Shown here: positions 1-44,642 of the stretch, in pieces
Layout of the letters: the number at the start of each line of letters is the position of its first letter
Position numbering within the stretch: the first letter of the stretch is position 1
NCBI GenBank assembly: GCA_004524535.1
Contig: SDNY01000013.1
Coordinates: forward strand, 1-44,642
DNA from: Promethearchaeota archaeon
Lineage (GTDB): Archaea > Asgardarchaeota > Lokiarchaeia > Sigyniarchaeales > SOKP01
Length of the DNA stretch: 44,642 nt
Direction of reading: 5' to 3'
Notes under the pieces: generated by a model
The model's input: only the letters and a program-made list of their open reading frames with translations
Database searches by the model: none
What the model was told of the DNA's origin: nothing
Program-made: the position numbers and the translations under genes

Positions 1-393
1 TATATTATTTGATTTCTTATTAGGACCTAGCTCCTTACTCGATTTTTGCGACAAAATTTAAAATAGGATAATCAGAAATTTAGTCGGAATAAGATTTATA
101 ATTTTTAAAAATAAGGTTTATTTATAGATCTAAAAATAAACTCAAGAGAGAGATAAAATAAAAATAAAAAAAAATAGAGTTATGGAATTTTTTTCCAATT
201 TTTTTTCTCGGTTTACTTTAAAATTCCACTAGTAAATAATTTTTATCACACTTAAAGAGAATAAAAATAAGTGAGAAATTCAGGAGAAGTGGATATTGAT
301 TATTCAATAATTTCTTCATTAATTTCAAAATCTTACATTTATTACTAATAAGCAGATTAAATTTTTACTTTTACTTTTTGTTTCATTCTATTC

Positions 394-660
394 TTAATCA
401 CTTCTTCTTCTAGAATAACTTGGTCGAGGTCCTTTTTTAGTCACTACCACATCGGTCGCTTGTGGTCCCTTTTTCCCCTCAGTAATATTAAATTCGACTT
501 CGTCACCTTCAAAAATCTTTTTAAATTCTTCTTCATCCCCTTTAATTCCGCTATAGTGGACAAATACGTCTTGTGATCCGTCTTCGAGGGTGATAAAGCC
601 AAAACCCTTTCTAGAATCAAACCATTTAACTGTTCCTTTTTCCATTGTTCCTTTTTCCAT
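394..660 (-). CDS. Cold-shock domain protein (CspA-like)
   Basis: ORF 88 aa; contains [31 protein letters not shown] (RNP1/RNP2 motifs of the cold-shock domain). Confidence 0.95.
631..660 (-). repeat. Perfect 15-bp tandem duplication (TGTTCCTTTTTCCAT x2) covering the csp start codon
   Basis: Read directly: positions 631-645 and 646-660 are identical; gives N-terminus [10 protein letters not shown]. Confidence 0.95.
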
Positions 661-687
661 TATTATATATTAGACAATTTATTTATC

Positions 688-709
688 ATTGTTTCAAAAC
701 AGAAACAAT
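688..709 (-). promoter_or_regulatory. Inverted repeat/hairpin ATTGTTTC-AAAACA-GAAACAAT in the csp upstream region
   Basis: Perfect 8-bp arms, 6-nt loop, about 28 nt upstream of the csp start codon on the minus strand. Confidence 0.5.
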
Positions 710-814
710 CATATCTAAAAAGGATTAGATTTCTAATAAATAATTGTGTTTTTTTCTTTTTTTCATGCTATCAAATAACTCAAGATAAACCTTATAAACC
801 ACTGATCAACGGAA

Positions 815-1186
815 TTAATCGTTAAAATCGCCCAAATCGTTAAAATGTGAAATGTCACCAGTTAAGGCTTTATAACAAATGTCCATAATCCGTTCCATAA
901 TAGTATCTAAAACATCCCGAACTTTTATATAATTATCTTTATCCTGAAATTTCAAATCAATTTTTTGAGATTCCTCGTCAATATAGATTTCCATGGCAAT
1001 ATCTTCATTCAATCCACCAAACATCCTTAACATATCCCTTATTTCAGTTTCTTCTCCTAAGACTTCCTTTGACTTCTTATCTCCTTTTACTATAATGCTC
1101 AAAGTTAGGTCCTTTTCATTATGTTGAAATTCTATACTATCTTCAAACAATTGTTTCGCATTTCCAATAAATCGTTCCATTTTCAA
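815..1186 (-). CDS. Hypothetical protein, 123 aa
   Basis: Intact ORF with normal codon pattern; no family recognised. Confidence 0.7.
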   Translation of the reverse strand: MKMERFIGNAKQLFEDSIEFQHNEKDLTLSIIVKGDKKSKEVLGEETEIRDMLRMFGGLNEDIAMEIYIDEESQKIDLKFQDKDNYIKVRDVLDTIMERIMDICYKALTGDISHFNDLGDFND

Positions 1187-1221
1187 TCATCTCTATAAAG
1201 TTGTTTTAATAATTTATTTTT

Positions 1222-3051
1222 TTAAATATCATTTCTAATTTTAATTGGAAGATCAATAAATGAAGTGTTTACAGCATTTCGACAAATGGTTATCACAGGT
1301 TTACCACCGTCTAGAGGATACTGTTTAAAAGTATCTTTATCCGCACCAGCGATGGCAAGTTTAAGTCTATAACCTTTGGGAATTAATGCGGAAGTTGGTC
1401 TAAATGCAAATGTAGCTTCGACTACTTCCCCAGGCACTAAAGGAGAAGAGTCTTTTTTCTTGAATGTGTGATAAGGACCCAACATCTTATATGGGGGAGT
1501 CTCTGTTGATAATTTTCTGTGAATAAGTCGTAAGTTCCCATCGGTAATATAATATATATTTCCATCTTCATCCAATACTTCCAAATATGCGAACACAGCT
1601 CCATCTTCGTGAGTCGAGGAGAGAAAAAGAGTAATAGTTGCATGACCCGTAATTTCTATGGTTTCCTTTAGAGGGGGACTAGTATAGCATAACAATTTTT
1701 TATCAGCTTTTTCTCTATTTGAGTAATCAATCGGGAGGCCTAATAGGGTCCACCAGCGATTCATCCTACCAGATGTAGCTCGGAAATTGATTTTATAATC
1801 ATCTTCACCAGTTTGATTTTCTGGTTTTGAAATATTTAACATATTTCCCTCATCCAAATACCATCTTTGTCGAGTAAATCCTTCGGGAGGCCAATTATGA
1901 GTTTTTTTCCATTTTTCCTCCTTCATGGTATAATAGTAGAGAGTTTTTCCTTGAATACCCTTACCATATATACAAGTATCGAAAAAATCGATCCATTTTT
2001 TAATTCTTTCTTCTGGTGTGGGTGAAACTTCTTTATCAGGTACCAATGGATTACCATTATAAACACCTCCATGGTTCCAATCCCCTATTATTGCTATTTG
2101 TGGGTTGTTTAAATTAATAAATCGATTAATAGTAGCATCGCAATAGGCTGAATCTAACCAAGAAACCCATCCTAAAATAGGAATATTAGATTTTTCAATT
2201 TCTTGTTTATATCGGTACGTGCTAATATCATCTATAGAAGTTCCATCAGGAAGTAGATCATCTCTGAAATCTTTATCGTTAGATAATTCATAAACATACT
2301 CGTTAGTAGCATGTTCTTGAATGGCTTCATTTAATAAACTTAGATCTGTATCAGAATCAATTGGTTTGACACCTTTCATTATTATCCACCCAATTGGTAA
2401 GAGTTGCTTGAAAGGAGCGGAATCATTGTTATCAAGTTTATTTCCCAGGAATGACCACAACCTCATAAAAGCTTCATCATAACACCCTCCTGGAGCAACA
2501 ACATCGGTAAAAGCATCCCAGAGAGCGTGCCCAGGCATTACAGCTTTCACTGCTGGATGATTATTCACTGCGAGCAAATCCGCCGTTGATCCTGTATATG
2601 ATATTCCATTTGATACAATATTTCCATCAGACCAGGGTTGAGAAATAATCCAATCGGCAATATCTGCTCCATCTTTAATTTCCTCCTTAGAGAAGGGATA
2701 AGGTCGAGTTCCATAGGAAGCTCCACATCCTCTCACATCAGTATAGACTATTGCATAACCATAATTTGTAAATAATCTAGGAGAGGGTGAATGTATTAAA
2801 GTTTCTTTAAACATCCATCTAAAAGGTACACGGAGCTTAGCTGCCCTCCAATAACGTGTTTGATACAATAATGTAGGTATTTTCTTTTCAGGAGATAATC
2901 CCTTTGGAAGGCAAATCGTAGAGGCAATCTTCACTCCATCACGCACCTTAATGTATATTGAACTAACGGCATAATCCTCATAAAGAGTTTTGTCAGTGGC
3001 TTTATCTAATGCCTTAAAAGGATTATTTTCTGAATTAGGAATCGCAACCAT
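1222..3051 (-). CDS. CocE/NonD family (X-Pro dipeptidyl-peptidase S15-like) hydrolase
   Basis: 609 aa; YTDVRGCGASYG, nucleophile region SNGISYTGSTADLLA, C-terminal jelly-roll-like part. Confidence 0.88.
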   Translation of the reverse strand: MVAIPNSENNPFKALDKATDKTLYEDYAVSSIYIKVRDGVKIASTICLPKGLSPEKKIPTLLYQTRYWRAAKLRVPFRWMFKETLIHSPSPRLFTNYGYAIVYTDVRGCGASYGTRPYPFSKEEIKDGADIADWIISQPWSDGNIVSNGISYTGSTADLLAVNNHPAVKAVMPGHALWDAFTDVVAPGGCYDEAFMRLWSFLGNKLDNNDSAPFKQLLPIGWIIMKGVKPIDSDTDLSLLNEAIQEHATNEYVYELSNDKDFRDDLLPDGTSIDDISTYRYKQEIEKSNIPILGWVSWLDSAYCDATINRFINLNNPQIAIIGDWNHGGVYNGNPLVPDKEVSPTPEERIKKWIDFFDTCIYGKGIQGKTLYYYTMKEEKWKKTHNWPPEGFTRQRWYLDEGNMLNISKPENQTGEDDYKINFRATSGRMNRWWTLLGLPIDYSNREKADKKLLCYTSPPLKETIEITGHATITLFLSSTHEDGAVFAYLEVLDEDGNIYYITDGNLRLIHRKLSTETPPYKMLGPYHTFKKKDSSPLVPGEVVEATFAFRPTSALIPKGYRLKLAIAGADKDTFKQYPLDGGKPVITICRNAVNTSFIDLPIKIRNDI

Positions 3052-3173
3052 AATTTTCTCATTTCTTTTTGAATTAAATATTATATATGTAAAAGTTATT
3101 TATATAGTTTTAATCTAAATGTGCTTTTTTAAAAAAAAATCTTTTTTAACAATAAAGTTATTTTAAAATTACT

Positions 3174-5627
3174 ATGGTAAGTGAAAAACTACTTTATTTA
3201 GATCCCAGTCAACCTATTGAAAAAAGAGTTGATGATCTAATTTCAAGAATGACTATAGAAGAAAAAGTTGCTCAACTCGGATCTCAATATGCTCCATCGT
3301 TAATGGAACGGACTGAACTATCTCATGATAAAATGAATAAATTAATTGGCAAAGGAATTGGCCAAATCACTAGAATTGGTGGTACATTGAATATAACCCC
3401 GGAAGAATCTGTTAAAATTGCAAATGGTATCCAAAAATTTTTAAAGGAGCAAACTCGCTTAGGAATTCCTGCTATTGTTCACGAAGAGTGCTTATGTGGG
3501 TATACAGCTAAAAAAGCCACTATATTCCCTCAAATCATTGGTGTGGCATCTACATGGGAACCAGAATTAGTAGAAGCTATGACAACAAAGATTGGTGAAC
3601 AAATGCGTGTCGTTGGTGCCCATCAAGGATTATCTCCTGTTCTTGATATTGCGCGCGATCCTAGATGGGGTCGAACTGAAGAGACTTTTGGCGAAGATCC
3701 ATATCTTGTATCGCGGATGGGTGTAGCTTATGTAACAGGTCTACAAGGCGATTCTCTTCAAACGGGGATAATTGCTACCGGTAAACACTTTTTAGGTTAT
3801 GGATATTCTCAAGGGGGTAGAAATTGGGGTCCATCGTTTATCCCCAAAAGAGAATTACTTGAAGTGTTCGCAAAACCATTTGAAGCTGCAATTCACGAAT
3901 CTAATATAGGTTCAATTATGAACTCTTATTCCGAAATTGATGGAATTCCTTGTGGAATTTCCCGTGAAATTCTGACTAATTTATTACGCAACAAACTTGG
4001 TTTTAAAGGTATGGTTGTTTCGGATTACGTTACAATTGAATTAAACTGTAAAGTGCATCGAGTCGCTATGAATACTACAGAGGCTGCAATTCTTGCGTTT
4101 AATGCTGGTCTCGAAGTAGAGCTTCCAAGAACTGCTGGTTTTGGCAAACCATTTGTCAGAGCTGTTAAAAAAGGAAAGGTTAGCGAAGAAGCGTTGAATC
4201 AATCAGTTGCCCGTATATTAAAGAAAAAATTTGAACTTGGATTATTCGATAATCCGTATAGTAATGATGATCAAAAAAGAATCTTGAAAGTCTTTTCAAA
4301 TCCAGAGAATAAAAAATTAGCAAGTGAAATTGCTCGTAAATCCATAATTTTATTAAAAAATGAAGATAATCTTTTACCTCTCAACAAGGACTTAAAATCA
4401 ATTGCTTTAATTGGTCCTAATGCTAATAGTGTGCGTAATTTACTAGGTGATTATACATATGTAGGTCAATTCGAAGCTTCTGCGAGTAATGCTACAGGTG
4501 TAAGTGAGCTTGATGAGGAACAAATGGCTCTATTAAAACAATTATTTGATGATGAAGATCCGGACAAATTTACGAAAAATTCATGCGAAATTAAAAGCAT
4601 TTTAGAAGCTATAAAAGAAAAAGTTTCAAAAAACACTAAAGTCAATTATGCTAAAGGTTGTGAAATTCAAAGCGATGATAAAAGTGGATTTAAAGAGGCA
4701 ATTGAATTGGCAAAAAAATCGGAAGTTGTGATTCTAGTAGTAGGGGAAAAAGCAGGATTGACAAGGGGATGTACGAGTGGAGAATCTCGTGATCGTTCTT
4801 CATTAACTTTACCTGGCGTACAAGATGAGCTGGTTCGGGAGATTCATGCAACTGGCGCTTCAATCGTTTTGGTTTTAATAAATGGACGACCTCTATCAAT
4901 TTCTTGGGAAAAAGAAAACATTCCCGCTATATTAGAAGCATGGTTGCCCGGTGAAGAAGGTGGTGTTGCGGTTGCTGATGTTTTGTTTGGTGATTATAAT
5001 CCTGGAGGAAAATTACCAATCTCTGTTCCTCGAAGTGTAGGACAAATTCCGATTTATCATAACTGTAAACCTACGGGAGGAATTTCTGTATGGGCATGGA
5101 ACTATGTGGAAGAAAACACTACTCCTTTATTTCCCTTTGGATATGGCCTAAGTTATACTAAATTTGAATACGATAATTTGGTAATAAATAAGCAAAATGT
5201 CGACTCAAAAGATACCGTGGAAATTTCTGTTGATGTTAAAAATATTGGCAAAATTCGCGGGGATGAAGTGGTACAATTATATTTACACGATAACGAAGCA
5301 ACAGTTACACGTCCTTTGGAAGAATTATTCGGATTTAAAAGGGTAACCTTAGATCCTGGAGAAAAAGCTACAGTAATTTTCACAGTTTCAATGAAACAAC
5401 TTGGATTTTATAACGAAAACATGGAATATGTTGTAGAACCCGGGAACATTAGCGTTTACATTGGGAGCGTACATGCTAATCATGGCTCAGGATATTTAGA
5501 CTTAGGAGATATTTTTGCTCAAAAAGATGTGAAACTGAAAGGCAAATTTAAAATTACGGGTGAAACTATAGATTTGAGTAAAGATAAGGAATTCTTCTCT
5601 AAAATTGTTGTAAAAAAAAAGGAATAA
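3174..5627 (+). CDS. Glycoside hydrolase family 3 beta-glycosidase
   Basis: 817 aa; DPRWGRTEETFGEDPYL, GKHFLGYG, MVVSDYVTIE, C-terminal FnIII-like domain (GDEVVQLYLHD...RPLEELFGFKRV). Confidence 0.93.
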   Translation: MVSEKLLYLDPSQPIEKRVDDLISRMTIEEKVAQLGSQYAPSLMERTELSHDKMNKLIGKGIGQITRIGGTLNITPEESVKIANGIQKFLKEQTRLGIPAIVHEECLCGYTAKKATIFPQIIGVASTWEPELVEAMTTKIGEQMRVVGAHQGLSPVLDIARDPRWGRTEETFGEDPYLVSRMGVAYVTGLQGDSLQTGIIATGKHFLGYGYSQGGRNWGPSFIPKRELLEVFAKPFEAAIHESNIGSIMNSYSEIDGIPCGISREILTNLLRNKLGFKGMVVSDYVTIELNCKVHRVAMNTTEAAILAFNAGLEVELPRTAGFGKPFVRAVKKGKVSEEALNQSVARILKKKFELGLFDNPYSNDDQKRILKVFSNPENKKLASEIARKSIILLKNEDNLLPLNKDLKSIALIGPNANSVRNLLGDYTYVGQFEASASNATGVSELDEEQMALLKQLFDDEDPDKFTKNSCEIKSILEAIKEKVSKNTKVNYAKGCEIQSDDKSGFKEAIELAKKSEVVILVVGEKAGLTRGCTSGESRDRSSLTLPGVQDELVREIHATGASIVLVLINGRPLSISWEKENIPAILEAWLPGEEGGVAVADVLFGDYNPGGKLPISVPRSVGQIPIYHNCKPTGGISVWAWNYVEENTTPLFPFGYGLSYTKFEYDNLVINKQNVDSKDTVEISVDVKNIGKIRGDEVVQLYLHDNEATVTRPLEELFGFKRVTLDPGEKATVIFTVSMKQLGFYNENMEYVVEPGNISVYIGSVHANHGSGYLDLGDIFAQKDVKLKGKFKITGETIDLSKDKEFFSKIVVKKKE

Positions 5628-5648
5628 AGAATTTTCTTAATTCTTATT

Positions 5649-6713
5649 TTATTTTATGTTACTATTAACTGATTTAATTCTTTTTTCTGCGTCATTGACA
5701 ATAGAACTAATTAAATCGGATACCTTTTCTATGCTTTTTATAATTCCAATACTTTGACCTAATAGAACTGCTCCATTCTCAGTGTCTCCTTCATATATAA
5801 CTCTGTAAGCCCTAGCTTCCTTTAAAAACTCTTCAATCGTTGTTTTGTTTTCCATAGCCATCTTTTCTTCTTTAGAACCAACTTTAGGATGAGATGCTGC
5901 GTACGGGTTTTTCCAAAGCCTTATTGGCCCAAACGCCCCTGTGGCTAATACAGTATCTTGAGCTCTTGCTGGAGGAACAATCTTTTTATAGGTTTCATGA
6001 AATTCGCTTTCTTTTGACGCGATAAATCTAGATCCCATTGCTACAGCTCCAGCACCTAAACTTAAAGCTGCGGCTAATGATCTGCCTGTAGCAAAACCTC
6101 CACACGCAACGATGGGAAAGTCCGGATATTTTTCTAAAACTTGTTGTAACAAGACCAAAGTACTTACTTCTTCATAGGACTGATGACCGCCCCCTTCAGT
6201 TCCCGTTATAACTATTCCGTCTACATTTGAAGCAACACACTTATCAGCAAGCCATAATGCTGGAGCTACATGAAAGTGTTTAATATTTGAGACCTCTCTT
6301 AATTTTTGGAAAGATTTTGATTGGGGTAACGTTTTAGAAGACCCTGCACTAGTTACTGCATAAATACATTGTTCTTTTAATTTTGGGTTATTCATGATAA
6401 ATTTAGGAATCTCTTTACACAATATGGCCGCATCCCTCTGTACCCTTGAGGTTCTAATATTAAAACCAAAGGGTTTATCTGTATGTTCTACAACCCTTTC
6501 CATACTTCTTTTCATTGCTTTAAGAGTCGCCTCTCTATCTGTCCATGTTTCTTTTTCAGGACGATCAAAATCAGATGCATGGCTTATTACACCAAGGCCT
6601 CCAGCTTCAGATACTGCTATTGTTAACTCAGTAGTATAAAAGGGACCCATCGGTGCAGCAATAATGGGATGTTTAATCCCTAACATTTTGGTGATATTTG
6701 TTTCAATTACCAT
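5649..6713 (-). CDS. Nitronate monooxygenase / 2-nitropropane dioxygenase-like FMN protein
   Basis: 354 aa; IIAAPMGPFYTTELTIAVSEAGGLGVI, GTEGGGHQ, IVACGGFATGRSLAAALSLGAGAVAMGSRF. Confidence 0.9.
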   Translation of the reverse strand: MVIETNITKMLGIKHPIIAAPMGPFYTTELTIAVSEAGGLGVISHASDFDRPEKETWTDREATLKAMKRSMERVVEHTDKPFGFNIRTSRVQRDAAILCKEIPKFIMNNPKLKEQCIYAVTSAGSSKTLPQSKSFQKLREVSNIKHFHVAPALWLADKCVASNVDGIVITGTEGGGHQSYEEVSTLVLLQQVLEKYPDFPIVACGGFATGRSLAAALSLGAGAVAMGSRFIASKESEFHETYKKIVPPARAQDTVLATGAFGPIRLWKNPYAASHPKVGSKEEKMAMENKTTIEEFLKEARAYRVIYEGDTENGAVLLGQSIGIIKSIEKVSDLISSIVNDAEKRIKSVNSNIK

Positions 6714-6732
6714 ACTAGTTTCTCCAAATATT

Positions 6733-6767
6733 TTTTAGTAATTTATTATAATTTGTTATTACTAAAA
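6733..6767. promoter_or_regulatory. Inverted repeat TTTTAGTAAT-N15-ATTACTAAAA in a divergent intergenic region
   Basis: 10-bp perfect arms between the divergent genes at 5649-6713(-) and 6795-7934(+). Confidence 0.4.
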
Positions 6768-6794
6768 TTTTTAAACTGAATTAATATAAAAAAC

Positions 6795-7934
6795 TTGGGT
6801 ATCATCATGTATTCTAAGCCAAAGAAAATAGGTAATTTAGAGATTAAAAATAGATTTGTTAGGTCAGCAACATATGAAGGTATGGCTACTGAAGAAGGAC
6901 ATGTGACAGAAAAACTTATAAAACTTTATAAAGAATTAGCTGAAGGGGGGGTTGGATTAATAATCACTGGTTATGCAACTGTTCAAAAAAGTGGAATGAC
7001 TTTCGATACACAAACAGGAGTATACAATGATGACTTTATATCAGGGCTAAGTAAAATCGCGGATACTGTCCATGAAAATAGTCAAGATTGTAAAATTGCT
7101 TTACAAATATCGCATTGTGGTCGTCAATCCCGTTATTTAGAAAACACAATAGCACCTTCTGCTGTTTTGGAGAAATTAACAAGAAAAATGCCAAAAGAAA
7201 TGACCATTGAAGAAATAAGAGAAACCATTGAAGCATTTTCTCAAGCAGTAAGGAGAGTAAAAGAAGCAGGATTTGACGCAGTCCAACTTCACGGCGCACA
7301 TGGATATCTGATTAATCAATTTTTATCACCCTATACAAATAAAAGAACAGACGAGTATGGAGGGAGTATTGAAAAAAGAATAAAGTTTGTTGAAGAAATT
7401 TATAATAGGAGTGTAGAATTAGTGGGAAAAGATTTTCCGATTTTAATAAAAATGAATGCTGTTGACTTTTTAGAAGGTGGACTTACAATAGAGGAGTCTA
7501 AGAAAATAGCAGAAAGACTTTCAAAAATCGGTTATGCTGCTATTGAAGTTAGCGCTTGCATGTGGGATACATGTAAACGAAGTAAAAAAGAACTTGGTTG
7601 GAAGCCTACTTTTTTACCTGAAAGCCGAACGTTTGTAGGAACTAAAAATGAGGTTGCCTATAACTTACCTTTTGCTAAAGAAATTAAAAAGGTGATAGAT
7701 ATTCCATTAATAGTAGTTGGTGGGATCAATTCACGAGACTTAGTTGAACAAATTTTAACGGAAGGAAGTGCAGATTTCATTGCTCTAAGCAGACCCTTGA
7801 TTCGAGAACCTGACTTACCAAATAGATGGCTAAAAGGAATTGGAGATTCTAAAGTTGAATGTCTTTACTGCAACGGTTGTTTGTCAAGCTTAATTACAAC
7901 AGGTTTACAATGTGTAAAGAAAGAACCATTATAA
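6795..7934 (+). CDS. NADH:flavin oxidoreductase, Old Yellow Enzyme family, with C-terminal Cys cluster
   Basis: 379 aa; ALQISHCGRQ, VQLHGAHGYLINQFLSPYTNKRTDEYGGS, VVGGIN, CLYCNGCLSSLITTGLQC near the C-terminus. Confidence 0.92.
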   Translation: MGIIMYSKPKKIGNLEIKNRFVRSATYEGMATEEGHVTEKLIKLYKELAEGGVGLIITGYATVQKSGMTFDTQTGVYNDDFISGLSKIADTVHENSQDCKIALQISHCGRQSRYLENTIAPSAVLEKLTRKMPKEMTIEEIRETIEAFSQAVRRVKEAGFDAVQLHGAHGYLINQFLSPYTNKRTDEYGGSIEKRIKFVEEIYNRSVELVGKDFPILIKMNAVDFLEGGLTIEESKKIAERLSKIGYAAIEVSACMWDTCKRSKKELGWKPTFLPESRTFVGTKNEVAYNLPFAKEIKKVIDIPLIVVGGINSRDLVEQILTEGSADFIALSRPLIREPDLPNRWLKGIGDSKVECLYCNGCLSSLITTGLQCVKKEPL

Positions 7935-7942
7935 TGATAATG

Positions 7943-9739
7943 TTATTTATATAAGGGTCCATAATTTTTACATGCTCTATAATCTGCTCCCTCTAAATCT
8001 TTAGTTCCAAAAGCATTCCAAGTACTTGGTCTGAATATTTTCTCATCGAGAACATTATGCATACAAACTGGAATTCTGAGGATCGAAGCAAGAGTAATAA
8101 GATCAGAACCTATATGACCGTAAGAGATTGAAGCATGATTCGCACCCCAATTATTCATCACATCATAGACAGTTTTAAAAGCACCATTACCTGTTAATCG
8201 TGGAGCAAACCAAGTTGTAGGCCAAGTAGGATCAGTGCGTTCGTTGAGAGTTTTATGAATATCTTCGGGAAGATCAACCGTCCAGCCTTCAGCTAATTGA
8301 AGTACAAGTCCGAGACCTTTAACAATATTTACTCTTGATATAGTACAGGGCATTCCACCTATTGTAAGAAAATTTGTAGAAAATCCTCCGCCTCTAAAAT
8401 AGACCACTGTAGCAGCGTGCCAAGTAGTTGCATCGCAGCAGTTTTTCACATCCTCTTCGGTTATGTCACAGAATGGCTTAATTGCTGGTTTTCCATCAAT
8501 TAATTGTTGAGCACTTCCATCTAAAGCAGCTGATCCCGAATTAATTAAATGCAGAATTCCATTTTCGGCCCTTCCCGTTAAAACTTTTCCCGTTACTCTT
8601 TTAACTGCGGCAGGACTCCAGTAGGTGCGAACGTCTGCAAATATTTGAGCTGTTCCCGTTAAAAGATGCCCAAAAAGCATAGCAATCCCATTTAATGCGT
8701 CATTTTCAGTAGCTATCAAATAAGGTTGACGAATACCATTCCAATCAAAGGAAGAATTAAGTATTGCTTCTAAGAAATCTCCATTTGGCATCCAATCAGT
8801 CCAGTGTCTTTGCCCTTGAAATCCAGATACAATAGCATTATGACCAAGCGATTCTTCTCCAAATCCTAATTCTTTTAACTTTGGATTCCCTATCATGAGA
8901 TCCCTAACAATCATAGCACTTTTAACAACAATTTCCCACTCTTTATCTTTTTGCTCCCTTGATTTTTGCTGTTCAGGAGGATTATGATCTGTTCCTTCTT
9001 TACAATTTTCTTTTACCCAAGTAAGAGCCCTCTCAAACTCAGCGGAATCATAAATGCCCTCTTTTAATCTCCTATTCACTTCGGACATATCAACATATTC
9101 ATTACGCATACCTAAATACTCTTGAAAGTATTGCTCCATAACAATTGACCCTGCAATACCCATTGAGACCGAACCGACAGAAAGATAGGACTTATCTCTC
9201 ATCCAAGCAACAGCTAAACCCGCCTTGGCAAATCGTAATAACTTTTCTTTAACATCATCTGGAATGGTATTATCATTAGCCTCTTGAACATCTTGCCCAT
9301 ATATCCCAAATGCAGGTATTCCCTTTTGAGTATGAGCTGCTAAAACTGCAGCAAGATATACTGCTCCGGGTCGCTCAGTCCCATTAAACCCCCAAATTGC
9401 TTTGGGAATGAAAGGAGTCATATCCATAGTTTCTGCACCATAACACCAGCTGGGGGTAACCGTTATAGAAAGCCCTACATTTTCGCTCTGAAATTTCTGA
9501 GCACATTCTACGGCCTCAGCTACACCCCCAATTGTAGAATCTGCGATTATGGATTCTACATCCACACCATTAGGATGTTTTAAATTAGATGAGAGGAAAT
9601 CGGCACATAGTTTCGCCATTTCCATAGTTTGTTCTTCGAGAGCATCCCGAACACCCATTTCTCTTCCATCTATTGTAGGTCGTATACCAATTTTTGGAAT
9701 AGATCCTCTCAATCGCTTCTTACCAATATATTTTTCCAT
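7943..9739 (-). CDS. fucI: L-fucose isomerase
   Basis: 598 aa; [71 protein letters not shown]. Confidence 0.95.
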
Positions 9740-9789
9740 ATTTTATATCCTAAATTTCAATTTGTTATATATGAATTAATAACTTATAT

Positions 9790-9810
9790 AATAATTCAGA
9801 ATGAATTATT
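9790..9810. promoter_or_regulatory. Inverted repeat AATAATTCA-GAA-TGAATTATT between divergent fucI and glcD-like genes
   Basis: Perfect 9-bp arms, 3-bp spacer, in the 9740-9927 divergent gap. Confidence 0.45.
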
Positions 9811-9927
9811 TAAGTAGTTTAACCTCAATGGAAGTAGTTATAATGGAAATTTTTTTTTATAACAAATAGAATTTTTAATATTCAATCGTTTAAAATCTTA
9901 ATAACGCTTAAAAATGAATTTTCAGCT

Positions 9928-11676
9928 ATGAGTTCCGCATATAACAAGATTTCAGAAGCTCTCTCTCAAAAATTTAAGGAAATTGTAGGGGATGATTACT
10001 TTTTCTCAGAATACGAAATTAGATGGACCTATGCATTTGGCGGTACAATTTTTAGAAAGGATTGGATACCTGATTTAATTTTAGTACCTCAAACTACTGA
10101 ACAAGTTTCTCAAATTTTAAAGTTAGCAAACGATAATAATATTCCAGTCACACCAAGAGGTAGTGCTACCAGTCTATCCGGTGGTCCTATGACACCCTAT
10201 AAAGGGATAAGTGTAGATCTAACTAAGATGAATAAAATTATTAAAATTAATATTGAGAACAACCTTGTAGAAACCGAAGCTGGCGTTATTTGTGATGATT
10301 TAAACGAAAAATTAAAACCACATGGCTATTTCTTTCCTCCTGATCCTGGTTCAAGCTCAGTAGCGACAATTGGTGGGATGGTTGCTACGAATGCTGGTGG
10401 TATTCAAGCGTTTAAATATGGCGTTACAAAAAATTATGTTTTACATTTAGAAGTTGTCCTACCGAATGGTAAAATAATGAATTTAGGCACAGACGTTTTA
10501 AAATCAGTCTCTTCATATAATTTAAAAGATTTATTTATTGGCTCTGAGGGAACCTTAGGAATTATTACAAAAGTAGGGCTTAGGATTATACCTCTCCCAA
10601 AAACTAGAAAATTAGGATTATTTATTTTTGATAATGTAGAAGATTTACAAAAGGCTTCAATTGAGATTCGCAAGAATGGGATTATACCCAATTTATTAGA
10701 GTTTATGGATAAACTTATATTAGAAGCAGTGACCGATTATTTAGGAGGAGAATTCGTAGATTTTCCGAATGGATATGTTCTCTTAGCCGAAGTTGACGGA
10801 GATAATCCTAAAGCGGTAGATGAAAACTTCTCTGTAATGTTTGATATAATTATACAGAATAAACCTATATTCCATAGAATTGCTAAAAACAGTAAGGAGC
10901 GAGAAAGATTGATTCTTGCCCGAAAAGCTAACCTTCCCGCTTTATCAAGAATAAAACCAACAACATGTGTCGAAGACTGTACGATTAAATTATCGGATTT
11001 CGCAGATGTAATTAAAAAGATCGAGAAGATTCCTGAAAGAATTAATGCGAAAAACATGCTTGTCGCTACTATCTGCCATATGGAGGGTAATTTGCATCCT
11101 ACCTTCTTATTTAATGAAAATGATGAACAGGATGTAAAAGATTTTGAAAAAGCTATTGATTATCTATATAAAGAGATTATAATTCCAGTTGGTGGCACAC
11201 TCACAGGCGAACACGGGATCGGAAAAATAAAGACGCCTTATCTCGAACTGGAGCATGGTTCTGAAGTTGTGGATATAATGAGGCAGATTAAGGAATTGTT
11301 TGATCCAAATAGAATTTTGAATCCCGGGATCGGTAAGGGAGATCAGCGCACTCTAGTGAAATCAGAACTGATAAGAAGTTTGAAGAATCAATCATATAAA
11401 ATCTTAGAGTTGAAGTGTATGAGATGCGGCTTTTGTATAGAAATATGTCCTTCGAGAATTAATTATTTGATTGAGCCCTATAGCCCAAGAGGTCGATTAA
11501 GCATTTTAAATGGTCTTGTCTATGGCGAGATTGAATTAAATGAGTTAGTCGTAGATATATTTCAAGCTTGCACACTTTGTGGACTCTGTTATGTAAAATG
11601 TCCTGCAGGAGTTCAGACTCATGAAATTTTTGAAAAAGCTAGGGAAATTATTCATAATCAAGGGGGAAAAGCATGA
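9928..11676 (+). CDS. FAD-binding (GlcD/D-lactate dehydrogenase-type) oxidoreductase fused to a 2x[4Fe-4S] ferredoxin-like tail
   Basis: 582 aa; PVTPRGSATSLSGGPMTPYKGISVDL, PPDPGSSSVATIGGMVATNAGG, GEHGIGKIK; C-terminal CMRCGFCIEICP and CTLCGLCYVKCP. Confidence 0.93.
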   Translation: MSSAYNKISEALSQKFKEIVGDDYFFSEYEIRWTYAFGGTIFRKDWIPDLILVPQTTEQVSQILKLANDNNIPVTPRGSATSLSGGPMTPYKGISVDLTKMNKIIKINIENNLVETEAGVICDDLNEKLKPHGYFFPPDPGSSSVATIGGMVATNAGGIQAFKYGVTKNYVLHLEVVLPNGKIMNLGTDVLKSVSSYNLKDLFIGSEGTLGIITKVGLRIIPLPKTRKLGLFIFDNVEDLQKASIEIRKNGIIPNLLEFMDKLILEAVTDYLGGEFVDFPNGYVLLAEVDGDNPKAVDENFSVMFDIIIQNKPIFHRIAKNSKERERLILARKANLPALSRIKPTTCVEDCTIKLSDFADVIKKIEKIPERINAKNMLVATICHMEGNLHPTFLFNENDEQDVKDFEKAIDYLYKEIIIPVGGTLTGEHGIGKIKTPYLELEHGSEVVDIMRQIKELFDPNRILNPGIGKGDQRTLVKSELIRSLKNQSYKILELKCMRCGFCIEICPSRINYLIEPYSPRGRLSILNGLVYGEIELNELVVDIFQACTLCGLCYVKCPAGVQTHEIFEKAREIIHNQGGKA

Positions 11677-12950
11677 AATTTGATTACGGAAAGGATGAAT
11701 TAGAAATAAATCTTGAATCATCATGGAATGTAACAGTCTTTAAACCTGAAGAACAACCAGCAATTCCGAATCCGGTTGAAGCTGTCAGAATAGCGATAAA
11801 AAATCCAATAGAAAGTAAGTCGCTTAAAAAAATATTAGAATCTAAGGAAAATATAAATCAAATCTGTATTGTGGTTTCAGATGCTACACGTCCTGTTCCC
11901 TCGCATTTGATTCTTGAAGGTTTAGTAGAGGAATTAAATGAATATGGAATAGATGATAATCAAATTATGGTATTAATCGCAACAGGACTACATAGACCTT
12001 CTCGAGAAGAAGAGCTTGAAAAAATTTTAGGGGAAAAGTTGAAAAATCGATTAAAAACAGTTGATCATGTCGCAACCGATCAAGGTTCTATGAAATTTCT
12101 GGGACTAGCAGCAGATAATACCCCTATTTTCATAAATAAGCATTATTGTGAGAGTGATTTTAAGATACTTACGGGATATGTAGAGCCCCATTTTTTTTTC
12201 GGATTTGCGGGGGGTCGAAAATCGATTATCCCAGGCATAGCTGGCGCAGTAACAATACAAGCAAATCATTCGGCAGAAAATATAGCTCATAAAACTTCTC
12301 GCTTTGGTTTTTATAAAAGGAATCCTATGCATAAACATGCCATGGAAGCAATGGAATTGGTAGGTGCTGATTTTATCATTAATGTGTGTATTAATGTGAA
12401 ACATCAAATATCAGTTGTTGCTGCGGGAAATCCAATAAAAGTCCATGAGACTTTAGTAAGATTTCAAAAAAGATTTCTGTTCAAGGAAATTACAGCTCCA
12501 TTTGACATCGTTGTGTGTGGAAATGGAGGATATCCCTTAGATCTCAATTTGTATCAAGCGGTTAAAAGCATGGCTATTGGAGAGATGGCAGTCAAAGAAG
12601 GAGGAACTATTATTTCTGTGAATGAATGTTCTGAGGGTGTTGGACAAGAAAAGTTTAAGGAACTCCTTTTTTCGGGGATGAATCCCAAGGAGATTTATGA
12701 TAAGATTCTAAATAAAGAAATTATCGTCCCAGATCAATGGGAAATTCAAGTTTTAGCAAGAGTATTGATGAAAGCGGAAATATATGTCATATCAAAGCTA
12801 AAAGAGAAAGAAATTGGAAATATTGGATTAAAATATGCAGAATCTGTCGAAGAGGCTATTAAATTAGGTTTACAAAAACATGGTATGGATGCCAAAATTC
12901 TGATCTTGCCAAATGGACCACAAGTGCTTCCTATATTGAAAATTAGTTAA
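11673..12950 (+). CDS. larA: LarA-family (nickel-dependent) lactate racemase
   Basis: 425 aa; DATRPVPSHLILE, ATGLHRPSREEE, GYVEPHFFFGFAGGRKSIIPGIAG; ATGA overlap with the preceding GlcD-like gene. Confidence 0.88.
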   Translation: MKFDYGKDELEINLESSWNVTVFKPEEQPAIPNPVEAVRIAIKNPIESKSLKKILESKENINQICIVVSDATRPVPSHLILEGLVEELNEYGIDDNQIMVLIATGLHRPSREEELEKILGEKLKNRLKTVDHVATDQGSMKFLGLAADNTPIFINKHYCESDFKILTGYVEPHFFFGFAGGRKSIIPGIAGAVTIQANHSAENIAHKTSRFGFYKRNPMHKHAMEAMELVGADFIINVCINVKHQISVVAAGNPIKVHETLVRFQKRFLFKEITAPFDIVVCGNGGYPLDLNLYQAVKSMAIGEMAVKEGGTIISVNECSEGVGQEKFKELLFSGMNPKEIYDKILNKEIIVPDQWEIQVLARVLMKAEIYVISKLKEKEIGNIGLKYAESVEEAIKLGLQKHGMDAKILILPNGPQVLPILKIS

Positions 12951-12961
12951 AATATTTAATT

Positions 12962-13576
12962 TTACCATTCTGAAAAGAACTTTTCTTTAGAAAAATCTCG
13001 TTTTAAAGGCTTTCCTGTAAGCATTGTATAATATCTCAACATTGCAGATTGTTCTGCTCCAGTAACGTTTTGGAGGGCATCATATAGAGTATTCCCCTTA
13101 GCAAATACTCCATGGGCTCTTACAACCACAATAGGATAATTTTTCAACATAGGAGGGACTTCTCGCGCCGCATCTGTAGGCCCCGCGGGATTATCTACCT
13201 CAATAACAGGTATTTTTCTATACATATAAATTCCCTCTGCATCAAGACAAGTAATCTCGTCTTCTATCAGCGATAAAATAACGCAAAAAGGATTATGAGC
13301 ATGAATCACGGCCATTGCATCTGTATTTAAATAAATTTGTCGATGTACATTCGTCTCTGTGCTAGATAGCATAATTCCAGAATCTTGAGTATAGAGATCA
13401 GTCTCAATTATATCTTCAGGCTCTAGAAAACCGAGCATGGCACCCCTTCTTTTAATAAGGATCTTCCCTCCAGCCCTCATACTAATATTACCTGAATGGG
13501 ACGTATTATATCTGTGATCAGTTAATACTTTGCCTACAATTTTAAATTGCTTAAACGTTTCTGGATCGAGATTCAT
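12962..13576 (-). CDS. fucA: Class II aldolase, L-fuculose-1-phosphate aldolase-like
   Basis: 204 aa; HNTSHSGNISMR-type N-term, metal-binding HAHNPF and RAHGVFAKG. Confidence 0.88.
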   Translation of the reverse strand: MNLDPETFKQFKIVGKVLTDHRYNTSHSGNISMRAGGKILIKRRGAMLGFLEPEDIIETDLYTQDSGIMLSSTETNVHRQIYLNTDAMAVIHAHNPFCVILSLIEDEITCLDAEGIYMYRKIPVIEVDNPAGPTDAAREVPPMLKNYPIVVVRAHGVFAKGNTLYDALQNVTGAEQSAMLRYYTMLTGKPLKRDFSKEKFFSEW

Positions 13577-13613
13577 TTTTTGTCACTCAAACTAAAATAT
13601 ATAAATTCTGAAC

Positions 13614-15413
13614 TTAAATTAATCTTTTTAATGATAATTTTTCTAATAAACTGTCAGTAGGGATTCCATTTTCATCCCAATTTCTTACTTTATAATACTC
13701 ATCAATTAAATCATCGAGAGGGACAACTCTCCCTTTCGAGGGACCATCTTGTAATGGAGTTTCTAGAAACCTTTTTGGAAGGATATCATCTTTTCTCGAA
13801 AATCCTTCTCTTACGTTAAAAAGTCGCTCTAAAGTATAAATTCTTTCGCCAATGGTGATTAGATCTGTTATTGAAATTTTTCGATCTAATAGAGTGCTTA
13901 AAAATCGAGCAGTGAATTCGAAACCTAATGCATATCCCACAAACTTGCAAATGACTAATGAATCTTCCACTGCGCTCTGATTTTGCTTTAAAAATAACAG
14001 ATCTGATTTACCTCGAACAGAAAATCTATCGATTTTTTTAGGAGCTCCCAAAACTTCTAATGCGACTAAAAATCCCGTTAAGTGGCAGGCCCCGCGTGAA
14101 CTTACAGCATAATTTAGTGCATGACCAAATGCACCTCGGGGATCATATGCCGGAATTTCCATTCCCTTAACCTGCATTGCATAATCTTGAGCATTATATT
14201 TTCTAGAAAATCTTAGAGATCCTTCAGCTAATTCTTCTCCTATGCCTTTTCTCAGAGAAATCTGCTCAATTAATTCACATAAAATATCTTTATTTCCAAA
14301 AGTTAAAGAATCTTGTTTTATCAATCCTTTTTGTTGTAATTCCATAGCACACGCAATAGTCGCTCCAGTAGACATTGTATCCAAACCATAGTCATTACAT
14401 AAATAATTTGCATGAGTGATTGTTTTTAAATCAAAAATTCCTGTTAATGGTCCTAAGGCCCAGAGAGATTCGTATTCTGGACCTTTTCCACTCAGCTCTC
14501 CAGTGTTTGTCATTCTACCACATCTAATTATGCAGTTATAACACCCCTCGCTTTGTTCTAAAAATCTCTCCCTTAATCGTTCCCCACTTACTAAGTCTAT
14601 CTTTTCAGGTTCTGTATATGCGAATTGATAATTTTTAACGGGAAACATCCCAAATGAATTAATAACTTTAACTAAGGCTGCAGTTCCAAATAATGCCAGA
14701 CCTTGAGATGTGATAGGTACAACTTTAATTTTATCTCTGGCTACAATCGCTAACTTTTTCATATATTCTTTATTTTTAACGGGAAATTTGAGCGTACCGT
14801 TTTTCACGACAATAGCTTTTATATTTTTTGAACCCATTACAGCCCCTACGCCACCTCTACCAAAGGCTCTATGAGCTTGGTTCATAATAGCGGAAAATTT
14901 TACTAAGTTCTCACCAGCTGGTCCAATACATAATACTTGACAATTTTTTCCTTCCATTTGTTGAATCTTTTTTAAGGTTTCGGATGTCTTGAGGCCCCAT
15001 AAATTTTCAGCATCATTGATTTCAACTTTATCATATCCATCTATTACAATGTATCCTTTATTATCAGAAGAAAGTGCCCCTTTGATAAACAAACAATCAT
15101 ACCCACATCGTTTGAAATAGGGCCCCCAAAATCCACCTGAATTTGAGTGGAATATTGTATTAGTTAGGGGTGATTTTGTTACTAAAGAGAATCTTCCACT
15201 AGTTGGAGCAATAGTTCCAGTAAGAGGTCCTACAGAAAAAATCAATGGATTCAGTTTTGATAAAGGATCAGTTTTAGCTTTAGCTAAATAATCAGAGAGT
15301 AATTTAATACCTAATCCTCTACCTCCTAAAAAGTCAGAAAAAATCTCTTCTTCAATTGGTGTTTCAGAAACCTTTTTTGAATCTAAGTCAATATTTAAAA
15401 TTTTATTATTCAT
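13614..15413 (-). CDS. Aldehyde:ferredoxin oxidoreductase (tungsten-dependent AOR family)
   Basis: 599 aa; FLGGRGLGIKLL, GGFWGPYFKRCGYD, AFGRGGVGAVMGSKNIKAI, CYNCIIRCGR (CxxCxxxC) with distal Cys in DSLVICKF. Confidence 0.95.
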   Translation of the reverse strand: MNNKILNIDLDSKKVSETPIEEEIFSDFLGGRGLGIKLLSDYLAKAKTDPLSKLNPLIFSVGPLTGTIAPTSGRFSLVTKSPLTNTIFHSNSGGFWGPYFKRCGYDCLFIKGALSSDNKGYIVIDGYDKVEINDAENLWGLKTSETLKKIQQMEGKNCQVLCIGPAGENLVKFSAIMNQAHRAFGRGGVGAVMGSKNIKAIVVKNGTLKFPVKNKEYMKKLAIVARDKIKVVPITSQGLALFGTAALVKVINSFGMFPVKNYQFAYTEPEKIDLVSGERLRERFLEQSEGCYNCIIRCGRMTNTGELSGKGPEYESLWALGPLTGIFDLKTITHANYLCNDYGLDTMSTGATIACAMELQQKGLIKQDSLTFGNKDILCELIEQISLRKGIGEELAEGSLRFSRKYNAQDYAMQVKGMEIPAYDPRGAFGHALNYAVSSRGACHLTGFLVALEVLGAPKKIDRFSVRGKSDLLFLKQNQSAVEDSLVICKFVGYALGFEFTARFLSTLLDRKISITDLITIGERIYTLERLFNVREGFSRKDDILPKRFLETPLQDGPSKGRVVPLDDLIDEYYKVRNWDENGIPTDSLLEKLSLKRLI

Positions 15414-15484
15414 TTAACTGTTTAATAAAAAATTACTTTAAATATTAAAATTCGTTAAAAAACATTAATCCGAATTATTTTAAA

Positions 15485-15501
15485 TTAGTTTTAAAAACTA
15501 A
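15485..15501. promoter_or_regulatory. Palindrome TTAGTTTT-A-AAAACTAA immediately upstream of the kinase gene
   Basis: Perfect 8-bp arms, 1-nt spacer, 16 nt before the TTG start at 15518; inside the divergent AOR/kinase gap. Confidence 0.4.
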
Positions 15502-15517
15502 ATAGGAAAAATAAATC

Positions 15518-17008
15518 TTGAAATTTCTTGCGGTTGACCTTGGAGCTAGCTCTGGAAGAGTAATTCTTGGTACACTCAGCGAAAGCAAGAAATTGAGTCT
15601 AGAAGAGATATATCGGTTTCCTAATGAAGGAATCCAGGTCAAAAACGAGCTACATTGGGATGTCCCGAATTTATTCAATGAAATAAAGAATGCTATAACT
15701 AAATATGTTAAAAAATATGGAGCTGATTTAAATTCTATAGGAGTTGATACTTGGGGTGTAAATTTTATCCTTTTAGACAAGGATGATAGATTTTTAAGTC
15801 CAATGTATCATTATCGGGATAAAAGGACTGTAGGAATGCTCGAAAAAATGTTTAAAGTAGTCCCGAAAGAGGAAATTTTTAAGCAGACCGGTATTCAATT
15901 CCTAGAACTTAATAGTTCAACTCAGCTTTTTTCTATGGTATATAATAAATCACCTCGTCTTCCTTTGACTAAAACCATAATTATGTTTCCTGATTATATC
16001 AATTATTTATTATCGGGAATTATAGCCTGTGAATTTTCTGACGCAACAACAACTCAGCTTTATAATCCAGTGAAAAAAGAATGGGCTTATGATTTAATAA
16101 AACGCTTAGGTCTCAATCCGGAGTGGTTTATTAAAGTTATATCTGGAGGAACCATTCTTGGTCCTATTAAAAAGGATGTGGCTGATGAAGTTGGGCTTAG
16201 TAGCGACACTAAGATTATTGCACCTCTTACCCATGATACGGGATCCGCTTATGTAAGCGTGCCAGTAGATATGAATAAGTATTTTGAGGGGGATTTTGGG
16301 ATTCTCAGTTCTGGTACATGGAGTGTGTTAGGCGTAGAGTTAAAGGAACCTTTAATTAATGATAAAGTCCTTAAATATAATTATTCTAATGAGGGAGGGT
16401 TTAACGGAACCATTCGATTTTTGAAAAATATCACGGGTATGTGGTTAATCCAAGAATGCAAAAAGATCTGGGAAAAGGAAAATATAAAATTAGATTGGGA
16501 TAAAATTGCATTTGAAGCTGAGAATGCAGATGGATTTCAATCTTTTATAAATCCAGATGATCATAGCTTCTTAGCACCCTCCAATATGATTCAGGCAATT
16601 CAAAAATACTGTAGATCTACAAATCAGAAAGTTCCTGAGACCATTGGAGAAATCTCTAGAACGATTTTTGAATCAATTGCCTTTAAATATAAACAAGTTG
16701 TTGAGAATCTGGAAGATATTATTGAAAAGAAACTGAAAATCCTCTATATGATTGGCGGAGGCAGTCAACATAATTTACTAAATCAATTTACAGCAAATGT
16801 ATTAAATATTCCTGTAAATGCGGGACCATCAGAAGCAACAATAATAGGTAATATATTGGTTCAAGCCTTAGCGTTAGGAGCAGTGGAAGATTTAATTGAA
16901 ATAAGAGAGATTGTTAGAAATTCGTTTGATATCAACTCTTTTTTACCTAAACATCATAAAAAATGGAATGACGCTTATTATTCTTTTTTAGATATAATAA
17001 ATCATTAA
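15518..17008 (+). CDS. rhaB: Rhamnulokinase/fuculokinase-family FGGY sugar kinase
   Basis: 496 aa (TTG start); DLGASSGRVILG, SIGVDTWGVNFILLD, THDTGSAYVSVP, MIGGGSQHNLLNQFTANVLNIPV. Confidence 0.9.
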   Translation: MKFLAVDLGASSGRVILGTLSESKKLSLEEIYRFPNEGIQVKNELHWDVPNLFNEIKNAITKYVKKYGADLNSIGVDTWGVNFILLDKDDRFLSPMYHYRDKRTVGMLEKMFKVVPKEEIFKQTGIQFLELNSSTQLFSMVYNKSPRLPLTKTIIMFPDYINYLLSGIIACEFSDATTTQLYNPVKKEWAYDLIKRLGLNPEWFIKVISGGTILGPIKKDVADEVGLSSDTKIIAPLTHDTGSAYVSVPVDMNKYFEGDFGILSSGTWSVLGVELKEPLINDKVLKYNYSNEGGFNGTIRFLKNITGMWLIQECKKIWEKENIKLDWDKIAFEAENADGFQSFINPDDHSFLAPSNMIQAIQKYCRSTNQKVPETIGEISRTIFESIAFKYKQVVENLEDIIEKKLKILYMIGGGSQHNLLNQFTANVLNIPVNAGPSEATIIGNILVQALALGAVEDLIEIREIVRNSFDINSFLPKHHKKWNDAYYSFLDIINH

Positions 17009-17016
17009 TGGATATA

Positions 17017-18288
17017 TTATGATTTATCTCGAGTATTAAGGATTTTATTTTCGTAGGATTCAATTTCTTTTATCCATTCTTTACCTATAGGAACATCGTT
17101 GCTTAAACAAAAGTAATCCCAAACTGCACCAAAAGGCATGGTTTTGCACTCCTCTAATAGTGCTAATCTTTGAAAATATTGCCCATTATCTTCATATTCT
17201 TGCAACAAATCTATGGGCTGAAGCAACGCATATAAAATACTTTTTTGTGTGGCGCGTGCTCCAATAACCCAAGCACCTATACGGTTTATTGAAGCATCAA
17301 AAAAGTCTAAAGCGAGGTGAATTCGTTCCATTTGTCTACTTCTCACTATTTCTTCAGCCAGGTGAATAATTTCATCATTTAAAATCGGAACATGGTCGCT
17401 GTCCCATCGAATTCCGCGACTGATATGTAAGAGTATTCCTTTAACAAATGGTAAAATCGCAGAGATCTTATCACCCACTGATTCTGTTGGATGAAAATGT
17501 CCTGTGTCAATAGTGAGTAGTGTATTATTCGCTATCGCATAACTTAAATAAAATTCATGGCTCCCCACTACATAAGCTTCACTTCCTATCCCAAAGAGCT
17601 TGCCTTCTAAAGAATCTATCATTTGAGAATCAGGATATTTCTTCTTTAAAATCTCATCTAATGATTTTTTGAGCAAGATTCGATGACCTGATCGATCAAC
17701 TGGGATATCTTTCATACCATCAGGAATCCAAAGATTATGGATACATGAGCTTCCTAACTTTTTTCCCATTTCAGCACTGATTTCCCGGCATTTTTTAACA
17801 TGCTCAATCCAAAATTCCCTAATTTCTTTGTTTTTACTGCTGAGGGTGAATCCATCATTAGATTTTGGATGGGAGAATAAAGTTGAATTAAAATCTAATT
17901 TAATATTAATATCTTTAGCCCATTCTATCCAACTTTGAAAATATTCTGGAGTAACCTCGTTTCTTTCAACAAATTTACCCCCAAAATCTCCATAAGATTC
18001 ATGCAATGAAAATCGATGACTCCCTGGTACTAAAGAAAGTACTTTTTCGAAATCTTGCCGAAGTTCACTAATTGTCCTTGCTTTACCAGGGTAATTTCCT
18101 GTCGCTTGGATTCCTCCTCCTGAAATCTCAGCATTTGGTCTTTCAAATCCCCCAACATCATCACCCTGCCAACAAGGAATAGAAATTTGAATCTCTTTTA
18201 ATTGGTTAAGGATTTTATCCGTATCAATACCGAATTCCAAATATTGTTTATTAGCGTTGCTATAATATCTTTCAATCTTTTCTCTCAA
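17017..18288 (-). CDS. rhaA: L-rhamnose isomerase
   Basis: 423 aa; ISIPCWQGDDVGGFE, GIQATGNYPGKAR, NLWIPDGMKDIPVDR, DTGHFHPTE, DFFDASINRIGAWVIGARATQKSIL; close to E. coli-type RhaA. Confidence 0.96.
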   Translation of the reverse strand: MREKIERYYSNANKQYLEFGIDTDKILNQLKEIQISIPCWQGDDVGGFERPNAEISGGGIQATGNYPGKARTISELRQDFEKVLSLVPGSHRFSLHESYGDFGGKFVERNEVTPEYFQSWIEWAKDINIKLDFNSTLFSHPKSNDGFTLSSKNKEIREFWIEHVKKCREISAEMGKKLGSSCIHNLWIPDGMKDIPVDRSGHRILLKKSLDEILKKKYPDSQMIDSLEGKLFGIGSEAYVVGSHEFYLSYAIANNTLLTIDTGHFHPTESVGDKISAILPFVKGILLHISRGIRWDSDHVPILNDEIIHLAEEIVRSRQMERIHLALDFFDASINRIGAWVIGARATQKSILYALLQPIDLLQEYEDNGQYFQRLALLEECKTMPFGAVWDYFCLSNDVPIGKEWIKEIESYENKILNTRDKS

Positions 18289-18348
18289 GGTTTTTCACTT
18301 CGAACCTTCCTATTTTAAGAAAAATTCACTATTTATTAATTTACTGTA

Positions 18349-18378
18349 GAATTTGTATTATTTATTTTTTACAAATTC
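18349..18378. repeat. Inverted repeat GAATTTGTA-N12-TACAAATTC
   Basis: Perfect 9-bp arms between the end of the 18387-19235 gene and the start of rhaA (both minus strand); could be a terminator hairpin or an operator. Confidence 0.4.
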
Positions 18379-18386
18379 AAAAAATC

Positions 18387-19235
18387 CTATAGTTGATTAT
18401 TTAATTTAAATTGTTTAAAAATCTGAGATCTTTGCTTTTGCATTGAATCATTTAAATAAGATTCATAGAGATAAAAACTTAGGATAACAATTACTACTAA
18501 TATTGAAATAGCAATGAAAACATAAACAGGTATTATTTCAATAAAAATTATTAATGACAAGAAAATTCCAATAAAAGAGATTACTAATAATTTTAATGAC
18601 GAATTCATGTTTTTTCTATACTTTAATCCCAAATTCTCTAAATTTGTTAATTTTTCATAATCAATATTCTTGATACTATAACAAATATTTGATTCTTTAA
18701 ACTTATTAGCCCATTCGGAACGTTTAATTGACATAATTACTCCTATTGATGGATAATATTCAAAAAAGAGATTCTTTCTGATCATTAAGTTTTTATTGGT
18801 TTCTTTTCTGTCTTGATATATAAATCCAGATAGACCTACTCCAACACTAATTGCAGTCATGATAAAAGCTAATAGCACTATTCTTGAAGTAAAGTATATA
18901 TTAATAAAAATAATAAAAGGTAAGAAACACATAAGAAAAACTGATAATAAACCGGTTATAATTGATTTTATTTTGTTTATAGAATGTTTTTCACAAAAAT
19001 AAATCCTTAGAGAATTACGATAAACACTATAATCTCTTCTATTCGGAAAAACATAATATCTGGGTTTAATTTTTAATGAATTATCCGCATCCTTGCTTCC
19101 GCATATTGGACAGATTATTGGAATATCAATATATTTATTGATGTATTGATAAGATTGTCTATTCTTTATTGGATCGGGTAAATATAATAATTCAAATCCA
19201 TTTTTTTCCGTTGTTGATTTATAAGCTATTTTCAT
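18387..19235 (-). CDS. Zinc-ribbon-containing integral membrane protein (paralog A)
   Basis: 282 aa; CPICGSKDAD plus FCEKH, several hydrophobic segments; conserved IKRSEWANKFKESN. Confidence 0.75.
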   Translation of the reverse strand: MKIAYKSTTEKNGFELLYLPDPIKNRQSYQYINKYIDIPIICPICGSKDADNSLKIKPRYYVFPNRRDYSVYRNSLRIYFCEKHSINKIKSIITGLLSVFLMCFLPFIIFINIYFTSRIVLLAFIMTAISVGVGLSGFIYQDRKETNKNLMIRKNLFFEYYPSIGVIMSIKRSEWANKFKESNICYSIKNIDYEKLTNLENLGLKYRKNMNSSLKLLVISFIGIFLSLIIFIEIIPVYVFIAISILVVIVILSFYLYESYLNDSMQKQRSQIFKQFKLNNQL

Positions 19236-20038
19236 ATTAAATCTTCCATATCAAGAGTTTCCATAGTATAATAAGCTAATTTTATAACAAAAAAGATAGT
19301 TGCTCCTATCAATAAAAAGTATAGAAAATATCCGATGAAGTACGCTATGATATAGGGTATGATGCCCAGTCCTAAAAGTAAAAATGAAAATATTATTCCT
19401 GGAATACAAATTGTTGCCATAATTCCTATATATATGGCGGAACGATTTCTTTTTTTCTTTAATTCTTCAATTAACTCTAAATCTAATTTATATTCACTAG
19501 TTTGGTTTAAATTCTTAAATTCGTTTGCCCAATCTAGTCTTCTTATTGAAATAATAGAATATTTTCGATAAAATTTAAAATTAACATATTTCTTTTCTAA
19601 ATCTTGAATCCATGTCAATTTAAATCCTCCTTTAATTATATTAAAAGAAAATAAAGCACAAATTATAGGTATTATTAGATAGATAATAGGCCCTGTAAAG
19701 GAACTTGATATTATATTTAAAAGAAGGAGAGAGATAATTAATAGAATTGTAAAAATAGAAATAAAATTCAACAATCTCAAGAATTTGGTTTTTTCATTAA
19801 ATTGAATATGTGTACCACACATAAAAATTGTAATATACTTACGAAAATTATAACTTCTAGATCTTAATTTGTATTTTTCATCAACATTTGTCTTTCCACA
19901 AATAGGACAGATATTAGGAGGGATAATTTTTATTTCATTTCGTTCCTTTCTTTTTGGAGAACTAACGAATCTATTGGGAATTTTAAACCTTTTCTTTTCA
20001 GATTTATTATCTGATAGTTTTTTCATTTTAACCCTCAT
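19232..20038 (-). CDS. Zinc-ribbon-containing integral membrane protein (paralog B)
   Basis: 268 aa; CPICGKTNVD plus MCGTH, hydrophobic segments; conserved IRRLDWANEFKNLN; 4-bp overlap with paralog A. Confidence 0.75.
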   Translation of the reverse strand: MRVKMKKLSDNKSEKKRFKIPNRFVSSPKRKERNEIKIIPPNICPICGKTNVDEKYKLRSRSYNFRKYITIFMCGTHIQFNEKTKFLRLLNFISIFTILLIISLLLLNIISSSFTGPIIYLIIPIICALFSFNIIKGGFKLTWIQDLEKKYVNFKFYRKYSIISIRRLDWANEFKNLNQTSEYKLDLELIEELKKKRNRSAIYIGIMATICIPGIIFSFLLLGLGIIPYIIAYFIGYFLYFLLIGATIFFVIKLAYYTMETLDMEDLI

Positions 20039-20249
20039 GCAAAAAATGATAATTTGCCTATTTAAATTGTGCCATTACTAAGTTCAAAAATTTATTATAT
20101 TCAGAAGATCAAATAATTTCTTTATAATTTGTATTAGAATTATATATTTAGTTCAAAATATAAGAATCTCTAAGTTTATCTAATCAAAAAAGACAAATTG
20201 CAAACGATATTATTTATTTTTTATATTTTAAAATTATGTAAGAATAATA

Positions 20250-20272
20250 ACTCTTAAAAAAGAGTAATACTC
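20250..20272. promoter_or_regulatory. Overlapping inverted repeats ACTCTT-AAAA-AAGAGT-AAT-ACTC
   Basis: Three alternating half-sites (ACTC/GAGT/ACTC) about 45-70 nt upstream of the 20319 gene and just upstream of a TATA-like stretch. Confidence 0.35.
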
Positions 20273-20283
20273 AGTGATATTGG

Positions 20284-20296
20284 GAAATATTTAAAT
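20284..20296 (+). promoter_or_regulatory. Putative archaeal TATA-box region (GAAATATTTAAAT)
   Basis: A/T-box about 25-35 nt upstream of the start codon at 20319; consistent with a leaderless or short-leader transcript. Confidence 0.35.
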
Positions 20297-20318
20297 TGAG
20301 CTTATTATAAAAAAAATT

Positions 20319-21587
20319 ATGGCGTCTTTTGATGTAATAATCATTGGTGCGGGAATTGCGGGGAGCTCATTTGCGCTTAAAATTTCCAAATATGCAAAAA
20401 CCTTGCTTCTTGAAGCTAAAGACGAAAAAGATCTTCCAGTTACTACTAATATTTTCCCCGAACATAATAAACGCTTTTTAAGCGAAGTGGATTACTCAGA
20501 TAGATCTCTTTTTCCGTGTATTCACTATAAAATCAATTATATGGATAAAAAATATAATGGAATCATTGATTCGAACGAGTTTGGAGAGCCTTTCGGGTAC
20601 ATAAGCCATTCTGAAAATATTATAAAATATATGCTCCAAAAATGTGAAGAACAAGGGGGAATTATAAAGTATAACGAAAAGGTATCAAAAATCATAAAAT
20701 CTAGTGAAAATATTGAAGTTATTACGAGTAAAGGGCAGTCTTATTCAGGTAAGCTTCTAGCAATTGCTACTGGTTCACATTCCTTTGAATTACAAAAATC
20801 TTTGGGATTTAACGCTCCAGACTCATATATTGGAATTTGTACACACCTTTACGGAGACGATGATACATTGAAAGAGAATATGGAATGGAATTATATCTTT
20901 CATATTAATCGTAATATTAGTCAAAATGGACCATTATTTTTTAACAAGGGAAGAGAAAGGCTATTTTTAGGTTTTTTAGGTAATCCGAAAGAAGACTCTG
21001 CTGATATGGTAAATAAATTAGAGAGGATTTTAAATAACTATCAACCAATCCAACCGTTTATTAGAAATTTAAAAAGAGATCCAAAAACCTTTGTTGGTAA
21101 AATCTCAAAACATCCTATTAAAATTCTGTCCAATGATCGAACATTAATATTAGGAGAAGCAGGGGGTTTAGTCACAGCGTTCTTTTATGAGGGATTTTTA
21201 GGTGGTCTTGCTTCTGCTGATATTGCAACTTCAGTATTAAAGCCATTGTTAGATGCTAATAGCAATTTTACTCGAGCTGAATTAATGAAATATGACCAAG
21301 AAGTTTATCGAATATTAGTAAATAAATATTTTAAGACAAACCTGGCTTCAGAATACTTATTTTATCTGGGAGGATCTAAAATAAAATTATTATGGGAAAC
21401 CTATTGCAAACTCGTTAAGGAAAATCAAACCCTCCGAAAATACATATGGGAGGCGATTCGGAGACAAGATCTTGAAAACCACGACCTAAACAGAGATAGA
21501 TGGACAGGTGAGCAAATTTTTAAAATGTTGCCGCTTCTTTCAAAAGCAACTTATTGGCCACATTTCATTGCAACGCTTAAAAAATAA
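20319..21587 (+). CDS. FAD-dependent oxidoreductase, geranylgeranyl-reductase-like
   Basis: 422 aa; DVIIIGAGIAGSSFALKISK Rossmann motif, ILGEAGGLVTAFFYEGFLGGLASADIA. Confidence 0.85.
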   Translation: MASFDVIIIGAGIAGSSFALKISKYAKTLLLEAKDEKDLPVTTNIFPEHNKRFLSEVDYSDRSLFPCIHYKINYMDKKYNGIIDSNEFGEPFGYISHSENIIKYMLQKCEEQGGIIKYNEKVSKIIKSSENIEVITSKGQSYSGKLLAIATGSHSFELQKSLGFNAPDSYIGICTHLYGDDDTLKENMEWNYIFHINRNISQNGPLFFNKGRERLFLGFLGNPKEDSADMVNKLERILNNYQPIQPFIRNLKRDPKTFVGKISKHPIKILSNDRTLILGEAGGLVTAFFYEGFLGGLASADIATSVLKPLLDANSNFTRAELMKYDQEVYRILVNKYFKTNLASEYLFYLGGSKIKLLWETYCKLVKENQTLRKYIWEAIRRQDLENHDLNRDRWTGEQIFKMLPLLSKATYWPHFIATLKK

Positions 21588-21607
21588 TTAGGAAAAATCT
21601 AAAATAA

Positions 21608-23017
21608 TCAGAGCCTTTTTTCCCATAAACTGTTTTTTAAATTATACAGCTTTTCACCTTTTAAATCGTACCCTATTACCATGATAACCCCTGCTACGAG
21701 GCAGAACATCATTGGAATCAAGGCTCTATGAATTCTAACACCCATAATAGCTAAAGCTGTTTGAGTAACCGTTGGATCTTGATTATATCCTGTCATAATG
21801 TGGACCAATCCTATAATAAGAGCTTGTAATATAATTGCGCTGCGTAAAAAAATTGTTCTAATTCCAAAGAGCGTCGCTTCTTGATGCTTTCCGCAGGCGT
21901 TAGTAACTTCATCATAACAATCTGATGTAATAGGCAACGTCATCACCATGTAGCACGATCCCGCGATTCCGCGAATTGCAGCATAGATAGCATCTTCCTG
22001 CCAAGTTGTTATCCATAAATATGGCAAGAAAGCTAACCCTGATAAAAATATACCCAACATAAACGTGGTCGCATTCCCGTGTTTTCTAGCGAAGGCTACC
22101 CAAAATGGAACTGAAAACATGACAAATATGAAATATACGATAGTAGCAAATATTGAAAGAACTATGGGCTTGCCTAAGACGTCTTTATAAAAATATATGC
22201 CAGACGCAGCGTTTAAAGCAATAGCAACATTGACTAATGTAATGGCAATCAAGGATACCATGAAATTTCTCTGACTAAAAGCATATTTCATCATTTTTAA
22301 AAAGGATATTTGTGATTGATCCCTATGTCCTTGAATATAGCGTTCCTTTGCTTCCTTTGATTCCCACACTCCTGGAATAAGCATAATTACACAAATAGCT
22401 ATGATCGAAACACTTATAGCCGCAGTTAAAACGAAAGTGCTCTTATTTCCATACTCTAAAATAAAAAGAGGGATAGCAGACATTATGAATAGAATTGTCC
22501 CGGGTAATATGAATGCAAACGCACTTGCTCTTCTGCGTTCAAAATCTTCTCGGAATTGGTTAGCAAAGCCTCCGTTGAAGTGCTCCTGAAAAATCATTAT
22601 AAATGTACCGAATAGACACGATATTATCAACAAATACAAAAAAAGAATCAATGAATTTGCTTTAGCATCGACATTTGGAGGAGTAAAGAGAAGGAAATAA
22701 AATAATAATGTTGGGATTGCCGCCATTATAACCCAAGGAGCTCGATATCCTAACCTCTTAGACCATTTAAATGGTCTATCGGTCAAGTAGCCTGTGATAG
22801 GACTAGAAATCATAATCCATATCGAAAATATGATGATCGCAAGTGATACTAGCCCAACTTCTAAACCGACTTCAACTTCGTAGAAGTAAAATATAAGGGT
22901 GTTAAAAGCTACTAGTAGATATAAAGTAAGAATAAAACCAAGAGAGTAGGAGATCATCTTTCCTGTAGAAGCGATTTCCCATTTGTTTTTCATATGATCA
23001 TAATTTTTTTCAGTCAT
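21608..23017 (-). CDS. MFS / GPH-family (MelB-like) sugar:cation symporter
   Basis: 469 aa; about 12 hydrophobic segments, SSPITGYLTDRPFKWSKRLGYRAPWVIMAAIPT (GPH-type loop), SDCYDEVTNACGKHQEATLFGIRT. Confidence 0.85.
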   Translation of the reverse strand: MTEKNYDHMKNKWEIASTGKMISYSLGFILTLYLLVAFNTLIFYFYEVEVGLEVGLVSLAIIIFSIWIMISSPITGYLTDRPFKWSKRLGYRAPWVIMAAIPTLLFYFLLFTPPNVDAKANSLILFLYLLIISCLFGTFIMIFQEHFNGGFANQFREDFERRRASAFAFILPGTILFIMSAIPLFILEYGNKSTFVLTAAISVSIIAICVIMLIPGVWESKEAKERYIQGHRDQSQISFLKMMKYAFSQRNFMVSLIAITLVNVAIALNAASGIYFYKDVLGKPIVLSIFATIVYFIFVMFSVPFWVAFARKHGNATTFMLGIFLSGLAFLPYLWITTWQEDAIYAAIRGIAGSCYMVMTLPITSDCYDEVTNACGKHQEATLFGIRTIFLRSAIILQALIIGLVHIMTGYNQDPTVTQTALAIMGVRIHRALIPMMFCLVAGVIMVIGYDLKGEKLYNLKNSLWEKRL

Positions 23018-23132
23018 AATTAGTTATATTAATTATATATAATTTTCAAATATATGTTCTAACAAATCTTCTAACTATTATATAAATTTTTAATTTATGT
23101 TTCTAAATATTAATGTAAAATTAAAAAGAGAG

Positions 23133-25634
23133 TTAAGATTCTTTTTTATTTTTGAAGAAATTAGATAATTTCTCTTGAATTGAGTTCACTATATTCTTAA
23201 AATCATTAATAAGCGGATTAACTTCTTTTGATATTTCAGAATCTAGTTGGATTGCTTTTTCAATGTATTCTAATGCTTTGTGGTACTCATTATCATCGAA
23301 GTAAACCCTCCCCTCAAGCAACCATGCCTTAGCATAATCAGGTTTCAAATCTGTCGCTTTTTTATAACTTTCAATTGCTTCATTCGATTGGTTTTTTTCT
23401 TTAAACACATTACCTTTTCGATACCACGCAAGCGCATATTCAGGATTTTTCTCTAGGGCCTCATCAAGTGATTTTAACGCATTATCATAATCATTTTTCA
23501 ATTCAAAAGCTAAGCCTCTGTCAGATAATGCACCAACATGATCAGGATCTAGTTTAATTGCTTTATCAAACTGTTCAATCGCTTTATCATATTCTTCTTT
23601 CTTAATAAACGCATTTCCTAGATTTACATAAGATTCTACATAGGAATTATCAAGATTAATAGCTTTTTGACAATATTCAACGGCAATATCGAATTTACCA
23701 TTATTTATATCTTGTTTTACTTTATTATCAAGTTCCTGTTCATATCGTAATTTTATTTTTCTAATTTCTTCAGTTTGAATGTCATTATCTTTTATCCTTT
23801 CTGTAATATCTAAAGAAGTGTCGTATTGAGTATAGGCATCATCAAATTTATTTTGTTTCGCCAGAAGATTACCAAATCCAGTCACAGTCGAAATAATTTT
23901 CTTTAATTCTTCATCTCTCACAGCAGAATATTCAATAACATCCGTTAATTTCAATGCGTTTTCAATTTCTTTTCCAGCGCCATCAAAATCATTTTGGTCT
24001 CCTTTTACAAGACTCTGCTCAATCACTAATTTGATAAGATTCGAATAGACTATATCAATATCATGTTTTACATCTTCAATCTTTTTCCTCCTTCTTTCAG
24101 CATCAGTGATCGTATTTGCTCGGTCTAATTCCTTCGTAAGATCCTCAAGTTTTTGTTCATATTTCTTTTGTTCTTCTGAAACATAACCCGTTGCTACGAC
24201 TCCTTTCATCTCTGCTTGGTACAATAAATTTTTAATTTTAGCAATTTCCCTTTCCATTTCATCGGAAACATACATTTTATTAGAAATACTTTTCGCCTCG
24301 TTGAATATTTTCGTCGCATCGTCGAATTTCTTTTGATTCAAGAGATCTTTTCCCTTATCTAATATATCATCGATTTGGGCAGAATATATGTGATTTATCC
24401 TTTTTTTGATATCTTCCAATTCAACATTTTCACTTTCGTCATATACCATATACTTTGCGATGCTCATGGCAGAATACATTTCACTAGTAGCTTTTTCATA
24501 TTCCTTTTGTTCTATAAATTGAACCTCCGCATCTTTTCTGACTTTAATCCCAGCTGAACACGTTTTATCGATTAAATTGATGATTTGATCCAATTGATTA
24601 TTTTTTTCTTCAGAATCTACCATTTCTTTAGCAATGTCCAGTGCTTTATTAAATATGACAGCAGCTTCATTGACTTTTGGAACGGATTCCTCATAATTTT
24701 TCTCTTCTGTTATAAGAATTCCCTTTTCTTTTATCGATTTTATGTTCTCAACTAATAAAGGGTTAATTAATTCACCAATTGCATTAAAATCAGTATTCTT
24801 TTGATTAGAATCAAACATCTTGTTTCCAATCTCTATTGCTTCCTTTAGTGTGTTAATGGCTTCCTCCGAGTTATTTTTTTCTATTAATTCTTTTGCACTT
24901 GTTAGTAGAGGTTCTATTTTTTTTGAATGTGTTTCGTTGATTAAATCCTTTATATTCGATATTTCCGATTCTTTTAAATCAGAGTCATACATTTTTTCTG
25001 CCAATTGCATAGCATTCTCATAAGTTTTAATTGCTTCTTCAAATTTTTCGCTTTTTTTTGACTGATTACCTTGATCTGCCCTTATTTTAATTTTATCAGA
25101 ATAAGTTTGATTAATTTGATTTTTTATATTATTTATTATAATAACAATCTCTTGTTTAGAACTATCAATTTTATCTGCATCTTTCAACGCTTTTTGGAAA
25201 ATTTCAATCGCTTTATCAAACTCTTGGTCGTCTTTTAATTTTTTACCTTCTTCTATTAATATTTTTACTTCTATTTTACTGATTTCGTATTTAATTTTAC
25301 TGATTTCTGAATCTTTTAAAGTTGCATCCTCAATATTATTGGCAACATCAATAGCATATTTTAATTTCTTAATTGCCTCGTCAAGTTCTTTTTTTTCTAC
25401 CAATTGCATTGTTTGGTCTATTACATCATTTATTTCAGCAGAATGAGTTTGGTTTATTTTAGCTATTATATTACTTACTTCAACTTCTCGATCTTCCATA
25501 CCGGCAGCTTTCACGCGTAGATAAGTTATTCCTTCCCGATATTTCCTAACGGCTTCTTTATAATTTTTTTTATTTTTTAAATTATCAGCTTCTTTTATAA
25601 TAGGAGTTAATTTTTTTAACGTTTTTTTGTCCAT
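23133..25634 (-). CDS. Large TPR-repeat protein with an N-terminal array of long helical repeats
   Basis: 833 aa; C-terminal canonical TPRs (ESYVNLGNAFIKKEEYDKAIEQFDKAIKLDPDHVGALSDRGLA...); N-terminal repeats ending in I(N/D)xT(H/Y/C)SxxI. Confidence 0.9.
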   Translation of the reverse strand: MDKKTLKKLTPIIKEADNLKNKKNYKEAVRKYREGITYLRVKAAGMEDREVEVSNIIAKINQTHSAEINDVIDQTMQLVEKKELDEAIKKLKYAIDVANNIEDATLKDSEISKIKYEISKIEVKILIEEGKKLKDDQEFDKAIEIFQKALKDADKIDSSKQEIVIIINNIKNQINQTYSDKIKIRADQGNQSKKSEKFEEAIKTYENAMQLAEKMYDSDLKESEISNIKDLINETHSKKIEPLLTSAKELIEKNNSEEAINTLKEAIEIGNKMFDSNQKNTDFNAIGELINPLLVENIKSIKEKGILITEEKNYEESVPKVNEAAVIFNKALDIAKEMVDSEEKNNQLDQIINLIDKTCSAGIKVRKDAEVQFIEQKEYEKATSEMYSAMSIAKYMVYDESENVELEDIKKRINHIYSAQIDDILDKGKDLLNQKKFDDATKIFNEAKSISNKMYVSDEMEREIAKIKNLLYQAEMKGVVATGYVSEEQKKYEQKLEDLTKELDRANTITDAERRRKKIEDVKHDIDIVYSNLIKLVIEQSLVKGDQNDFDGAGKEIENALKLTDVIEYSAVRDEELKKIISTVTGFGNLLAKQNKFDDAYTQYDTSLDITERIKDNDIQTEEIRKIKLRYEQELDNKVKQDINNGKFDIAVEYCQKAINLDNSYVESYVNLGNAFIKKEEYDKAIEQFDKAIKLDPDHVGALSDRGLAFELKNDYDNALKSLDEALEKNPEYALAWYRKGNVFKEKNQSNEAIESYKKATDLKPDYAKAWLLEGRVYFDDNEYHKALEYIEKAIQLDSEISKEVNPLINDFKNIVNSIQEKLSNFFKNKKES

Positions 25635-25734
25635 TATTTATTCGCTCAAGTTTTTATTGTGTAAATTTTTAATTATTAAATATTATTAAATATTTTTTAT
25701 TATTTTTTCTCCTTAATTCTTTTTAAATCGCGAT

Positions 25735-26886
25735 TCAATCGGTAAAGTAGAGATGTTCATCAAAACCCGTCTCTGCAACAAGATCTTGACCTAATTTCTG
25801 AATTGCGCGCTTGGTTGGCCTTTGTAGTATACGTCTTGCGAGATTTATGACTTTTGCTAATTTTATATCTTTAAATTCTATGATTATTTTATCGTATCGA
25901 GAAAAGTCTATTCCTGCTGTATATACGCCAGCTTGACCGCGGATTGCTTGAGAAGAAACCTGCCAATGCTCGATTTTAAGCTCAATCGAGCTAAGTAAAT
26001 GGCTACAAAAGAACCATTCTAAGAGAAGCGTAGTTCTTCTTGATTTTCTCTTAGTTTGCTTTAATATTTTAAAAGCAAGATTTAATCTATCAGGATGAAT
26101 TTGTTTTAGGACTCTCTCATATTGGATAGTCATTTTGTCTCTAACATGTTCTTTTATATTCCGTATTATCTCGTTAACTTTTGTAGCTCTTTCTTCAGAT
26201 ATATCTTGATGTATTGAATTTATATGATTCTCAATAGCATCTTGAATGTCTTCACTTCGATCTATCGATAAATCCTTAGGTCTTGTAGAACGTGAACTGC
26301 TTATTCCCTCTTGAAGGTCTGGAGGTGTGGAATAAATTTCTCTTTTTGGAAGGCTAAATAATTCATCCAATTTTGAGGGATCATTTCTTACTTCTAAAAG
26401 TTTTTCTTCAACTTCATCTTTAGAGTATCCCTGATTTAAAAGATAAAAAGCAGCGCTAGCAAGTTGGTCCTCCAAGGCTTGACCTTTGTCGTATTCTCCT
26501 ACAAATTCATTTTGTAATTGTTCATATGACAATTTGCTAATTTCCTCTTCAGTAATTTCTTTTAATTTAAGACCATCAATTTTAGTAAGGATGTATTCGA
26601 TTTGGGTGGGACTTAAAAAATTCAAATTCCCCGTAGGACCAACCATAAATGAAACTAATTCCATTTTGATGAGAATATTGTCTAAGTCTTTTTGGGGTTT
26701 TCCTTTTGATATTATTAAGAAATGTTCTAAAAATTTTTTATTAAATCCGGCAATTATTTTAAGCGCCCTATCATCAAATTTATTTAAATGATTGCTCAAT
26801 TGATCTACGGGCAGATCTCCAGGAAGATCGATTTCAAAAACCATTAAATTATCAATAATCATATAAATATAGTCTGATCTCTGCAT
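25735..26886 (-). CDS. Hypothetical protein, 383 aa
   Basis: Intact long ORF, charged middle region; no family recognised. Confidence 0.75.
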   Translation of the reverse strand: MQRSDYIYMIIDNLMVFEIDLPGDLPVDQLSNHLNKFDDRALKIIAGFNKKFLEHFLIISKGKPQKDLDNILIKMELVSFMVGPTGNLNFLSPTQIEYILTKIDGLKLKEITEEEISKLSYEQLQNEFVGEYDKGQALEDQLASAAFYLLNQGYSKDEVEEKLLEVRNDPSKLDELFSLPKREIYSTPPDLQEGISSSRSTRPKDLSIDRSEDIQDAIENHINSIHQDISEERATKVNEIIRNIKEHVRDKMTIQYERVLKQIHPDRLNLAFKILKQTKRKSRRTTLLLEWFFCSHLLSSIELKIEHWQVSSQAIRGQAGVYTAGIDFSRYDKIIIEFKDIKLAKVINLARRILQRPTKRAIQKLGQDLVAETGFDEHLYFTD

Positions 26887-26972
26887 GTGCGAACTGAATT
26901 TTTTTTATTACAACTAATCAAAATGAATTTATTTAATAATGAAAGTATTAATATTAATTTTTTACTTATTCC

Positions 26973-27425
26973 TTATTTTCGATATTTTTGAGCTATTTTT
27001 CTTGCGAGGATCATTTGTTCTTTAGTTTCTAAACTACACGGTCTAAATTTGCGGATCCACTTTACAGGATCCATCCCATTAGGAATATATCCATTAAAAG
27101 CTGCCCATGCAACTACCATTATACCAGTTCTTCCACAACCTGCTACACAATGGACTGCTATAGGATCTCCGATCTTATTATGTTTGTCTGTAATATTGAG
27201 AAATTTTTCTAATTGAGCATTTGTAGGTGTGCCATAATCTGGAATATTTATATGATAATATTTAAAGAACTTAGAGATTTCTCGTTTATTATCGAACTCT
27301 GAACAATTCACCACAACTTTTATTCCTTCCTTTTTGTATATCTCTATTTCACGAGAATTAGGCCACCAACCTGCAGATAATTTATTCTTGACAATCCACG
27401 TAAAGGGGGTTGTTCTTTCAGGCAT
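26973..27425 (-). CDS. Dual-specificity / protein-tyrosine phosphatase-like protein
   Basis: 150 aa; HCVAGCGRTG matches the HCxxGxxR(S/T) P-loop, with an upstream candidate general acid in NIPDYGTP. Confidence 0.9.
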   Translation of the reverse strand: MPERTTPFTWIVKNKLSAGWWPNSREIEIYKKEGIKVVVNCSEFDNKREISKFFKYYHINIPDYGTPTNAQLEKFLNITDKHNKIGDPIAVHCVAGCGRTGIMVVAWAAFNGYIPNGMDPVKWIRKFRPCSLETKEQMILARKIAQKYRK

Positions 27426-27591
27426 CCCCCCTTTAGGCCAATACCAAGGACGTATTTTAATTTCCTCCTTTTCATTTGATTTTTTTAATAATGAAGGTAA
27501 CTAACAAAAATTTAATTAAAATTTTTATTTTTCTATACGTTAAAACGCAATTTAATATGAATGTAGATTATAGAAATTGAAAAAAAAAGGG

Positions 27592-30096
27592 TTAATTAAT
27601 ATTATTATTAAATTCATAGTCAATAAATTCATAGTCATCTCTTTTCTTACTAACTGCTTTTTTTATTAAGAGCGCAATTATTATCACTGCAGCGACGCAA
27701 CTAAATATAATAAGCAAACCAAGAGGGCTTAAAAGAAATTCAAATAGAGTCATTTCATCCTCGACTCTTCCGTTGTCATCATCTTCTTCCTCACTAATAA
27801 TAATAATTGGGTCTCCTATTGCTTTTGCTACTAGAAAAAACTTGCCATCATGAGTTGCTGTGTAATTTATAATTTCATCTTTTCCTTTAGTGGATGATAC
27901 ACTTAAGGCAATCGGTATAGGTTCTCCATAAATATTAGGCGTGTTATTATATAGATAAAGATCGTAATCTGCTCCAGCCGGAACGGTTAAATTTATCAAA
28001 TAATTTTGATCCTTTACTAAATTAAGATATCCTGCTGTAGCATGCTTACCATATGGATCAGTTGAGGAAGTATTGAGCCAAATATTCATTTTTGTAATGT
28101 TTATTGGTGAGGTTAGATTTACAGTCCACGCTTCTATAGCAGCATCAATATTAACTCTTCCATAACCCTCATGAACATCTTTATATCCCCGTTCAAGAGT
28201 AGGATAAAATGATGTATATCCCTCTCTTCTTAAACCTGCTGTTTCAGTTGCCGTCATTAATAGTAAAGCTTTTACTAATTTTGATTTTTTTCCTGTATTC
28301 CAATCCCAACTATTACCTCCCCCACCCATAGCCTCAATTAAGAGGTTAGCTGCTCCTGCTACAGCAGGAGCTGCCATCGAAGTGCCTTGAGCTGACATAG
28401 TGTCGTTTATAAAATAATCTGAATAGTAATCCCCATCATCATAATTTGTATCTGCTGAATATATCGGAAGGTGGAGCGAACTACCTCCTGGTGCAGTAAT
28501 ATCGGGTTTTACAGTATTTCCAGAATATGATGGACCTCCTTGACTGCTGTACGAAGTTATTTGGTCTTTAAAGTTCATAGCGGTAACAGCAATAGCATTA
28601 TCTGCGTCTGCTGGGGATCCAATTAGATTTCCGCCCGGTCCATAGTTTCCAGCAGCAACTACGACCACAGTTCCGTTTTCTACAGCGTAATCAACTGCAT
28701 TGATTACAGAGGGGACTGAAATAGGTAAACCTGCAAATTCCCATCCAAAACTCATGGACAAAACAGTTATATTGTATACATCCCTATTTTTAACAATCCA
28801 TTCGATACCAGCTAAAACATTTGTTATATCAGATGTTTTTACTCCAACAAGATGGGTTTTAGGTGCTACGCCTTGCCAGACGTTCCCGCACCCCAAAGTT
28901 GGAGGGTCGAAAGGCCAATGAATTGTCGCTCTAAATATTGAATGTGGATTTTCTACAAATCCATTATTAGTATTATCTTCAAAATGCCCGTAAAAATTTA
29001 AAGTGTAAATCCCTAAAGAATCACTATCAACAAAGTAAGTTAAATTCTCTTCTCTAGTTATATCGGACTTTTGAGAAGAATTTACAACAGAGTTTCCTCG
29101 CTTTAGATAAAACCAACCTTGTATTTGATCATTACTAAATGTTATATCTGTGTAATTAAGCTCAACTTGTATTTTCCCAGAATTAGTTACATTGAACCTA
29201 AAAACATCAAACTTTAAATAAGAACCATCTGGAATCGGGTAAGGATATGTAGTAAAATCAAGATCTTGAGAAACTGTTGAAACTGCTCTACTGCTCAAAT
29301 CAAATTCAGGAGGTCCTTGACCCGCTGCAATACCAGCACAGTGTGATCCATGACCATCATCGTCGTAAGGATCAGATAAATCATTTACCTCATCATTCCA
29401 ACCAATAATTTTATAATCAGGATCGTCATCGCTATAATTATCAAAAAAAGTGTGAGAAACATCGATACCAGTGTCCATTATCGCAATTGAACCATCTCTA
29501 TCTCCCTTATAACCACCATCTAGATCTTTCCAGACATAAGGGCGTAGGTTTAAACTTAAAGAAGTATAATATAAATTCGTTTTGTATTTCTCATTTTGCT
29601 CGATAAAAATTGGTATGTCTGCTTGTTTTAAATGGTCATAAAACTGAAAAAACTTATCAATTTTAATACTACCAGAAAATCCGTTAATAACATATTCATA
29701 TGTATTTATTATAGTTCCTCCGTATTTTTTAAAGAGTGAAGTTGCTAACGAATAATCGTATTTTTCAGGGAATTGTATTATTATTTCAATTTCCGTACCA
29801 GTACCACTTGTTTTTGGCAACGACTTTATTATTGAGGATAAATTATCCTCGAAATGATCGTACAGACCATTGTTATTCTTATCAAACTTTAAAATCATTT
29901 TTTCCCATGTATTTAGTCCAGCTAGATTAAAATCTTCGGAATTAGAGATTATACTGAGATTTTCTTGAGGAGCTAACATTTTGTTGTCGATCCTTTTTAT
30001 GGGAATACGATTAGAGATTAGTAAGACAGAAAAATACGGTCCTAAGAAAAGTAATAAAATGCTAATACAAATTATTTCGCGTTTTTTTAATATCAT
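27592..30096 (-). CDS. Secreted/membrane-anchored subtilisin-like serine protease (S8)
   Basis: 834 aa; N-terminal hydrophobic signal, IAIMDTGIDVSH, DGHGSHCAGIAAG, GTSMAAPAVAGAANLL, C-terminal TM segment LGLLIIFSCVAAVIIIALLI. Confidence 0.95.
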   Translation of the reverse strand: MILKKREIICISILLLFLGPYFSVLLISNRIPIKRIDNKMLAPQENLSIISNSEDFNLAGLNTWEKMILKFDKNNNGLYDHFEDNLSSIIKSLPKTSGTGTEIEIIIQFPEKYDYSLATSLFKKYGGTIINTYEYVINGFSGSIKIDKFFQFYDHLKQADIPIFIEQNEKYKTNLYYTSLSLNLRPYVWKDLDGGYKGDRDGSIAIMDTGIDVSHTFFDNYSDDDPDYKIIGWNDEVNDLSDPYDDDGHGSHCAGIAAGQGPPEFDLSSRAVSTVSQDLDFTTYPYPIPDGSYLKFDVFRFNVTNSGKIQVELNYTDITFSNDQIQGWFYLKRGNSVVNSSQKSDITREENLTYFVDSDSLGIYTLNFYGHFEDNTNNGFVENPHSIFRATIHWPFDPPTLGCGNVWQGVAPKTHLVGVKTSDITNVLAGIEWIVKNRDVYNITVLSMSFGWEFAGLPISVPSVINAVDYAVENGTVVVVAAGNYGPGGNLIGSPADADNAIAVTAMNFKDQITSYSSQGGPSYSGNTVKPDITAPGGSSLHLPIYSADTNYDDGDYYSDYFINDTMSAQGTSMAAPAVAGAANLLIEAMGGGGNSWDWNTGKKSKLVKALLLMTATETAGLRREGYTSFYPTLERGYKDVHEGYGRVNIDAAIEAWTVNLTSPINITKMNIWLNTSSTDPYGKHATAGYLNLVKDQNYLINLTVPAGADYDLYLYNNTPNIYGEPIPIALSVSSTKGKDEIINYTATHDGKFFLVAKAIGDPIIIISEEEDDDNGRVEDEMTLFEFLLSPLGLLIIFSCVAAVIIIALLIKKAVSKKRDDYEFIDYEFNNNIN

Positions 30097-30199
30097 TAGT
30101 AATATTGATTCGGTATTTTTAATTTAAAATTACTTGTTAAGAATTTGTTAGGTATTGGAAATTTAAATTTTATGCACTATTTTTATTATATAAAAAAAT

Positions 30200-30679
30200 T
30201 TGAAAAATATGGTCAATAGAGAAGAATTAACTGTCTATGATACAAGAAGGTATCCTGTTCGTCCACATGTGGGAGTTGGAATTTTATTAATCAGGAATAA
30301 CCATCTACTTTTAGTTAAAAGAAAATACGATCCAGATGCGGGTTATTGGTCAATTCCAGGGGGTCATTTAGAACTTGGCGAGAGAGTTCAAACTGCCGCT
30401 GAGCGAGAGGGTTTTGAAGAAACAGGATTTAAAGTAAAAGTTACTAAGTTAGCCGGAATTATTGATAAAATTATGTATGATGATTTAGGAAAAATTGAAT
30501 ATCATTATGTATTAGTTAATTATTTTGTCGAACAAATCGAAGGCAAATCTGATCAACCACCTAAAGCTGCGTCGGATGCACTTGAGGCTAAGTTTGTACC
30601 TTTTGAGGAGCTAAAAAAATACAAATTAACAGAGTCCTTAATCGAACTTTTAAAACAATTAAAGATTGGATTCGATTAA
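30200..30679 (+). CDS. NUDIX hydrolase
   Basis: 159 aa; Nudix box GGHLELGERVQTAAEREGFEETGF (GX5EX7REXXEEXGU-like). Confidence 0.93.
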   Translation: MKNMVNREELTVYDTRRYPVRPHVGVGILLIRNNHLLLVKRKYDPDAGYWSIPGGHLELGERVQTAAEREGFEETGFKVKVTKLAGIIDKIMYDDLGKIEYHYVLVNYFVEQIEGKSDQPPKAASDALEAKFVPFEELKKYKLTESLIELLKQLKIGFD

Positions 30680-30828
30680 GTATTGAAATTGAAAAAAAAT
30701 TTTGATTTAAATTGTAAATAATAAGCCAAAAAAATATAACTCTTTTATTATTATTTTGAAATAAGTAAGAAGTTCATAAGATAAGATTATTTAAAAATTG
30801 TTTAAGGTCTTAAGATTTGTCTTCGTTG

Positions 30829-32145
30829 ATGAAACTAGCCAAAGACGGAAAAATTACTAAAGAAATGGAAATTGTTGCAAAGAACGAGCAGCTAGAAGTA
30901 GAATTCATAAGACGAGGATTAGCAAAAGGGAGAATAATAATTCCTAAATCAAATAAGCGCGGCGAGTTGGACCCACCAATAGGCATTGGTAAAGGATTAT
31001 TTGTAAAAATTAACGCTAACATTGGCTCATCGAAGACGATTTGCGATATAGACGCAGAAGTCGAGAAAGCAAAAATTGCCGTAAAATTTGGAGCTGATAC
31101 GGTAATGGATTTGAGTACTGGTGTTACAGAGGCAGATGTAAAAAGCATTAGGAAACGAATTCTTAATGAAATCAAGGTTCCTTTAGGGACAGTTCCTATT
31201 TATCAGTCTGCTTTAAGGGCACTTGAAAATAAAGGTGCCATCATTCATATGGATGAGGATGATCTTTTTAATGTTGTAGAGGAGCAAGCAAAAGAAGGAG
31301 TAGATTTCTTTACCATTCATGTTGGAGTAACGAAAGAGATAATAAATTATTTAGAAAACCATCCCCGAACAATGGGCATAGTTTCAAGAGGCGGAACCTT
31401 CATAGCATCCTGGATTCTAAGAAATAACATGGAAAATCCTTTTAATAGACGATACGACTATTTACTCGATATGGCGAAAGAACACGATTTCACTTTATCC
31501 TTAGGTGATGGATTGCGACCTGGTTGTATCTTTGACTCCACGGATTATGCCCAAATACAAGAGCTACTTGAAATCTCAAAATTAGTAAAGCGTGCTTGGA
31601 AAAACAACGTCCAAGTTATGGTAGAAGGACCAGGACATATCCCAGCTAATGAAATTGAGAGAAATATTACCATGCAAAAATCACTATGCGATGAAGCACC
31701 CTTTTATGTTTTAGGACCACTCGTAACTGATATTGCACCAGGATATGATGATCTTGTAAGCGCAATTGGAGGTACAATTGCCGGTTTAGCTGGAGCCGAT
31801 TATCTATGCTATGTTACTCCTTCAGAGCATTTAGGTTTACCAAACAAAGAAGAAGTTAAGAGAGGAGTAATTGCATCTAAAATCGCTGCTCACGCAGTTA
31901 ATATTGCTAGATATGGCAAAAAAGCATCAAGTTGGGATTATAAAATGGATATCGCTCGAAATAATCTTGACTGGGAAGAAATGATAAACCAATCGATTGA
32001 TCCCGAATTATCACGCGAAATTCATTATCGGGATGGCAGCGCTCCAGAAGATAAAGAATGTTCAATGTGCGGAAGTTTTTGTGCAATTAAGATTTTAAAA
32101 GAAGCTTTAGAGAAAAAAAGATCGACATCAAAGAAGATTTTATAA
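30829..32145 (+). CDS. thiC: Phosphomethylpyrimidine synthase ThiC
   Basis: ORF track starts at TTG 30817; ATG at 30829 (MKLAKDGKITKEM) is a better start. VMDLSTG, MVEGPGHIPANEIERN, PFYVLGPLVTDIAPGYDD, C-terminal CSMCGSFCAIKI. Confidence 0.96.
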   Translation: MKLAKDGKITKEMEIVAKNEQLEVEFIRRGLAKGRIIIPKSNKRGELDPPIGIGKGLFVKINANIGSSKTICDIDAEVEKAKIAVKFGADTVMDLSTGVTEADVKSIRKRILNEIKVPLGTVPIYQSALRALENKGAIIHMDEDDLFNVVEEQAKEGVDFFTIHVGVTKEIINYLENHPRTMGIVSRGGTFIASWILRNNMENPFNRRYDYLLDMAKEHDFTLSLGDGLRPGCIFDSTDYAQIQELLEISKLVKRAWKNNVQVMVEGPGHIPANEIERNITMQKSLCDEAPFYVLGPLVTDIAPGYDDLVSAIGGTIAGLAGADYLCYVTPSEHLGLPNKEEVKRGVIASKIAAHAVNIARYGKKASSWDYKMDIARNNLDWEEMINQSIDPELSREIHYRDGSAPEDKECSMCGSFCAIKILKEALEKKRSTSKKIL

Positions 32146-32207
32146 ATTAAGTTAATATACTTTCTTTTTACTATTATACATTGAAATATTAAATTGAGGG
32201 AATTTAA

Positions 32208-33041
32208 ATGAAAAAAGTTTTAACGATTGCAGGTTCAGATTCAGGTGGAGGTGCTGGGATTCAAGCTGATTTAAAAACTTTTTCTGCTCGAGGGGTTTTC
32301 GGTATGAGTGCGATTACGGCACTTACTGCTCAAAATACCATGGGAGTGCATGGGGTTTTTGAAATCGATCCTAATTTTGTGGCAAAACAAATTGATTCAG
32401 TAATGTCTGATATGGGGGCTAACGCTTGGAAAACTGGTATGCTTTCAAATGCTGAGATTATACAGATCGTGGCAGATCGCGCAACTAAGTATAATATTCA
32501 GCTTTTAATAATTGATCCTGTCATGGTCGCAAAAGGCGGTGATCCGCTATTGAAGGCAGAGGCAACTTCTACTCTCATCTCTAAGCTTCTTCCTTTAGGA
32601 TATGTTTTAACCCCCAATCTTCATGAAGCTAAAGTTTTAACTGGAATTGATATAACAACAATAGAGGACGCACAAGAATCCGCATTAAAGATTTTTGAGA
32701 TGGGAGTTAAGAATGTGGTAATAAAAGGAGGACATTTGCCAAATATCAATGCAGCTATTGATATTCTTTATGATGGAAACACTTTTACCGAATTTCGAGT
32801 GCCTCGTATTAATACAAATAACACCCATGGCACAGGATGTACATTTGCTTCTGCATTAGCTGCAGAATTAGCAAAGGGAAATAATATAATAAAAGCAGTT
32901 CATATTGCTAAAGCATATTTAACCCAGGCGATTAAAAGTGCAGATAATCTCCATATTGGAAAAGGTCATGGACCAACAGATCATTCTCAAGGAACTATCG
33001 TGGATGTTGATCTTTCTATTGTTAATGTGAGAAAATTATAA
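32208..33041 (+). CDS. thiD: Hydroxymethylpyrimidine (phosphate) kinase ThiD
   Basis: 277 aa; TIAGSDSGGGAGIQADLKTFSARGVFGMSAITALTAQNT, NTHGTGCTFASALAAELAKG. Confidence 0.96.
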   Translation: MKKVLTIAGSDSGGGAGIQADLKTFSARGVFGMSAITALTAQNTMGVHGVFEIDPNFVAKQIDSVMSDMGANAWKTGMLSNAEIIQIVADRATKYNIQLLIIDPVMVAKGGDPLLKAEATSTLISKLLPLGYVLTPNLHEAKVLTGIDITTIEDAQESALKIFEMGVKNVVIKGGHLPNINAAIDILYDGNTFTEFRVPRINTNNTHGTGCTFASALAAELAKGNNIIKAVHIAKAYLTQAIKSADNLHIGKGHGPTDHSQGTIVDVDLSIVNVRKL

Positions 33042-33623
33042 TTGAATGAGCTTAATTAAGTGGAGTATAATTTCGAGTTTCTTAATAATATCTTTAGAAT
33101 TTTCACCAAATAATCTCATCATGGGTTCTTTTCCCATTGCCCCTTTATCCCAGATAATATCCGGAATTCTTCCCTTTTTATGTATATTTTCTTTAATCAA
33201 CCATTGCATAGTTGAATATTCTTTTTTCTTAACTTCTTCTGGTTGCTCTTCTCTAAGTATTTCTTGTAATTCTAAGTCTGAATCATCTTGAATTGATTTA
33301 ATTAATTTGGGTATATATTTTAAATTCATAACAAAATTAATTGAATTTTCAAATTCTTTCGCTGTAAGTATTAATCTAGCAGTATGATCAGAAACTCCAA
33401 ATTTAATTTCACCTGAAGCCTTGGGGAACCCATCTATTATCGTAATCCTTCCCTCAATTCCAGCAATTTCGCTTTTATTTTTTGCGTTAGGTAATGAACC
33501 TGAAATATTAGTGCGAACTTCTGGTATTAATTTACTAAAACTTTTGTTAGATGAAAAAAAATTATAAATTTCCTTGATTTGATTGATGATATCTAATTTT
33601 TCTTTAGGAAGGGATAAATTCAT
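33036..33623 (-). CDS. thiN: Stand-alone ThiN-type thiamine-phosphate synthase
   Basis: 195 aa; IPEVRTNISGSLPNAKNKSEIAGIEGRI, KFGVSDHTARLIL, TMQWLIKENIHKKGRIPDIIWDKGAMGKEPMMRLFG, typical of the ThiN domain usually fused to ThiD in archaea. Confidence 0.85.
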   Translation of the reverse strand: MNLSLPKEKLDIINQIKEIYNFFSSNKSFSKLIPEVRTNISGSLPNAKNKSEIAGIEGRITIIDGFPKASGEIKFGVSDHTARLILTAKEFENSINFVMNLKYIPKLIKSIQDDSDLELQEILREEQPEEVKKKEYSTMQWLIKENIHKKGRIPDIIWDKGAMGKEPMMRLFGENSKDIIKKLEIILHLIKLIQL

Positions 33624-33640
33624 AAAATTAAACCTTTAAA

Positions 33641-34225
33641 TTATTTTACTCGATCAAAAGCCCATTTGGCTTTTTCGCTTAATCCAAGGGCTTCATAAGA
33701 TTTACCAATATACAAAAAAGCGTCTGGAAAATCAAAATCTTCTTTTGTAAGTTTAAATAAATGACCAATAGCCATATCATATCGTCCTTTTAAATAATAA
33801 GTTTTTCCTCTTAAGAAAAGAATTGTATGTCTATTATCCTTAGTTAAATCTTGACTATCAAATATGTTTAACTTTTTGAGAGCCTTATCATATTCTTGTT
33901 TCTCTAGAAGATTGGTAATCACATCAACTTGTTTTAAAAACACCATTTTTTCAGCAACTTGCTTAATTCTTGCTCTTCTCTGCTCTAAAAACGTATCTTC
34001 AAGAGAAATATCTTTCTCTTTTTCTTTTTGTTCTAAAAGGGCTTTAATTTTTGCCATTGTATATGAATTATAATCTTTATCACATAATGGACATTTTGGA
34101 GAGTGAAGTGACCACTCTGCTAGACAAGATTCGTGAACGGGATGCCCATTTGGACAACTGTATGACTTTTCAACATCTTTTCCACCATCTCCTATATCCA
34201 TATGGCAAATCAAACAAGAAGGCAT
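33641..34225 (-). CDS. RING-H2 finger protein with C-terminal TPR-like helices
   Basis: 194 aa; C4-x2-C7-x16-C24-x3-H28-x2-H31-x2-C34-x10-C45-x2-C48 fits the RING-H2 consensus; C-terminus has TPR-like repeats. Confidence 0.85.
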   Translation of the reverse strand: MPSCLICHMDIGDGGKDVEKSYSCPNGHPVHESCLAEWSLHSPKCPLCDKDYNSYTMAKIKALLEQKEKEKDISLEDTFLEQRRARIKQVAEKMVFLKQVDVITNLLEKQEYDKALKKLNIFDSQDLTKDNRHTILFLRGKTYYLKGRYDMAIGHLFKLTKEDFDFPDAFLYIGKSYEALGLSEKAKWAFDRVK

Positions 34226-34368
34226 ACGCGGCTTATTTATATATAATTTTATTTATTATAAACGTTTAATAAAAAACATATTATAATCATAATCTTAATA
34301 ATTTATAACAATATTTTTTTTCCTAAGATTTTTAATACTAATAGATTTTTATTTATATTTAATAAACA

Positions 34369-34382
34369 ATTTGAATTCAAAT
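34369..34382. promoter_or_regulatory. 14-bp perfect palindrome ATTTGAATTCAAAT upstream of the Roadblock-GTPase gene
   Basis: Perfectly symmetric, about 26 nt before the start at 34409, within a divergent gap. Palindromes of this kind can arise by chance in AT-rich DNA. Confidence 0.25.
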
Positions 34383-34408
34383 AATTACAATGTTATGAGA
34401 TTAGTCTT

Positions 34409-35968
34409 ATGTCGTTTAATATAACAAAATCATTTAATATACTCTTTAAAAATTTCCTGGAAATTAGCAGTGAAGTAGTTGCATTGATAGTCTCTGATAG
34501 AGGAGGTCTTATTGTTGCGGGGGAAACCTCATCAGATGTTAATATGGAAATCATTTCAGTTTTAACTGCGATTGTGAATCCGATTTTAGACAGAATTCGT
34601 AATGAATTCGCCTTTAAAAAATTTGGAACCGCTTCTTTCGACACAGATGAATATCGGCTTTTATTTATTTCTGTTGATGAAAACATAACTTTAAGCGTAG
34701 TATTAACCACGTTAGCCTCCGTTGATAAAGTTTCACCTTACGCTTACTTCCTTGCAGAGAAAACTGCGCAGATTGTCAATGCCGAAGAGGGTGATGTTAT
34801 TCAGCTTGAGATCCCAAATTTTGAATACGAGGGAGAAACAGTAGAAAGAATTAAAGACCAGATTTATCAATTGAGATTAGAAAGTGGTGGAACGTATCGT
34901 TTCAAATTTATTATTATAGGGGATCATTATGTTGGAAAGACTTCAATCGTGCGACGCTACGTTGATAGAAGGTTCTCTAAAGACTATCGGGCGACAATAG
35001 GTATAAATATAATCACACATTCGTTTGATTTTTTTGAAAATGAAATAAATTTATCTTTATGGGATATAGGGGCACAACAGTATTTTAAACGATTTAGGCG
35101 TACATATTATATGGGTTCACAAGCTGCTTTTATCGTTTTTGACTTAACTAACCGTGAATCTTTTGAGAATGTAAAAATTTGGTTCGATGAATTAATTAAT
35201 TTTTTAGGGAAAATGGATCTTCCAATTGTTATTGTAGGAAATAAAACTGATTTGAAAGAAAAAAGAGAAATTAGTTATGAAGAAGGCGTTTCCTTAGTAC
35301 CAGAATTAGCTGAAAAAGGAGTATCTAAAATTTCTTATATCGAAACGAGCGCATTGACGGGAGAAAATATTAATGATGCATTTAGTTTAATATCATATCA
35401 TTACATAGTGAAAAGTAAAGAAAAAGAAGAAGAATTATTAAGAAAGAGTTTAGAGGACGGGATTAACTGCATTTTAAGAGATAGAGAGAAATTAACGCTT
35501 ACCTTTATCACGGAAAAAGCTTTTTGGAATCCCGGCTTACAAATCATGTCTGAATTAATTGAGTTAGGAAAATATGTAAAAATAAAGGATACAAAAGAAG
35601 AAAAGATCTTTGAATATCCAAACGGTTTAATTCTAAAAAGTCATCTCACTAATAATTTTGATTTATCTGATTCCGATGGTGCCTTTTGCATATTTGATGC
35701 GCGCGGCAAAGAGCATATTGATCCAAAGTGGAAGGAAAAATTGATTGAAATCATTGAAAGTATACAAGAAAATAAAGTTGTATTAATAGGTGTAAGAGTG
35801 GACCCTGAAAAAATGGACTGGTCAGTTTTAATGGAAGAATTTGATGTAAACGAGCAATTAGAGAGAAAGATGGTATCGCTCTTATTCTTTAAAATTGGGA
35901 TTGAATATCGCTTAGAAATCTACGATCAACTAGAAGTCATGTTAAATACAATAAAAACAATCAGATAA
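34409..35968 (+). CDS. Roadblock/LC7-like domain + Ras/Rab-like small GTPase fusion with C-terminal extension
   Basis: 519 aa; N-term ALIVSDRGGLIVAGETSSDV (Roadblock-like); GDHYVGKTS (G1), ATIGINI (G2), WDIGAQQ (G3), NKTD (G4), ETSALTG (G5); about 160-aa C-terminal domain. Confidence 0.9.
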   Translation: MSFNITKSFNILFKNFLEISSEVVALIVSDRGGLIVAGETSSDVNMEIISVLTAIVNPILDRIRNEFAFKKFGTASFDTDEYRLLFISVDENITLSVVLTTLASVDKVSPYAYFLAEKTAQIVNAEEGDVIQLEIPNFEYEGETVERIKDQIYQLRLESGGTYRFKFIIIGDHYVGKTSIVRRYVDRRFSKDYRATIGINIITHSFDFFENEINLSLWDIGAQQYFKRFRRTYYMGSQAAFIVFDLTNRESFENVKIWFDELINFLGKMDLPIVIVGNKTDLKEKREISYEEGVSLVPELAEKGVSKISYIETSALTGENINDAFSLISYHYIVKSKEKEEELLRKSLEDGINCILRDREKLTLTFITEKAFWNPGLQIMSELIELGKYVKIKDTKEEKIFEYPNGLILKSHLTNNFDLSDSDGAFCIFDARGKEHIDPKWKEKLIEIIESIQENKVVLIGVRVDPEKMDWSVLMEEFDVNEQLERKMVSLLFFKIGIEYRLEIYDQLEVMLNTIKTIR

Positions 35969-36025
35969 TCTTACAATAACTATAATAAGACTATAAGATT
36001 TCTTATCATCTATAAATAAAGCAAT

Positions 36026-37453
36026 TTATTTGGTTCTCTTAATATTCATTATTTTAGTCTTCTTTTTTAACATTAAAACCCCTTGAACGGCCTCTTCAAT
36101 GCTATGAAATACGGGTATATTTGAAAGCTCTAAAGATTCAATTATAGAACCATACTTAGGTATATAAGGTATGAAGCATATAACGGGTTTTTTTGACATT
36201 GTCACTGTATTAGCAATTCGTCGTCCTATCTGAAAGGTTATAGATGGAGTATAGGGGAGAATTAAAACAATAATACATTCAATCCTATCTATTTTAGAGA
36301 GATATTTAATTATATTCTCTAAATCTTCATCTTTCGCTGATCCTGTAAGATCAATTGGATTTTCAAATGTTGCTATTCCTCGAGCGACAGGATTTACCAA
36401 ATCCCTCATTTCAAGTTTTTCTTCTTGAGTGAAATCCACCGCAGTTAAGCTATAATTTTTTAACAAATCTGCACAAATAACTCCATGACCGCCCGATAGA
36501 GATAGTATAGCAACTTTACCCTCCATAACGAGATGAGGGTCGAAAGGCTTTTTCTTATGAGATAAAATGTCTAATAACTTTAAATCTGTCAATAATTCGA
36601 GTTCTGTAAGCGGTTGTATTATTAAATATTGCTCTAATGCTGCTTGAAGTATTTTTTCATTGCCCGAAAGACTAGCAGTATGAGATTGAGTTGCCTTTTT
36701 ACCTTTTTCAGTCATCCCTCCAAAATATACAATTACATCATCTTCAGATTCTTTAGCTAATTGGAGAAATTTTCTGCTCTTTGAGGGATTAAACGCCTCC
36801 AAATAAAATGCAATATTAGAAGTCTCTTTATCTTTAGTGCTAAAGTATTCTAAAAGCATAGTCTCATCCACTACTGCTCGATTTCCTATTGAAACTGCTG
36901 TGGAAACCCCAATATTAATTTGATTAAATTTATGAAAGAATTGATCTACTAAAACTCCACCTGATTGGCTAATCAATGCAACGGACCCCTTTGGAGGTCG
37001 TGTGATTCGCTCTGTAGGCATAAAAATTGTGTCTAACAATGGGGGTGAATATACACCTATACAATTGGGGCCTAGAACTGCGATATCATTCTCCATTGCT
37101 ATTTTTCTCAGCTTTTCTTGATGTTTTTTTCCTTCTCCTCCTATTTCAGCAAAACCACCGCTTATGATTATGCAACCTGGAATATTATATTCCGCACATT
37201 GTTCTACATATTCTAAAGTAGATTTTGCAGGTATTGCAAGTACCATAAGTTCCGGAACTTTTGGTAAATCCTCTAAACGGGTAAATAATTCTACTCCTTC
37301 AATTTCGCCCCCTTTCGGATGAATCCCAAATACTTCAACCTGCATCTCAAATACATTCTTTATAAAAATGATCCTTCCTGGACTTAAAGGATTGCTTTTA
37401 CTAATACCTACTACTACCATACTCTTTGGTTTAAAAAGTTTCTCTAAATCCAT
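36026..37453 (-). CDS. Acetyl/acyl-CoA synthetase (ADP-forming) alpha-subunit-like protein
   Basis: 475 aa; CoA-binding N-domain (VVVGISKSNPLSPGRIIF), AVLGPNCIGVYSP, VALISQSGGVLVDQF, SHTASLSG with candidate active-site His. Confidence 0.88.
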   Translation of the reverse strand: MDLEKLFKPKSMVVVGISKSNPLSPGRIIFIKNVFEMQVEVFGIHPKGGEIEGVELFTRLEDLPKVPELMVLAIPAKSTLEYVEQCAEYNIPGCIIISGGFAEIGGEGKKHQEKLRKIAMENDIAVLGPNCIGVYSPPLLDTIFMPTERITRPPKGSVALISQSGGVLVDQFFHKFNQINIGVSTAVSIGNRAVVDETMLLEYFSTKDKETSNIAFYLEAFNPSKSRKFLQLAKESEDDVIVYFGGMTEKGKKATQSHTASLSGNEKILQAALEQYLIIQPLTELELLTDLKLLDILSHKKKPFDPHLVMEGKVAILSLSGGHGVICADLLKNYSLTAVDFTQEEKLEMRDLVNPVARGIATFENPIDLTGSAKDEDLENIIKYLSKIDRIECIIVLILPYTPSITFQIGRRIANTVTMSKKPVICFIPYIPKYGSIIESLELSNIPVFHSIEEAVQGVLMLKKKTKIMNIKRTK

Positions 37454-37704
37454 GGCTTTTCATTAATTTTCTATGATTATTTTTTATAATTTTCCTTCTC
37501 AATAGTTTTCAAAAACTTGTATATAATTCATTTATATGAATATTTAGATGTATCTTTTATATTATATTATTATTTTCAGATGGCTTTATTTTAATAATAT
37601 ATAAGAGAAATATTAAAATTCTAAAATCAATAAGTTAGGAAATATATAATCTTAACTTTTTTAAGTCTATTTTAATTGAATAAAAATTGGTTTGATGATT
37701 CAAA

Positions 37705-39546
37705 ATGATTAAAGGTTTTAGGGGGCAATTATTAAAAATAAATTTATCCACGCAAGAAATATCAACAGAGTCATTAAATGAAAATTATGCTAAAGATTTC
37801 TTAGGAGGTGCAGGTTATGCCTGTCGGTATTTATATGATTTTATCGATAAATCTACAGATCCACTATCTCCTGATAATATTATAATCTTTATGAATGGTC
37901 CATTAAATGGTACATTTGCTCCTAACACAGGTAGATGGGTGGTGTGTTCCAAATCACCATATACAGGAATTTGGGGTGAGTCAAACTGCGGCAGCTGGTT
38001 TGGTGCTGAAGTTAAGAAGGCAGGTTATGATGGTATTATTATATCTGGTGCTTCGGATCAACCAGTATATCTTGAAATTAAGAACAGTAGTGTAAAAATT
38101 AAAGATGCTAAGTTTTTATGGGGCAAAGGTACGTTTTATACTACAAAAAAGCTTAAAGAGGTTTTTGGTGATGAAAGAGCTATCGTAGCTTGTATCGGTC
38201 AAGCCGGTGAAAACCTTGTAAAATTCGCAAACATTGTATCAGAACAGAGAGCTGCTGGTAGAACAGGCATGGGTGCTATTTTAGGTTCAAAAAAGCTAAA
38301 AGCAATAATTGTAAAAGGAAACAATATTAAATTGGATGTAGCCAATCCCGATAAATTGAAAGAGGTAATAGCTAAAACTAGAGATGATGTTAAATCTTCA
38401 ATGATGACGAAAATCTTAAAGGAATTTGGAACTTCTGGTGGTGTCAACCTATATAACACAACTGGAGAATTACCCATAAAATATTTCACAAAATCAAATT
38501 GGGCTTATTGCGATAATATTTCGGGAGTGACGATGGCAGAAAAAATTTTAGTTAAAAATAGATTTTGTCATTCTTGCGTAATTGGTTGCGGGAGGAGAGT
38601 TATTATTAAAGAAGGTAAGTACAAAACTGATGAAATTGAGGGTCCTGAGTATGAAACCCTCGTGAGTTATGGAAGCCTATATTTAAATGATAATTTAGAA
38701 GCTATCGTTGATATTAATACAAAATGTTATGAGTATGGAATTGATACTATTAGTTCTGGAGCTATAATCTCACTTATAACTTATCATTATAATCAAGGTA
38801 ATATTAAGTTAGAAGCCCTTGATGGATTAACACCAGAATGGGGTAATAATAAAGTAGCTGAAAGATTTTTTGAAAAAATAGTTAAACGTGAAGGAATAGG
38901 AGATCTTTTGGCTGAAGGATCCAATGCGGTTGGTAAAAAATTTAATATCCCTCAAGATGAGATTGCTACAGTTAATGGTTTAGAAATAACTTATCATGAT
39001 CTACGTTCAAATTATGGGATGGCGATAGCATATGGGATGGGTTTAAAAGGGCCTTCACATAATTTACTTGATGCTTATTTTGTATTAACAGGCATTCCAT
39101 TAGAAGAAATTGGTATAAAAATGATAGATAAATATTCTGATAGTAGGGATATGGCTGAATTTTGCTCGTTGCTTATGGATTACCGAGCATTATATAGTTC
39201 AATGATAATGTGTTCTTTTTGTAATCCTCTACCTTCTCAAATTGCATCTATAATTGAACATACTACTGGATTAAAATTTGGACTTGAAGAGATTAAATTG
39301 TATGGAGAGAGAATAGCAACAATTAAACGATTATTTAACATTAAAATGGGATTAACTCAAAAAGATGACAATTTACCACAGATTTTGTTAAGACCTTTTT
39401 CAGATGGCGGTTCAGCGGGTAAATCTCCAGATTTTGAAAAATTAAAGAAGCATTTTTACGAATATAGAGACTGGGATTTAAAAACCGGGATCCCGAGTGA
39501 TTCTAAACTTAATACATTATCATTAAATACTCTAAGATATAATTAA
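37705..39546 (+). CDS. Aldehyde:ferredoxin oxidoreductase family protein (second copy)
   Basis: 613 aa; FLGGAGYACRYLYD, NCGSWFGAEVKKAGYDGI, AAGRTGMGAILGSKKLKAI, CHSCVIGCGRRV, distal MIMCSFC. Confidence 0.95.
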   Translation: MIKGFRGQLLKINLSTQEISTESLNENYAKDFLGGAGYACRYLYDFIDKSTDPLSPDNIIIFMNGPLNGTFAPNTGRWVVCSKSPYTGIWGESNCGSWFGAEVKKAGYDGIIISGASDQPVYLEIKNSSVKIKDAKFLWGKGTFYTTKKLKEVFGDERAIVACIGQAGENLVKFANIVSEQRAAGRTGMGAILGSKKLKAIIVKGNNIKLDVANPDKLKEVIAKTRDDVKSSMMTKILKEFGTSGGVNLYNTTGELPIKYFTKSNWAYCDNISGVTMAEKILVKNRFCHSCVIGCGRRVIIKEGKYKTDEIEGPEYETLVSYGSLYLNDNLEAIVDINTKCYEYGIDTISSGAIISLITYHYNQGNIKLEALDGLTPEWGNNKVAERFFEKIVKREGIGDLLAEGSNAVGKKFNIPQDEIATVNGLEITYHDLRSNYGMAIAYGMGLKGPSHNLLDAYFVLTGIPLEEIGIKMIDKYSDSRDMAEFCSLLMDYRALYSSMIMCSFCNPLPSQIASIIEHTTGLKFGLEEIKLYGERIATIKRLFNIKMGLTQKDDNLPQILLRPFSDGGSAGKSPDFEKLKKHFYEYRDWDLKTGIPSDSKLNTLSLNTLRYN

Positions 39547-39576
39547 AATTAGTTAATATTAAAAATAAATAAAAAG

Positions 39577-41067
39577 GTGAAAAAAACGAATAAGGATGAT
39601 ATTTGCTTTATGTCTGCATGTGATATGGCAGAAAAGATAAAAACGCAAGAACTATCTTCACAAGAAATAACCGAAGTTATAATCGAAAGGATTGAGAAAA
39701 TAAATCCAATAATTAACGCCTATTGTACTCCTACGTTCGATCTCGCAAGAGAAACGGCTAAAAAAGCAGATGATGCTGTGAAAAAGGGAGAAAAACTGGG
39801 TTTAGTGCACGGAGTCCCTACTTCTATAAAAGATGAAGTAGAAACTAAGGGGATAAGAAGTACTTTTGGATGTGTAATATTTGAGAATTACATCCCAGAA
39901 GAGGATGATGTAGCAGTTGCCAGGTTAAAAGATGCAGGTATGGTTATGTTAGGAAAAACTAATCTTCCACCATTTGGATATGCTCCTATAACATATAATT
40001 TGATATTTGGTTCAACTAAAAATCCTTGGAATTTAGAGCGAACGCCTGGTGGTTCGAGTGGTGGTGCGGCTGCCGCAGTTGCTTCAGGATTAGGATCTCT
40101 AGCTTTAGGTGGAGATGGAGGAGGATCTATTAGGATTCCAAGTAGTTTTTGTGGTACATACGGGATAAAACCCACTTTTGGTCGAGTTCCTCATCTATTT
40201 GCAAAATTAGGGGGAACAGCAGCTACTATTAGCCAGAGTGGTCCTATTGTAAATTATGTAAAAGATGCAGCATTAATGTTAGATGTGATAGTTGGCCCGC
40301 ATTATTCTGATAAATTTTCTGTTCCAAAACCTAACTATAGCTTTCTTGAAAAGCTTAAGGAAAAACCGAAAAAACTCAAAATTGGATATTCTTTTGATTT
40401 GGGGAACCTAATGGTAATAGATACTGAAGTAAGAAAATCTGTTCAAGAAGGTATTGATAAACTAAATGGATTTGATTGGGATATTGAAGAAAGTAACCTT
40501 ATTAATCTTAAAAACTCTAAGAAAACGATGTTAGGAGTAAAGCGACCAAGAATTCGTGAACCATTTCTAGTCTTAGGGACTATTTGGGCAACGAGTTTTG
40601 CTCATGTATTAGAGGTAACCAAACTTTATAAGAAATGGAAGGATAAAATGGACCCCACCTTGGTTAAAATGGTTGAGTTGGGACAACGATTCTCTGCTAA
40701 GGATATTAAAGTTGCCGAAATTCAAATTGAAATGATTAATGAGAATATCGCAGAACATTTCAAGAAATATGATATATTAATTACTCCAACTACGACAATT
40801 ACCGCAGTTAATGTTACAAATACATTATTTGATTTAATTGAAGTAGAAGGCCAAAAAGTTAGTACTAATGATTGGGTAGCTTTTACTTATCCTTTCAATT
40901 TGAGCGGTCATCCTGCCGCATCTATTCCATGCGGGTGGAATAACGATGGATTACCGATGGGAATGCAAATCGTTGGAAAGAGGTTTGATGAAGTTTCGGT
41001 CCTTCAAGTCTCAAAAGCCTTTGAAGAAGTTGCCCCGTGGCAAGATAAAAAACCTAATTTTAACTAA
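39577..41067 (+). CDS. Amidase-signature family amidase
   Basis: 496 aa (GTG start); SIKDEVETKG, TPGGSSGGAAAAVASGLGSLALGGDGGGSIRIP (Ser-cisSer-Lys triad region). Confidence 0.93.
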   Translation: MKKTNKDDICFMSACDMAEKIKTQELSSQEITEVIIERIEKINPIINAYCTPTFDLARETAKKADDAVKKGEKLGLVHGVPTSIKDEVETKGIRSTFGCVIFENYIPEEDDVAVARLKDAGMVMLGKTNLPPFGYAPITYNLIFGSTKNPWNLERTPGGSSGGAAAAVASGLGSLALGGDGGGSIRIPSSFCGTYGIKPTFGRVPHLFAKLGGTAATISQSGPIVNYVKDAALMLDVIVGPHYSDKFSVPKPNYSFLEKLKEKPKKLKIGYSFDLGNLMVIDTEVRKSVQEGIDKLNGFDWDIEESNLINLKNSKKTMLGVKRPRIREPFLVLGTIWATSFAHVLEVTKLYKKWKDKMDPTLVKMVELGQRFSAKDIKVAEIQIEMINENIAEHFKKYDILITPTTTITAVNVTNTLFDLIEVEGQKVSTNDWVAFTYPFNLSGHPAASIPCGWNNDGLPMGMQIVGKRFDEVSVLQVSKAFEEVAPWQDKKPNFN

Positions 41068-41088
41068 TAGTTCTTTTTATAATCTATT

Positions 41089-42153
41089 TTATTTTTTTAA
41101 TTTATTTCTTAATTTTTCCGAGATTAGATCTCCCATTTCTTTAGTTGAGAGAGTTTTTAAATTAGGATTTTCAATGTCAATTGTTCGCCCCTCTTTAAGA
41201 CCTTCTTCAACGGCATTCTCGATTTCGTTTCCTATTTTGGATTGGAATGATTCCTCCATCATTAATTTTACGCTTAGAATCGTGCCAATTGGATTTGCGA
41301 TATTTTTTCCAGCGATATCGGGAGCTGAACCATGTATTGGTTCGTACATAGAAACTTTATTTGGATGAATATTCCCACTTGAAGCCATACCTAAGCTTCC
41401 AATCAGAAATGCGGCCTCATCACTAATTATGTCTCCAAACATATTTCCAGTGACGACGGTTTGGTAGGCATATGGTGTTCGGATGAGCCATTGACAAAAA
41501 GCATCAATATAGATATCCTCGATCTTTATATTGGGATATTTTGAACCAATATCATGAAATATTTTACGCCATAGCTGGCTGGGTTTTAAAATATTAGCCT
41601 TATCAACAGATGTCACTTTTTTATGACCCTTCCTTTTAGCAAATTCAAAAGCGAATTTGATAATCCGTTCACATCCTTCACGGGTATAATGCATTATGTT
41701 CTGTGCTTCATTTTCCTTTAAATACCCGATATTTTTATATAAACCCTCTGTATTTTCCCTGACAAAATAAATATCAATTCCATCACCAATAAACTCATCC
41801 CTTAAAGGACATCGATCCCTTAATGGTTCATAAAGTTTTATTGGTCTTAAATTCACATATAAATCTAATCCCTGTCTAATGTTCAAAATTGCAATTTCGG
41901 CTACTCCTTGAGGCAATCCAGGAATTCCAATTGCCCCAAATAACAATGCATCCGAATTTTTAATTGTTTCAAATGATTTTTCAGGTAAACTTTCACCATG
42001 TTTTTTCCATACTGCACCACCCGCAGGAGCTTCTTTGAATTCAAACTCAAAATCAGTATATTCATCAATAATCTTTAGAATCTTTATACCCTCTGGAATA
42101 ACTTCTTTACCTACACCGTCTCCTTCTGTAAATGCGATTATTTTTTTCATCAA
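41089..42153 (-). CDS. Isocitrate/3-isopropylmalate dehydrogenase family protein
   Basis: 354 aa; AFTEGDGVGKEVIPEG, NLRPIKLYEPL, FVRENTEGLYKNIG, NMFGDIISDEAAFLIGSLGMASSGNI. Confidence 0.92.
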   Translation of the reverse strand: MMKKIIAFTEGDGVGKEVIPEGIKILKIIDEYTDFEFEFKEAPAGGAVWKKHGESLPEKSFETIKNSDALLFGAIGIPGLPQGVAEIAILNIRQGLDLYVNLRPIKLYEPLRDRCPLRDEFIGDGIDIYFVRENTEGLYKNIGYLKENEAQNIMHYTREGCERIIKFAFEFAKRKGHKKVTSVDKANILKPSQLWRKIFHDIGSKYPNIKIEDIYIDAFCQWLIRTPYAYQTVVTGNMFGDIISDEAAFLIGSLGMASSGNIHPNKVSMYEPIHGSAPDIAGKNIANPIGTILSVKLMMEESFQSKIGNEIENAVEEGLKEGRTIDIENPNLKTLSTKEMGDLISEKLRNKLKK

Positions 42154-42222
42154 AAATAATTCTCAATTTATAATTTTAATATCCTATTATAAAAATCCAT
42201 ATTTAATAATCTTTTTAGGAAA

Positions 42223-43815
42223 TTAACCAATTTTTCTAAAATAATCAATATTAATATCTTCAAAACAACTATCTATGGATTCTATTTCTTCAAGTTCTTG
42301 TAATGAAATATGATTTTTCTCATTGAAATTTTTTGCAGCCCATATAAGTTTATTGAATCGTTGATGATGGTGATGAAACCTTTGATTTGCATATTCTTTT
42401 GCTTGTTTCGTATAGATAAGAAATGGCCAATCACTTCCCTCCATTAATATTAATTCCCGAGCGATCTGTTTAAGAATTCTATCTTCCCAATTTTGGGGAT
42501 TTGGATTCGTTTCTAATATCATTTCGAGTTCTTTAATTGAAGCATTAATATAAGGCCAAATCCATCCATGTTCAGGATTTTTCCATACTTGAAAATGACC
42601 TCCTTCACCCCAACTGCTCTCTCCCATTCGAATAACTGAAAATTGATCTTTATATTTTGAAATATATTCAGAAATGGTTATTATTTCCAATTTTTCATCG
42701 TAATAAATCAATTCAAATATTTTTTTTAACCATTGAATTCCCTCCATCCACCAATGACCATATAATTCAAAATCATAAGGTGATAACACTATCCCCTCAA
42801 TATTGAATATGTTTTTAAAATTCTCTAATTCACTGTTTATAGATGATATAAAGTGATTTGCATGAACCTCAATCTGCTGTTGTGCTTCCTTTGTATTATA
42901 GAGCTCTTTTTTTTCGTTTTCTATGTTTTTATCTGTAATTCTCCAATAATGTAATCCGGATTCATGATCCTTTTTATGAAATTCGCGATACCATCCATCA
43001 CCAGGGTATCCTATTTCTGCGTCCCATACTTGTCTACTGGTATTTATATTTCGGCCAAAAACACAAACACCCGTTTCTAAAACATATCCAAAATTCGTAT
43101 TTAAGCCAATTTTATTTTTTTTTTCTAATAATTCAGCATCTAAGATACCGTGAGAATCAACAAAAAAATATTGAATACCAGAATTATTTAACCAATAATC
43201 AATGCTTTCTCTTATCTTTCCATCTTTATACTTTTGAGGTCTGTAAGCACATTCGGGAAGCCAGATACCTTTCGGGTCTCGGTTGAAATATTTCTTATAT
43301 GTATCAACGGCTAGTTGGATTTGAGAAAATATTCCGGAATCGCTCTCCATTAAGGGTAAAAAGCCGTGCGTCGCTCCACAAGTAATTAATTCAATCATAC
43401 CCTCCTCTTGGAGCCATTTAAATGAGCCCAGAATATCCCCGTAATAATTATGGTAATAGGTATCTAACACTTTTTCAAAATTACTTAAATGATACTCAGC
43501 AATTTTTTTCCTTTCTGGGTGGTTCTCAAATCTAATAATATCATTTCTAGCTCTGAATATTATACTCTCCATGTATTCTGAAAATCGTTGTTTCATATAC
43601 TCATCAGAAAGCATTTCAGCTAAAATTGGAGTTATGTTTATAGTTAATGCTGTTTTAATACCTTTTTCTTTTAACTCTCTTAATATGTTTAATGTAGGAA
43701 TGTATGTTTCTAACATAGCTTCAAAAAGCCATTCCTCCCCAGCAGGCCACGTACCCGATTTCTTACACCATGGTATGTGCCCGTGTAAAACAAAACCAAG
43801 ATATCCTAAAATCAT
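42223..43815 (-). CDS. Glycoside hydrolase family 57 protein, 1,4-alpha-glucan branching enzyme-like
   Basis: 530 aa; GYLGFVLHGHIPW, TINITPILAEML, TCGATHGFLPLM, WLPECAYRP, SPYDFELYGHWWMEGIQWL. Confidence 0.92.
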   Translation of the reverse strand: MILGYLGFVLHGHIPWCKKSGTWPAGEEWLFEAMLETYIPTLNILRELKEKGIKTALTINITPILAEMLSDEYMKQRFSEYMESIIFRARNDIIRFENHPERKKIAEYHLSNFEKVLDTYYHNYYGDILGSFKWLQEEGMIELITCGATHGFLPLMESDSGIFSQIQLAVDTYKKYFNRDPKGIWLPECAYRPQKYKDGKIRESIDYWLNNSGIQYFFVDSHGILDAELLEKKNKIGLNTNFGYVLETGVCVFGRNINTSRQVWDAEIGYPGDGWYREFHKKDHESGLHYWRITDKNIENEKKELYNTKEAQQQIEVHANHFISSINSELENFKNIFNIEGIVLSPYDFELYGHWWMEGIQWLKKIFELIYYDEKLEIITISEYISKYKDQFSVIRMGESSWGEGGHFQVWKNPEHGWIWPYINASIKELEMILETNPNPQNWEDRILKQIARELILMEGSDWPFLIYTKQAKEYANQRFHHHHQRFNKLIWAAKNFNEKNHISLQELEEIESIDSCFEDINIDYFRKIG

Positions 43816-44266
43816 AATTATTATAATACTTAGTTTCTATAATCATTATTTTACATTAACTTAATAGTTCTTAGAATTTTAATATCTCTGTTAACGATCT
43901 CTGGATTTTTCAGATCGCATTTTTTAGTAGCAATAATTTCTCTGAATATCAATTATAATTCTTAAATTAAATATTAGTTTTAAATAAATAGGAATCAAAT
44001 TATAATTTATTTATTCTCTCCCCTTATAATATCCAAAATAAAAATAGATCTCAGAGCTAACAGCTCGGTTTAATCTCGTGGCTTTTCTTCTAAGACTTCT
44101 AATTTTCATTTTTCTGTCGATCGGATAAAATATATTAACCCAAACATAATAAATCGAAAAATTTACACAATCTTTAAATATTTGAAATAAGTATTATTAA
44201 ATAATAAAGTTCATGTTAAAAAATGTGGACTTTGTAACAAAAAATTAATAAATATAATGTGGAGGA

Positions 44267-44488
44267 ATGAAAAAAATGGCTAAAAAAGTTTTTGCTTGGA
44301 GTCCAGTCCGAAAACTAATGAAGGATAACGGCGCTGAAATGGTTGCTCGAGATGCTGTAGATGCATTAATTGATTATTTAGAAAAAACAGCTAAAGGTGT
44401 CACAAACAAAGCTTTAGAAATGACTCGACACGCGGGTCGGAAGAAATTGACCCTCGAGGACATGGACTTGGCAATGAAATTAATGTAA
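44267..44488 (+). CDS. Archaeal histone-fold protein
   Basis: 73 aa; SPVRKLMKDNGAEMVARDAVDALIDYLEKTAKGVTNKALEMTRHAGRKKLTLEDMDLAMKLM. Confidence 0.95.
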   Translation: MKKMAKKVFAWSPVRKLMKDNGAEMVARDAVDALIDYLEKTAKGVTNKALEMTRHAGRKKLTLEDMDLAMKLM

Positions 44489-44525
44489 AAAACTCTTTAA
44501 ATAAATTAAAAAATTATTTATTCTC

Positions 44526-44534
44526 TTTTTTTTT
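44526..44534 (+). terminator. Poly-T tract downstream of the histone gene
   Basis: T9 run 38 nt after the stop codon; archaeal intrinsic terminators are U-tract based. Confidence 0.4.
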
Positions 44535-44544
44535 ATTAATTTAT

Positions 44545-44642
44545 GTGAAATTTAACGATTTAAGCATAAAGACTGTTACATGTATTCAAGTTATTCTCGC
44601 AGTAATCATCTCAGTCATATTTACTTTTGTAGTTCCACTCGA
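44545..44642 (+). CDS. Partial ORF running off the window (N-terminal TM segment)
   Basis: GTG start, open to the window end: VKFNDLSIKTVTCIQVILAVIISVIFTFVVPL; hydrophobic. Confidence 0.35.
   Translation, partial: MKFNDLSIKTVTCIQVILAVIISVIFTFVVPL

Follow-up and report, generated by a model that had tools for sequence, protein, structure and literature searches.

A RING-H2 and TPR protein of Lokiarchaeota, encoded beside thiamine genes, as a possible ubiquitin ligase or adaptor for thiamine acquisition

RING E3 ligases are thought to have diversified along with eukaryotes. Among eukaryotic TPR E3 ligases, CHIP/STUB1 and TTC3 carry a TPR domain and a RING or U-box on a single polypeptide (helices join the two in CHIP), while Vps11/18/39/41 of HOPS/CORVET, which have Rab GTPase partners, combine a RING-like zinc finger with a helical repeat. 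In archaea, the small RING finger protein srfp is the E3 encoded in the ubiquitin operon of Caldiarchaeum subterraneum, and mutation of the Ile, Trp or Arg equivalent to those discussed below impaired ubiquitylation (PMC5654768). Here we describe a Lokiarchaeal protein of 194 aa with an N-terminal RING-H2 finger and a C-terminal TPR domain (RING-TPR below), encoded in a stretch of 44,642 nucleotides that we call the window. Like srfp, it has a RING of the RING-H2 class with conserved E2-contact Ile and Trp and comes from an archaeon with E1, E2 and ubiquitin-like genes; unlike srfp, it carries an additional helix and a TPR domain, is encoded at a thiamine locus rather than in a ubiquitin operon, and lacks the linchpin Arg. 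It shares its domain classes with CHIP/STUB1 and TTC3, but the order is reversed, with the RING first, and there is neither a carboxylate clamp nor a demonstrated sequence relationship. The Arkadia/RNF165-type domains, which give both the top PDB sequence match and the top fold match of the RING, are eukaryotic, have no TPR and possess the linchpin Arg. The Vps proteins, similar in pairing a zinc finger with a helical repeat, are far larger, contain a beta-propeller and bear the RING at the C-terminus, and just 2 of 30 RING-TPR members match zf-Vps39_C, weakly. The literature collection searched contained no paper on the RING-TPR family or on a link between thiamine and RING proteins.

Table 1. 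Features of the RING-TPR locus (window coordinates).
Feature	Position	Strand	Basis
RING-H2-TPR protein, 194 aa	33641..34225	(-)	ORF and conserved family
RING-H2 finger, ligands C4 C7 C24 H28 H31 C34 C45 C48	34082..34216	(-)	sequence, Pfam, alignment, RING-only model
Long helix joining RING to TPR (residues 54-108)	33902..34066	(-)	AF2 model
TPR domain (residues 96-194; some 2.5 repeats)	33644..33940	(-)	sub-threshold profile match, AF2, Foldseek, alignment
Intergenic region, 183 bp, common to the divergent RING-TPR and GTPase genes	34226..34408	.	sequence
Divergent Ras/Rab-type GTPase, extended at both termini	34409..35968	(+)	PF00071; Rab14/Rab1 profile matches
ThiN (thiamine-phosphate synthase)	33036..33623	(-)	PF10120 E=5e-50
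ThiD (HMP/HMP-P kinase)	32208..33041	(+)	matches ThiD part of L067 ThiDN protein
ThiC (HMP-P synthase)	30817..32145	(+)	PF01964 E=4e-183
NUDIX hydrolase, far side of thi genes	30200..30679	(+)	PF00293

The zinc ligands of the finger follow the C3H2C3 pattern C4-x2-C7-x16-C24-x3-H28-x2-H31-x2-C34-x10-C45-x2-C48, so that the RING-H2 consensus with exact spacing that an earlier note on this DNA had claimed was recovered with the same eight ligands over the same span. The window protein scores 28.7 bits against PF13639 (zf-RING_2), above the Pfam cut-off of 27.3; the same profile matches all 30 aligned orthologs, and shuffling the protein 200,000 times never produced a RING-H2 pattern. In the PDB, the closest sequence matches of the RING are Arkadia/RNF165-type RING-H2 domains (E about 0.001).

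The AF2 model, built from 30 orthologs (pLDDT 90.2, pTM 0.59), consists of the RING, the helix of residues 54-108 and five more helices, the relative orientation of the RING and TPR halves being uncertain. Foldseek with the full-length model returned solved TPR domains, including MamA, designed TPRs and, at rank 37, the TPR of STUB1. The helix-turn-helix repeats follow the G8/Y11/A20-type consensus in the model, the alignment and the Foldseek matches, which bears out the TPR-like helices proposed earlier, with the TPR part of the window protein falling below the Pfam cut-off. Because the TPR matches swamped this search, the RING was folded alone. No non-RING zinc fold came up: the PDB top 50 of the RING-only AlphaFold model (pLDDT 83.6) are all RING/U-box E3 domains, the best being RNF165 with UbcH5b~Ub, and the cross-brace fold is a prediction modelled without metal, with modest single-match E-values (best 1.6e-3). 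Within the TPR domain K141 and K175 are near-invariant and W188 and R192 invariant. A CHIP-like carboxylate clamp was considered for the family and rejected, being absent at the canonical TPR1 positions.

The Asgard origin given in the earlier note was confirmed: the window genome is Lokiarchaeal, the best-matching named relative is Candidatus Lokiarchaeota LW60_4 (92% protein identity), and RING-TPR orthologs lie in Lokiarchaeal genomes. Of 58 relatives, 41 gave an ortholog or a partial match, and the protein also matches 51 named Lokiarchaeota records, the 52nd match being a bacterial TPR fragment. In the conservation alignment of 52 rows (the window and 51 loci), the eight zinc ligands are invariant, save for C4 and C7 in a single row that is N-terminally truncated before them; W38, P46 and Y52 are invariant as well, with Ile or Val at position 6. 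Conservation is highest at the TPR end (residues 166-194, TPR3), where it exceeds that of the RING, and lowest in the long helix up to residue 95 (mean entropy 2.05 bits). Compared with its 92% identical G004 ortholog, the window protein gave dN and dS of 0.035 and 0.12 (YN00) or 0.037 and 0.096 (NG86), a dN/dS of about 0.29-0.39, and as judged by these substitution rates the gene is under purifying selection. In the G042 ortholog (L064:8801-10900 (-)), which has 699 aa, the RING-TPR part is preceded by a long linker that looks disordered, and a further RING-like finger sits at the N-terminus. In G048, the translation of a minus-strand open frame of 744 aa (L075) looks, by eye, Roadblock-like at the N-terminus, with repeats resembling TPRs, a stretch like a winged helix and a RING-H2.

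The ubiquitin-like, E1 and E2 genes for which the earlier note had proposed to look are indeed present in the genome, together with JAMM and other RING genes, in clusters apart from the RING-TPR gene. On contig C123 lie genes for E1, JAMM, ubiquitin-like proteins and a 690-aa RING protein, plus an E2 gene broken into two ORFs; C181 encodes a GG-ending ubiquitin-like protein together with E1, E2 and JAMM; C24 has an intact E2 and an E1 fragment; and C84 a further GG-type ubiquitin-like protein. The C24 E2 reads as having HPN, the Cys within NICLDL, and the loops YPFAPP and WTPS. The two ORFs of the C123 E2 (L046:9740-10296 (-)) comprise 85 and 94 aa, relatives having an undivided ortholog of about 180 aa; the split may be an artefact of assembly or a genuine frameshift. 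Two other RING-like fingers were seen in these surroundings, one at the C-terminus of a 403-aa membrane protein adjoining the JAMM gene of C123 (L046:7670-8881 (-)), the other in a 371-aa protein close to the C24 E2 gene (L047:9712-10827 (+)). The RING-TPR gene itself lies on another contig, C38, and not within a Ub/E1/E2 operon as srfp does.

The earlier note had proposed a candidate E3-type ligase or adaptor, and the features of the RING bear on this in both directions. The hydrophobic positions that bind E2 (I6, as Ile or Val, W38 and P46) are present and conserved in the alignment, and along with the RING fold and the ubiquitin system of the genome they speak for the proposal. Against it, the linchpin Arg or Lys after the last Cys is not conserved: the window protein has Asp49, and Arg occurs in 17 of the 52 rows, so that E3 activity is plausible but unproven. 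Since other Lokiarchaeal RINGs likewise have no linchpin Arg, including one in G056 that is encoded close to Ub and E2 and has Asn, the missing Arg weakens the case for E3 activity and does not exclude it. Overall, we consider the chances for and against catalytic E3 activity to be evenly balanced.

What the earlier note overlooked is a wider association with genes of thiamine biosynthesis and uptake. In the window, 17 bp separate the RING-TPR gene from thiN, which follows on the same strand, and the two are probably co-transcribed; elsewhere in the window's family the gene following may be thiDN. Since gene-order conservation inside one family is weak evidence alone, control pairs were measured. 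In the window's family the RING-TPR gene adjoins thiN/thiD in 49 of 50 loci, with a median gap of 46 bp, and the GTPase gene in 48 of the 48 Lokiarchaeal loci with both, whereas the control pairs are looser (Thi-ThiC 26/42, ThiC-NUDIX 12/34). Another tight pair is formed by the GTPase and the homolog of window 41089-42153 (27/29). In L064, L067 and L070, as in the window, a NUDIX homolog flanks the thi module on its far side, suggestive of a single ancestral locus in which the thiamine module was exchanged. No TPP riboswitch was found at the thi loci at the gathering threshold. A 73-aa ORF (window 44267-44488; 73-98% identity) is retained near the locus in most relatives.

In the sister family f2 the thiamine genes are different ones. 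The RING-TPR gene of G048 adjoins Thi4 (TIGR00292, above cut-off), with ThiDN and ThiC further out; in G040, ThiW (PF09512), a thiamine-precursor transporter, lies one gene away, with ThiN and ThiC further out; and the G044 ORF at this position looks like a ThiW-type protein of the same kind. In four further genomes (G037, G042, G046, G049) the gene stands beside an ABC transporter, the binding protein of which clears the TIGR01254 (thiamine subfamily) cut-off in every case. Among 15 genomes tested, these were the only four with such a match, in each the sole such binding protein and located at the RING-TPR locus. ThiC and ThiN were not detected in the four, which as MAGs may owe absences to assembly gaps, G042 with its single-contig assembly being the strongest case. 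The transporter falls below the ThiB/ThiP/ThiQ equivalog cut-offs, so its substrate, presumably thiamine, is inferred. In the tree of RING-TPR proteins the ThiW/Thi4-associated members form one clade (99/97) and the four ABC-associated members another (99/96); because of the latter, the tree indicates that the association with the ABC transporter is one evolutionary switch, not four. A counterexample is the distant G038 ortholog, which is not near thi genes. Genomes of f4 have thi genes without a good RING-TPR ortholog, and G050 has ThiC with no RING-TPR ortholog and no ThiN.

The earlier note had also pointed to a neighbouring Roadblock-GTPase gene. The Ras/Rab core and the adjacency were upheld, the gap being 100-273 bp and the GTPase gene at times tandemly duplicated; the Roadblock part is weak (no Pfam match, one Roadblock structure at E=0.11 for the N-terminal domain), and the adjacency is confined to one family. 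By eye, the conserved C-terminal 180 residues of the window GTPase (34409-35968) look like a degenerate second GTPase domain. Co-loss of the two genes was considered, six genomes of the family having neither at close similarity, and was dropped as evidence because ThiC stands at a contig end in G012 and G020, which best explains the apparent co-absence there, and because the search of G001 found no ThiC.

Taken together, a link of RING-TPR to thiamine seems rather probable to us. The reading that we favour, a ubiquitin ligase or adaptor of the E3 type serving thiamine acquisition, needs this link and E3 activity to hold at once, and we place it somewhat below an even chance. The main rival is a non-catalytic scaffold, in which the finger is structural or dimerising and the TPR assembles thiamine enzymes, a transporter or a regulator with no ubiquitin transfer. 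The unconserved linchpin, the location outside the ubiquitin clusters and the higher conservation of TPR3 than of the RING all favour it; a purely structural finger, however, would not need I6, W38 and P46, which are almost as conserved as the zinc ligands, and the genome encodes E2s with RING-binding loops. On balance we regard such a scaffold as possible but unlikely.

The GTPase neighbour raises another reading, that of an effector or regulator of this Ras/Rab-like protein in membrane or signalling functions, with the thiamine genes as incidental neighbours. A RING-H2 with a helical repeat does resemble the make-up of the eukaryotic HOPS/CORVET Rab effectors, and there are the two weak zf-Vps39_C matches, but none of the f2 loci examined has the GTPase beside the RING-TPR gene, thiamine genes being the neighbours there, and the co-absence explained by contig ends is no evidence of a unit; we hold this to be improbable. 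Still further down stands a general quality-control E3 of the CHIP/STUB1 type, its TPR holding chaperones, its RING tagging clients and its location incidental. The same domain classes connected by a long helix, and the STUB1 TPR among the fold matches, would fit, but position 5 of TPR1 is Ile/Val/Leu and position 9 mostly Glu, not a carboxylate clamp, and the recurrent thiamine context would be left without explanation, making this very improbable.

As an E3-type ligase or adaptor for thiamine acquisition, RING-TPR would hold a thiamine enzyme, transporter or regulator in its TPR groove with the near-invariant lysines, while the RING would dock the charged E2 (E2~Ub); the client would be tagged, and its turnover, level or membrane sorting would track thiamine status. 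Gating or localisation of the tagging step may fall to the divergent GTPase in the window's family. A plausible parallel is found in eukaryotes, where nutrient transporters are turned over via ubiquitin. The thiamine link offers defined candidate clients (ThiC, ThiN, Thi4, ThiW, ThiBPQ) instead of an orphan RING. More doubtful is the wider proposal of an archaeal nutrient-dedicated ubiquitin ligase, by which Lokiarchaeota would control vitamin B1 synthesis and uptake through ubiquitin, the ligase staying in place as the adjacent thiamine module is swapped among biosynthesis genes, Thi4, ThiW and the ABC transporter. If true, pathway-specific ubiquitin control would already exist in Asgard archaea, the archaeal relatives of eukaryotes.
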